Shown here piece by piece: positions 1 to 64,000 of a stretch of DNA of 64,000 bases. The position numbers and the translations under genes were made by a program. Under the pieces are notes generated by a model. It worked only from the letters and a program-made list of their open reading frames with translations. It did no database searches and was not told the origin of the DNA. Each line of letters starts with the position of its first letter. Position 1 is the stretch's first letter. This DNA is from Chlorella sorokiniana (taxonomy: Eukaryota > Chlorophyta > Trebouxiophyceae > Chlorellales > Chlorellaceae). The stretch spans positions 2,604,001 to 2,668,000 of the forward strand of contig CP084615.1 in assembly GCA_025917655.1 (NCBI GenBank), in the 5' to 3' direction.

Positions 1-410
1 GAGTCTTCCGCGGCGGCCTCACACACCCTCTATAATTCTGGACAGCATTCCGCGTCCTTGACGCCGTTCGGGTTTCCCGCTGCGCTTGCCAGTCCCTTGC
101 GATACTTTTTCTGCCTGGGAGGCGTCTGCCACTGCTTGCTGCTTGGTAGCCCCGCACACGCAGCTCCAGCGGACCATTCCCGGCAATCAATGTGCGTACG
201 AGAACGCACCATCGACATTGTCACGCATGTGGTGCCTGTACTGCTGCCGCCACTCCGCTGCGTATTGCGACCACGCATGACTCATCGCAGCGGCAGGAAG
301 CCACAGGCACGTCCACATGATCAGTTGGAAGCAAACAATCACACCAGAATGACAGACCACAAGGATTGAGCAGCAAGAAACCAGGGCGCCCGAGCGGCAC
401 AGCCAACGCC
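1..410. other. No supported gene; region downstream of NAP1
   Basis: This stretch lies past the stop codon of the minus-strand NAP1 gene and probably holds its 3' UTR. The open frames on both strands have no recognisable domain. No TGTAA-type poly(A) signal was seen on the minus strand. Confidence 0.4.
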
Positions 411-3400
411 TCACTGCTGCTTGCACTCCTGCGGCTGCTCCTTGTCCTTCTTGCCCGCTCCAGGCAGCGGCCGCTTCTCAAGGCTCCCGGTATCCGAGCC
501 GTCATCCTCCTGCAGAAGGCGGTTCATGAAGACAGACCACGGGTGAGCCCAGCAGAACACGCACCACGCGCAAGCTTCCAGTGGAGCCCTAGCGTTTGAG
601 TCCAGCGCATGGCACATGTGCAAGCTGCTCAGGCTCTTAGGTGCCAATGAGTAATCTGGAAAGTCACATCGAGTCAACCCATCTGCCGCTATGGAATGTA
701 CGGTAACCGACCCACCTCGTCATCTTCGTCATCCTTATCATCATCATCGCCCTCCTCGTCATCCTCTTCATCCTCATCCTCGTCCTCATCATCATCCTCA
801 TCCTGCCACAGCCAAGTGTACCAAGAAAGACGGGTCGCGCGCGGCAGGCAGCCTCTCAATGCACGCCAACGGCACAAACCTTCCCTGCAGCCCCACTCCC
901 CCCTTGCCAAGAAACGAGGGCAAACAACCACACTTGCTCACGCGAATGCATCAACCCAAAAAGACGCAGAACAGCAGCTGCAAGCGGGCGGCCTACCTCG
1001 TAATCGGCCAGCGCCTCCCCAGTGAACCAGGAGCATGCCTCGGGGATGACCTTCTCCCTGCAGTACGCGGCAGCAGCGCAGCAGTACACGCGCTCAGCCA
1101 GCCGCGCGTGCTCCCCCCAGCGGCCAGAGCGACAGCCAAGGATAGTGGAAATTAGCCCCCCCCGCCCGGGGGCGCGCTCCCCTCACTTGATCATCTCCGC
1201 AATCTCAAAGTCGCCCTGCATGTCCTCCTCCAGCGCCTCCATCTCCTCCTGAGTCAGGTCATCCTCGTCCTCGGGGATCTGAGGGTGGCACGGTGGTGGC
1301 GGTGGAGAGGGAGGGCGGAAAGAGGGGGGAGGAAGAAGGGCGTTTGGTGTGTGTTCCGGGAGGTGAGGTGGGTGGGTGAGGGACCGGGGGTGGAGTGGGA
1401 CAGCGAAGCAAAGGGGCAGCACTGCTCCGCATCTGTGCAGGGCTAGTTTGCCCTGCGCAGCCTTGGGGGTGCATGCTGCCTGGCACAGACTGCCGACACG
1501 GCATGCATGCACCCCCTGCAACACTGCAAGCCATCGCGGCACGCCGTCGCACCTCCGGCACCTCGGTGAACCAGCGGAAGAAGGACTCGATCTTCTCCGT
1601 CTTAGTCTGGGGCTTGCCAGACTTCTGGCCTGCGCGGCGGGACACAGGGCGCGGCACAGCGGGACCTCGAGGCAGGGTGTAGCTGCCCAGCACAACAGCC
1701 AACGGCGGCGAGGGAGCGGCAGTGGCTGCCAAGAACCCCCACCCCCCCCCCACCCCCCCCCCCACACATACACACAAACACATAAAAGCGCCCGATAAAA
1801 CAACAATGCAACGAGCAAGAGACACCAACCTGGCTTGGGCTTCTTCTTCAGCACCTTGACCGTCACGTCCTTGCCCGGCTTCCAGCTCACTCCAGAGGCT
1901 GCGGGGGGGGAGGGGGAGACAGGGTGCCCTTGGGTGAACGCGAAGGTCGGTGGCTTGTTGCGCACACAGAAAGGCAGGGCGATCCACTTTGCAGCCCGCC
2001 AAGCCTCTCGCGCCACCAGCACCAGTGATGAAGGCAGCAGCGAAGCGCGGTTGTGATTGTACTTGAATGTTTCATTTGCTCACTCTCAATCTTGCGCAGC
2101 ATCATGTCGTCCTCCTCAGACAAGTGGTACGTCTTCACTAGCTGCTTGTTGGTAAAGAATGGGTTGTCCCTGAAAGAGAAGACGAGGCGGAAGCCCTGCA
2201 GCGCAAAATGGAGGGGGAGGGGCCATGGTAGCGCAGTGTTGGAGACCATGATGGAGGGTATGCCACCACTCATTGTGAATAAACAAATAGGCAGAGGCAC
2301 TATTGCGCCGCTGGGCTGGATGCCAGCGCCACGCGGCAGGGCGCACCTCGTCGCCCTCCTCCTCCCCCTCGCCGTGGAAGCGCTCGCAGCGCACGTCGGT
2401 GCAGTACGACAGTACCTCGGCGTCCTTGTCGTTGATCTGAAGAGGAACAAACCACCACTAGCCCAATCAGGTAATGAAAATGAAATGAAATGGATGCGCC
2501 TTTCAAACACAAAAGGGTGGGGAGCGCGAGCGCTCCAATGCAGGTACGGCAGAAGCCATAGATGCAGGGTTTGGGTTTAGAGCGTGCCGCTGCCAGGCCA
2601 CATCCGACAGCAGCAGCGGACGCGCGGCGGACCTGAGGGCGGCAGCAGGCAGCAGCAGGCAGCGGCAGCAGGGCTAGCCCCAGCCCGCACCGTCTCTTCC
2701 TCCATCGCGTTGCGCAGCGTGATCATCCAAAAGTCGGGGACGCCGGCCGGTGCATCGGGGCGTCTGCCGCCGCAGCCTTGCCCTCCGCTGCACATGCACA
2801 AACAAAGAGGGGCTCTGCTTCATCTCAGCAACGTGTTTTCAGTCGTGCGTGGCAGGAGTAAGCTCTGAGCGGGCAAACTGCCAGCCAACTAGGCGGCTGC
2901 CCAGCGGCAAGCGTTGCAGAGGGGGCAGCCGCCGCCGCTCACGCGTCTCGTTCTCAGGCGCCTCTGCCTTGCCGCTGATGACGTCGGCGCGCTTGTCGTA
3001 CAGCGGGATGTACAGTTTGTCGTACTTCTCCTCCAGCGCGCGGCGCTCCTCCCTGCAGGCAGGCGACACCAGAACCAATCAGCCAGCTGGCATGGTGCTG
3101 CACCAGCGTCGGCGCCATCCGTGCGTCTTGCAGTTTCTATGAGCGGACGGGCGAGGGGGAACAAGGGCGGGGGCTGAACTCAGCCCGCTCCCCCAGGAAG
3201 CCAGCTGGCGCACGGTGGTGCAGGGCCACGCGCCTGTACCGCTCGTACAGCTCCGCCCGCTCGCCGTCCAGCTCAGCGAGGTACTGAATGCGGGTGCGCA
3301 CCGGGCGGGCAGGGCCTCCAGGAAACCCGACGACTGGCCCACCATCTTGTTCAGCGAGCGCTGCAGGGCGGCAGCAGGCGGGCAGGGCATGGAGGGGAGG

Positions 3401-4104
3401 TCAGCTGCTGGCCGCCGTACATCGGTCAGCTGCGGTTGTGTGTCCGGGGGCCTCAGAGGGGGATCCAGTGGCGGCACCAGCGCAGACCCGCCCGCATGCG
3501 TGTGGCACTGAGAAAGCCAAAGGCTGACTGCATGGATGCACAGCTTCCAGGTGTGCACACGCACGCAGGGCAATGGGTGTGGCCGGCGCTGGCATGCCGC
3601 CTCACGCGGCTTGCTTGGGATAGACCGCCTCACACCTGCAGAGCCTCGACCAGCTGAGAGTTGCCGCTGGCCATCAACTGGCGGAGAACCTCTGCATGCG
3701 CAGGAACAGTAGGTTGAGCAGGGTGTGAATGGGGTCAAAGGAAGCGGTGCCTGGCGGAACCTTGAAAGCGGCTGGTGCGCCGGCTATAGCGGCGACGCAG
3801 TTGAGCTCTGTGGGAAGGTCGGGCGAATTGCCGGCAACGCTGCCTGACGCATATGCCGGGAAACACGCCTTGACATAGTTTGAAGTGCCGCCAGGAGCAC
3901 GATCCGCCGGCATGCAACCGTCTTGGAAGCAATCACCGCAGCAGCGCACGCACCCAACAGCAAACCCCTTGCTTTCAATCAGATGGCATTGTTTTGCCAA
4001 TCAATAAGCACCCAGCGGAGCGATTGAGCGCGGAACCCACCAGGTGAAACCTCAAAGCTGCCGTCAGGCGCCTCCTCGTCCTCCTGCTGCTGGCGGGGAG
4101 GCAT
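411..4104 (-). CDS. NAP1: Nucleosome assembly protein 1 (NAP1 family histone chaperone)
   Basis: NAP1 proteins bind H2A-H2B and shuttle histones between cytoplasm and nucleus. The minus strand reads, through many short exons, MPPRQQQEDEEAPDGSFEVS, then VLRQLMASGNSQLVEALQ, NKMVGQSSGFLEALP, the dimer-helix segment LEEKYDKLYIPLYDKR, the core FRLVFSFRDNPFFTNK followed by LVKTYHLSEEDDMML, then WKPGKDVTVKVLKKKPK, a variant of the family's SFFRWF segment, a DLTQEEMEALEEDMQGDFEI stretch, and a long Asp/Glu tail encoded by the TCATCC-rich sequence near 710-800. The last exon ends EQPQECKQQ-stop, a CaaX box like that of plant NAP1 proteins and a likely farnesylation site. Exon 1 (4104-4043) joins exon 2 (3688-3636) in frame through a split Glu codon. 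The start is the first ATG before that exon. Inner exon limits are approximate. Family assignment is secure. Confidence 0.93.
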
Positions 4105-4443
4105 GACAGGCAACTGACGACGGTGGCTGGCGCAAGCAACTGTAAGTCGCGCGGCAGCTTTCAAACAAGCTGCGCACGCTGGGCTGGCCGCAGCAGGTGA
4201 CGGCTAGAACCCGCTGCATGCGTCTCTCACTTTGTCCAGAGCTGGTGTTTGCCATTGCCGCCACAACATTGCTGCTAACACGATCTACATGAAAATGCAT
4301 CCCTGAAAATATGCAATGCATATGCAGGAAGCAGCGGAACGAGCCCTAGCGTAAGCTTCGCAAAGCGGCATTCGGCGCTGGCTGCCCACAGCCTATGCAT
4401 GACCCGTCAGCTGTCCATCTGGTCACGATTGGCAGAGGCAGCC
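4105..4443. other. Spacer between thioredoxin and NAP1
   Basis: Both neighbours run on the minus strand, so this 339-bp gap should hold the thioredoxin 3' UTR and the NAP1 promoter and 5' UTR. No further coding signal was seen. Confidence 0.4.
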
Positions 4444-5466
4444 TCAGGCGGCGTACTTTTGCACCAGCTGCGTGAGCTTGTCCTTGGCGGCGCCCACCAT
4501 TTCATCCACCTTCTTGCCGCCCTGCCACACCTGCAAGCAGCCATATAAGCGCGATAACGGACATTAAGTGGTTGGGCAGCGATACAAGCAGACAAGGCAA
4601 CCGGAGAGATGCCGTTTCGACGCATCAAGCGGCCAGGGTGATGGGGCATGAGCTGGGCCAGACAAGGGCCAGGCGGACCTGCCAGGCACCGCGGCGCAAC
4701 CGCACGCAGCACACCTGGAAGGTCGGCATTGCGCTGATGCCGCAGTCCGCTGCCACCTGCTCCACCTCGTCCACATCCACCTGCAGGGCGGGCAGGGGGC
4801 GCAGCCAGAAACAGGGATCACGTGAGCTTCGTGTTGTTAGTTGTTGGCAACGCAGAGCCCAAACGCCTCCTGCTCCGCTCAGGTGGCACGGGCCACCCAG
4901 GGGTGAGGATGCCCGCAGATGCACGCCGTGGGCGGCAGGCGCACCTTGAGGAAGGTGATGGCGCCGTACTTGGTGGACAGCTCCTCAAACACGGGGCCAA
5001 TCATGCGGCACGGCCCGCACCAAGTGGCAGTGAAGTCCTGAGACAAGGGCGCAGGAGGTGCACGTCGCAACGGCCCAACCACTCCGCAGTGAGCAGCGCC
5101 GCAACTGTTTGTGGGCTGTGAGGTGAAGCGGCTGGGAGCCTAGCCATTGAAATGGCTGCAGCGAGTTGCAGCGCCTGGCACCAGCGTCGGCGACCCAGCC
5201 ACAGGGCCTTGATCGCGCGTGATCGGCGGTGATACCAGCGTCGCTGACAGTGCAACAAACTTGAAACCGCTGCTAGCAGCCGAAGCGGCACGTGTTCGGG
5301 CCGGACAACCCAGGCTGGCGGCAAAACAACATGCCAGCAACGCTGCCAGGCAGGAAGATGGGCGCAAAGCAGCAAGACCCACCACGATGTACGTGGTCTC
5401 GCTGTTTGCCATGTGCTCATCCCACTCCTGCTTGCTCTTCACGACGATCACCTTGCCACCGCCCAT
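4444..5466 (-). CDS. TRXh: Thioredoxin h (cytosolic, WCGPC)
   Basis: This is a small protein disulfide reductase, normally reduced by NADPH-thioredoxin reductase. Four exons can be placed exactly: 5466-5383, 5037-4945, 4780-4715 and 4530-4444, all with GT-AG introns. They total 330 nt, giving 109 residues, the normal size of a single thioredoxin domain. Exon 1 starts [19 protein letters not shown]. Exon 2 carries the active site in [12 protein letters not shown] (both redox cysteines present). Exon 3 has [20 protein letters not shown] with the cis-proline in the MPT turn. Exon 4 ends [11 protein letters not shown]-stop. No transit or signal peptide is visible, which fits the cytosolic h type rather than the plastid m/f types. 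It is divergent from the RING-PHD gene at 5904. Confidence 0.97.
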
Positions 5467-5903
5467 GGTGCTGGCTTGGAAAGGCTGGAGAGAACAGCAG
5501 GAAGAACCAACAAGACAGTTAATTGGGCCGCGGTGGAACGCGAGATGAGGTAAGTGAGGCGTGCTGGAACGTGAGGGACACCTGGCAATACACCGCTCAG
5601 TGTGAATTTCAACCTGCCCTTACATCGCAGCGTGCATCTGTTCGGGTACCTTGTTCCCCGCCGCGGGTCTCGACTGCTCTGTTCCTCTGCCCATCCGGCG
5701 TGCCGGAACCAGGGCTCCTCCAGCCGCCACGCCCGACCCAGAATAATAGATTGATCTGGATATTTCTCCGTCGCACGCAGGGTCCCGCAGTGCAGGTGTG
5801 CCGCGCAACGGCCATCACCAGCGCCGCCGCCGCCGCCTGCTCAAGTTGCGTTCCACGCTGGTTGTTCTGCACTGCAGGCCTCCCTGAGGCGCAGCCCGCC
5901 AGC
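5467..5903. promoter_or_regulatory. Divergent promoter region, thioredoxin / RING-PHD gene
   Basis: The 437 bp lies between two start codons pointing away from each other, so both promoters and 5' UTRs must sit here. An AT-richer patch (near 5740-5765, containing aataatagattgatc) interrupts the GC-rich background. No specific factor site can be named. Confidence 0.5.
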
Positions 5904-8900
5904 ATGGCCGCCCCGGCCAAGAGCCCGCTGGCAGAGCTCCTGTGCGGCATCTGGTGCGCCACGCCTGCCTGCTCGCCAGCTGTGGGCCCCTGTCCTGCCC
6001 CGCGCCTCGGCTGCCACCAGTGTCGTTTGCCGAACCAGCCACGGTTGTGCCCATTCCGGCTGCCCTGCAGCCAGGAGGATCTGCTGGAGAGCGGCGCTGA
6101 CCTGGGAGAGCTGGATGCCTGCCGCCACCGCTTCTGCTTCCCCTGCATCTCCAAGTGGGCCGCCATCGAGAACTCGTGCCCCTTCTGCAAGCAGCGCTTT
6201 GCGCGGCTGCGACGCAAGCGCCTCGCGCCGCGCGACGTGCTGCTGGCGGGGGCGGGCTGGACCCTGCCAGCGAGCTGCCCGGCGTGTATGTGGACACGCA
6301 GCAAGTGGAGGAGAGGAACCAGGTGCGGCCCCAACAGCTTGACTTTGCAGACGGAGGCTGTTTTGCTGGCGCCGGAGATTTCTGGGGGGTGTCGGGCTGC
6401 CTTGCCAGCGGCCGTGCCCACGCTCACCGGCCTGCACCGCAGCCACGCGTGGGCCTTCAAGGCCATTCTGCAATGACAGCCGCGAAAGCGGGCGGCACGT
6501 GCCGCCGCTCACCGTGCTGTGCCTGCTGCGCCTGCCGCGCCTGCTTGCGCCTCACGCAGCGCGCGGTGCTGGAGGACCCCACCTTCCAGCAGTGGATCGA
6601 GTCGCTCACCTGCACGGCCTGCGGCGGCGGAGAGGACGAGGACCGGCTGCTCCTCTGCGATGGTGGGGTGCCTGCATCACCTGCTTGTGCCCGCTGCATC
6701 ACCTGCTTGTGGGTGCTGCGTCACCTGCTTGTGGGTGCTGGTCACAGACAGCAGCGACGGTGGGTGCCTCCCCTGTTGTGCGTGCCGGTCGCAGCGGCCA
6801 GTTGACGGCATGCCCGGTGCGGCTGCCAGCAAAAACTGCTGCGCAAACACCCGCTGTGCTTCCGTCGCTGTCCTTCCTGTGCCGCAGAGTGCGACGGCGC
6901 CTTCCACACGTACTGCGTTGGGGTGCGGGGCATTCCGGAGGGCGAGTGGTACTGCCCCACCTGCTCCCAGCGGCGTGCTGTGCGCGCTGGCCGACGCCAG
7001 CGGGCGGCTGCCGAGCAGCAGCAGCGGCGCGGCGGACCGCGGCGGCGGGCAGCCACTGCTGTCGTGGAACTTTCCTCCTCGCTTGATGAGGGCAGCGGGG
7101 GGAGGGCCAGGCAGCAGCGCGGCGCGCAGCGCCCGCCGCGGCGGCAACGCTGGGCGCCCCGTTCTGGCGCCGGCCGGGGTGCCAACGCTGGCGATGAGCT
7201 GTCGGATTTCATCGTTCCGGACGAGTCGGAAGACGACTGGCTGGCATCAGAGCCCAGGTGCGGCCCGTCCCTGCCGCTTGCTGCCCCTGATTCTGCTTTT
7301 GACCCCGGGTGTGGAGCTACAAAACAACGGCTCGTTGCAAGGGCGTGCTTGTGGGCTTGGGGCTGCATGCACACAGCGCACCCGCCAGACCGGCGGTGCG
7401 GCCGCTCCCCTGCAGGCCCTTGCCGCCGCGCCGCCGGGACCAGCGCGGGCGCCAGCGTGTGGTGCCCTCCGGCTCTGAGGAGTCCACCCATGAGCGGTTT
7501 GGAGACACAGGCACGCGATGCGGCGGCGCGATGCGCTGCACTGCCCTGCAGCGGGTCTTGCTTTGAGTGGCTCCTTCCTCTGGTGGCTGCGCCGGCTTGC
7601 TTCGCTGCATGGACGTACCCCTGACTGAGGGCAGCTTTTATCTGTGCCTGCTGCGCTGCAGAGCCTGAGGCTGACTTCACAGACAGTGGCGGCAGCAGCA
7701 GCGGCGGGGGGGGGGTGAGGATGAAGCTGAGGTCCAGGACCAGCGCCCGCTCCTCTCCCGCCTGCAGCGCCGCGCCAGGGGCAGCCGCCGCAGCGGGCGA
7801 CAACGCGGCCGTGTGGGCGGCGCTGCTCAGGGGGCGGCGCGGCAGCGGGCCGCTGCTGCAGGAGGCGAAGAGGCGCCCACACAGGCGCACAGGTGCGCTG
7901 TGCGCGCTGGGACCGTGCGTTGGAAGCTTTCGCTTTTCCTGGCTGCTGGTGGGGGCCAGGCCTGGGGCCGTGACTGCCCGCCTTCTCCTCACGGCCGAGC
8001 ACGCAGCTGGCCGTTGATGCAACAAGCCTCCGTGCTCCCACTGCAGGAACGTCTCCGCGCTGGCGAGACACTGGGATGACCTGCGGATGGGCAGCACAAC
8101 CTTTGCCGCCGTGAATCGCTCGGCGCAGGGGGAGGCCCAGCCGCGGCGCCGCCGCCTGGTGCGGGCAGGCGAGCTGGGGGGCTGGCGCCGGCGGCAGCGC
8201 TGCGGCTGCGGCTGGGCGGGGCGGCGCCAACGGCAGCGGGGCCGACGTGGTCGACCTTCTCTCCAGCCAGAGCCCGGCAGCTGCTGCACCTCGGCGGCCG
8301 AGGAGCGGCAGGCGTGGCGGGCGATGGACGCGGCGCTGCGCCAGAGCGGTGATGCGGGGCGGGCGCAGCGGCAGCCGCGCAGCAGGCAGGCTCCCCGTCT
8401 GAGCGCTGGCGGCGGCACGGACGACGAGTTGGATCTGCCGCTGGCAGGTGAGCGCTCGTTCCGCCCACCCAACTGTACCTTGTGGTGCACCAGTGCTGAG
8501 AGAAATCTATATCTTCGCTTCAGCACATTCCTGGGCTGTGTCCTGCTGCCTCGGAGCAACTGAGTGCTAGGTGGCCACGCCTGCCTGCCCCATGCATATA
8601 CTAACTGCCATGTTTCTGTATCTCCCATACATGTACCGCCTGGTGCACCTCTTTCGCCGCCCTGCAGTGCGCCTCACGCGGGAGATCGCGGCGGCCCGAG
8701 AGCGCGGCGCGCAGCTGCGTCTCTCGTCAGACCCGCCCCTCGCCCGGCGGCGCCTCTGCGCCCGCCTCCTGTCCCCCAGCTCTGGCCAGCGCACGGTGGG
8801 CGACCTCCGGCGCATGACCGCCGCCGCGATGGGCACCCCGGCAGCGCCAGGCCGCTCAGGCGGCTCAGCGGCGGCGCCGGCAGCGCTGGGCGTGGCCAGG

Positions 8901-10023
8901 CTCCGCCAGCTCAGCCCAGCAGCCTGCAGCAAGCGCATGCGTCGCAGCAGCAGCGGGACGGCGCTGCTGAAAACCCCTTTGCCCGGTACCAGCATCGGCC
9001 AGGGACCGGCAGCGGCGGAGTGGGCAACGGCGGCGCCCCGCACTACCAGGGGCGCCCTCCTGCCAGCATCCCGTACCATGGCAGCGCCCGTGGCGGCAGT
9101 CACTCCCGGGAGCGGCGGCCGCGTTCCTCCAGCCGCGGCGCCGAGCCAAGCAGGGGCGGCAGGAGGGTGGCAGGCAGCCCAGAACCGGTGTACCGTAGCC
9201 CCCAGCCTGCCGCGCCCCATCCCGCCGCTCCCTCAGTGCATCCGCCACACCGCCCATGGCAGCAAGATCGCCGCGGCCAACAACACGACAGCCACCGGTG
9301 GCAGCAGCAGCAGCAGCAGCTAGGCCACCAACCACAGCAGCAGCGGGATGGGACGCAGTCGCCGCCTTGGCGCGACTTTCGTGCGCAGCGTGCACAGCGG
9401 CAGCCGCCCGCACAGCACGCGCACGGCTGGCAGCCGCCCGGTGCTGGCGCCCTGCAGCAGCAGCAGCAGCAGCAGCAGCGGCGGCGGTCTGCTGGGAGTG
9501 GCGGCAGCGGCGGGCGGTGGGGTGATGATGCAGGCAGCTTCGCCCCTCGGCCGCTCATCGCGCCGGGCAGCGGCAGCAGCGGCTATTCCCCAGGCAGCCT
9601 TGGACCCGCCGAGCGAGGCTGGGCCCCGGGGCCAGCCGCCACCCCGCCGCCGTATAACCAGCAGCTTCCCTTCCAGCTGCAGCAGCAGCTGCCGTGCAGC
9701 CAACCCGCGGCCCCAGCACATCACGGCTTCTGTGGTGGCGTGCCGCCCACGCCTGCCAGCCAGCTGCCGCAGGCGCCCCGCCGCCGGGGGAGCCACGCCC
9801 GCCTCCACAGGAACCGCCGCCGCCGCCGCCGCCGCTCACCAAGGCGGAGGTGCTGGGCCGGATCAAGCCCCTGTTGAAGCAGCGCATGGCTCGGGGCGAG
9901 CTGGACAGGGAGAGCTACAAGCGGGCGGCCAAGGCCGCCACCGAGGACCTCTTCAGCCTGCACCGCCCCTTCAGCGCAGAGGAGGCGGCGCAGGCGGTGG
10001 CGCTGGCGGTGCAGCGCGCTTGA
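5904..10023 (+). CDS. RING and PHD finger protein, PHRF1-like
   Basis: The domain order RING, PHD, disordered linker and C-terminal helical module matches animal PHRF1, a nuclear E3 ligase that contacts the RNA polymerase II tail. Exon 1 (ATG at 5904) ends at LLCGI and splices to CQEDLLESG, building a C3HC4 RING: CxxC, CRHRFCFPC, then CPFC. The PHD finger is SLTCTACGGGEDEDRLLLCD spliced to CDGAFHTYCVGVRGIPEGEW and YCPTC. The middle is rich in Arg, Ser, Gln and Pro with a polyglutamine tract near 9455-9480. The C-terminal exon reads LTKAEVLGRIKPLLKQRM and GELDRESYKRAAKAATEDLF, like the last module of PHRF1. The long linker frame meets this module only if the G5 run at 9786-9790 is G6. The linker exons are the least certain part. 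Confidence 0.85.
6674..6745. repeat. 22-bp minisatellite in an intron of the PHRF1-like gene
   Basis: Three tandem units of gcatcacctgcttgtgggtg plus two bases start at 6674, 6696 and 6718, with a partial fourth. They sit inside the intron that splits the PHD finger. Units differ at a few bases. Confidence 0.85.
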
Positions 10024-10184
10024 CGCCGCGCGGCATGCGGCAGGCAGCAGACTGGCGGCACCGCGTTGGCATTGACACGTGCCGAGTTGTCGGGAGGCGC
10101 TCGCAGCGAGTGCGCCATCGTTTTGTGAGCCCCCGAGCCCGGGGCTGTGCATACACGACTGCGAGCCTCCTGCTCCCACCGTTG

Positions 10185-10189
10185 TGTAA
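10185..10189 (+). terminator. Candidate TGTAA poly(A) signal
   Basis: TGTAA is the usual green-algal nuclear polyadenylation signal. This copy lies about 160 nt past the stop codon of the plus-strand RING-PHD gene. The assignment is by position only. Confidence 0.45.
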
Positions 10190-10313
10190 CACCGAGTTGA
10201 GTGACAACACAGAGGCAGGGTGTGGGCGGTGCCGTTGGCTTCCCCTCCAAAACATGCATGAATGCCAATTGCAGGCCGTATCAAGTAGTGGGGGCAGCCT
10301 GCAGCTCTTGACG

Positions 10314-11897
10314 TTATGCTCCCTTGCTGCCGCTCGCAGTGCCGCCGTCATCCCCCGCCCCCGCTGCCTCGATTGGCGCCAGCTCCAAGATCTCTCGCTT
10401 GTTGGAGAGGCCGTCGTCCACCACGGCCACGGTGCGGCAGCGGTACGCACCGTCCCGCTCCACCATGTCCGCTAACGCCGCCGTGCCGCCGCCCACGCCA
10501 AAGTAGTAGCTCTTGGCCGCGACGTAGGCCAACCCCGTGCCGGGCGCAGGCAGGCCTTGATGCAGCGATACAGGCTGCGCATCGCTGCCAGGGAGTAGAT
10601 GGTTTCGGCGGTGAGAACCACGTCGTAGCTTCGGTCCAGCCCCCGCTGAGTCAGCTCCCACGCCAGGGAGTCCCAGCTGCCCGCAAAGTATCGCGCCGCG
10701 GAGCTGCCGCCCGCTGTGGCCGCCGCAGCACCAGGCGCGGCGCCCGTGGCGCTTTGGCGGGTGGCCCAGGCCGCCACGTTGGCCTCCACGTTGGGTATGG
10801 TGAGCGTGGCAATCACGCTGCGGTTGTAATCCTGCACAGCGCAGCGCAGCGTGCAGGGCCGGCACGAGGCGGAAGCAGGGGCTCAGCTCACGGAAAGCCT
10901 GGACAGCGGACCGGGCTGGGCTGGAGGCCAGACGGGCTGCGCTGGGTAGACGATGGCGGACAGACAGCTCTGCAGGAGCACCACGGGCGCAAGGAAATCC
11001 TTGTCCTGCCCACCTGGAAATGAACTTCTGCTCCTGCCCACAGCGCCACCAAGCCCGGCAGGCCGTGGCCGCAGCCCTGCACAGAGGCATCGGGCGCAGC
11101 AGGAGCAGTTGAGTGAGTGCGGCAGGGATAGAGCCACCCCCAAATCGGCTGTCGCACCGATGATGCAGGGGACCGATGATGCAGGGTACAGGCCCGCCCC
11201 TTCCCCACCCACCAGCTCCATCACTCGGCTGCCAGGCCCTAGCGTGATGGCCGGTGGGGCCCCACCCGCTGCTCCTGCTGCTCACTGCACGCTTGCTGCT
11301 GCTGGCTGCCCGGCTGCTGCTGCTCCTGCTGCCGCTGCTGCTCCTGCTGCGCCTGCCGCCGCCGCATCGAGGCAGCAAGGAACTGCGCCAGGTCGACACC
11401 GCCCTCCCAGCACTTGAAGCCGCCCTCATACACGCCCGCGATGAGGTCGTTGCACGCCACGCGGTCGTCTTGCAGCAAGCCAGCGGCTTGTGTGTTGGAG
11501 ATCACGCCCTGCTGCCGGGATGGCAGGAAGCATGAGTGGCCAAAACCGAGGGTCACCACCATTGCAGCACAAGAAAGCGGCAGGAGTGGGCGCTACGGAT
11601 GGGCGCGCCTTGCCTTGAACAAAGACAGCTGCGGCGAAATGAACACGATGTCTTGAGATCCGGTGGGCTTGCCCTGCAAGCAGGGTGGGTGCACGCCTCT
11701 GTCGCCAGCCTTGGCGGCGGCGGCAAGGCTGGCTGGACTTGCGGCAATGCCAGGCGGCAACCCACCTCACTCGCAGGCACCTCCTCGGCTGGGATGTTAT
11801 AGGGAGAACCGTCTGCGCTGCCCTCTTCCGCGCTCCCTTCCGTGCCATCGTCCGCATGCTCCGCGACAGCCGGGTCAGCGAAGCTGAACTTAAACAT
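10314..11897 (-). CDS. METTL18: Protein-histidine N-methyltransferase, METTL18/HPM1 family
   Basis: Members methylate a histidine of ribosomal protein uL3 using S-adenosylmethionine. The start MFKFSFADPAVAEHADDG is followed by an acidic stretch and PYNIPAEEVPASE. Then come DVISNTQAAGLLQ-like sequence, EGGFKCWEGGVDLAQFL, and a Gln-rich insert. The methyltransferase core is GCGHGLPGLVALWAGAEVHF spliced to QDYNRSVIATLTIPNVEAN, which carries the SAM-binding GCGxG loop and the family signature FQDYN. YDVVLTAETIYSLAAM and LAYVAAKSYYFGVGGG near the C-terminus are also family hallmarks. The stop is TAA at 10314-10316 after SGSKGA. The polyglutamine insert near 11270-11370 is not typical of animal homologs. 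Family identity is firm; exon limits are approximate. Confidence 0.88.
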
Positions 11898-12309
11898 GGC
11901 AGCGATGCAAAGAGTCGAGAAGCAGACGAACAAACACCACTGGTCTGAGGCAGCGAGGGATGCGGGCACTGGAGCCCTGCTGCCGCCACGTCGTTCGTCG
12001 TCACCAGCCCATCTCCCCACAGGCAGGTGACTGGACAAGCAAATCCCAAATTCTACAATCATTGTCAGCTGGTTCAAGTAGAGTCAGACGAATTGTAAGC
12101 CAAACTTTGAAGGGAAGGTCATGGTACAGCAGGATGCAGTCACACAAGCGTGGGTGTTCGTGGTCAATGCAGGCTGGTGAGCTTGATTCACAAGCAACTT
12201 TGCCTGCTGAAAAGGTTGCTGGCATGTGACGTGGCAATGTCAAAGTCGCCAGCGCATGTCGGCCGGAACGCAGCGGCTGTCCAGCGACAGCGCATTCCGC
12301 GCAGCGAGT
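11898..12309. other. Spacer between NPF transporter and METTL18
   Basis: Both flanking genes read on the minus strand, so this 412 bp should contain the transporter 3' UTR and the methyltransferase promoter. It is AT-richer than the flanking genes near 12030-12230. No coding signal was recognised. Confidence 0.4.
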
Positions 12310-15300
12310 TCATATGAAGCCCCCGCTGTCTGCCTTCCCCTGCAGTTCTGGGGCGCCAGGGGCCGCACCGCACTCGCACGCCTCTGCCAGCGGCTGCAGC
12401 TGGAAGTGGGAGCTGGCAGCACCCAGGAAAGCGCTGGCGCGTGCGCTGTGCTTGGCGCTTAGCCGCCCGCTGCTCATGGCTGCGTGCAGCTCCAGCGAAT
12501 CCTGACGCAACATGCCCTGTCCAAGATCCGCAGACATTTCTGCAGCACAGCCGGACAAGAAGGGACGAATCTGCCTCATGTACAGCCGCAGGCAGCGGCG
12601 CAGCGGGGCAGGAGGTGAAGGCAGGCTTGTGGGTAAAGCCGCTGCCGTGGCTCTAGAGCCACTCTCAGATCTCATGCAAAGATCTCTCAGCAGTAGCGGT
12701 GGCTCACTGCTCGACCGCTGCGCAGGGAGGTCAAGGCAGCCCCCTGCAGGCAGCGCAATCGCAAGAAAGACTCACTGCGGATGACTCCAGCTGAGAACGA
12801 GAAGGCGCCGCGTGTGTCGGGGGCCAGCGCCAGGGCCTCCGGATCAATCGTGGTGTGCACAACCTGCGGCGGTCGGAGCTCCTCAGCATCGCTGAGCATG
12901 GCACGGGTGCGCCAGCGCTGGCCGTTGCAGCAAGATGCGGGGGCCGCTTGCAGGCTACGGCACCACTCCGCCACCACTGGCGTTGTGCTGCCCACCAAAC
13001 TCCAGGAATGCCACCGCACCTGCTTGTAGCGGAAGCGCTTGGCAACGAAAATGTACACAATGAAGGTGAGGAACTGCGGGTGGGTGAAAAGAGATTGGAA
13101 GGGGGGGGGGGGACGCCTCAGCGGGTCACTTAGTCGCTCCGTTGCAGGCCTGGCACTCCCTGCGATGCTGCTCTGCAGGCTCTTGTTCCCTCTCTCACCA
13201 TGAGCACGCTCATCATGAAGAAGAAGTAGTCCATGTGCCCATCTGCAACGCAAGAGCGAGCGGCATGCAAGCACGTCTAGTGGACAGAGTCGGCCTGGGG
13301 GTACACCCATGAACGGGCGCCCGCAGGCATGCAGGCGCGTGAGCGTGAGCGCCGCATGCCCACCCACAAGCACAGACAGCCACAGGGCGCAGGCGCGGGC
13401 GCACCGTTGACGTTCGAGGCCACCCACGTGTCATCGCTGATGGCCTGCACGATGATGACCAGCAGGCTGGCCAGGTAGCTGCCTGCAGGGTGGGCGGGCA
13501 GGCAGCAGGCAGCGAGAGTCGCTCCCGGACCCTCGCTTCGTGGCGGCTTGGGGGCCGGCGCCGCCCTCCCCAGGCAGCAGAACGTCGCCGGAGGGTGCAG
13601 CGGCAGGAACGAGCTGCCGGGCATCCCTCCGGTCCTGATACCCTGCGCGCCGCGGCACAGCTGGCGACGCACCCAGCGCGGTGGCAATCAGCTGCAGGGC
13701 TGAGCACGTGGAGCGCATGGCGTCGGGAGCCTGGGAGTAGAAGAGCTCCAGGGAGCCCACCATGGCAAAAACCTCTGAGCAGCCCTGCCGGGTGAGGCAG
13801 AGCGAGAGAGGTAAGGAGAGCGATAGGCGAATAGCCGACGTCAGAGCGACACGATGAGGGGAGGAGGAGGGGGTGGAAATGGCGGTGGTGGCGGAAGAAG
13901 GGGGAGGCGCTAGCGGGAGAAGGAGCAGCGGGGGCCGGCACGCTAGGGCGCTGGGGGCAAGGGCCCTGTGCCCTCTCCCATGCAAAAACGCAGCCCCAAG
14001 CAGGCAAGCTTTCACCAGGGCCTGGGAGCTGTACGGCGGTGCGCCTCAAGGCGTACCGCGGCAGCTGTAAGCCGCCGCCGCCGTGAGCTCACCACGAGGA
14101 AGTACTGAGGGATTTGCCACCAGACGCTCATGGGCACGGTGGGCGCCCCCTCCGCAGTGGGGTCGTCATCTTGCAGGCCGTGCCTGTCCACAACTCCCAG
14201 CCGGATCACCTCCACCACTGCAGCATCAGAAGAGCGCAACAAGATTGGGCGGCAGAGAGGGAGGGGAGGGCCCAGGCGGCGGTCGATCACGGTGGTGGGT
14301 GCTCAACGGACTCGAGCCAAAGCACGACGGCCAGGGCAGGCGCTAGCTGGTGATTGAAGGCCAGTTGTACAGCCTGTCTGCGCCGCTTTGCCCGCAGGCC
14401 AGCCCCTCGCACGGGCAAGCCGCTGCGGACGGGCTGGGCAGCGGCTGCCCTGCTGCGCCTGCTGTGCTTACCCCCAGCGGCGATCATGGCCAGGGTAGCG
14501 ATGATGTAGCCGATGCCGATCCGGAAGGTGAGGGAGATGGGGCGGCCGCGGCGGGCAAAGAAGGGGGCAATGACGAAATCGTACAGCTGCAGCGGAGGGA
14601 GCAGGAACCGAAGAGTGAGGCACAGCACTCTGGGCTCTGTTTCATAAAAGACGCCGATATCTGGCCTTTGACCCCTGCTGCAGCGGGTAGGGGGCACTGA
14701 GAGGATGGCGGCTTAGAGCAGCGGCTGCGGCTCACCGGGATCCAGATCATGACAGAGATGGGGTCCAGCACTGCGGGGGAGGGGGAGAGCAAAAACAGCA
14801 GAGCAGGTGAAGAAGGGGCGTAACCAGCGCGGCGGGGGCGGCTGTCCCTTGCCCCAGCGCCTCCTGCGCTGAAAGCAAGCAAGATGGTTTTTATGTGCAT
14901 TGGGGGAGGGCAAGAGCGGCGGGCAGGGCCGCACCCGACACGGTGGCCGGGGCCACATCGAGGGAGCCCAGGCTGGTGTTCATGCCCTCCCCCTGTAGGA
15001 TGAACAGCGTGGTCATCTGCGCCCGGAGAGGGGGGGGGTGTTTAATGAGGGCGTGGATCGCTTCTGAGGGCAGCCAGCGCTCAACCCACTATCAAGCACA
15101 GGAGCCGCCACGCGTGCGTAGGTGCTGCTGCCTACGTAGGCAGGTATACCTGCAGCGCTGGCAGCAGGCACCCGGATGCCCACCAGATGGCGCGCTTCCT
15201 GCTTCTCTCTCCCCCGCCCCCGCCCCCACCCCACTTTTCCCTCCCGCCGCCCACCCACTTGCGCATACTTCCTTCAATCCCCTCTCCCGTTCCCTGCCGC

Positions 15301-17710
15301 CACCCGCCCACCTGCGCATACACCGCGTTGTACACTATGAGGGTCGCCATAATGGGCAGCAGACGCGCCACCGCCTTCACCTCCTCCACCTCGGTCAGAG
15401 TCACCAGCCAGCGGTCGGGCGCCCCCCGGGGCTTGGTGGCCACAGCCGCTCGCTCCAGGCACTTGCAGCCCGGCGTGCTGAGGGCAAGGGGGAGAGGCGA
15501 TGGTGTGTGAGTGTGTGTGGAGGTGGTGGTGGTGTGGTGGTGGTGGAACAACCACCGGTGTGTGTTTTGGGGGACGGGGAGCAGATTACCGCAAGGTATC
15601 TGGGCAGGTGCAGGAGTGCGGGCACAGCGGGGCACGGGCGGGCGACATGCGCAACGGATGCTGGAGGGTGCTCTATCCACGGCAGACAATGCGTTTCCTG
15701 TCTGCCCGCCCCTGCACGCGGGCGCGTGCCCCAACCCCCAAACACACAGCCTGAAGCTCACCGGGGCAGCTTGGCCTGCCCTGGGACCACCGACATGGGT
15801 CCCTCCGCCTCGTGCAGCGCAGCATCGTCGTCCGGAATCTTGGCCTTGCGGTGGGCAACTGCCCCAACCAGCACTCGTGCGATGCGGGAGAAAGGCGAGC
15901 CCGCGGGGGCATGCGGCGGTACAGCCGGCTGCCTGCCACAAACACGATGATGGCAATCTGCACATCGAGCAGAAACAGCGATGCTGCGTTGATTTCTTGT
16001 TGGGTTGGCGGGGAGCTGGGGAGAAGGCGGGCAGGCACGCACCGCAAAGGCGACAGCCGGGATGAGGAAGCCTGCAAACCAGTCGTGGCTCTGGACGTTC
16101 ACGATGACTGTGGCGCTCAGCATGGCGCCCACATTGATGGCGAAGTAAAACCTGCGCAGGAAGGGGGACGCCATTTGCCGCAAGCGCACGAGCACCCCTC
16201 CCTGGCAGCTGCCCATCCGCCGTACCAGCAGCGCTTTGCAGGCGCATGCGTCAGGGTGTGGGGGCCCTCAGGACTGCAGGCAGCACAGACGTCGCCGGCG
16301 ACTCACCAGTTGAAGAAGCGGGGGATGAGGCGGCGGTGGGAGGGCCGCGACTCGTCAAACTGGTCGGCGCCAAACTGCGGGCGGCTCAAGGGATGGAGGC
16401 GAGGAGGTCAGCGCCGTTGCGGACCTGGCGCATGAGGCAAGAGGCTTGCGCATGGAAGCTGAGTGGTTGGATGGAGCCTGCCCAGCATGTGCTGCAGGGT
16501 GACCGAGCGGCAGCCCCACAAGCTAGCTAGCTTGCAACCGGCTTGTGGCCTGAACTGGTGGGCGGCGGCGCACCGTGGACACGCAGGGCTTGATGCCGCC
16601 GGTGCCCAGGGCGATTAGGTACATGAAGGCCTGGAGGGAGGGGTGGGCAGCGCAGGGCAGGCAGAAGCGCACTTCTTTGGCAGGGTGCAGGGCAGCGGGA
16701 CAGGCAGCTGCTGCATGTCCTCACAGTCAACGCGGCAGCTGCCGCACGCGCCCCCGCCCCCGATCCTCGGCCGAGCCCCCTACACACAGCACGCACATTC
16801 AACGACGCGCACACACCCAGAAAAAGCCAGCTGGCCGCTGGTGGCGTCCTGGCCGGGGGCGGGATGCAGGGAGCTGACGCCAGCGGAGGCGGAGAGGCCG
16901 GAGAGTCCAGTCATGTAGATGATGGAGAAGAGGAGGATGACCCAGTAGCGGCCCAGGTACGCATCGGCCAGGAAAGCGCCCAGCAGGGGGTGACGTAGCA
17001 GGTGCCTACGGCAAGAAGGATGACAGGCTGTGAGGAGGGGTGTGGGCAGGGCAGCGCCGCGTGCACTCCAGCCCCGCCTCTGCTGCTGCTCACCAGACCA
17101 GGCGTTCACTGCGGCGGCGGCCGACGAGTTGCTCATGTTGAGGACACCGGTCAGGTAGGTGACCAGGTTGGTAGCAATGCCATAGTACTGCGAAACAGGG
17201 GCGACAGCTATGGGCGTCTGCGCAAAGAAGAGCGACATATTGCAACAACTGCGCCGCCGCTAACCAGCCGGTGCTCACCGCGAGGCGCTCGCAGAACTCT
17301 TGCACTGCGAGATATTTGGAGCAAAAGAGGTGCTTCGTTGAGCGACAATGTCTTATTTAGTGAAGGACATGATGAATGGCCCTTATGTGCGGCGCTGCTA
17401 GCAGCAACAGCGCCGCGGCGGCGGGCTGGGCGGGGCTGCCGAAATGGGACTGTTGGCCTGGCGGTCCCTAGCCTGTATAGTTGTGAGCCTCACCTATGAT
17501 GAATGGCGCCCTGCGAAACATGGGGCTCTGCCATACAGTCTCGTTGTCGTCATCGGCTGTTTCGGCGTGCGCTCGTACGCCCTTGGGCGAGCTGTCGCCG
17601 CCGCTTTCATCAGAGGAAATCTTCGCAGTCTTGACGAAATCATCTCGCTCCGGCCCCGCAGCATCTGCCTGGCTTTCAAATGGGCTTTGTGGCGGTCCCT
17701 TGTCCGTCAT
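12310..17710 (-). CDS. NPF/POT-family proton-coupled nitrate or peptide transporter
   Basis: This is a major-facilitator transporter of the plasma membrane or an endomembrane that imports nitrate, peptides or related solutes with protons. Exon 1 starts MTDKGPPQSPFESQADAAG and ends at RRAPFIIG. Next are EFCERLA (the family ExxER proton-coupling motif), TNLVTYLTGVLNMSNSSA, AFLADAYLGRYWVILLFS, YLIALGTGGIKPCV, FGADQFDE, FYFAINVGAMLSATVIV, IAIIVFVAGSRLYRR and LLPIMATLIVYNAVYAQ. Further on come ISVMIWIPVYDFVIAPFF and MSVWWQIPQYFLVV, then ELFYSQAPDAMRSTCSAL, YLASLLVIIVQAI and IVYIFVAKRFRYKQ. This order covers about 12 membrane helices. The last exons give VVHTTIDPEALALAP and a cytosolic tail ending DSGGFI-stop. 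The first ATG in frame is at 17710. Substrate cannot be told from sequence. Confidence 0.93.
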
Positions 17711-18350
17711 TTCTGCTATAGCAGTCAAGGAGAATCGACGAAAGGGCACTGTCGCGGCACTTGCCGTGAGGTCCACAGGTATCGGCACTTAGCGTGCGGA
17801 CAGCAAGGTGCAGCAGCTCTTCCAAGGTCTGTCGGCGAAAACAAACCGACAAACAGGACAAGAGCACGCCTTGTGTCTTTCTCAGCTTCCACAACCGGGG
17901 CGCGGGGGGCCAGCGTGGCAGCCCATGTCACATGGGCAGCGCTGCCACCTGGCCCCAGCAGGGTGCCCACCCCTGCAAGATGTGGTGTGCGGCACGGTTG
18001 CTCCTTTGCAAAATTTCACTCACAAAATGAATGGAATAATGATGATACAAACGCTCAAACTGTGATCGAAAATGGGGTGAAAAGTTATCGAAGCCAGGCA
18101 GCCCACGGGTGATGCTCCTCCTGGCAGTTAGCAACGGCAGCACAGGCAACAAAATGACACGCTAACAAAAGCAGACCTACGCCTGCCTTCGGGTAGTTAA
18201 AAGATCCACAAGACAGAGGGTAGCAATCACCTCACAACATTGCGCTTGAAACGATGGCGGCAAAGAAACGGTTGGCGTGGTGAGGTAGGCTGCCAGTGGC
18301 ATTGGCAACCAGCTGCTAGTGTCACAATGCCGACCTTCATGGCCAGCCAG
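17711..18350. promoter_or_regulatory. Transporter promoter region and expansin-like gene 3' flank
   Basis: This 640-bp spacer separates two minus-strand genes. The part near 17990-18070 and 18140-18250 is AT-richer than surrounding coding sequence, as expected for a promoter or UTR. No domain-bearing open frame was found. Confidence 0.4.
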
Positions 18351-20249
18351 TCAAAATTGAACCTTCAGCTCCTGCCCCTTGAACACGTCGGTGATGGTCG
18401 TGGCAACGCGGCGGCCGCTGCTCTCGCTGACGATGGCAAGCGTGTACGGCTGCCCCCGCTCAAACACGCCGTTGTGCACCCAGAAGCCCCACCTGCGCCT
18501 CAATGGGAAAACGGTATTGTTATAAATGATGTAATGAGTGTATAGGCGCATGTCTTTTGGGGGAGGGGGCGGGGGGGCCGGGGGGGAAGGGGGCGGCGGG
18601 GGGGGGGGGGGCGGCGCGGTCTGGACCGCTGGAGCCATGCATGCCGCTTCCGCAAGGCAGCCTGCACCCTGCCGGCACCGACTCACGTGCTGCGCGTCAG
18701 GGGGTGCCGTTCAAGGAGACAGAGGCGATGGGCTCGGCGCTGTTGTGGATGTACATCTCCTGCCACCACTTGTTGTTGCCGGGCTTGGGGTCCAGCTGCG
18801 CGGTGCAGGGAGGCAGTTGCTCGGCAGTTTACTCCAGCAAGCCCGACAGCGGCCACAAGTGGCTCAGCATGAGTATGCCGCAAAAATCGGCAAATTGCTG
18901 GCAGTCTTGCATTGCTTGGCATCTCAGCGCCCAGCAGCGCCAGCTCACCCGAATTCCCCCTGCGTAAAGGGCCGGCAGTCGACATACCGCCACTGCACGT
19001 CCACGAGCCCTGGTGGCGGCACTCCTGTCAGCTCACGGAAGGCTGGGTCGCTGGTAGAGATGCCATGCTGCCCGCACGTGGAACACCTGCGCATGAGGAC
19101 AATGAGGGGCAGGAGTGGAGGAGCCAGCAAGCCATTAAGAAGTGTGAGACCTTCAAGCTGACGGTCCAAATGGGCCCCCGGCCTTGTGGCTCCTGAGGCC
19201 TTGCAGATGACTGGGCCAGCCGATACGCCAGCCCTGCAACCAACACAGGCAGCCGGAAGGCCAGCGGGCGCAGCGAGCCGGCGGCTCACTGATCAAGGAA
19301 GATGACGGGAAGCCAGCGGTCGCGCACGCGGCACCTGGGGTCCGTGCAGCGCACCTCGGCACAACGCCCGCACGGCTTGCTGCCGTCCCACTGCGCAGCG
19401 ACGGAAGGGAGCGAGCATGCACCACGTGATGTAAGAGTGGCTTGCAGGCCTGCCGGGCAGCCCTGGCATGCCAACGGCAGTACTGAGCAACAGCATGAGA
19501 AATGCTGGTCCGCGACGTGCATGCAGCTGCGAATGGATCATCGGGCACCGCCGCTGCTCATTTACTTGGGACTTGGTGATGGATGCATAGTATGTGCCCT
19601 GCCAGGGGCTGAGCTTGGGGAAGGGACAGGCAAAGCCCGCTCCGCTGGAAACCACGCCGCCGCCGGACCCTGCCTGGCCGCTGAATAGCGTGCCGGTTCG
19701 GGCAGGCGGTGGTGGCCAGGGTTCGGGTGAGGGCGGCGCAGGGGCGGGGGACGCCGGGTGGGGAGGGCTCGGCGACGGCGAGGGTGAGGGTGAGGGGGTG
19801 GCGGCGGTGGCAATGGGACCCGACAGAGCAGCTGCCCAATTGAGTTCCGATAGCGCTCAAAGCCCTCCGGGCACTGTGTGCAGCCTGTCCAAAACGTGCA
19901 TGGGCCGTCGCACCAGCGAGTGGGGCACTTAGTTTCAAAGCCAGGGGCCCCTGCAGGAAGGTCGGAAGAGCGGCAAGCGTCTGCAGGCGGCAGATGGCAG
20001 CGCTCCTTTGCGGTCCCCTTGCGTAGCGCGCCCTCGCGACTGTTGCCGAGCGCTTTGTCGTCATGGCAACTTGAGCAGGCGACAAGCCAACAGGCGAACG
20101 GGAGGGGTTGCCCCTGTGTAAGTAGTGCGAGGGGGCTCACCAGCTGCTAACGGAGAGCAAGCGATGGCAAGTAACAAGACTTGCAGCACGGTGGCACGGT
20201 TTACGAGGCCGTTCCGGGCATGTCGATGTTCTGCCCAAACGCTTCTCAT
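18351..20249 (-). CDS. Secreted expansin-like protein (DPBB plus C-terminal beta domain)
   Basis: Expansins loosen polysaccharide cell walls without hydrolysis. Exon 1 encodes a signal peptide: a basic N-region, then VLQVLLLAIACSPLAAG with a likely cut after the Ala pair. A Cys-rich module follows (CPTRWCDGPCTFWTGCTQC), then a Ser/Pro linker of the cell-wall type. The double-psi barrel shows KLSPWQGTYYASITKSQV, CGRCAEVRCTDPRCRVRDRW, LPVIFLDQ, a CSTCGQHGIS segment, and FRELTGVPPPGLVDVQWRYV with DC. This is the expansin pattern of paired cysteines and the VxWRxVxC end. The C-terminal part is NNKWWQEMYIHNSAEPIASV, GFWVHNGVFERGQPYTLAIV and VATTITDVFKGQELKVQF-stop, like the second expansin domain (CBM63). 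The catalytic-like Asp pair of true expansins was not verified. It probably acts in the alga's own wall. Confidence 0.85.
18559..18614. repeat. G-rich tract in an intron of the expansin-like gene
   Basis: Runs of G (including one of about 13) alternate with single other bases on the plus strand, so the transcribed RNA would be C-rich. It lies just before the last exon of the expansin-like gene. Such tracts can form G-quadruplexes and are also hard to sequence. Confidence 0.7.
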
Positions 20250-20465
20250 TTTCAGAGTTGTCCAAAGCGGCCTTGTCGAGCGTTGTTTAAACCTTCGAAA
20301 GCGGATGCATGCGCGAAGCCCTGCTCAATGTCGATGAGGGTGCCAGGCAGGTGCAGGCAACCTCAGCTGCTGGCAGGTAGGGTGCTGTGTTGCCCAGGTG
20401 GGTGCTAGCTGCTACGGCGCAATGCACTCGCTTCCACTTGTTGCACGCCAGCAGTGCACAGGGAG

Positions 20466-22769
20466 CTAAACAACCATGTCGTGCAATTGGCACATGGCCG
20501 CTGCATTGCCCTCGCCCTCCGGCCGCTCGTGCTGCCGCCGCTCGCGCCCTTCCCGCACAGTCGCCGCCGCGTCGGCAAACAGCTCGCCCACGGGGGCATC
20601 CAGCTGGCGCCCGCCGCCGTTGCCACCCCCGGGGGCCCCCACGCCCGCCCAGCGGCGATAATCGGCAGCCAGCAGGTCGAGGAAGTTTGGGAGCGTGGCG
20701 GTGAGCACCGCACGCAGCAGCAGGCTGCCTGCACAGCACACAGACACGGAGGAGACGCAGCAGGCGGCAGTTGTCAAGCGATCTTGGCGCTTTCAATCCA
20801 CTCACAGAAGAAATGACAGGCGCAGCGCGATGGACGGATCACGCAGACCGATCGATACGTCATGTCTGGGCAGGCTTGTGGGCCGGCAGGCATAGTGCCA
20901 GTCTGCGCGCGCGCCCCCCCCCACACACACACACACACACACACCACACCCACACTCCTCCCACGTCCCCCCCCAAGGCTCTCACCTGCATACCCCAGCA
21001 GGGCGTTGGGCACCACCCGCAGAGCCCCTGGCACCCGCACCGCCATCGTCACTTGCGCCCGGCAGTGCAGCAGCGCGTGCTGCCCGCGCGCCGTCGGGCC
21101 TGGGCTGCCGCCGCGGCTGCTGCCCTCGCGTTGGGACGCGCTATGGGCGACCCCTGCAGGTTGGCTTGCCGCCAGGCTGCTGCTGCCACTTCCATTGCTG
21201 CTGCTGCTGCTGCTGCTGCCACTTCCATTGCTGCTACTGCTGCTGCTGCCGTTGCTGGCTGTGATGTTGCTGCTGTAGAGCGGCGCTTCTTCATCCAGCT
21301 CAGCCATCTCAAGCTCAGCGATTGCAAGCTCATTTGTCGCCAGATCAGCATCCTCAGCATACTCGTCCTCGTCGTTAACGTCGTGGCTAATGTACACCCT
21401 CTCGCCTGGGAAAGGGGCAGCTTCCACGGCGGCAGCCGCCGCAGCAGCCACCGCCGCGGGTGCCCCCGCAACCGCCGCACTTGACGACGCTTCAGTTGGT
21501 AGCGACTGCGAGGGCGTGCTGCTGTCGCTGCCTGCTGTGCTTCCAGCCGAGGTCTGCTGCTTGCCTGCTGCTGCTGCGCTGCCGTCCTCTGGGGGCCACT
21601 TCCTGCCGCGGGCAGCAGCAGCCCAACGACGCAGGCGGAAGACCGGCCGCCCAGGCAAATGGTCGGGCGGGCGGGGCAGCGGCGGCAGGCGGCGACGCTG
21701 TCGCTGGCTCAGCACCGCGGTCACATTCAGCTTGAAGGCCTGCAGAGGCAACAAGGCAGCGCAACAAATGAGCAGTCACAACACGATCATCACACGCGCC
21801 AACAGGCAAAGGCAGCAACCCTGGGCACACCCACTTCAGGCCAAGCAGCTGATAAAATCCACCCCTCTCCACCTGGTCAATTTCCGGGAGCCCAGCGCCG
21901 CCCGCGTGCCCACCAGCGTCACGCGGCACTGCTGCGGCTCTGGCGCCACACTGCAGCGGGAACCAGGCAGGCGGGGGTTGCTGGGTGCAGGGCAAGGCCT
22001 GCCGGCCGGCGAACAACGGCGAGAAGCGCTCCATTCACCGGGTTTCCGCTGGCCTTTGCATGCGCTTGGTGGCCCGGAAAGGCTGTCTGCAGGTATCGCA
22101 GACCCGTCTTCCAGCCTCTTCTGGGTCCCAAATTCCCCCGCCTTGCCTGATGTAGATTTCCGGCTGCAGGTCCACGCTGACCAGGTCCTGCAGCGGCAGG
22201 CTGAACCTGAACTGGCCGCCCTCCTCGCTGTGGGCGGTTAAGAGGGTGGTGGTGTGGTGGGGGGGGGGGGGGGGACAAAGAAAGGTGCTTGTAAGGTGAT
22301 CAGGGGATCTACACACATGCCCAGCCGAGTGGCACTACTGAGCGCTGCGAGGGACGGCCCTGGCACAGGCAATGGGCCAGGCGAGGCTCTACCCTCACCG
22401 CGAGATCCACTTGGGGTCCAGCAACGAGTATTGGTCCACTGGGAGGGCCAGGTAATCACGCAACAGCCTGCCGCTGCTGCCTTCATCTCTGCCGCGGGAC
22501 AAGCCTGCCGCTGCAACCGCCACTTGTTCCACCGCCACGCGTGAGCTGTACACGGCGCCAAACTGTACCCAGCGTGAAGTGGTGGCAACGGCGGTGGCGG
22601 CGCCGCTGCCCCCTCGTCACTGCTCTCCGTAGAGCTGCTGCCGCTGCTGCTTTGCTGATCTGCTCCCCATTTGGAACGTTCTCCCAAAGCAATCACGCGG
22701 TTGATAACCTGCAAGCACTGGAAATGGTTGGTGGCGTTGCTGGCTATGGCAGCGGCAGCGGCGATGCAT
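20466..22769 (-). CDS. DUF1997 family protein (probably plastid)
   Basis: DUF1997 proteins of plants, algae and cyanobacteria have no settled function. The best family signal is DYLALPVDQYSLLDPKWISR (near 22392-22451), followed by GGQFRFSLPLQDLVSVDLQP and EIYIRQGGGIWDPEE, then PEIDQVERGGFYQLLGLKW, FKLNVTAVLSQRQRRRLPPL, MAVRVPGALRVVPNALLGYA and LLLRAVLTATLPNFLDLLAA with DYRRWAG. Between the last blocks is a long Ser/Ala/Asn-rich low-complexity insert with poly-Ser runs (near 21180-21290). The protein ends CQLHDMVV-stop at 20466. The N-terminal end is uncertain: an ATG at 22769 may open the first exon, and the Ala/Ser/Arg-rich leader would fit a plastid transit peptide. Confidence 0.72.
20914..20943. 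repeat. C9 plus (CA)n microsatellite, intronic
   Basis: A run of C leads straight into a CA dinucleotide repeat within an intron of the DUF1997 gene. Confidence 0.85.
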
Positions 22770-23773
22770 GTCAACACAGCGGCGTTACGGCATTTTGTGT
22801 TGCATTCCCTTCAAGACGCTGAATTGCCATGGAAAACGAGACCCAAGGCTCGCGCGACGCGCGAACGTAGCAATTGCTGAGAGGAACTCGTCTAAGGCAA
22901 CCGACACCACCACACGCGCTTGAATCGAAACCTTAACCAGAATCGACACAACTACACTAAGTAGCAGCACTTAGGTCCCTCCCACCTGAACAGCCCGCTC
23001 CAGGCTCTGGTAAGGAGAGTCTGGGCGCGCGGAACAAGCCACCCCAAGCCTTCTAGTGCGCTTTTGATGCACTTTGGTGCAGCTCCAGGGGATGCCAACG
23101 GACTTGGCAGGCGCGAGCATGTCAGCCCTCCGCTTACAACCACTATTACACGCTACGAAAAGCGTGGTTATTACCCATATCTATTGGGAATACAATGCAC
23201 CATAATTGGGACAGTGGGGCGATGCCAGCTCCAATTCACTGCAGCGCAGCACAGCGGCGCCATTGCAAAAGCAAGCAATGTTTTCGCATGTCTTGGGAAG
23301 AGAGAAGAACTGCCTGCAACTGTTGGGTTTTGATTCACAGAAAGATGATGGCGGAGCGGCCACCCATGCCAGGCGTCTGTGTGTTGGGCAAGGGCTGCGA
23401 ATTTGTAGCAGCGGGAGGCGCCGCATGAACAGGCTGCATCGGACGGCAGCATCCTCCCAGACCCACAACACTCCAGAAAGCAGTTTCTGAATGCAAGCTG
23501 TATCAGATAGGTGCGACTTGATCCTTAAGGGCAGCAGGTGCACTCTGACGTGCAATGTCGCTGAAAGTCGAAGGTGCGGTGGCATCCCTCTCCGTTTTGG
23601 GGCAGTGCAGCAGGCGCAGCATTTCTGCTATCTTTTCTGATTCATCTCGTTCTCTTTTCGCCTGCGAGTCACATGACGCAAATGATGCCAGCCTCATTCT
23701 TCCTCCAGGCGATCGAGACATGTCTGCAACCTGCTGACTCTTTCCGGCTCGAACTGCCGCCCATGGATGCTCC
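22770..23773. promoter_or_regulatory. Divergent promoter region, DUF1997 gene / RNA helicase
   Basis: About 1 kb lies between two divergent genes. The middle (22870-23500) is clearly lower in GC than the genes, fitting promoters and 5' UTRs. A minus-strand open frame ending at 23503 is noted under rejected items. Upstream non-coding exons of the helicase could also lie here. Confidence 0.45.
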
Positions 23774-26700
23774 ATGACCTCCCATGGTTCTGAACGACAG
23801 CCGCGGAGAGGGCAATGCAGCCGCTGCCACCGAGCAGCAAGCCCTGGCGGCGCCGCCCCTCCTCTGGCGGATGTCGTGGCAGCAGGGCCCTTCCACGGCC
23901 ACCCACCCGTGGCGATGCACGGGGCTGCCTTTAGTCCTGCGCCAGTGCACGGTTGGGGGCCCTGGTTGGCTCCACCCGCTGGCATGATGGCGCCAGTGCC
24001 ACAGCCCATGGCAATCCAGGGGATGTCGGTTGCACCGGCCGGTTTTGTCCCTGCGGTGCACCCTCAGTTCCACCCACGGCTCGCCTGGCCAGGCGTCCCA
24101 TACGGCCATCAACGGCTCCCACCGCACCCGCATCAGCAGCCGATTGCAGGGCCGCTGCCCACTCCGCCGGTGCAGCAAGGATACCCCGGGTTGCAAGAGC
24201 TGCCTCGGGACCCTTGGGGCGTTGCAGACTCAGGTGGAGCTGCATTTTCTCATCGTTGTCCGTTGCAACATGCTGGAAGCGTCCAAGCGTGCTGCAATGT
24301 CCCTGTTATGCTGTGCAGAGGGGAGCGCAGCACAGGAGCAGCGCAGCGGCGGGAGCAGCAGCTACGCAGACGCTGCTAGGGCGGCGCACAGAGCAGCGGC
24401 ACCCCGCTTCCCCTCTTGGATCCCCCAGCGGCACTCACCGCGCACCGCAGTCCTCTGCCTCTGGCAGGGCGCAGGCCTCCCCACCGCCCCTGCCGATGGT
24501 GCCGCCGCGCGCGGCTGGCCTGCCGCCGCAAGCCGGGCAGGCACAAGAGACGGTGGAGGCTCAGGATGAGGCTGCTGCTGGGGGTCGCGGCCGCTGCGCT
24601 CGGCCGCCGGAAGGAAGGATCTGGAAAGGCTGACCATGAACGCCCGCAACCGCCTTGCAGCGCTGTACCGCCGGCTGCCAGGTGCGTCCCGCTCCTAGCC
24701 CTGCGGCAGCGCCCTCTACACAGGCGCCCGCAGAATGTAGGATGGGTGCGAGAGTGCAAGCGTCCCATGCACCTTACCTGCTGAATGCTGCAACGTCCCA
24801 TCACCTCACATTGTGTGCTCTTGCGTGCTGCAGAGCCCGCCCTGCAATGGCTGCTGTACCGCCTCATCGCCAGCTATGCGCGCATCTCACACGCCGGTGA
24901 GCAGCTGCCCCGCAGCTGCCGCGCCGGGCGCTGCATGTCGGCGCTGCCTAGCCCAACGCGCAAAGGCCCGGCCGGCACGCTGCGGACGCATCAGCTCAGC
25001 CGTCGCTGAGGCACCTGCTTTGCTGCACCACCCACTCCCTGTGCAGCCTTGCTGCAACGACCCGGCTCTCATGCCGCCGCCATCCGCCTGCCTTTGGCCG
25101 ACGCGCTGGGCGCCTGCAGCAGCATCTCCCACCTCCCCTTCCCGCAGCTGGCCGCCGCAGCGCAGCCGTTGCTGGAGGACCTTTGTGCGCGTTTCCTGTC
25201 GGGAGGGGATGTGTTGGCGCCTGTGGTGAGCCCCCCTGCCCTTCGTGCTTGGCTGGCTGCAATATCGGTTGCCCTGTAGCAGCGGTTGCTTGCGTGGATC
25301 CCAGCATGCAGGATGCGTCGCTGGCTCCGCCAGCCCTGCAGCCCAGAAGCTGGCGCCATGGCTGCCGCCGCCGCCGCTGCTACGCCTGCCGTGGCCTGCG
25401 CATGGCTTTGCTGCAGTGCAAAGGATGAGCCTGATCCTTTCCTCTCCGATGCAACCGACCCCCAGGCCCGTCAGTTGGAAGCAGCCACAGGCAGGGGCAG
25501 CCGCGGCATACGAGTGCTTCCGCCGCTGGACCGTGCTGAGGTGGAGACCGCCGCTTTCCAGCTGGCGGCCGACGCCTCGCTGGCGCTGCCACAGCTGCCT
25601 GCAGAAGCAGCGCTTGGTGGGCGGGCGCTGCCCCCGCCGCGGCCGCCGCCGGCCCGTGGCAGCATCATGGACCTGCCAGAGTCGCTGCGCCCGCTGTTTG
25701 ACGGCACCGGCGACGGCAGTGGGCAGCTGAAGCAGTTGTTGACGGCCGCACTGGAGAACCTGCCAGTCGCAACCGCCTTGGCGCAGGCGCCTGCCCCGCC
25801 CGGCTCCGCCCAGCTGCCGCTCGTGGTCTCACCGGACATCGATTTCGGCACGGTCTGCGTTGCCAGCCTGGCGGCAGCAGATCTTGCAGATGCAGCGGGG
25901 CTGCCGCTGCCAGCCTGCCGCCGCTGCCTGGCCTCTCAGCAGCCGCCGGACCAACGACGGGCAGCTTGCTGGACCTGCTCCACCTGTCGGCGGTACCTCA
26001 CGGCGGCAGGGCGGCGCCCGCTGGCGACGCCTCCGCCGCGCCCTCGCCGCGCCCAGCGCCCGTGCTGCGCTTCAGAGAGCTAGTGGTTGAAAACGCCGGC
26101 GCAAGCGAGCCGGTGTGGCTGCTGGGTGGCGTAGCAGCCCCGGCCTTCCCCACACACTGGCTGCCTTGGACGACGCCTCGCTCTTCTGGCTCGACGGTGT
26201 GTGTGCGGCGCCGCTGCAGAGCTGCGTCATTTTTAGTGCCTCTGCCGACCAGCTGCACAGGGTGTTGCTCTTCGGGCGGTAGCCGTCTTCCCCTTGCAGC
26301 ATGTTCCTTTTAGCCACAGATCCCTTCTTGTCGGTGTCTTGTTCTCCACGCTGATCCTGCTGTGCTGTGCTGTGCTGTGCCGCGCAGGCCATCAAGCGGT
26401 GCGCCTTGACCCGCGCCAGCGCCACACCGTCACCCTGGCGCTCAGCGCCGCCGACTGCGCCGCGCGCGCGGCGCCAGGAGAGCGGCATCCTGCAGCAGCT
26501 GCTGCTCCTGGTCTGCGCCGTGCCGAGGAGCGGGCTGGCCGCCGCCGCGCTGGCCCGCATACCCGGCGCCCGGTGGCAGATGTGGAGTGGCCAGCAGGGG
26601 CGGAGTCTGCTGACCGCGGCGGCGGCAGCGGCGTGGAGGAGCGGCTGGGCCCCGCGGCCGCCTTCAGGCTGGTTGTGGTGGCGCGGCGGGTGACGGTCGC

Positions 26701-29700
26701 TTTGCTGGACAGGCCTGGGGATCTTCAGACGCTGCTGGACGCTGATGCTCGGCCCTTCGTTGCTGGTGAGATCCCGAGTGACAGACCTGTTCGCGCGGGT
26801 CGTTCTCACCGACTCTGCATCCTCTCAATATCACCGGTTTGCTTCCCGTTCCGGCCTGCCCAGCTCATGGTCAGCTTTGGCTGCTGCAGCCCCGTACCAT
26901 GTCATTCTCTGAAGCGTATCCTTGCTTCCGTGCAGCCCACCTGAGGCGCCTGTTTGACGAGCCGCCCGCCGATGGCGCGGTTGCGGCAATCCCCAGCTCC
27001 GCAGCGGCCTTGCTGGCTACCGGCGAACCTCACTCCCGCAGCGGTGAGGCTGAGCCACCGCCGGCGTATTGGCGGAAAGCCACGGCGGCGGAGCGCGCGG
27101 CGGCCGCGGCGCGCTCCCGCAGCGGCGCGCTGGGGGCGGCGCCGCTGCTGCAGCGTCATGCGCGGCTGCTTGCGCTTGAAGAGGCTGCGCTGGAGCTGGA
27201 CATCTGCCGGTACGATGCCTGGAACGTGCGGCTGCGGCTGGCGGTGTTTGTGGGAGGCACAAGCGGCAGTACCACACGGTACCGCCTCCTCAGCCTGGCG
27301 CCACCGTCGCATGGGGCAGATGCGTACCGCGCGGCTGGCGGCGTGTACCGCGGCCCCGCTCCGGAGCTGCTGCAGCCGGGGGCGTTGAGGGGCGTCAGCA
27401 GCCGCAGGCAAGCTGCCTGCGTGGCCGCCCGCCCGGCTGCCTTCCCGCGTTTAACGGTTGTTTGGTGCCACTGCCAAATCCGCTCTTCCCACGTTTGCCT
27501 TGTGTGCTGAAAGCCACTGCAGACGACCCTCCCGTCTATGCTCTGGGCGTGCTGGATGTGCCTGGCCTGTCGGAGGGGCGCCCCACGCTGCTGACGGGCG
27601 ACGCAGGTGAGCCTCACCGCCTTCCGCCCATCGCCAGGGAAGCAGAAATCGCTGGCAAGCAGCTCAAGCAGCCCCCGCAGACCCGCCGGAGGCACCGGGA
27701 AGCTTACTGCTTTATGCGTTGTGTGTTGAAGTTGCACGGGCCCGCCTCGCGCCACGCTCTGTTGCCCTCCAGTTCACCTGCGCACGGCACAGCGGCCTCA
27801 GCGCGAGCTGGCCGCCCGCGTGGCCGCCACAGTTGGGAGCACCGTCTTCCTGCTCCTGCCCGAGGCCTTCTGGCGGCAGCCGGACGTCTCTCCTTTGGTG
27901 AGCCTGGTGCGAGCGTGCTGCACGAAGCAGCGGATGTGGCGGCAGCTCTTGCTGGGCATTTTCGCTGTTCCAGGGAAGGGGCAGCAGCAATGTGCCGGCC
28001 TCCCCGCGCGCCCCCACCCCCCACCCCCACCCACCCACCTGAGCAGGTGCCCCAGCTGCGGGCCGCCCGTCGCGGCGGCTTTGGCGCCTCCGGCCTGTTT
28101 GACGGCCTGCTACACGTGCGCTTCAGCTTCGACCGGCTTGCCTTTGGGCGCATGCAGGGGGCGCTGGCCGCAGCAGCCGAGGGCCAGCAGCTGGCGGCGG
28201 CGTGCTGGGTGCCGCGGTGGCCACAGCCGCCTTCTGCAGCAGACGAGGGCCGTGATGCGCGCGAAGTAGAGGCGCACTCCGAGAGGATGCGCCAGCTGCA
28301 GCCAACCGCGGACAGGGTGGCGGCCACAGAGCCTGCGCTGCGCGAGCTCGGCAGCCGCAGGCTGAACGCGGAGCAGCGGCACGCGGTAGCCGCGGTGGTG
28401 TGCGGTGCCGGGCGCGCCTACCCCTTTGCCCTCAATGGCCCGCCGGGTGGGATGCGACGCCTGTGCCTGCCCGACTCCCTGCCTCCCCACCTGCCAGCTT
28501 CGCGTCCGTGTCACCAGCAACTTCTCCTCCAGACAGCTCTGCCTCCCCGCTCACCCACCCGCCCTGCCCGCTGCTTTCTTCCACCCAGGCACGGGCAAGA
28601 CTGTGACGCTCGTGGAGTGCGCGCTGCAGCTGCTGCAGGCCTTCCCCCTGGCCCGCCTGCTGCTCTGCGCCCGCAGGTGCGGCTGCCACGCGTGCGCTGT
28701 GCTGCGCTGCCTGCGGGCCCTGCACACCTCGCTGAATCCTCGCTCCGCCCTGTTTCAAGTCTCAGTCAGTCAGAGCGCGGCCTGTGGCCGGCACACCCAC
28801 ACACGTCCAGTACTGCCAACACTGCAAACACCATCCTCTGCTTTTTCCTCCTGCCCCGCCCGGCCGCCGCAGAACTACTCTGCCGACCTCCTGTGCAGCG
28901 CGCTGGCGGCGACGGGGCTGGCCCCCAGGGACATGCTGCGCGTGAATGACCCGCGGCGGCCGCCCTTCACAGTCAAGGAGGATGTACTGCCGTACTGCCT
29001 GTACAGCGATGCAACCCGCATGTTTGCATTGCCAGACGTGGCGGCCGTCGCCAGCCGCCGCGTCGTCATCGCAACCTGCGGCGCCGCTGGTGGGCTTGTT
29101 TGGCTGGCCTGGGCTGTCGTGCCTCTGCTGCCTCTGTTGGCCCGTGACAAGCGCTGCCCTTGGCACCCGCTCGTGACCATGATGCACACTGCTGCTTCGC
29201 CGCCGCCCAGCACAGCAGCGGCCTGATCCAAGCCGCTGTGCGCTGGCCCCGCCTGCAGCGCTGCTGCAGGAGGGCGAGTTTGAGGTAGAGGCCGCGACGT
29301 TCACCCATGTCCTGATTGATGAGGCGGGGCAGGTGGGCTGCGTCACAGCTTCCCGCCGGCTTCCATTGGTCCTTCTGCAACGCAGTACAACCTGTGCAGC
29401 GTGTGGAGTTTGCTCTATGCTCGAGCAGCTTGCGAAGCCGCTCGGCGGCTGTGACCCGTTCCTTGTTCTCCCGTGCAGGCGCTGCTGCCGGAGGCGCTGA
29501 TCCCTTTCTCCCTGCTGAAGCCGCCGCCCGCGGCAGGCGCTGGCGCCCGGCCCGGCCAGCGACCCCGGCTGGGGCGCTGTGCTGTGCGGCGACCCGCGCC
29601 AGCTGGGGCCCGTGGTGCGCTCTCAGGTGGGGCTCCGCCCTCTTCTTTCTCAGTTTTGTTCAGCTGGGCCAGCAGCAACAACCGCCACAGGTCCCAGCAG

Positions 29701-32700
29701 GAAACAGCAGCTAGCTGTCAGCAGCGCTGTGATGGCACGCGCACGGCGCACCGCTGACAGCTGCCTGCCGTTCTGTGCCTGGACAGTGCGGCGAGGCTGC
29801 GCTTGCCCTCTTTGCGCTCGCTCTTTGCGCTGCAATCAGCTGTCCCCGCATGGCCCCGCACGGGCCGCCCTACCGTGCTGCCGCGCCGCCACCGTCGCGT
29901 TGCGTTGCACGCTCCCCTCGCTCCGCAGGTGGCAGCAGCCTCTGGCCTGGCCTCAAGCCTGCTGGAGCTCTGCATCTCCCATCACGCCGCCTGCGCCGCC
30001 GACGTCATGCGCCAAGTGAGCGCCAGCTGGCCGCCGCCTCGCCCGCAGCCTTGCCCGCTCACAGAGCGCGGCGTTTGCGGCTGATTCCTGGGCAGAGCGG
30101 CGTGCCAGGCAACTGCGGCTGGCAGGCTCTCTGGGCCGCGCTTTGGGATCCCCCTTCAATGCTGCCGCAGATGCCGATCGATGTGGCAAGGGCAACTTTG
30201 CTGCACTGGAGGCGGCTCGCTCCTGCCATTCATGACAGGCACCCCCTGCCCCGTGTTCTGCCTGCGGCTGCAGGGGCTGGTGCCCCCACCGCCATGCTGG
30301 TCCGCAACTACCGCTCCCACCGCCGCCTGCTGGACCTGCCCTCCAAACTCTTCTATGGCGGCAGCCTGCAGGCCGCCGCCGATTCGCGCTCAGGTGCGAT
30401 TGCAGCCCTGCTGAAGACCCTGGCAACCCAGCCCTGGAACACCCACCCGTGCCCTTGCCCCCCTCCCCACACGAGCTTGTGCCTGTCGCCTCCCTGTGCC
30501 TGCTCGTGCCTGCCCGTCACCCGTGCCTGTCGCCTCTGACGCTTACCTCCTCCTCGCATCGCGGCCCCCGCCCCGCCCCTGACCCCGCAGTGCTGCCGCC
30601 GCGCTGGCGCGAACTGGTTGCGGATGGCGGCGAATGGCAGGACAGTGATGGAGAGGAGTCTGCCGCGGCTGCAGCATCGGCGGAGAGCGGAGGCGAGGGT
30701 GGCTCTCAAGAAGAAGATCCGCAAGAGGAGCAAGAAGAGGAGGAGGAGGAGCAGGAGGAGGGCGGCTTTGACCAGGGCAGCACGGCCAGCCTTCTCTTTT
30801 ACGGCGTGCGCGGGCAGCAGATGCGGGAGGGCGACGCTCCCAGCTTCTTCAACCCTCTTGAGGTGGGAAGCCCTGCTGCGTGGCCAGCCCCTGTGTTGCT
30901 AAGCCCTCCGCTGCTGCTTGAGCAGCCTACCGGCTTGCGGCTGCTGCCGCGCGGTCGCATGCGGCCCATCAGCCGCGCTCCCAGCTCTGCCAAGCCCGTC
31001 GCTTTATCTGCTTGGTTCTGCACACCCTCCCATCCGTTTCCACCGCCCCATGCCAGCAGGCCTCCACAGTAGTGGAGCTGGTGCGGGGCCTGCTTGCCAG
31101 CGGAGCCGGGGTGCGCCCGGACGACTGCGGCATCATGGCGACCTACCGCAAGCAGGTGCGCAGGTGGCGCCTGTGCCCGCAGCACTCCCCCAGCTCCTCC
31201 GTTCCGTTGCAGCACTGGGAGGGAACCTCGGGCCCGCTGTATGCCGCCACCCGGGCCGCCACGCGGCGCGGCGCTGCCGCCGGCATCGTTCCGCATGCAT
31301 GTGTTCCGCAATGCTTTCTGTGGCCCGAGCTGCGCTGGCTGTACGCGGCCAGGGGGCATTTGGCCCTGCACTGTACTGCAGGTTTGTGATGCAGAGTGTA
31401 CCGCGATCACTGAAGTATACCTCTGTACCGCAGGTCCAGAAGATCCGGCTGCTGCTCCGTGAGCGGGGCCTGGGCGCCATCCGGGTGCGCCGCCCCTGGA
31501 GGGCTGCCGCACGCTCGCCCTGCAGCAGCGCCGCTGCCGCTACCGCCGCTGCCGCTGCCAGTCCGTTGTGAGGTGTCGGCAGTGGCTGCGGCTGCAAGCA
31601 GGACACACCTGCTGGGCTCCAGGGACCAACCGGGAGCCCATTTGGATGTCATATATTTTTTATTGAGTAACCCAAGTTTCTTGACTGGACACGAATTCGA
31701 AACTTCGAGTTGCAGGTGGGCACTGTGGATGACTACCAGGGCCAGGAGGAGCGCATCGTGTTCATCTCAACCACCCTCAGCCGCCCCGAGTCTCTACCGC
31801 CGCAGCAGCTGCAGCAGCAGGGCGGCGTCGGCGACGACACAGCTGACCGCAACCTGGGCTTCTGGCGCAACCCCAAGCGCTTCAATGTGCGTTTGCTGGC
31901 GGGAGTCCCTTTTATCTTTCCCACTGCGGGGTGTCAGTTGTTGCTGATCATGGGCTGCTGGCTGCAACATTGCCCACATCCTGGCATCCCCCTCTGTCCC
32001 CCCCTCCCCCTATCCGCAGGTGGCTATCACGCGGGCCAAGGCGCTGCTGGTGGTGGTGGGCCACCCAGCGGTGCTGCTGGAGGATGCCAGCTGGAGGGAG
32101 CTGCTGCGGTGTGTGGGTGGTTGGGAGGGAGGGGGGTTGCATGCATGCTTTGCGGCGCACTCAGGGGGCGAGTGAGTGTGCGAGCGGCAAGGGGGCTGCC
32201 GGGGGCCGGCACGATGCATGTGAAGCGCGCTGTCGCCCTTGTACTGCACTGTACCACAGCCACTGCTTCTCCAACGGGGCGTACCGCGGCGCTGGCGCCG
32301 ACTCGCTGCGCCAGCGGTTCCGCGTCGACGCCGGCGCCGCCGCGCCGCCGCTGCCGGAGCTGCCAGCCGGCGAAGAAGGTAGGGCGGCGGTGGGGAGGGG
32401 GTCCTTCAGCAGACGCCAGCTTGGCAGGATGCCCCGCTTGCAGCTAGAGCGAGCTCAAGCCAACATGCTGCTGCCTACAGACACAGCTAAGAACCTCTGC
32501 CCGCCAACGCAACTCGTCCCCACCCGGGCTTTCCATCCCTTGTCATCGCAGGTGCCTTGCCGGAGGCCGCCGATGCCGAGCTGCAGCGCGCCATCGGGCA
32601 GCTGGCTGAGCTGGCGCTGCTGGGGGCGGGGCGCGCCGCCGAGCTCTTTCCCGACAGCTTGGACGAGCTGTATGCTGCCGCTGCCGACGAGGCGCCCTTC

Positions 32701-32715
32701 AGGGTGCTGCTGTGA
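23774..32715 (+). CDS. SDE3: MOV10/SDE3-type SF1 RNA helicase
   Basis: Proteins of this group unwind RNA 5' to 3' and act in RNA silencing and control of mobile elements. The proposed start opens a Pro/His-rich low-complexity leader (23774-24230). The N-terminal half includes an ASH/MSP-like beta domain (VVSPDIDFGTVCVASL, then LRFRELVVENAGASEPVWLL). Helicase motifs follow in order: GSRRLNAEQRHAVAAVV (Q-like), NGPPG spliced to GTGKTVTLVECALQLLQ (motif I), NYSADLLCSALAATGLAPRD, VVIATCGAAG (Ic), FTHVLIDEAGQ (motif II, DEAG as in MOV10/SDE3), LCGDPRQLGPVVRS (III), LVRNYRSHRRLLDLPSKLFY (IV), CGIMATYRKQ, VGTVDDYQGQEERIVFISTT (V) and FNVAITRAKALLVVVGHP (VI). An acidic insert lies near 30640-30770. 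The stop is at 32713-32715 after FRVLL. The 5' end is the least certain part. Confidence 0.9.
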
Positions 32716-33417
32716 CGGCCCAGGGGGCGGGGGGCGAGTTGCACCCTTCCTGGCCCCGTTCCTGGCTAAGAGGCGTTTCATCTCAGCCAGCCAGGTTTCA
32801 ACCCCCTCCTACGCCTCACCACGCGTCTTCTGTGCTGCCCTCCTGCCTGCCTTGATTGTTCTCCGCATGCTGCTCTCCATTCGTCACAGCCCTGCTTCCC
32901 GTACGGCTTGCAACTGTGGCGCGGGGTCCGCCCGGCTGAGCGGCGGCACACCGCCGCGCTGCGCCCCCGCTGCCCACGCTCGGCGCCTTTCGGCCGGTTT
33001 TGCGCCTGCGATGTGTTCCATGGTCAGTGCTTCCTCGCTCTTGAACACATGATTGTCAGGAGTCAAGATTGGAGCGTAGGGAAGGTGTCAATAGAGGTTT
33101 CGATCTAAGAGTCTCGTCGACAGAAATATGGTGGTGCAAGCATAGCGTGGGGTGTAAAGAGTAGGTGGTGACAGCTGACACAAGCGGGGGTGTGCAAATT
33201 GACAGGATGGGTGAAAGGGCAAACGCCTTCAAAGCGCCGCTTGAAGGGGAGCACGGGCCAGCAGGCCGGCCGGGGATGGGAGGGTGTCGCTGTCGGCTCG
33301 CCCCGCCCTCCTGCCCGCCCCGACTGCTGGCCAGGCAGCCAGACAGCCACCACGGCGTGGCGACGGGGCAGCGCCTGGCCAACGTCCCTCCGCAGGCCTG
33401 CGGGAGCCAGGGTGGGC
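32716..33417. other. Convergent 3' flanks of helicase and WD40 gene
   Basis: The two genes converge here. This 702 bp should hold both 3' UTRs. Open frames on either strand have no recognisable domain. Confidence 0.45.
33153..33157 (+). terminator. Candidate TGTAA poly(A) signal of the helicase
   Basis: A TGTAA lies about 440 nt past the helicase stop, a normal 3' UTR length for green-algal nuclear genes. The assignment is by position only. Confidence 0.4.
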
Positions 33418-36358
33418 TCACACCCGCAGCATCTGCGTCTTGTTGCCGAAGCAGACAGCCACCCAGTCGGGCTGCGCGGAGCTCCACTGCAGCTGGTTGA
33501 TCTCCGTGCCCGCGTTGTAGGCAAGGATGGGGTCCAGGACGTTGCTCGACGCGGCGCTGGTACCGCCTGCGGTACCGCCGCCCTGGCCCAGCACGCCCAG
33601 GTCCCAAATCAGCGCCTGGCTGTCGTCGCCCGCGGAGCAGAGGTGCGACGCAGAATGCGGCGCCCAGCAGATGGCATTGATGCTTGCCTGCAAGGACGGA
33701 GGGAGCGGGCAGAGGGAGGGCCCTGGGTGCCTCACCTGGCAGCAGGCCAAGAAGCAGCAAGCGGCAGGCAGGCTGGAAGGGGCGGGTCAAGGGCACGCAG
33801 AGGTGTGTTGCGCAGCCAGAAAGCACGGCGGCTTCCCTGGCAGCGACGCCCCAACCCAGGCAGGCACCGGCCCGCACGCATGCTGACACAAACCGCCCCT
33901 GCATCGTGAGCGGCGGCGGCATGCTCGCCGCGCCTCGTTGCCCACCTGGTGGCGGCGCAGCTCAGCCACAGGCAGCGTGGGGTATCGGATGTCCAGCACA
34001 GACACCTTGGAGGAGTCCATGGCCAGCACTGCATCACAAGCAGAAGCCAGGATGTGCGTGAGAGCACGGCAGGAGGGCTGGAAAGTGGGGCGCAGCGGCG
34101 AGGCGCAGGCAGGGCTGCCGAGGCAGCTCTGAGCTCTGAGCGCGCTGGCTGCTCGTCGCCGCGGCAAGCAGCCCGCACACGCCGGCTCCTGGCAGCAGTA
34201 GCCGCATGCAGCAGTGTGCAGGGCCCTGCAGCCAGCAGCAGCAGCAGCCCACTGCTCCCCGCTGCTTGCTGCCAGGCATGCGCTGCCGGTGCTCAGGATG
34301 CTCGGCCAAGCCCAGCATCAGCTTCCTGCAGCGCAGTAGTATGAGCGGTGCGGCCACCCACCCGCGATGTACCGAGGGTCCTGCTTGTTCCAGGTCAGGC
34401 GCAGCAGAGGGGTGTCGGGCGTGGGCGACTCGTAAATGATGGTGCTGTGCTCCTTGTCCCTGATGGAAGAAAGGGGGAGAAACATTAACGATGGAAATGA
34501 ATCGCAGCATGGGCTTGCACATGGGATCAGGCGGAGAGAGGCTGCGAGCAGGCGCAGGAGCATGCACCAGCAACCTTGCTGGGGCCCCGTGCCGAGACCG
34601 CCCTGGATGGTGTGCATGCAATTTTGCATGCAATGCAAAGGCTTTTGACCATCCGCCTGCCCAAACCGAACCTGAGGTCAAACACGCGCACAGAGCCGTC
34701 CGCCGACACAGAGGCGAAGATGCCGATGCCGCCCCAAGCAATGTCGTACACCTGTGGTGGCAGATGGGACAGGGTTGGATGGGTTGGCTGGGTCAGTGTG
34801 GGTGGGGCCGTAGGTGTGGGCAGGGGGAGGGGGTTCAGTCGTCGCTTTGGGCTGTGGCGCTGCATCGGTCCCTGATCAACCCGCCACAACGCCCCCACTC
34901 CCACCCATGCCTCCGCAAACCCATAATATCATTGGCAGAATACCAGAAGGCTGTTGGGAGACTTCATTGTGTTGTGTTTTGTTCCTTGATATGAAAAAAA
35001 AAAAAAGCAAGCCCGCCCACCTCCTTGTCGTGCGCGATGAGCTGCGTGTCCACCACCCCGCGCTCCACATCCCACACGGTGCAGGTGGTGTCGATTGAGG
35101 CGGTGCCCACGCGCCGCGGGTCCAGCTCGTTCCAGTCAAAGGAGGTGAGCGGCGCCGCAAACTCGCCGCCCTTGTTCTGCAGGCGAGCAAACAGGGCGGG
35201 GGGGGCAAGGTTGCAGGAGCATGGAGGGCCGGGGGCGTGGGCAAGGTTGCGGGAACAAAGCGGGCGTGGCGGGGCAGGGCGGGAACATGGTGTTGTGGGA
35301 AAGGCGACGGCAAGTGGAGGTGGTGTGAGGTGCACTGCTGAAAGCGTGAGGGATGGCGTGTGTGTGCAAATCTTGACCCCTGTCCTGCCAGCATCGCACG
35401 TTGTTGAGCAGTTTCTCGAGGCGCACGCCCTGATGGCCGGGGCCGTCGTCCGTCACGCGCCACACCCGCAGGAAGTCGCCGCTGGTGGCCAGCAGGTCAG
35501 GGCGCGTGCCGCTCTGCAGGCACAGGGTCGATTCAGCGGCATGCAAGCGCAGGGCAGGGTTGTTGAGGGGTTGGCGGCGCTGCCAGCTGCCAGGCAAGAA
35601 AATCGCATGCTGCCAGCTCTCCAGGCAGCGGCGCCCCTACAGCTGCACAGCTGCCGGCACTGCTGTGTCGCTGTTGCGGTACTGCTGCGGTACCTTGTCC
35701 GGGATGAAGGCCACCTTGGTGGGCGGGTAGGGGTGCTGGAAGGTGAGCGCCGGTGTGCTGCGAATCACGCCCGCCGCCTCATCCACTGCAGGCAAGCAAG
35801 CGGCGAAAACGCCACGTGAACTCGAGCCAGCCTGTGCAGCTGCAGAGAACCTGCCGGGCCCAAAGAGGGCAGGCGAAAACCTCGCTAGACGAGCATGGGG
35901 CAGCTCGGGTAGGCGGCGGCGGCGGCGGCGGCGTTTGCAACAGGGGAGAGGCGGAAGCAGCTGTCGACAGGACTCACGGTGCAACAGCTCCACTTTGTTG
36001 GCATAGTCGTCGATGAAAGAGCCGACAGCAAGGCGGTAGGGCTTGTCCGGCCGGGACTGCGCATGACGGAAGGGGCGGGCAGCAGCGCTTGACTGGAAGC
36101 TGCCCTCGTGCACACATCAGCCCGCTGCTCTCACGGCACACTGCATGATTGCTGCAAGATGCTGCTTTGTGCTGGTTCAAGCACAGGGTGCTCGGCAGCC
36201 TTCGCCAGGCAAAGGGTGGCAGTGTGGTTGGGGGCAGCTGGAGCAGCGCGACTGTTCGCCGCACGACGGCTCACCGAGAAGCCGCAGGCATACACGCTGC
36301 TGGTGCTGGTGTATGTGTAGATCTCTGCCCGGCCTTCACCCTGCTGCTGATCCTGCAT
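33418..36358 (-). CDS. LWD1: LWD1 / TTG1 / DCAF7-type WD40 protein
   Basis: This family (plant LIGHT-REGULATED WD and TTG1, animal DCAF7/WDR68) scaffolds transcription complexes and kinases. The match is close along the whole protein. Exon 1 has [19 protein letters not shown], then [200 protein letters not shown] and [11 protein letters not shown], ending [12 protein letters not shown]-stop. The WD repeats are split by short introns. The ATG at 36356-36358 fits the family N-terminus. In plants LWD1 feeds the circadian clock. The role in algae is inferred. Confidence 0.96.
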
Positions 36359-37410
36359 GTGCGCCCTGCGTGGCGGGAAGCGGGAGCGCAGAAGCGTCGC
36401 ACGAGGAGTCGCGCCGTGTGACAGCGGCGAATGTGACAGCGGCGGATGGGGGCAGACGACGGGCCAAGCGGGACCAGGCGTTCGTTCTCGAGGCGCTCAC
36501 CGCCTTGCGCTGCCCTGGGCGCAGGGCACTGCGGGAAAGCGGCAGGCGGACGCTCTTCAGTCTTGCGCTCTTGCTTCGATGGTGCAGACGGGCGGCCCGG
36601 GGCTCCGTCGATCGTTATCAAAAGTGCTGATCTAGCGCATTATGTACTTATCAGGCGCTTGATTGGGGTGGCGGAGCAGTACTGCCGGCACTACTCCCAA
36701 CCCGACGGAGGTTCTAGCCCTTGGAAGGCCCCCAGGGGCAGCTTGCTGCATGAGCCTCCTCCCTTGCATCTTAACTGTCACCTTTTACCCTTTCAACCTC
36801 TCAGCAAGCCTGGATACTCTTGAGCCAGCTTCGGCTGTCCGCTGAGCCGTGCCAAGATGACACATAGCCGCACTTGGCGCACTTGATTAAGAGCAAATTA
36901 TAAACACCATTAGTATGTTTGTACCCTTGAGAACGTCTGCACAAGCTGTGGCATTGGCAATCTTCAGACCGGGCTGTTCGCACGCGGCAGTATGCAGCAC
37001 TGCCGCCACTTGGGGCGCCAGTTGAAACCCAGCCCCAAGACCCTCAAGAGTTGCTCAGTCGTTTGTCTTCAGCCATTGCGGCACAGATAGCTTTACAATA
37101 TTGATGCAGCCGGCCTGGAGCGATACTTTCGTGCTGTGCTGACGTCCAGCACCGCCTTGCAGCACGGGCTCATCGGTGCTCATCGTCGCCTCTACGACCA
37201 CAGAAGCTGCGAAGCAAGCTTTGCACTGACCTCGAGGTAGGCAAAGCGGGGGCCAGGCTATTATCAGCCTCGCCCGCTTCCTCAGCCTGTCGCAGCGCCA
37301 TCGCCTTCATTCGTAGTCATCAAGCGCGCATTGCATTGTTTAAACGAGCTCCCGACACGAATGGCTGGCTAGCGGCTTGCCGCTTGCCGCTCCCGTGGGC
37401 TCCGTGCAGG
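36359..37410. promoter_or_regulatory. 1-kb divergent intergenic region, LWD1 / MPH2-like gene
   Basis: This region separates two divergent genes. Its right part (36600-37330) is distinctly lower in GC than the genes. No open frame shows a domain or codon pattern like its neighbours. Promoters and 5' UTRs of both genes must lie here. Confidence 0.45.
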
Positions 37411-38776
37411 ATGCAGACCGTTTGCGTGCAGAAGCCATTCGCAGCCAGCGGCGTGCGCGCCGCCCGCAGCAGCTCGCGCTGCGTGGCCGTGGTGCGCGCC
37501 GCGGCGGCGGGCGAGGAGGCGCCGCGCGTGGCCCGCCGCAGCCTGGCCGTGCTGCTGGCCGCCGCGCCTGTGCTGCTGCCGGCCAGCCGTGCGCTGGCCC
37601 TGATCCCGGATGACGATGACGAGGAGCTGATCGAGCGCGCCCGGGCCAATCGCAAGGCCCGCCTGGCCAGCGAAGCAGACGCAGCAGGCCTTCTCCCGCT
37701 CCTCCAAGAGCCTTAGTGAGCGTGGCCGCTGCCGCGGGCCCCCGCCGCGCAGCGTTCCTGCCCTGCCCCTGCCGCCTCGAATGCCCTGCTTTGCAAAGTT
37801 ACAAATTGTCACAGTGTGGGCCCCAGCAGCCTGCCGGCCACCATGCTGTATCGCATGCGTCATCCTGGGGCCCGCCCCTCGCAGCCCCCGCCCCCTGGCT
37901 CTTTCAGCCCTCGCGGCTCGCCTCACCCCCTGCCCTGCCCGCATCCCTTCTGTCCCACAACCTGCCTGGCAGACCGTGTCCTGGAGCAGGAGCTGATCCC
38001 TGTGCAGCGCGCCATCAACAACCTGGCCACCAGCGGTGCCGCCCTGGAGTCGGGTGATGTGAAGGCTGCAGCCTCGGCGCTCAGGTGCGGGCGCTGCGCT
38101 GCAGCGGGCGGAAAGCTGTGCGTGCCAGGGGTAGGGGCTCGTGTTGGTGCTGCTGTGTGGAGGTGGGCATGGTGTGTGTGGGGGTTGGATGCAGGAGGAT
38201 GGGGGTTAGCTGGCAACGGCTCTTGCAGCACGCCCCCTAGCAGCTGCCTTTCTGGTGTCAGCAACGCAGCCGGGCAATGCAGGCGGCGTGCGGCGGCACA
38301 GCACGGCCCTTTCTCCACTGTTCTCTGAGGCCCTGAAGACCATGTCCCCCTCCCCTGTGGGTGCCCTGCAGCGGCGGCTGGGTGAAGGAGTTTGAGGCCG
38401 CCGCCGACAAGCTGTCCTACACCGACGCCGCCAAGAGCTCCGGTGCGCCACCGCCCGCCCGTGTGCTGCGGCTGCCAGCGCCTGCCCTGTGCAGCCGCCC
38501 AATGCCTGGCAGGCTGCCAGCCGGCCCAGCCGATGCGCCCGGCCTGCTGCCTAGGTAGTCACCACACAGCCGCCTGATTCCAACCTCTGCTCTCGTGTCT
38601 GTTCCCACCTTTTGGTTTCTGCAGTGGCCACGGTGTTCACCAACCTGTCTGCCCTCGAAAAGGCCGCCTCCTCCGGTTCCGCCGCCGACGCCAAGCGCGG
38701 CTTTGTCGCCACCGTGGGCAGCCTCAAGTCTTGGGCGTCCGCCGCCGACGTGGCTGGCGAGCTCAAGGGCCTCTGA
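37411..38776 (+). CDS. MPH2: Thylakoid lumen protein, MPH2 / 16.5-kDa type
   Basis: The plant relative (MPH2, thylakoid lumenal 16.5 kDa protein) supports photosystem II repair under strong light. The N-terminus MQTVCVQKPFAASGVRAARS is a plastid transit peptide. It is followed by a twin-Arg lumen signal (VARRSLAVLLAAAPVLLPAS) with a likely cut after SRALA. The mature part begins LIPDDDDEELIERARANRKA, then RVLEQELIPVQRAINNLATS, GGWVKEFEAAADKLSYTDAA, VATVFTNLSALEKAASSG and KSWASAADVAGELKGL-stop, a small helical PsbQ-like fold. Later exons join cleanly. However, exon 1 runs into a stop in its own frame, while a shifted frame gives QAFSRSSKSL before a good GT donor at 37716, so one frame break lies near 37680 (see findings). 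Confidence 0.8.
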
Positions 38777-39385
38777 GCCCCGCCTGCTGCTCCGGCCGCG
38801 CCTGATGGATGTCACCCGCACGGCTTTCAAGTTCCAGCCTGTGTGGTGGCCTCCTGATGAGCTCAGCCCGCCGCCTGAGAGGAAGAACTTTGCACCAGTT
38901 TTGCCATGAACTGCCATGATGCTTGTTGCCAGAAAAGTATGCTGTTCCTTCAAGAAAGCGCACACACCGGGCGAATTGCACCGAGTGTGTGCAGCAATGG
39001 TTGCAGCGGGAAAAACAGGCACAGCACGGCGGAAAGGGGCGGGGTGCCGATAGCGGGACGGAAGCTGTGCGCACAGAGTTATGCGGCATGGGAGGAGTAA
39101 CGAAAGAATCGTGCAAGAGAAAGGCAGGCCTTGGGCAGTTCGCGGGCCCCTCAGTGACGGGAGAATGATTCAGTTCAACGGGCAGCTGTGGCGTGCGTTT
39201 GGTGGGCAGGGGAGGGAAGCAATCAAAGCAAACACTCAGGCTTGCAGCATGCGTCCTCGGATTGGACCGACAGACAGGAACCAAGCAGGCCATAGGCCTT
39301 CAGCACCGTCCCCATTACAACACGGCGGGCAAGAGCACCGCTGCCAACGGGGATGGCCTGCCGGCCGCCACGCGCCGACGCCGCG
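38777..39385. other. Convergent 3' flanks of MPH2-like and XB3-like genes
   Basis: These 609 bp lie between two converging genes and show no recognisable coding sequence. A minus-strand TGTAA (TTACA at 39315-39319) lies about 70 nt past the XB3-like stop and is a plausible poly(A) signal for that gene. Confidence 0.45.
39315..39319 (-). terminator. Candidate TGTAA poly(A) signal of the XB3-like gene
   Basis: The minus strand reads TGTAA here, about 70 nt downstream of the XB3-like stop. The assignment is by position only. Confidence 0.4.
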
Positions 39386-42300
39386 CTAGATGAGTGCGAA
39401 GGATCCCATCAGGCCGCGGCAGAGCGGGCACAGCGGGGGCACCACGGCGGCGCCAGCCAGCCCCGGCCCCCTTCCTCTGCGCGGCTCAGCTGCGCGGCGC
39501 ATTCGAGGCACAGGCCGTGGCCGCATGGCGACACCGCCACCTCCAGCGAGGAGTCGAGGCACACAGGACAGCCTGTGATAATAAGCCGCGGGGGGAGCAG
39601 GGTGTGTGATGTACCCTTCATGCGTCAGAGCTTAGATGTGACAGGTGGGCACCCACAGCCCGCCCTGCCCCTGCCCCCGGCAAGGCACTCCTCTCTCCTC
39701 CCTCTGCCGCCTCCAGTGCAGAAAGCTCAACTGCAGGCATCGCATGCGGCAGGGCAGCACACGCCACAGCCTGCGTGTGGCTGTTTCAGGTGGCCTACCT
39801 GCCACAGAGGTGATGGAGGTGGCGGTGCGGTCGACTCCCGCCGCCACGGAGGCGCAGTGCGGCGAAGCTTCTGCTGCCTGCTGCAGTCCAGGGGACGCTG
39901 AGAAGCCGCACAGGCTGGCCTGCCGCAGGCTGCCGGGCTGCTGCTCGGCCCCGTCCAGTGACCGCTCTTCGAGCACCGGCGGCGGTACTGTCGGCGGGCA
40001 GGTCTGGTGCAGTTGCTGCGCCAGCTCGGGCAGCGGGGGTGGCGCATGCAGCGGGTCAAACTCAAAGGCTGTGCCTCCGCGCAGGCTGCCCCCACCTGCG
40101 GTGGCTGCCACGCGTGCTGCGTGCAGCAAATGCCGCTGTCGCTGGCGTGGCGCGAGTGCCGCCCGCGCCTGCCGCCGCTCAGGCTGCTCGCTCGGCAGCC
40201 TGCCGCCGCAGCAGCTTCGGCTCCTCCGCGGCCCCCTGCACCCAGCCATGCACCGGCGCCGTGGGGGCTGCCGCCGCTCAACCGCGCAAGCAGCGCCGCC
40301 GTGCCGCCGTGCGCAGAGCCGTCTCGAGCGCCGCCGTCCGCCGCGACCGCCACCGCCGTGTTGTTCCGCGCCTCCGCCAGCTGTTCCTCCAGCTCTGCCA
40401 GCTGGCAGCTGAGCTGGCGGCGCAGCGCGGCGGCCGCCAGGCAGGCGAGGCTGGGCACCGATGGACGCGGCGCGCTGCGCTGCAGCAGCGCCGTCAGCGG
40501 CACCCGTGGGTTGAGGGCCCACAGAAGCGAGCGGAAGCCCAGGGAGCGAGCAACGTCATACGGCCTCTGGCCTGCAAGGTGGAAAGCAGGGTAAGGAACA
40601 GAGTTTCCCAAGGGCCGCCGTCGCCATGCGAAGGCTCGTGAGGAACCGCTGCATGCGCAGCTTCTGCTCAGCTTCTGCCATGGCGCTGCTGAACCCCCCG
40701 GCCCCAAGCCGTCTCTGCTCGGAACCCCCAACGCCCACCTCTCCAGTCTTGCATCAGCCGGGGTCGGGCAGGCGCCGCCCCTCTGCCGCCGCCGCAGCCT
40801 CCGCCTCGGCCGCCGCCTGCAGAAGGGCGGCCACCACTCGGCCCCGCCCTGCGGCGGCAAAGTGGAGGGGGTGGAGGCCGGAGTCCACGGATCCGTGGAG
40901 CCCAGGTGGAAAGCGATGTTGCAGCGCACTGCACCAGGGCAGGAAAGCAATCGATAAGAGCAGGGGAGCGGCAGGTGGCGGGGCGTGGGGAGGGGGCCCG
41001 AAAGCACCACAGCTCGCCCCACGGGCCGCAAGCACAATGTGGCCGCCTCTCTTCAGCGCCTGCCTTCCAGCCAAGCCCAGCCCCAAACTCGCGCAGTCGT
41101 GGCTCACAGCATGCCAGCACTCACCCGAGAGGGAGGCGCCGTGTTTCAGCAGCACCTTGACCGCCGCCAGGTGGCCTTGGCTGGCCGCCAAGTGCAACGG
41201 AGCCAGTCCATAGCCGTCCCGGCCATCGACATACCTGCGGCAGGGGGTGGTGCCGACAAGGGGAGACATCAGCACGCAGAGGGCCGTTGCAGCGGAACCG
41301 CAAGCGGCCGGGGGCAGGGCTGCTGGCCACTGGCTGCCGTGGCACTCGCAGCTGGACTGGGCGCACTGGCCATTGAGTGAAACCTTCCCCTGTGCAGTTG
41401 CAATCATATACGCACATTGCTCTGCCAAAACAAACAGAGGCGCAGTAAAAGCCCTCGCCAACCTCCCCCACCTGTGGTGGCCCTGGCTGTCCGTCAGCAT
41501 GGCGTCCCGCAACGGCGAGCGGCTGCCATCGGGCACCGTTACCAGCGAATCGTCTTCCAACAGCGCCTCTAACGCTTCCGCCGAGCCGTACAGCGCTGCG
41601 TGGGACGCAGCGTGCGCAGCGTGTGTGTGGGGCACATGTGTCAGAGGGAGGAGGTGGGAGGCAGTATGGGGCGTATGTGCGCGCTCGCGTATGGGGTGGG
41701 GTGGGGGTGGGGCGAGTGGGAGAGGGGAGGCCCAGGGGGGAGCAGACGCGGCGAAAGGCTGCAGAAACATGACTAATACTCACCTGCGTAGTGCAGCGCG
41801 GTGCGCTGCTGCAGGCTGTCAAACAGCGTGGCGTCCGCACCCGCCTCCAGCAGCAGCCGCACGCAGTCGGCGGCGCCCGCCTTGCAGGCCAGCATCAGCG
41901 GGGTCTGGCCGTGCACGTTTTTTGCGGTTGACCTGTGGGGAAGAAGTACAAGGGAGAGAGGAAAAACGCTGGGGATGAGCTGCGCAACATGCCATTGATG
42001 CTGCTGTGCCCAACAAAATGCTGGTGTTGAGCAGGCGACAACTGGTTGCCCTGCCAGCCCAGCCTTGGTCACAAATCCAGCGGGAACTCAATCCTCACGC
42101 CCAGCCCTGGCAGGCGCTGCAGCCCACCGAGTTGACGAACGACTTGCGGGCGGCCTTGGGCTGCCGCTGGCTGCGCGACTGGCGCAGAGCGATCAGCAGG
42201 CGTTCGAGCAGGTCGGCCCGCCGCGCTGCCGCCGCCACATGTAGGCTTGTCAGCCCCTCCAGCGTGCAGTAGCCGGCAGCGCCAGGGCTGACTGCCAGGA

Positions 42301-42653
42301 TCTGCAGCATAATAGAGGGCAAGGTTTGGAGAGAGCATTGTAGAGGTGGGCACTGAAAGGGTGCAGTGAGCGGCGCCGGCGGCGGTCAGCCGGCTGGAGC
42401 GGAAGAGCCATCGGCGCATGAACAGCCCGGGCATGCCTTCCACCAATCGATCCCTCAACCGCAAGCGCGCGCCAGCGGCTAAAGAGGGGTGACCCCAGGG
42501 CAGAGCGAGTTGAGCAGCAGGCACAATATTCACGCCGGCTGCCGGCCAAACCCTCACCTCGTCCGCTCGGTCAACATCTCCCTGCCTGCAAACCTTGAGC
42601 AGAGCCGCTCCCTTCGACCTTCTGGGCTTGAGGCGGGAGACTGTGGTTCCCAT
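39386..42653 (-). CDS. Ankyrin-repeat RING E3 ligase, XB3/XBAT type
   Basis: XB3-type proteins are membrane-anchored ubiquitin ligases of plants. The N-terminus MGTTVSRLKPRRSKGAALLK has Gly2 and Ser6, a good N-myristoylation site as in plant XB3. Ankyrin repeats follow: GYCTLEGLTSLHVAAAARRA, VHGQTPLMLACKAGAADCVR with LLLEAGADATL, QRTALHYAALYGSAEALEAL, YGLAPLHLAASQGHLAAVKV with LLKHGASLSG, and SGLHPLHFAAAGRGRVVAAL. Next come RPYDVARSLGF, a coiled Leu-rich helix (QLSCQLAELEEQLAEARNN) and a low-complexity linker. The RING is CPVCLDSSLEVAVSPCGHGL, CLEC, then CPLCRGLMGSFALI-stop. The last part matches plant XB3 (CPLCRNGIVSF) but is one frame off the first half, unless the C5 run at 39467-39471 is six long. 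Read without that correction the gene would stop at 39409. Confidence 0.87.
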
Positions 42654-43012
42654 GGCCGCTGAATGCACTCTGAAACAATCCTACACAATCATGGCTCCAA
42701 TCCGGCACCGAACAGTAACGCGCTCATTCACATATCGGGAATCTGCTGCACCGCGCCAGGTCATCGCGGCGGCAAAGTGGAGCGGCAAAACCCTCCGCTT
42801 TGTGGCATGCCCAAATCACCCACATCGCATTAGAAATTGGAAGCACAGACATATCTGCACCGGTCCACCCATGTAACGCTGGGCCCCCGTCCACCGCCAG
42901 TACGCGTGCCACTCGCAGGCAGTGTGAGAGGTTGCGGGACATCTTCCTCAAAATACCTCTTTCCTTCCTGCGTGCTCACAGCTTCCTAGTTGAGCGACAA
43001 CAACAAGCATTT
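42654..43012. other. Spacer between SMR gene 3' end and XB3-like start
   Basis: Both genes are on the minus strand, reading right to left, so this 359-bp gap holds the SMR gene 3' UTR and the XB3-like promoter. No coding signal was recognised. Confidence 0.4.
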
Positions 43013-45701
43013 TCAGCATCCAATCATAACGTTGATCACGCCTGGGTTGTCCTCCTCGGAATCGAACTGGTAGCGGGCGTCGCTGAGGTACCGCACCACG
43101 GCGGGCAGTACGCGCGGCTGGTTGCCGACACTGCACGGATGTGAGAGGTTGGGACAGCAGCAAACGACAAGGGTCAGCCCGGCAGACAAACTGACACCTG
43201 GGCGCGCCGCCCGGCCTGTTCGGGCGTGGCAGAAGGCGGCGCTGCAAACGCCTTCCAGATGCTGGGCTTCACCTGTGCCGCCCCACCCCGTGATGACTTG
43301 CAGCATCACTCCGCCAGGGTGCCCCAGCCCGCCCAAGGTGACCAGGTACCTGCGGCGAGGTGCATGCATGCTGAAGGCCAGCGGGCACGGCATGGTGCGC
43401 AAGACAGCGACTGTCGCTGCCCGGACGCTGCCAGCGCAGGGAGCTGCGCCAGGAGCGACCGGACCTCGACCCAAAATCCACCAGAGCTGGCTGGTGGCTC
43501 CCACTCGCCAGCCATCCACTCTGTGCTGCCACGCTGCAGCAGGCGAGGCCCTGCGGCCTTCCCTGCTGCATTTGCGCGACTACCAGCCCCCCGCTGGAGC
43601 AGGCGAGGCCCTGCGGCCTTCCCAGCTGCGTTTGCCTGCCCACCAGCGCCCCCCTTTCGCTCTCTGCCGGGCTGCCAGCTGGCGCGCTCACCGCTCCAGG
43701 GAGGCCAGCGCCTCGTCGACATGCTGGCCATGCAGGTCGAGGGTGAAGGTGTTGAGCAGGGAGGAATTGGTGGAGCTGCGGGGGGGGAAGGAGGGGGAGG
43801 CTGTGTGTGTGTGTGCGCGTGTGTGTGGTAGTGGTGGCGGAGCATCGCAGTGAATGCGGAGGGGGCATCTGACTAAAGAGGGGGGCCAGAGAACTGGAGA
43901 GGGGTTCTGTGTGGGCTTCTGCCGCAGGATGAGTGAGGTGACAGGGTCATGACGGAACCGATTCCATGATGGCAGAAGTGGAAAGTTGGGTTGCCTAGGC
44001 AGCCTGCCACCCCCGCAAGGCTTCCGCGGCTTGCAACGCATGCCACGCAAGTGCCCGCAGCACCTGGAGCTGGGCCTGGCGGCGGCGTCTGGGAACCACC
44101 CGACCCAGCCGGCCAGCAGAGACCATGCATGCCTCAGTGCCCGGCTCAGCGTCGCAGCGCTGTGCAGCCAGGCCCTCACCGGTAGGCCGAGGTGTTGGCG
44201 CGTCGTCGCGCGGCCGCAGCGGCGTCGGCGTGGCTTCGGGCGGTGGCCTGCAGCTCGCGCCCCAGCGCCGCCTGGCCCTTGGCAAACGCGTCCTGGGCAG
44301 CCTGCGGGGCGGAGAGAAAGATGCAGGTGTGCTTGGTGGTCAGGCACTTGGGCAGCCAGTCCGAGCGGGGCCAAATTGTGGCTTGGCAGGAGGCCGGGCC
44401 CAGCCGCTAAAGCGGGGACCACTGCAGGCGTGTTTGGTGTGCGCTGCGGCAAGCAGGGCGGCAGGGGTGGGCGAGACCTGGGTGTAGAGGCGTTTGGCGG
44501 AGAGGTGTGTGTTCATGGCCTGCCGCTCTGCGACCGACATCGGATCGTCCCCAGCCACACCACCCGCCCGCCGCCCGCCGCCGCGCCCGCCGCGCCCGCC
44601 GCCCCTCCCGCCGCCGCGAGCGTCTGCCCACGGGGGCAAACTGCACGCGCTGGCGCTGGCCGGGGCGCCATGCGGCGGCGGGGGAGGAGGCTGGTGGGCG
44701 CCAGCGCCGCTGCTGCTGCTGCAATCATCCCAGAAGCCGCTGCACGCATCTGCTGCCTCGGGCGCCTCGGGCAGTAGGCCCTGGAAGAAAGCGCCCAGGG
44801 TGGGGGCCTGAGGCACCGCGCCGCCGCCGCCGCCGCCGCCAGGGGAGGCCAGGGGCGCCCCCTGCTGCTCCAGCACGGAAAGGAACTGCGCCGCCGCCTG
44901 CAGGCTGCCGCCGTGCATGCGCAGCGCGGTGTCCGCAACCAGTTCATGCACGCCCGGGAACTGCAGCTGCAGCAGGCGGACGGCCTCTGGGTCCGACTCG
45001 GCGCTGCACAGCTCAGCGGGCGCCACGTCAGCGGACGGCCAGGCGCCGGCGCCGCCGTCATCGGAGCCTTCGTTATGCTGCTGCAGCCCCAGCCCGCTGC
45101 TGCCGCCCGCCCCGGGCGATGGGATGGCAGCTGGCAGCGGGACTGATTGGCCAGCGCTGCTATGTTGGTTTGAGGATGTATCAGGGCACAGCATGGAGGC
45201 CAGGCTGCCAACAAGATCCAGCGGGGCATCGCCCGCCGCCGCCTCTGCCGCCTCCTCGGCCACCGACTTCCCGAGGACGAGGGGGCTGCGCCTCTGCCGC
45301 GTCGCTGCTGGAATCGTCGTTCCACTGCTGCTGCTGCTGCTGCCGCTGTCGTTGCTGCTGCTGATGGTGAAGCCGAGCAGGCTGGCGAGGTGGCACAGGC
45401 TGCTGCTGCTGCTGCTGCTGCGGGCGGCGCGCAGCGATGGGACGCATGGGGCCCCTGATGCCGCCGCCGCAGCCGCCCCCGCTGGCCCCGCATCCTCCTC
45501 CCGTGCGGCAGGCGCCAGCGCCTGCGCAGCCACGGCGGCAGGCAGCTTGAGGATGCCGCGACGCGGCGCCTGCGCCTGGCCACCGCTGGCGCCGGCGCCG
45601 CCGCTTGCTCTTGCTCTTGCTGCTGCTGCTGCTGCCGCGCTGGGAGCGCCGCTGCTGTTGGGCAGCCCTTCTGGCTGGTCTGCCAAGTGTAGTTCATCCA
45701 T
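43013..45701 (-). CDS. CUE, DUF1771 and SMR domain protein (possibly 3' half of a larger gene)
   Basis: SMR domains are small MutS-related nucleases that cut RNA or DNA. In eukaryotes they often follow DUF1771 and CUE, as in N4BP2 and plant CID proteins. The first in-frame ATG starts MDELHLADQPEGLPNSSG. Long Ala/Ser-rich parts follow, with poly-Ser from CTG repeats near 45325-45420. A CUE-like helix block is VRLLQLQFPGVHELVADTAL with GGSLQAAAQFLSVL. Gly/Arg repeats come next, then the DUF1771 end AAQDAFAKGQAALGRELQAT and ARSHADAAAARRANTSAY. The SMR domain is FTLDLHGQHVDEALASLERY (LDLHG motif), LVTLGGLGHPGGVMLQVITG, NQPRVLPAVVRYLSD and ending NVMIGC-stop. The expected TGxG of SMR is VITG split by an intron. 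The open frame extends upstream of 45701 without an ATG, which suggests this is not the true N-terminus. Confidence 0.82.
43539..43660. repeat. 60-bp tandem duplication in an SMR gene intron
   Basis: The core aggcgaggccctgcggcctt occurs at 43541 and again at 43601, exactly 60 bp apart. The rest of the unit is similar but diverged. It sits in an intron between two SMR exons. Confidence 0.85.
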
Positions 45702-45850
45702 AAGAGAATCCAAATCCCAGGCCGCCGCCGCTTTGGGACCACCAGGCACGGCGGTGACCTCAGCGGGAGCGGCTGCGGCAGGGTCTGCCTGACCCGGCAC
45801 CGCAGCCTCGGTGGCAGGCTCTGCCGCTGCGGGCCGCGCCTCTCCGCGTT

Positions 45851-47625
45851 TCAGCAGGCGCGGGCGCCGCCGGGCGTGGGCGCCGCCCCCTGGGGCGCCG
45901 CCCCCCGCGCTGCAGCAGCCAGCCTGGACTGAAGCTCTTCTGCTGAGAAGACTCGGGAGCCGTCAGACAGCTGCACACCCACAACGCCTGCGCAGTAGAG
46001 CAGCGACAGCGGCCGCCTGAGCACTGATGGGCAGCCTCCGCTGATGTCACAGTCCGCCTCATAGCTGCCGCAGCCGCAGCGCCAGCAGCCGCAGTTGCAG
46101 CAGCGCCAGCACTGGCAAAGGTTGCAAGCCGGGCGGCAGGCAAAGGGGGAGTCAGCTTGCCCTGCGTGCCAGCAGCGCACCGCACCTTGCAACAGCTTAA
46201 GACGTGCCACGGGTGCCAGCCCGTTCGGCCGCGCCAGCGCCACCGCCGTCAGCTCCCGGCCTCCTTGGCCGGCACACCCTCCCCAACTGCAGCAGGCCGG
46301 CGCGGTGGGGTGTGTCGAATGTTAGGCAACCTGCACAGACTTGCAGTTTCCCACAACAACAGCTGTTCCCCACAAGAGAGACGGGGCGGGCAAGAGCGGG
46401 GTCCAGGCATGCCTATTTAAGTGCCAAATCGAGCTGCTTGAAGGGGGCGCTAGCAGCTGTATACCCAAACGGGTGCCTCTGTCCAAGGCGCACCCGCCCC
46501 ATCCCACCGCACGCCCGTCCCCGCATACATACATAACATCCACCGCTGACGCCCGCACACCCAGGCACCCACCCGACACCGTCACATGCGGCGCCGAATC
46601 GGAGAGGAAGGGCAGCCAGGAGGGGGCTGCACCGCCACAGCCTGTGTGCGGTAGTCGGCGCGGCGCCCGCCACAAACAGCGGCACGTCGCGGCCCAGCGG
46701 CAGCGCGGTACACGCCTCCGGGGTTGGGCGGTACGCCAGGGTCATGTGGTCGGCCGACACGGTCTCGTGCAGCGGCGGCGCATGCTGCAGCAGGGCTGCC
46801 CGGCTCTTTTCCGTCAGGAAGACGGCCGCGTAGTGGGGACGCAAGCCCTGGGGTCGTGGCGGCGAAAGCGCGCCGTTGGGTGCTGAGGCTGCCGCGGCGC
46901 TGGGGCCTTGCGGCGGATCTGGGGTGGGGCTTGCAGCTGCTCGCTTGAGGATGCCGGCGGGGTTTGCTGAGCCACCCCCAGCACTGCTGCTGGTGCCAGC
47001 GCCGCTTGCGGACGCTGCTGCTGCGCGCACAGGCAGAGCTGCGGGCGCTTCCTGGCGGCCCACGCCCGCCTGGGTTGCATGGCCGGCCTGATGCTGCATG
47101 CTGGCCTGATGCTGGGTGCAGGACCTGGCTGGGCTGGGTGTGTTTGGACTACGCGGCAGGCTCCTCAGCACTTGATGAGGCACCAAGAGTGTCCGCTTAG
47201 CTGCCCCCAGAGCGCTGCCGCCGCCACTGTCGCACGCTGCCGGCTGGGTGGGGCAGAACTTAGACTTGGGCCACCAGCGCCTGTGCTTCAGCTGTGCAGC
47301 TGTCTGCTGCTGCTGGGCTGCGGCAGCGGGCTGATCCTTGAGCAGACTCGCCTGCGCAGCTGCAGTGCGACGGCAGAGCTCCTGCGCCGCAGCAAACTTG
47401 CCGCCAGCCTGCAGCACCGCCTCCCTCACCTGCGCGCATGGTGTAATCATTCTCATTCGTTCCAGCGTCACGCTGGCTGCGGGCAGGCGTGAGGGACTGG
47501 CTAGCAGAGCACAAGGAGAGCGGGCACACCTGCCACGGGTCAAGATCGGGGAACTCGTCTTCCAATGTCGCAAGCAAGATGTGCTCGTGCGAAGAAGAGT
47601 GCGCCAAGGCTTGGGAGGTGCGCAT
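45851..47625 (-). CDS. CUE-domain protein with 2H-phosphoesterase-like HxTx pair
   Basis: Exon 1 (47625-47531) starts MRTSQALAHSSSHEHILLAT and continues LEDEFPDLDPWQ, spliced to VREAVLQAGGKFAAAQELCR. Together they form a CUE-like ubiquitin-binding fold. After a low-complexity stretch comes RPHYAAVFLTEKSRAALL, VSADHMTLAYRPTPEACTAL and PLGRDVPLFVAGAAPTT. A later exon gives SAPHVTVS, then GGRELTAVALARPNGLAPVA, then LRRPLSLLYCAGVVGVQLSD and VFSAEELQSRLAAAARGA. The two HxTx motifs (HMTL, HVTV) are the hallmark of 2H phosphoesterases, which process RNA ends. That is inference, not a firm match. The frame stops at 45851-45853. It is upstream of the SMR gene on the same strand with no clear gap, and the two may be one gene (see findings). 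It is divergent from the metallophosphatase gene at 48024. Confidence 0.6.
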
Positions 47626-48023
47626 TGCCTGCAACGAAACCCTCGCCGCTCAGGCGCACAGAGGGCTTTAGGTAAACAGAAAGCGATACAGGCGACTAAA
47701 GTATCAAATTAATGTTATCAAAATCCAGTTCTATTATCCTTGGGTTGGGCATCTGTACCGCAGGGACTTTGTGACTCGTGACGTGCCGTTCTCTATTTGT
47801 AACGACGCCTCACTTACATATTCGTGTTTCAGACCTGCACATCTACTGTCAAGAGCAAGGTACTGGCTCAACGACGCCCGCGCCTGTTCCAGCGTGCGAC
47901 AAACGAGTTGCATCCCATCTTTACACGCTCCTGTGCTGATAACCGGGCGATCAGATCAGCCGCCGACAGCCAACTGGCAGAGTGGGAGGGCCAACAACCT
48001 TGCCGCCCTCGACCACGGCTGGC
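47626..48023. promoter_or_regulatory. Divergent promoter region, CUE gene / metallophosphatase
   Basis: These 398 bp lie between two divergent start codons. The part at 47690-47830 is AT-rich relative to the surroundings (aattaatgttatcaaaatcc). This fits a shared promoter region. No specific site is named. Confidence 0.5.
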
Positions 48024-51000
48024 ATGTTGGGCGGGCCCTCTCCAGGCCATCAGGCCGAGGAAAGGACCATCACTATCCTACACAGCAATGACCTGTACAA
48101 CCTGGAGCCCCGCAAGCAGGAGCCTGTTGGAGGAGCAGCCCGCATGGTGAGCCTCCGCCTCAGCGGGAGCGGCGCTGGTTGCCTTTCAAGCGACATCCAG
48201 CGCTGACGAGCCCCTCCAGCAGCGCAGGCCGCCAAGATCAAGAGTTTCGGGAGGAAGCCCTCGTGCTGTTTTCCGGCGACGCCTTCAACCCGTCCCTGCT
48301 GTCCACCATAACCCAGGCAAGCGCAAGCGCATGCATGCCGCCTGCCAGAGCCACCCCAACTTACCTACCCAGTTCGCTGAGGGTGGCTGAGCTGGCAGCG
48401 GGGCACATGCATGTGCCGCAGGGCAAGCAGATGGTGGAGGTCCTCAACAGCTTTGGCACCAAGGCCGCCTGCGTCGGCAACCACGATTTCGGTGCGTGCC
48501 CGGCAGCCCAGCCGCCACTCGCCAGACGACGCCCCTGAGCCAGCGGGCGAGCCCTGCGTCAGCCTGGCACGCATCCCTTACCTCTAGAGCCTCTGCACGC
48601 CTGCTCTTGACTTGCCTCCACCGTGCCCGCGCGTAGCGTCTCTCTGCACCATGTGACTACGCTTTCCACCCGGCCCGCTGCAGACTACGGGCTGGAGAAC
48701 TTTGAGCAGCGCGCCGGGAGTGCGCTTTCCCCTGGCTCATGGCAAACGTGCTGGACACAGAGAGCGGGCAGCCGCTGGGCGGGGCTCGCCCCACGCTGCT
48801 GCTAAACTGGCAGGGCGTGCGGGTGGGGCTGATCGGTGAGCGCAGCGCGGGTGAAAGGCTGCACCCCAGCTGCGTGTATGTGCGGGGCGTGCTGCCTGCT
48901 GCTCACCTGCGTCACCGCTGCCGCTTTCCGCCAGCGCAAGCTGTGCCTGCCTGGGGCTGTTGATGCCTTGTCCATGGCTGGCTGCACACTGCTTGGCCTG
49001 CTGCTGCCCCAGGCCTTGTGGAGCGTGAGTGGCTTACCACCCTGGCCAGCATTGATGAGGACGAGGTCACGTACCTGGATTTTGTTGAGGAGGGCACACG
49101 GCTGGCACAGCAGCTGCGGGTGAGAGCCTGGGGCAGGCTGCGGGGAAGGAGGTGGGGATGGATGGATGGGTGGGTGGGTAGGAAGGGGGTGTGGGTGGGG
49201 TAAAGAAGGGGCTGGGCAAGGCAGGCAGCCTGGCCAGCAGCGCCGGCCGGCTGGTCTGCGAAGCTGGCAGTGGTCACATGTGACATGTGGCGTGATGAAA
49301 CGCGCTGCTTGTCACCTGAAGCCAGGCTTGCGGCCGCCCCGTTGTGGGCCCTTCCCGCCACACTTGCCACAGGAGGAGGGCGCCGAGGTCGTGCTGGCGC
49401 TGACCCACATGCGGCTGCCCAACGACCTGAAGCTGGCGGCTGCGGTGCCGGGCATAGATGCTGTGCTGGGGGCCACGATCACGAGTACTCGCTGATTGAG
49501 AGCCAGGTGCGTGTGGGCGCGACCGCGAGGGAAGCGGCACAGCAGGAGCACAGGGCAAGGGACAGGCCATGCTGGCGATGCGGCCTTTCACAACGAGCCC
49601 TGTGGGCACTTGCCCCCGCCCCCTATTTCCTGCGACGCCCTTTTCCTACCCCTCCTGCACCGTTGCCGCTGCTGCTCGCCACCAGCAGCGCCGCCGCCGC
49701 CCCACCTCCCTGCACACACACGCCCATTATCTGCCCCTCCTGCACCGTCGCCGCTGCTGTGCAGCCGCACGGCACACCGGTTGTGAAGAGCGGCACCGAC
49801 TTCCAGTCGCTCACCGAGCTGCGCATCACCGTCAGCCCTGGCGGCCCCCGCTCGCCCGGCGCGGCACCAGCTGCAGCGGATGGCGAAGAGGCGCCGCCGG
49901 ACTGCCCCTGGGCACACCCAGCCTGCGTGCCAGGGCTGGTGGGCTCGCCGGTGGGTTCGCCGCGCAGCGGAGCCACGGCGGCGCAGCCAGCAGGCGAGCC
50001 GGAGGCGTCGGCAGCAGCGGTGGGCAGCCAGGGCGGCGGCGATGCGGCAGCGGTGTACCAGCGGTTTGCGGATGCCAGCCTGGCGACCACGCTGTGCACG
50101 CTGCGGGCCGCTGGCGGCGGCGCAGGCCACCCCGGGGACGGACCGGCTGTCCGCGTGCGCTGCGTGCGGCACAGCATCACGTCTGACCTGCCAGAGGATG
50201 CTGAGGTGGCGGCAATCGTGGAGGTGGGTTTGCTGAGAGCGGCAGTGCCTGCGCAAGGAGGCAGGCCTGCTTGGTGGGGAGGCTGCTGCGGGTTTGCCTG
50301 CCGATCATCCTTGGTTGCTGATCAAGCAGGGGGCGCTCGCCTCTGCATGTCCTTACTTCTGTTTGGGGGCGTCATGCCGCCCATGCGCTCATTGTACTGC
50401 ATGCATGTTCCGCCCACACCGCAGCGGTACAGCCGGATCATGGGCGAGCGCATGGATCTGCCCGTGGGCGAGTCGGGAACCGACCTCGACGGCCGCTTTG
50501 CCACGTAAGCGCCGCTCTCCTGCCGGGACTCGCCGCCCTGTGTATGTGTTATGTGTCTGTGTGGGCGGGATAGGGGTTGCGCAAGGGGGCAATCCCTTGC
50601 ACATCTGCAGCAGGCAGTCCTGTTCCAGTGCCAGGCTGCAACCTCCCTGGTCTGTCCTGGTTGTCTTGGCTTGCCCGTCGCTCCGCTGGCCTCCGCCCCG
50701 GTGCCTGCTCACTCACACTCTCAACCCTGCCTGCGCTGCCGCAGCGTGCGCACGGGGAGTCCAACCTCGGCAACTTTGTGTGTGACGTGTGGCGTGAGGC
50801 ATGCCGCGCCGATGCCGCGCTCTGCAATGGCGGCACCTTCCGCTCAGGTTCCGCTGCCGCCGCAGCCGCTGCCCCTGCCCTGCAAGTGTGTTAGCCTCCC
50901 GCCCGCCAGCTGCGGCAACCATCGCCACTGACTGACGGCGGCAGCTGCCAGCCTGGTGCTTGCCTGATGCTCATCAGCAGTCAAGATCAACTGTTTCAGA

Positions 51001-52435
51001 CCTGAATGTGTGTACCTACATCGGCCGCATGCATGTATGTACAGCCTTGTAGCCCTGCAAAGGGCATGCATGCACTTAGCTTTGCGCCCTGCGCCGCCCG
51101 CAGACCGATTGCACCCAGCTGGCACGCTGACCCACCGCGACCTCGTGTCGGTGCTGCCCATGCTGGACGACACCGTTGTGATCCAAGTGACAGGTGAGCC
51201 TCAGCAGGAGGCAGCTGCCAAGAAGCTGCCGCAGCGCCAGCAGCAGGGCCCTTCAACAGGCTCTTTGCGCAGGCTGGCGTGCGCAGCAGCGGCAGGCCGC
51301 CCGCCTTGCGGAGCCTGGTGGTGGGAGCGGGCCAGCGTGGCTGCTCGTGCGGCCAGCCGCCCTGGTGCAAGAAGTTGTGGCCGACGCCGCTGCGTGAACG
51401 TTTCACTACCCCCGCAGGCGAGCAGCTGGTAGCTGCGCTGGAGAGCGGCGTCTCGCAGTGGCCCAAGCACGAGGGCAGGTTCCCGCAGGTGCCAGCGGTA
51501 CCATATGGTACCATGCATGCTTCTGCTGGGCTGCCCCTTGCTGTCCCCCGGCCGACACGTTGTGCTGGGCTGCCACATGTTGCGCTCCCGACGCCCCAGC
51601 ATGCCCTCGCCTGGCGCCACCTCGGCTACTCGGCGCTGCTCCTCTCCTGTGCAGGTCTCTGGCATCCGCTTTGCTCGACCCCTCGCAGCCGCCGGGAAGC
51701 CGCGTGGTGCCGGGCAGCGTGGAGGTCGGTGGCGAGGCTGTGGAGGCGCACCGGCGGTACAGCCTCGCCACCAAGCAGTACCTGGCAGAGGGCAAGGACG
51801 GTGCGTGGGCGGGTGTGAGAGCTGTCTCCCAGGGCCTGCCCCCCCCACACACACACACACACACACACACACCACCACCACACACACACACACACACACA
51901 CAACCATCACATCGCTCCCGTGCCGCTGCAGGGTACAGTGCGCTGCAAGGCGCGCCGCTGCTGTGCGACGCCGACTGCACCCCGCTGCTGCCCACCGTCA
52001 TCATGAACCACTTCCTGCTGCTGCGAACCGTGAACCGATACGTGAGCGGCGGGGGAGCAGTGCGGCTGTTGCCACGGTTGCTGGGCAATCTTTGCGGCAT
52101 GCTGCACATGCTGCCAAGCTCATTCTTTTAATGGTGATGGACCTTGGGTGCGCAATCCGCAGGTGGAGAACACGGGGCGGCTGCCTGCGTGGCGGCGGGC
52201 GGCAGAGCGCCTGGTCAGCGGCAGCCGCTCCTACCATTCGAAGAGCCAGCAGCGGCTGCAGGCGGCCGGCGTCAGCCACACCTCCCGCCAGCACCCCGTC
52301 ACGGGCCGCTGGCAGATCGCTCCGGTGCTGGATGGGCGCATACGGCGGGTCGACGCGGAAGCAGACGGCGGCAGCGAGAGCGGCGGCAGCGAGCGCGACA
52401 GACAAGGCGCCAGCGAGCAGCAGCAGCAGGCTTGA
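48024..52435 (+). CDS. 5'-nucleotidase-family metallophosphatase (UshA-like)
   Basis: The family hydrolyses nucleotides or related phosphate esters with two metal ions. The ATG at 48024 starts MLGGPSPGHQAEERTITILH, then HSNDLYNLEPRKQEPVGGAA. Metal-site motifs follow in order: LFSGDAFNPSLLS, ACVGNHDFDYGLENFEQRA, FPWLMANVLD, VVLALTHMRLPNDLKLA, and GHDHEYSLIESQ. The C-terminal nucleotidase domain has HGTPVVKSGTDFQSLTELRI, TDLDGRFATVRTGESNLGNF, VCDVWREACRADAALCNGGT, FRS, HRDLVSVLPMLDDTVVIQVT and VSGIRFAFDP-like sequence. The GNHD and SNLGNF/NGGTFR signatures are clear. GHDHEY is reached only if the G5 run at 49468-49472 is G6. In the metal loop, HSNDLYN replaces the bacterial NDxH, as in a known eukaryotic branch. 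No signal peptide is evident, so it is probably cytosolic. The Ser/Asp-rich tail ends with poly-Gln. Confidence 0.93.
51497..51512. repeat. Perfect 16-bp palindrome
   Basis: GGTACCATATGGTACC equals its own reverse complement. It lies in an intron of the metallophosphatase gene and is followed at once by a CATGCATGC tract. Confidence 0.9.
51841..51901. repeat. (CA)n microsatellite, intronic
   Basis: A CA repeat of about 55 bp is interrupted by a short CCACCACCA block, within an intron of the metallophosphatase gene. Confidence 0.9.
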
Positions 52436-52762
52436 GAGGCGCCCGGGCCTGGAACAGACCTAGGGCGTCCAAGGGCGTAGTTCTCTCTGTCTTTCTCTCT
52501 TTTCATCAGGCTTGAACTGCCACCAACTGCTGCGCTGCCACCCAAAGCCAGCTTTTCTAGCGCCTCTGACTGCCGCCCGCCACGCTTTTGTTTGCAAGGA
52601 CAGGTGTGCCCAGAGCTGCATGCAAGGAGTTCGCTGGGGCAAGGCAAGCACAAGTAAAGGCAGGCAGTTGACAGCAGTTGCAGAAAGGGGGTCCATCCAT
52701 GGCAATTGCTGTGCAGCACTGCTCAGCATGGCTTCGCCCATCAAGGCTCGCCACAAGTTGGA
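52436..52762. other. Convergent 3' flanks
   Basis: The metallophosphatase gene ends on the left and a minus-strand gene appears to end on the right. No coding sequence was recognised in this 327-bp gap. Confidence 0.4.
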
Positions 52763-53732
52763 TCAAGGACCGGCCGCTGCGGTCCTGGCTCCAGGGAAGC
52801 GCAGGCTGCCCCGATAGCGGCGCGCCTGCATCAGGGCTGACCGCAGCGCATCCAGCAGTGCATCCATTGCCTCTCGACGCAGCTGGCTGTACCGCTTCTG
52901 GCTGTCCTGCGGGCTGTCTGGCAGCGTGTCTGGCGGGGGTCGCCCTTGCGCATGGCGTTGCTGGCCTTGACGTCCAGCTCCTCCTGCTCACGTGCATAAA
53001 ATACGCTCCTGTTACTGATGCTCATAGATGCCAGAGCCTTGTAGCTTTGTGATGCCTGCATTGGCCCCCAACAGGAAGCTTAAGGTGCAGCATGTCGCGT
53101 CCCTCCCGCGGCTCAGCCAGCAAGGTGGCCTCAACGTCCGTCGCAGAGAAGAGCTGCAGGCTGATGGTGTGCCAGCCAGCTCCGCCATGCTGAATGCGCA
53201 GCGGCAGCAGCAGCTTGCAAGTCTCCTCGGTTTCGTGGTCCAGCTCTTCCACGTCTGCCTTGAGCAGATCAGCTGCAAACGCGCTCAGTTCTGCAGCAGA
53301 GTTGCGCACGGTAAACAGCTTTCCGAACGCTCCTACCACGACGTCGTTTGCCTCCGGGAACCCCTCGTCGTCATCCCAAGGATCCTGCACACCGCTGTAT
53401 ACAGAGACCTCCAGATCTGGGCCCTTGCCGCGCTGCCTGATGTAGCATACCACAGTAAGGATACGATCAGTTATTTCAATCGTCTGCAAGCGCAGCACGG
53501 TGGCCTGCAGCGGCGGCGCCGCAAGGTCGCATATTGCCTCTGCCAAGGGGTGAGGCGCCCTGCTCATCATGCTGCTGCTAATGACCTGCTGTCGCTGCTG
53601 CTGCTGCTGCGGATGTGGCTTTGGAAGGAGTTTGCAGGAAGCAGCAGGAGAAGATGGGGGACCCTGCGCAGAGATCTTGGGCGAGAGGGTATAGAAACTT
53701 GCTGGGCACTGTTGAAAATGTACACAGCGCAT
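52763..53732 (-). CDS. Unrecognised protein with beta-rich core and helical C-terminus
   Basis: I do not recognise the family. A long open frame reads MRCVHFQQCPASFYTLSP at 53732 or, after a Gln-rich stretch, MMSRAPHPLAEAICDLA at 53570. Then come LQATVLRLQTIEITDRILTV with VCYIRQRGKGPDLEVSVYSG, DDDEGFPEANDVVVGAFGKL, FTVRNSAAELSAFAADLLKA, DVEELDHETEETCKLLLPLR and GWHTISLQLFSATDVEATLL, ending near MLHLKLP. After a likely intron (acceptor at ACGTGAGCAG), EELDVKASNAMRKGD continues. A helical end, SQKRYSQLRREAMDALLDAL with RSALMQARRYRGSLRFPG, runs to a stop at 52763-52765. That end is in frame only if the G5 run at 52935-52939 is one longer. Codon use is gene-like in both parts. If the correction is wrong, the gene would stop at 52831 or 53022. 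Confidence 0.5.
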
Positions 53733-54179
53733 GCCCTCACCTGATTGCGTTGTCAGAGAGGCACCCACGACACGCAGCCCCCAACCACACTCGTCAAGTA
53801 ATTCAATTGTTTTGAAACAGTAGAAGGGAAGCGGTGGCAGGCTGACACCGTAAAGCTGCTAAAGCTGAGTGCCGTTGAGGTACACACGATTCCCGAGCAG
53901 CGCTGACATGCCACACCAAAACAGGTGCTCGCATGTTTCTTGCAGATCACTCTTAAATCACTTGAAAGGCGTTGCTTACATTTCTTACATATGCGCATCA
54001 GTGAGATTGACAGGGGACATGTACATGGAAAGCAGTGGAGGAGAGGCTGTACAGTTTCAGGTCGTAACAGCTGGAAAGCTTGCAACCGACAACGCCAGAC
54101 GCACTGGAGAGCGTCGGCCGCAAATATGAGATACCAAGCGCGCTGTGCACACGCATGCCCGCGTCGTAGACGACAGAAT
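53733..54179. other. AT-richer spacer without recognised gene
   Basis: These 447 bp separate two minus-strand coding segments and are lower in GC than either (especially 53780-54130). This fits a promoter and a 3' UTR. No domain was found. Confidence 0.4.
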
Positions 54180-54801
54180 TCAGCGCCCCAGGAGGCCCCG
54201 CACAAGCCTGCGGTGCGGGTCGACCCGCAGGCCATCCACCGACACTACCTGCACCTCGGAGCCCGCCAGCTCAGCCTCCACATCAGCCTCCAGCTCAGCG
54301 CGGTCCTCCTCCGGCAGCTGAGCCAGCACCTGGTCCCGCAGCGGGACAGGCAGGCGGGACAGCACCTCGGCGGGCCCTGCCGCGTGCTCCTCGCTGGGTG
54401 GCGCTGCTGGCGGCGGGAGGCGCGTGCGCTGGCAAAGGGAGAGGGGCCCGAGGAGCTCGGGCATGGGCTTGCAGAGAGTGAGCCGGGCACACCCTCCTCC
54501 AGCGGCAGCTCTGCATCCTCTGGCAGCTCTTCAGAGAAGGACGGGCTGCTTGGGCAGGGGCTGTCAGCGCTGGCAGGCGGAGAGACATTGCTGTCGCAGG
54601 GCGAGACCAGCTCGTCACGGGGCGCCGCGGTGGTGCGGCGACCATTGCGCAGCAGAGCTTGCACGCGCCACACCGGTAGCGGCAGCCGGGCTGCGCAGCC
54701 CACACCCTGTCGCCTCCAAAGGCCGGGCCTTCGTCGGAGAGGCCCTCGTCTTCCTTCTTCATGTCATCTGCATCGCCCTCCTGCACAGGCGAGGTGGGCA
54801 T
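54180..54801 (-). CDS. Possible small unrecognised protein
   Basis: I do not recognise this gene. A frame from 54801 reads MPTSPVQEGDADDMKKEDEG with LSDEGPAFGGDR and a C-rich piece (CRYRCGACKLCC). Another frame gives VQALLRNGRRTTAAPRDELV and a Ser/Pro/Glu-rich stretch. A third ends the segment with LPVPLRDQVLAQLPEEDRAE, LEADVEAELAGSEVQVVSVD and RRLVRGLLGR-stop at 54180. The last piece has clear coding character (helical, acidic). How the parts splice together is unclear, and the first exon might belong to a gene starting further right. Confidence 0.33.
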
Positions 54802-54919
54802 TTGCTAGTGCAGGCGCGGCACAGTGCCCAGGGGTTTGCAGGCATCCCCGCCTAAGCGTAAGGCATGCGTGCAACATGCCGTTGCCCTGCATTTCCTTGA
54901 AAGCAAGTTAATGCTGGAG

Positions 54920-55340
54920 TCATAAGCCCTGCCTCGCCTGATCAGCGCCAGAGTCGTCTTGCATCTGCTTGGCCCGCTTAGCTGGCGGCTCCTCGTCAGC
55001 TTCCTCTGCACAACTGCTAGGTGCAGCAGCCGGCATCTCCTCCTCAGCGCTGGTCTCCCCTGCAGCAATCGGAGGTTGGCACTCATTGGGAGCATGTAAC
55101 AAGATTAAGAAAACCGGCATGATGCCAGGCAGTTGCAGGGTGCCTGCCCAGCTTCCCCTGGTCTCACCCACAGCAGGGCGGCGGTGCTGGGAGCGGCGCC
55201 GCCGCTGGCGCCGCCCTCCAGCTTGGAGCCTTCCCCGCAACCTTGTTCGTTATGCAGTGGTGCTTGTGATGTATCCTGACGCTCCCTGAGACGCTTGGCG
55301 CCCCGCCTGCCCTCCACAAGCTTGAGGCCGGCTGCCCCCC
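54920..55340 (-). CDS. Possible small acidic protein with nuclear-type basic motif
   Basis: Family not recognised. An exon after a good acceptor (near 55061) reads GETSAEEEMPAAAPSSCAEE, ADEEPPAKRAKQMQDDSGAD and QARQGL-stop at 54920. PPAKRAK is a monopartite nuclear-localisation pattern. A candidate upstream exon reads LKLVEGRRGAKRLRERQDTS and GGASGGAAPSTAALLW before a GT donor, but the phase does not join simply. It may be the 3' end of a minus-strand gene or the 5' part of the segment ending at 54180. Confidence 0.28.
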
Positions 55341-55535
55341 AGACAGGGCAGCCAAGGTGAGAAGGGCAGCCACCAGCATGACTACAACGCTTGCAGCGAA
55401 CTTGAGGGCGATGTATGGGTCCCTTCTTTTGGATGTGGTGCATGATAAGCTTAAACCCTAGTGACGTGGAGCGTGATCCATGGTACGCAGGCTCTACACG
55501 CCCCTTGACAGAGCTGCATTCGCTCTCAGCAGCAA

Positions 55536-57512
55536 ATGTCTGAGGCTGGGGGCACACCCAGCCGCTCCTGCACACCCAACTCCGATCAGAGCTACACGCT
55601 TGTGGAACGCCCAATGGACCTCGTTCCCTCTGAAGAGGCGTCAAAGCATGAGCAGAGCGACGGGGAGGTGAGGGGCTGGCTTGCTATGACAGCCCGGAAG
55701 CAGCAGAACCAGTGGTGCGTTCCGCTGGGGGTTTGCCGCCGGGCGGTCGGCAAGCCAGCGCTGCTGGGGCACGCCTCCTCATCCTTGGCTGCCCCGCATG
55801 AACCGCTCTTGCTTCAAGCACTGATGACCCACCTGACAGACTATCAAGTTCGTTCACCGCAGAGTGCGCTGGAACTCGAAGCGCTGACCCCACTGCAGAG
55901 CCCTGCCTCGCGGCCTTCGCCGCCCTCCAGCCCCACCACCCCTGCCGCAACGCAGCTTAGCGAGGTGCTGCTGCGGGAGGAGCGCCGCTCAATGCAGGCA
56001 GAGATCCTCAGCCTGCTGCAGGAGAAGGACGTGAGCAACAGCTTGTCTTGACGAGCACTGTCGTGTCGCCCTGCTCCAATGGCTCCTGTGGTGAATGCGT
56101 TGTGCGAACAGGCTCAAGCTGGTTGGAGACGTTTGCTCTCAGAACTCTCAGAGGCTCCTGTGATCAATTGCAACCCCATCTCCCCTCTATCCCTTTCTTC
56201 GCAGGCATTGGAGCTCCGCCTCATACAGAGCCAAGCCCAGTGCCAGAAGCTGCAACGCGGGGTGGCGGCTGAGGGAACGCCGGCGCAGCCTGCCGCTGGA
56301 GTTGAGCTGCGCGAGTGCTCTGCGCCTCGGGCACTTGCCCAGGCTGGCCGGGTGAACTGCTTCGCCGGAATGCAGGGCCCAGCCTTCCTGTCAGACAGAG
56401 CTGCGGACAGCATGAACTCGACCCACTCTGAGGCTGTCCTTCTGCGCCCGCTGCGCCTGCCGTGCAGCTGCTGTGCTTCTCCGCCTCCTCCTCCATCCTG
56501 GCCCTGGTCTTTGCGGTGTACAGCGGCTGGCGCCTGCTGTGCAGCATTATCGCCGCCCTGCTGGCCGCCGCGTGCATGGTCGGCCGCGGCTGCCGCGCCG
56601 TGGGCCGCCACGTGGCCGCCAACTCTGCTTTCTACCTGGGAGCGGTGGTGGGAGCGGCGGTGGCTCTCTCCTGCGGGGCCTTGCTGGCCTCCTCAGGTGC
56701 GTGGCCCTGCTTTCCAGTTAAGATGGGAGGGCAGCAGTTGCACCTTTCAAACGTTACTCTACTTCCTCACTGACTTCCCTCTTTGCTGATGCAGGATCAA
56801 TTGTCATGCCTGCTCCACAGCCCCACTCCGCACCCGCCACCTCCAACACCACTGCCCTGCCAAGCCCCCGGCCACCGCCTGCTCGTCCTGTCCGCATGAC
56901 AAACCCTGGCGTCAACCCCAGCGCCCCAGCAAGTCTCCCCCGACGCACCGCTGCATCCTTCCCTCCGCCCCCTCCACGCGTGCGCCCATCTGCCCCCTGC
57001 CATCCCTCTTCCCTGCTGGACGGCTGGAGTACGGCCGAGAGCCGCTGGCCGCTGCCCCCGCGGCCAGTGCTGCCGCCAAAGGATGCAGCGCCCAGCATTT
57101 CGATGCCTGCTTTCGGGCGCTTTGGGCATGAGGGAGGCAGCCAGATGCTTGAGCCCAGGGGTCTGGCCATCAAGGCCGCCCGACGCCTGCCGCTACATCC
57201 CCGCCTCCGCCCGCCGCCAAGCGCACGCACCTGAAGCTGCTCACGGGCGGTTTCTGGACCGCCAGCCAGGCCCGTTGGCGCAGCCTCCTGGGCAGTGCCG
57301 CCAAGCTGCACCCTGCCTTGCCTGAGGCGCTGGATCAGGCTGCGGGTGAGCGGCTTGGGGTACGCAACAACAGGCCAGCAGCAAGCTGTCCACTGCAAAC
57401 TTCCTGAATGTCGTGCTGCACCTGATTCGATGCAGGCGTGGCGCTGGGAGCGGCAGCCTTCCTGGGCGGCCGTGGCCTGCTGGGCCGCCTGCCTGGGCTG
57501 CCTACATTGTGA
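55536..57512 (+). CDS. Coiled-coil membrane protein, family not recognised
   Basis: Exon 1 (55536-55667) reads MSEAGGTPSRSCTPNSDQSY to SKHEQSDGE, in phase with exon 2 from 55863: SALELEALTPLQSPASRP, then LSEVLLREERRSMQAEILSL with LQEKD. This joins ALELRLIQSQAQCQKLQRGV. The heptad spacing of Leu, Ile and Ala suggests a coiled coil. Hydrophobic segments follow: LLCFSASSSILALVFAVYSG, LLCSIIAALLAAACMVGRG and AFYLGAVVGAAVALSCGALL. A Pro-rich loop comes next, then THLKLLTGGFWTASQARWRS with SAAKLHPALPEALDQAAG, and a last segment GVALGAAAFLGGRGLLGRLP ending at TL-stop (57510-57512). Topology suggests three or four membrane helices with a cytosolic coiled coil. The Pro-rich loop and the THLKLL part are in different frames. 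A missing base in the AGGGGT run near 57155 would join them. Function unknown. Confidence 0.6.
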
Positions 57513-58000
57513 TGGGTTGAAGTGGAGTGGGCTTGGCGGGACAGCCGACAGGCAGCAGCTTGGTGCTCTGAACATCTCTACTAGTTGCACTCGATGCTTG
57601 CACAGTGTGCCATTGACATGCACAGGGCAGTCAACAGATATGTAAATGAAACAGTTCTGGTCGTACCAGCTGCACAGGATCTGCCTTGAAAGGGCCTGGC
57701 CGCTGCTTGAAGCTGCCGGCCTGCGGCCACCAAATCACAGCCTTTGATTGATTTGGTTGCAGACGCTCGTGCACTGTGCGCTGTGAGATCACAAACCAAG
57801 CACGCAACACTGTAGCGGCCAAACCGAGGCGCCACACCGGGCACAGCGCCCATGAGCCAAGCAAGCTACGAACCAGTGCGGCGCAATAAATAGCAGACAA
57901 GCAGTGCACGGATTATGAGTAATGCTGAGCGGCACAAACGGAAGCAACAACCGCGAAGCCCAGCAGGTCGGCTGTTGAGACGGCCCCAACATCGGATGCA
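57513..58000. other. Convergent 3' flanks of membrane protein and allophanate hydrolase
   Basis: The two genes converge in this 488-bp gap, which is AT-richer than they are. It holds a plus-strand TGTAA at 57641. No coding sequence was recognised. Confidence 0.45.
57641..57645 (+). terminator. Candidate TGTAA poly(A) signal of the membrane-protein gene
   Basis: TGTAA lies about 130 nt past the stop at 57512 in AT-richer sequence, as expected for a green-algal poly(A) signal. Confidence 0.5.
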
Positions 58001-61000
58001 TCATGCCGGGCTGGATTTGAAGGGCGTGACGCCGTGCCCGAGCGGACCCGCCCGCAGCCCGGTCGCCTTCTCAAACGCTGCCGCCACGCCAGCCACAAAC
58101 TCGTCGCTCCAAGCCGGGCCCAGCAGCGTGACTCCAAACGGCAGCACGGGAGCGGGGTTGCCCGTGGCAGCTAGGTGCGACGCGCGGCGCGCCTGCTCTG
58201 CATCCTCGCCGGGCGGGGGCCCCCGGGCTGCAGCAGGCCGCTGTACACGCTCACACCGCACATGTCCTGCAGGTTTACAAAGTTGGTCCACCTGCAATGT
58301 TTTCAAGGGAGGGCAGGAGGCAGGACGTGCGTCAAACTGTTGGCATCCTTTTCAGCGCGTTTCCGGAATGGCAGCAAGTTTGCAGCTGGTGCAGCTGATA
58401 GTCAGGCTGAAGCAGCTGCGCGACAGCTCACAGCAGAGCACCCAGCTGGGAGCCTGTGCACGCAGCTCTCCCAGCCTGTGCACACAGCTGGCTCGCCGCC
58501 CGCACCTGCCCAGGTTTGCATTCTTGGCGAAAGTGACGGCGGCATACTCGGGCTCGTCCTCTTCCGCCTGCACACACACACTCACACGCAGCACGCAGCT
58601 GCAGTTCAGAGCCAGGCCCAGGGGGCGTCCTGAACAAACCCCACTGCCAAGCTGCACTGCAGGCAGGCGGTTAGCGGCGGGCGCCGCCAGCGCGGCCTTG
58701 TCCCCCATCCACAAGGCAGCCGACCGGCGATCCCTGAACCCCTCTCTGCGCAGCCGCAGCAGCTGCTCCCTCCCCTCATTCTCGCGACCTCCCACCCACC
58801 TGGATCTCCTGCAACGTGTAGTTGTAAGCGGAGGTGGGCACTATGAGGAGGTCTACTTTCGCCAGCTCAGCGCGACACTGCAGGCAGCACAGGCAGGTCG
58901 GCGCTCGGCGAGAGAAGGGAGCACTGCGTGCCGACACACAGCGCAAGGCCTCCGCTGCGCTTGCTGGCTGGGACCGAGCCAGGGTGTGCGGCAGCGTGTG
59001 TGGACGTCGCGGCAGCGGCCGCACCTTGCCCCGCAGCACTGACAGGCCTTGCAGCCCCTCAAACACGTCGGCGGAGGAGAAGCCCTCGGTCTTGGAGATG
59101 ATGCAGCGGATGATCTGCGGCAGGTGGGGAGTGTGTGACCTGTGAGAGAAGCGGCAGGTGCAGGCGGCTGTCCTGGCGCAGCGAGGATGTGGGAGGGACG
59201 GAGCACGCACAGCTGTGCTGCCACGCTGCTCCTGCTGCAGTCAGCTCAGCGCCAGAACGAGAGAGGGCAGGTCACACGCCCAGCTGCGAGCCTGCCGACA
59301 AACGTATCCCAGACAGCAGCCCCAAACGGCGGGGGGCTGCGCGCAGCCAGCAGCAGCGGCCCCTGCCAGCCGGCGCCTCACCTTCAGCAAGCGGTCGTCA
59401 TCGTGGAGGGAGGCCAGCTGGGGAGGCGGCGGCGGAGCGGTGCTGCGTCCCTCCAGGAACCTCCGGATGCCTGGGTATCACAGAGGGTGTAAGAGCATGT
59501 GTTATGTTGTCGTTTCAGCATGGGGGGTAATGCGGGATCAGAGCAGGCGTAAGTGACACTGGCACGGCTAAAATGACGGGGCGAGGCAGGAGAGCACATC
59601 AGGATGAAGTGAATGGAATAAAGAGCCTGGGCAGGCACGTCGTGGGAGCCTGCGCAGTGCAGTGGCCCCTTGCGTGATGTGGCAGCCGAGTCGTACTGCC
59701 AGACAGCTCACCCGCGTACCGCTCCGCGACAAAGGCGGCGCCGTAGAGGAGCACCGCGGTCTCCGCAAACGGCGCAAAGTCAAAGTCTGGCACGAGCGTG
59801 CCGCCAAGAGCCTGCAGCCGCGCCACCGCCTGCGCCCAGGCGTCAGCCATAGCTGCATGGAGAGGGGGGCCGCAAGGAGGGACACCTTGAAGCCGGCTTT
59901 CCTGCCCGCAAATGAGGACAGCGCAGCAGCACCACGAGCGGGAGGAGGAGCAGCGGGGGCGAGCCAGAGAACGGCGGCCATGGCTGGGCGCAGCAGGCAC
60001 CGCAGCGCACTAAGCGCCGCTCTGTGGACGCCGCCGCACCTTGCCGCACCGGCTCCCCGCCGGGCCCCAGGAACGAATCGTCGAGGAAGGCGGGCCCTGG
60101 TACCGCAAAACGGAAGGGGCCGCCCGGGATGTACTGCTTTGCCAGGTTAACGGGGTTGGGCAGGCGGTACGTGGGGTCTGCACACAGCGGTTGAGCGCAC
60201 GCAGGGAGGCAGGGGAGCGGTCAGGCAAATAGCGAACCGTGCACCTCGGTCTAAAAACTTCAACCAAAAAACTAGGGATTAATATTCATTCCGGCAAGGC
60301 CAAGGCGCCGGAAGCCAGGGACGGGCAGCGCCCCTGCACCCCTGCAAGCACGGGCCAGCTGCTGCGCGCCCTTCAAGCCACCCCCTGCCCCAAAGCACAC
60401 CCTCACCGAATCCTCCCACACCGCTGGAGCACAGCACCAAACCGAGCCCTGCTGCAGCGCACCCGCAACGTCGCCGTTCTCCATCAGCCGTGCCACCTCA
60501 GCGCCGTCCTCCACGCTGAGCGAAAACACGGAAACGCAGTCCAGGAGGTAACAAGCGGGCACCACGCCTGTGGTGCTGAAGCGCCCACCGAGGGCTTGAT
60601 GCCCACAATGCCGTTGTTGCCAGCGGGGACGCGGCCTGCATGGGGTTGTGCAAGCGGCCCGGGCCACCTCATGGCCAGGGCTGGGCGGGCCTGCCTGCAT
60701 CCACACACTCCGATCAGCAGGAAGCAGCAGCTGGCCAGCAAGGCAGGGCCAGATGCTGCATGCGTGGGGGTTTCAGGATGCAGCGGCCGCCCGCACCTGA
60801 ACCCGCGGTGTCGGTTCCCAGTGCAAAGGTGCAGAGGCCGGCAGCCACCGCCACGGCGGAGCCACAGGAGCTTCCGCCGGGTGAGAAGCGGTCATCAAAG
60901 ACGTTTGCTGCAAAGGGCGCGGCAGGGCAGCGGCACAGTCGCGAGCGCGGGATCGCTTTTGCTTTGCAAGTTTAGCGCTATGTTCCAGGTCTGTGCCCGG

Positions 61001-61821
61001 CGAGGCGGCCCGCGCCGCGCAACCCGACATGGCCCAGCCCGGCGAGTCGGGTGTCCGCGCCGCCACAGCCTGCCCCAGAGGCTGCTGCCACTAAGCCTCA
61101 CCGGGGATGCCGTAGGGCGTGCGGGTGCCCACCAGGCCGCAGGCAAACTGGTCCAGGTTGGTCTTGCCCAAGAACACGCCGCCTGCCATGGACACACGGC
61201 AAAGCAAGCAGACAGTTTGTCGGAAGCTGCAGCCAGCTGCAGCAGAGGCAAGCACGCTGCAGGCTGGGAGCAAGTCCCTGTTTTGCTTCAGGCAAGCAGC
61301 TGCCCTCTCTCAGCCTTGAGCCAGGAACAGACAGCGGAGGCTCGGAGACGGCAGCAGCGGCGCGCGCCTGCGTCAAACAGCGGCTGCACTGCTCGGGCGT
61401 GCGCCGCCGGCGTGTACTGGAAGGCTGGGCAGGCCGCAGTGGTGGGCTGCCCTGCAACGTCGATGTTGTCCTTCACGGCAAAGGGGATGCCCCACAGGGG
61501 CCCCCGCTGCTCCGGGGGCAGGCTCTCCAGGAACCTTTGGGAGGGCGTGGCGAGTGAGGGATGCGTGGAAACGGCGCACACAGTTCAGGGCAGCAGATCC
61601 CAGCAGGCCACGCAGTGGCCGAATGCTCTGCGGGCAGCAGGTTGCTGGCGTCACCTGCAGCGCTCCAGCACCTCTTCGTCTGCGGGCCGAGAGATGAAGA
61701 CGCCCGTGGCGGCGGCGGCAGCTGGCAGCAGCTCCCGGCACACCGCAGTGGGCGTCAGCGTGCCAGCGGCATAGGCCGCCCGCAGTACGGGGAGCGTCAA
61801 ATCAGCTGTGGTCAATGGCAT
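58001..61821 (-). CDS. DUR2: Allophanate hydrolase, amidase domain only
   Basis: This enzyme acts after urea carboxylase in the ATP-dependent urea route of green algae and yeasts, splitting allophanate. The start [20 protein letters not shown] leads to [16 protein letters not shown], then [20 protein letters not shown] with [10 protein letters not shown] (catalytic Lys), [40 protein letters not shown] (cis-Ser), and [20 protein letters not shown] (nucleophile Ser and oxyanion loop). Next are [20 protein letters not shown], the allophanate-type segment [20 protein letters not shown] with [55 protein letters not shown] and [20 protein letters not shown]. The protein stops after TPFKSSPA at 58001. 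The roughly 150-residue C-terminal domain found in bacterial AtzF and fungal DUR1,2 is absent. It lies in the neighbouring divergent gene. Confidence 0.95.
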
Positions 61822-62241
61822 GGCGGCTGAGTTGCCGACGGCGCGCCGCTGGGCGGCAAACAAGAGCTGAAGCCTTGAGCGGCGGCGGCTGGTGGCGGGT
61901 GGAAGGGTAAGCCAGGTCCAGGTGCTCAGACGTGCTGCTGATGCGTGAGGAGAGTCAATCCGCACTCTGCAAGTATTAGGGAGCCCGACAAGCCGCGCAT
62001 TCACCCAGACAGCAGCGAGGGTTCACCAAGCAGCGCCGCAACCCTTCTCGATGCGGTCCGCTCACCTGAAAGTGACAATGTGATTGGGCGCGAGAATGCA
62101 GCGCTCAGGCCCTGTCCCCGAGCGAGTGTCCCTCGACCATCGCGGGGACCTGCTGGCGCCTGCTGGGCGTGGTCCCTTTTAGCGTGCAGGGCTCATGCAT
62201 GTTTGCCGATGCGCTGATCCATGATCAACCGACCTTGCACG
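61822..62241. promoter_or_regulatory. Bidirectional promoter of the split allophanate hydrolase genes
   Basis: Only 420 bp separate the two divergent start codons (61821 minus, 62242 plus). A shared regulatory region for the two enzyme halves is likely. It contains CATGCATG near 62194-62201 and a ctgatccatgatcaac patch just before the plus start. No nitrogen-responsive factor site can be named from sequence alone. Confidence 0.6.
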
Positions 62242-63156
62242 ATGGCAGCAGCAAGAGCCAGCGCCCTACAACTTGCGGTCTGCGGCCTTCACCTTCGGGG
62301 CAAGCCCTCAATTGGCAGTTGACCGATTTGCGCAGCAGATTTGTGCGGGAATGCAAGTCCGCTGCAGAGTACAAGTGAGGACATGCTTGAACTGGCAGCA
62401 GCGGCGAGGTGGCGGCAGGCGGCAGGCAGGGGCAGCTGGGCGCATGTCTCTGCGTGATGATGCCCTGGTTGTAAATGAGGGAAAGAGCACCATCGCATGC
62501 TGAGACCTAGACCACCCAATCCCCTCCAGGCTGTATGCCTTCACCGACGCCGCCGGCAAGACCAAGCCGGGCATGGTGGCAGTGACCGACAGCAGCGGTG
62601 CGGCGGTGCATCTTGAAGTCTGGGAGGTGCCCATAGAAAACTTCGGGCACTTCATGCTGCAGGTGATCGTGTCAAATGCCTCTAGGTGGTGAGGGGATGG
62701 CAATCATGGGCTGTATGCTGCACGGGTTTTCAGCTGCATGCTCACCGCACGCCACGCGTCCGCTTCTCCTGGCAGGTGCCGCCGCCGCTCGGCATCGGCA
62801 CGGTCAAGCTGGAGGACGGCAGCAGCGTGAAGGGCTTCATCTGTGAAGGCTGGGTAGCGGGTGAGTGAAATGCGCGATTCGCAGGAATGCATGCTGTACA
62901 ACGCAGTGAGGTGGGATGGGGGAGCAAGGAAGGCTGGGCGGCAATAAGAGGCACGTCGCCCTTGCTACTGCCGGCCTTGCAGAGTTGCCTGTTTGGCTGC
63001 TGCGGCCGCTAGCGCTCGCTGTAAGCGCCTTGCGATCGCACTTCCTCAAGTGCAGAGGCCTGCAAAGCTGGCGCGGCGAACGTGGAGGACATCACGCACC
63101 TCGGCAGCTGGCTGGCCTACCTCCAGCGGCAGGCGGTACAAGGGGCCGGGACTTAG
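62242..63156 (+). CDS. Stand-alone allophanate hydrolase C-terminal domain
   Basis: In bacterial AtzF and the yeast enzyme this domain completes the reaction by decarboxylating the intermediate left by the amidase domain. Exons are 62242-62374, 62530-62662, 62776-62860 and 63056-63156, all GT-AG. The protein begins [20 protein letters not shown] with KP, then [88 protein letters not shown], and [16 protein letters not shown] before the stop. This covers the family pattern from the N-terminal beta strand through LN-Q-L, E-W-P, PLGIG and KGF-CE to the dIT-GsW end. Summed exon length is 452 nt, one short of a whole number of codons. A single missing C at 62305-62307 restores KPLNWQ and gives 150 residues, the normal domain size. 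Confidence 0.9.
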
Positions 63157-64000
63157 CCTTGCCGGTGGCCATTTGCGCATACTTTGCCGTTGTTACTTTT
63201 CAATTTTCAAATCCTTCCAATGTACCGTGTCATCAGTTTTGCGACACATGCGCCTATGGTAGGTGCCAGCCGTGCCGGGGCCGGCTGAGGTTTGCTGGTG
63301 GAGAAGGCGCAGAAGCTGCCCTGTAGGACCATATAGTGGGGCGGCTCAATGGCAGTGCATGCCTCTGCCTGACTTTCTAGCTGCAGCTTGCACCTCTCTC
63401 CAGCAAGTGGCAGCCGGTTGGTGCCAGGTGGTGGAGGTGCTCCAGCTGGCGATGCGCAGCGTGCCAGCTTGGACAAGGGAAGGCACACTCAGCATCAGGC
63501 CAAATGCCTGTCATCCAGCATGCCGGGTCTCAGGTTGCTGCACAAGTCAGCTTCCTTGTGGTCTGTCCCTCTCTCAACTGATGCGTGGGTATTACAACAT
63601 GAGAAAAAAATGGTATGCTCAGGTACAGAAGAAGGGCGGAGGGGTAGGGGAGTGAACAACAACAGCCACAGGATGCGACCCAACACATAAGGCAATAGGT
63701 GTGGCGGCGCAGCCACCTGCGAAGGCTGGCAAGGGGGAAGGGGGGGCATGGCAAGGGGGTGATGGGCAGAGGCAGGGGTCCATTACTACAGAGGGGTCCG
63801 AGGGTAATTAATTGCAGGTACGGCATTACTTGAACCCACTTGCTGCCAGCATTGCAAGCGCTCTCTGTTGAGCAGCAGCGGTGCTGCTGGCCGGCAAGGG
63901 AGCGAGGCAGCAGAGAAACCAGAGCGGCAGCATGTCAGCGGGTGGGGAGGGAGCTAAATGATGTAGGCAGATAATTGTGGCTGGGGGCGCTCAAGCAGCC
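63157..64000. other. Right end without recognised gene
   Basis: These 844 bp follow the C-terminal-domain gene and probably hold its 3' UTR and intergenic sequence. Open frames on both strands lack domains and gene-like codon patterns. Confidence 0.4.

Follow-up and report, generated by a model that had tools for sequence, protein, structure and literature searches.

A candidate two-subunit allophanate hydrolase: divergent amidase and C-domain genes in Chlorella sorokiniana

Two divergent genes at the locus

We analysed a stretch of 64,000 nt of Chlorella sorokiniana DNA, in the following called the window. Allophanate hydrolase (AH; EC 3.5.1.54) usually carries both of its domains on one polypeptide; here, we find them in separate genes on opposite strands. 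That is, the gene of the amidase domain and that of the C-terminal domain (AH_C) are arranged divergently and head-to-head, with start codons 420 bp apart (61822-62241). The features are as follows.

58001..61821, minus strand: amidase (N-domain) subunit gene of AH, splice-consistent model of 12 exons
61821-61655, 61534-61368, 61182-61102, 60907-60797, 60635-60463, 60177-60040, minus strand: amidase exons 1-6
59852-59712, 59470-59382, 59114-59025, 58877-58800, 58567-58506, 58291-58001, minus strand: amidase exons 7-12
60797..60907, minus strand: exon 4, with the cis-Ser in GGSSCGS and, in TDTAGS, the nucleophile Ser that aligns with yeast Ser177
60575..60588, minus strand: frame break 1, amidase exon 5, one base short
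58204..58230, minus strand: frame break 2, in amidase exon 12, where one base is lacking and an insert begins that is absent from solved AH sequences
61822..62241, no strand: shared upstream region, 420 bp, 63.8% GC, candidate two-way promoter
62242..63156, plus strand: gene of the C-domain (AH_C) subunit, with 4 exons (62242-62374, 62530-62662, 62776-62860, 63056-63156)
62290..62309, plus strand: frame break, in AH_C exon 1, with one base lacking within the conserved beginning of the domain

The amidase gene runs from its ATG at 61821 to the end of its stop codon at 58001 and has a spliced length of 1588 nt (1 mod 3). All of its introns are GT-AG except for intron 2 (GC-AG). In Pfam, the protein matches PF01425 (residues 64-495, E=5e-69) while AH_C is not matched. 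It spans positions 2-418 of the 563 positions of the AH model TIGR02713 (E 8e-130), and ends in its own stop with a short tail past the domain. The scores stay below the respective cut-offs (434 bits vs. 511 for TIGR02713, 456 bits vs. a curated 487 for NF006043) because the C domain resides on the other gene. The protein is nevertheless closer to the AH models than to other amidase models, the next best being indoleacetamide hydrolase with 166 bits. Among solved structures, PDB 4gyr (1.7e-84) is matched, as are 4cp8 and 4iss. The catalytic residues of the model are Lys77, Ser151 and Ser175, the last of which aligns with yeast Ser177.

The AH_C gene starts with an ATG at 62242 and its stop codon ends at 63156, yielding a coding sequence of 452 nt (2 mod 3). 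An in-frame stop is located 24 nt and another in-frame ATG 21 nt upstream of 62242. Pfam identifies PF21986 in residues 10-141 of 150 (E=9.9e-44, 148.7 bits), and the protein covers TIGR02713 positions 434-563, such that the two halves together tile this model as well as NF006043. Structure matches are 4gyr (3e-30), 5i8i (8e-26) and 4iss (3e-25), i.e., both halves have the AH of yeast and of Granulibacter among their best matches. By alignment, algal His17, Gly84 and Gly97 correspond to yeast His492, Gly559 and Gly572. Viral contigs yielded no relatives, whether the query was the single AH_C protein or the A1 alignment.

A tblastn search with a confirmed bacterial urea carboxylase (E<=1) gave no window match, whereas in the control search a bacterial AH hit the AH locus in 12 pieces. 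When 145 bacterial open frames were compared with the window (1e-6), matches were found only in the AH genes. Ten open frames picked across the window showed no urea-gene match in Pfam (3 with matches, one of them above the cut-off; 7 without). The green-algal polyadenylation word TGTAA is missing 3' of both the amidase (about 1.2 kb) and the AH_C gene (844 bp), which is uninformative, as the window has 31 copies of it when both strands are counted.

Frame breaks in both genes

A preliminary description of this DNA had placed both halves head-to-head at a distance of 420 bp, and start and stop positions, strands and spacing all prove exact. It was also right that the amidase stops cleanly after its own domain. 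Its further statements, that each half is complete for its own domain and that the AH_C gene has its own ATG, hold as well, with one correction. The domain tiling is full and the ATG is present, but neither gene offers an uninterrupted frame, which had been missed. As assembled, three one-base breaks within about 2.0 kb of coding sequence prevent both genes from being translated through, and the break near 62290-62309 leaves the ATG at 62242 out of frame with most of the AH_C domain.

Three such breaks might indicate that both genes are decaying pseudogenes, or redundant leftovers beside an intact AH elsewhere; moreover, the route was lost in at least one green alga, i.e., Auxenochlorella is without DUR1, DUR2 and DUR3 (PMC12633428, in excerpt). 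We consider decay or redundancy improbable, since the domain lengths are preserved and the genes contain no stops beyond those created by the breaks. Given that the model splice junctions and catalytic motifs are intact as well, the breaks seem likelier to be assembly errors than signs of decay. Extra introns were rejected as a cause of the frame switches: in exon 5 and AH_C exon 1 the homology is continuous and leaves no room for an intron, and for exon 12 no fitting splice pair was seen by eye. A codon score (368 codons) computed across the window did not show breaks to be frequent elsewhere, and it did not recover the three known ones either.

Fused and split allophanate hydrolases in bacteria

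The two halves had been described as one polypeptide in bacteria. As a rule this is correct: a fused AH is found in 77/80 of the closest bacterial loci kept, the remaining 3 being cut by a contig end. However, AH is also split in four bacterial genomes (G110, G014, G506, G421), for which no full-length copy was found. Fusion of the AH domains is thus usual rather than defining, and the divergent two-gene AH of the alga is an unusual but not a unique arrangement.

As in the alga, the bacterial splits combine an amidase ending after its domain with a separate AH_C, which in all four genomes matches the AH model across its whole C part. They differ from the alga in having no introns and in their layout. 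In G110 (L089) the halves are convergent, with the amidase start coinciding with the end of a urea carboxylase gene; in G014 (L093) and G506 (L098) they are co-directional with overlaps of 1 and 4 nt, respectively; and in G421 (L099, L109) they are divergent at a distance of 13.3 kb. None of the four shows adjacent head-to-head AH genes. Beside these, diverged AH_C-like proteins are encoded with no AH amidase within the fetched 9-12.6 kb, either stand-alone (L090, L091, L092, L105) or as the front domain of a 362-aa frame (L094), and a 137-aa relative has a solved structure (5c5z). Among the matches listed in the openly licensed literature, available in excerpt, we found no description of a split AH.

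Next, we consider where the algal pair may come from. In separate trees of the N and C halves, the five nearest rows of the alga both times include the alphaproteobacterial fused enzymes L003, L004 and L005, as expected if both halves derive from one fused gene. The same placement and the canonical scores speak against recruitment of AH_C from a stand-alone paralogue that had diverged. The pair probably stems from an ancestral fused gene broken at the inter-domain linker, and exactly the present layout would result if, in a plus-strand gene ordered amidase-then-C-domain, the amidase segment had been inverted once. The algal split is probably an independent case of recurrent AH fission. Neither this independence nor the alga's place in the trees is secure: in the N tree the alga sits on a long branch (1.63), and its group there has weak support (82) and includes two split bacteria; in the C tree, none of the starred sets comprising up to half of the rows contains it.

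That one inversion separates the layout from a fused gene could also point to a misassembly, i.e., a truly fused amidase-AH_C gene whose amidase segment was inverted in the assembly, and the frame breaks do suggest assembly indel errors. Still, this is very improbable. It needs two break points that by chance give two proper gene ends, namely an amidase with its own stop and an AH_C gene with an ATG at the domain start and the nearby upstream in-frame stop, and the same split is present in bacteria.

Predicted function of the pair

Based on the gene structures, the domain tiling, the conserved residues and the same split in bacteria, we favour a two-gene AH that arose by fission of a fused gene and whose subunits associate as a heteromer (probability about 0.6). 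The frame breaks and the lack of a urea carboxylase match in the window count against this reading. The enzyme would act second in the urea carboxylase/allophanate hydrolase route, with the minus-strand product predicted to be a Ser-cisSer-Lys amidase subunit that takes ammonia off allophanate, and the plus-strand product a C-domain subunit with the conserved His and dimer-interface glycines. Organising the oligomer would fall to the latter, which may also accelerate decarboxylation of the amidase product. Most likely, the heteromer would resemble the single-chain enzyme.

Published data on fused enzymes bear on this in two directions (all sources in excerpt). PMC5770610 cites Fan 2013 for sequential reactions catalysed by the N and C domains and reports a G559E/G572E double mutant of K. 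lactis AH that is monomeric and severely inhibited. On the other hand, an amidase-only form of AtzF is as active on biuret as the full enzyme (PMC3944691), and the deaminated product breaks down to ammonia and CO2 non-enzymatically (PMC6219798). The latter two observations weaken a strict need for decarboxylation by the C subunit. In AtzF, trypsin cuts near the same inter-domain joint, with the amidase piece being a dimer and the full enzyme a hexamer (PMC3944691).

The preliminary description had proposed a two-subunit enzyme with matched expression, its second subunit carrying out the decarboxylation. Complementary domains, conserved residues and the bacterial splits make a two-subunit enzyme the best reading, but an obligate complex is unproven given that the AtzF amidase alone is fully active on biuret; matched expression and a decarboxylase role of the second subunit would be further predictions. 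Such activity, together with the unaided product decay, would also fit two separate proteins that form no complex, i.e., a sufficient amidase next to an AH_C whose help is optional or whose role has changed, as the diverged AH_C-like proteins with no nearby AH amidase and 5c5z may illustrate. We regard this as unlikely: the algal AH_C scores as canonical, keeps His17, Gly84 and Gly97, and lies next to the amidase, and in the four bacterial genomes a split amidase co-occurs with a full C-part match. Rather doubtful is the wider proposal of a eukaryotic two-subunit AH that arose by half-gene inversion, is balanced by one two-way 420-bp promoter and is conserved in one group of green algae.

Under the favoured heteromer, the split represents a natural experiment separating the two chemical steps of AH. 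An organism expressing the parts independently would allow a test of the apparent contrast between yeast AH, which is severely inhibited by C-domain interface mutations, and AtzF, whose amidase alone is fully active on biuret.

Finally, we compared the pair with known systems. Single-chain AH (AtzF, Granulibacter AH, K. lactis AH; TIGR02713) has the same domains, triad, C-domain His and dimer glycines but forms one polypeptide, in contrast to two polypeptides from two divergent genes in the alga. Yeast urea amidolyase DUR1,2 (5i8i) contains the same two AH domains fused to urea carboxylase, whereas in the alga AH itself is split and urea carboxylase is undetected in the window. For green algae, separate amidase and urea carboxylase genes are reported, near but not adjacent in 3/4 algae (Strope 2011, PMC3073912, in excerpt). 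The excerpted text on this DUR2, or stand-alone amidase, makes no mention of the AH C-terminal domain or its coding place. Annotation may call AH complete in an alga although the second part is encoded by a separate gene that probably carries no name.

An amidase with a separate small partner subunit is also known from AtzE-AtzG and GatA-GatC, which resemble the alga in this respect, although their small subunits are not known to be related to AH_C. The algal amidase is not of AtzE type: it reaches 456 bits as AH but 138 bits with the AtzE model (cut-off 461).

Gene models and domain content of the algal pair

We rebuilt both gene models from stop-to-stop frames and splice sites. Here, the coordinates from the preliminary description as well as the spacing of 420 bp between the two ATGs turned out to be exact. 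The genes encode the amidase half and the C-terminal half (AH_C) of allophanate hydrolase (AH), i.e.,

61821-58001, minus strand: amidase gene, 12 exons with introns of 120-285 nt
61367-61183, minus strand: intron 2 of the amidase gene, with GC instead of GT donor
62242-63156, plus strand: AH_C gene, 4 exons

All amidase introns are GT-AG except intron 2 (GC-AG). Given the high GC content of the window (about 60-73% per 2-kb step) and the intron-rich genes of the pair, its DNA is eukaryotic, probably from a green alga.

In Pfam, residues 64-495 of the minus-strand product hit Amidase (5.3e-69), with no hit to a C-terminal family. Residues 10-141 of the 150-residue plus-strand product hit AH_C (9.9e-44), covering profile positions 2-123 of 123. 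The halves also tile both NCBIfam models of AH in a complementary manner, namely TIGR02713 (positions 2-418 and 434-563 of 563) and NF006043 (5-453 and 467-598 of 600). Each half is complete for its own domain, as had been proposed from the sequence. For both halves alike, the top solved structure is Granulibacter AH (4gyr), closely followed by K. lactis AH/urea amidolyase (4iss, 5i8i). The amidase model retains Lys77, cis-Ser151 and the nucleophile Ser175; the algal C protein retains the equivalents of yeast His492, the key C-domain residue, as well as of Gly559 and Gly572. In K. lactis AH, changing Gly559 and Gly572 to Glu results in a monomeric, severely inhibited enzyme (PMC5770610).

As assembled, neither gene has an open frame, a point missing from the preliminary description: the spliced amidase (1588 nt) shows two frame breaks and the AH_C coding sequence (452 nt) one. 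The AH_C gene was thought to start with its own ATG, which does exist at 62242, but its frame break falls within the conserved beginning of the domain and thus puts this ATG out of frame with most of it. Since each of the three breaks is one base short and the rest of both genes is in order, they are consistent with assembly indels.

Split and fused enzymes in bacteria

Bacterial genomes were scanned with the algal AH_C heading the query alignment, and the best 80 of 296 confirmed relatives were kept. The assumption that AH is one polypeptide in bacteria holds for 77/80 kept loci, where AH_C and the amidase nucleophile motif share one open frame (the other 3/80 reach the contig end), but not for four genomes, in which split AH is found in three different layouts:

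L089 5868-6371 (plus) and 6431-7948 (minus): split AH of genome G110
L093 4783-6689 (minus): split AH of G014
L098 5805-7864 (minus): split AH of G506
L099 5199-5645 (minus) with L109 1324-2784 (plus): split AH of G421

In G110, AH_C is convergent to the amidase at a distance of about 60 nt, and a full urea carboxylase gene (TIGR02712, 1862 bits) ends where the amidase starts. Amidase stop and AH_C start overlap in both G014 (1 nt) and G506 (4 nt). Such overlaps of neighbouring genes are a common sign of coupled translation. The halves of G421 are divergent with 13.3 kb between them. Its stand-alone AH_C adjoins an AtzE-family amidohydrolase (695 bits; L099 5199-7802, minus); stops divide the 868-aa frame tabulated for the C half into this protein and a separate 149-aa AH_C.

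A TIGR02713 search was run on five genomes. The amidase halves of the four split cases span position 2 to 411-418 and the C halves 428-433 to 562-563; the one stop counted in the G110 row is the gene's own, where the match ends. This model found no full-length AH in these four genomes, which may be incomplete.

Among 398 Pseudomonadota genomes, 76 show an AH_C match (84 matches in total), with 9/84 in open frames below 590 aa. We fetched 8 of these 9, leaving out a 45-aa fragment in G160: two are the split pairs of G110 and G014, one (G251:C1) is a fused AH with a short front, one (G234) does not match the AH model, and four are diverged AH_C-like proteins, three solitary (137-146 aa) and one fronting a 362-aa frame. 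No AH amidase was found near these four within the fetched 9-12.6 kb, and their genomes hold a further AH_C match in a longer frame. For the family of G014, 60 of 149 genomes show a match (61 in total), and all 9 in frames below 590 aa were inspected. Beside G014 and G506 (halves adjacent) and the divergent G421, these comprise a C half at a contig end (G417, elsewhere only a weak partial amidase match), two fused AH truncated by the contig end (G464, G431), a fused AH with a frame break (G462), a diverged domain within a 348-aa frame (G404) and a fragment (G524). G110 is the sole match among the 74 genomes of its family, and in the phylum of G002 two of 199 genomes show a match, one fused and one diverged stand-alone.

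Diverged AH_C-like proteins are encoded at the following loci, and the stretches fetched around them showed no AH amidase:

L090 6272-6709
L091 1962-2372
L092 6065-6478
L094 5676-6761
L105 5670-6128

The structure of a 137-aa relative has been solved (5c5z); its name, glutamyl-tRNA amidotransferase, is probably misleading.

Origin of the algal split

The amidase-half tree covers 40 rows, i.e., yeast, the alga, 3 bacterial splits and the 35 fused enzymes that thinning left of 73. Accounting for the split state takes 3 changes on this tree and 2 on the C-half tree. On the former, the alga forms a long branch that is grouped at support 82 with the G014 and G506 splits among others, such that neither its placement nor the independence of its split is secure. 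Both half-trees place the alphaproteobacterial fused enzymes L003, L004 and L005 among the alga's five nearest rows, which fits the fission of one fused ancestor. One inversion would suffice to turn a fused gene into the algal layout.

In green algae, amidase and urea carboxylase are separate genes, near each other in 3/4 species (PMC3073912), and AH is handled as one gene in PMC6913025 and PMC5445130; the available parts of these three papers do not state which site encodes the algal AH C domain. No description of a split AH was among the literature matches listed.

Function of the pair and neighbouring frames

The best reading of the pair is a two-subunit enzyme, as suggested before. The amidase subunit would deaminate allophanate, the C subunit would organise the oligomer and may promote decarboxylation, and the 420-bp region between the genes is a plausible source of co-expression. 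Bacterial AtzF lacking its C domain is dimeric rather than hexameric, with biuret activity equal to that of the full enzyme (PMC3944691), which shows why a split at the domain joint is tolerated. The two-subunit reading is tempered by this result and by the non-enzymatic breakdown of the deaminated product (PMC6219798); given both, the C subunit need not be essential.

With a confirmed bacterial urea carboxylase as query, tblastn of the 64-kb window yielded no match at E<=1; using the same settings, a bacterial AH matched 12 pieces of the algal AH locus. Urea carboxylase could be located beyond position 64000. No urea gene was seen among the following open frames of the window:

14290-14712 (minus) and 34967-35452 (minus): below-cut-off matches to POT-family transporter and WD40 proteins
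31671-32444 (plus): AAA_12 domain match (3e-7)
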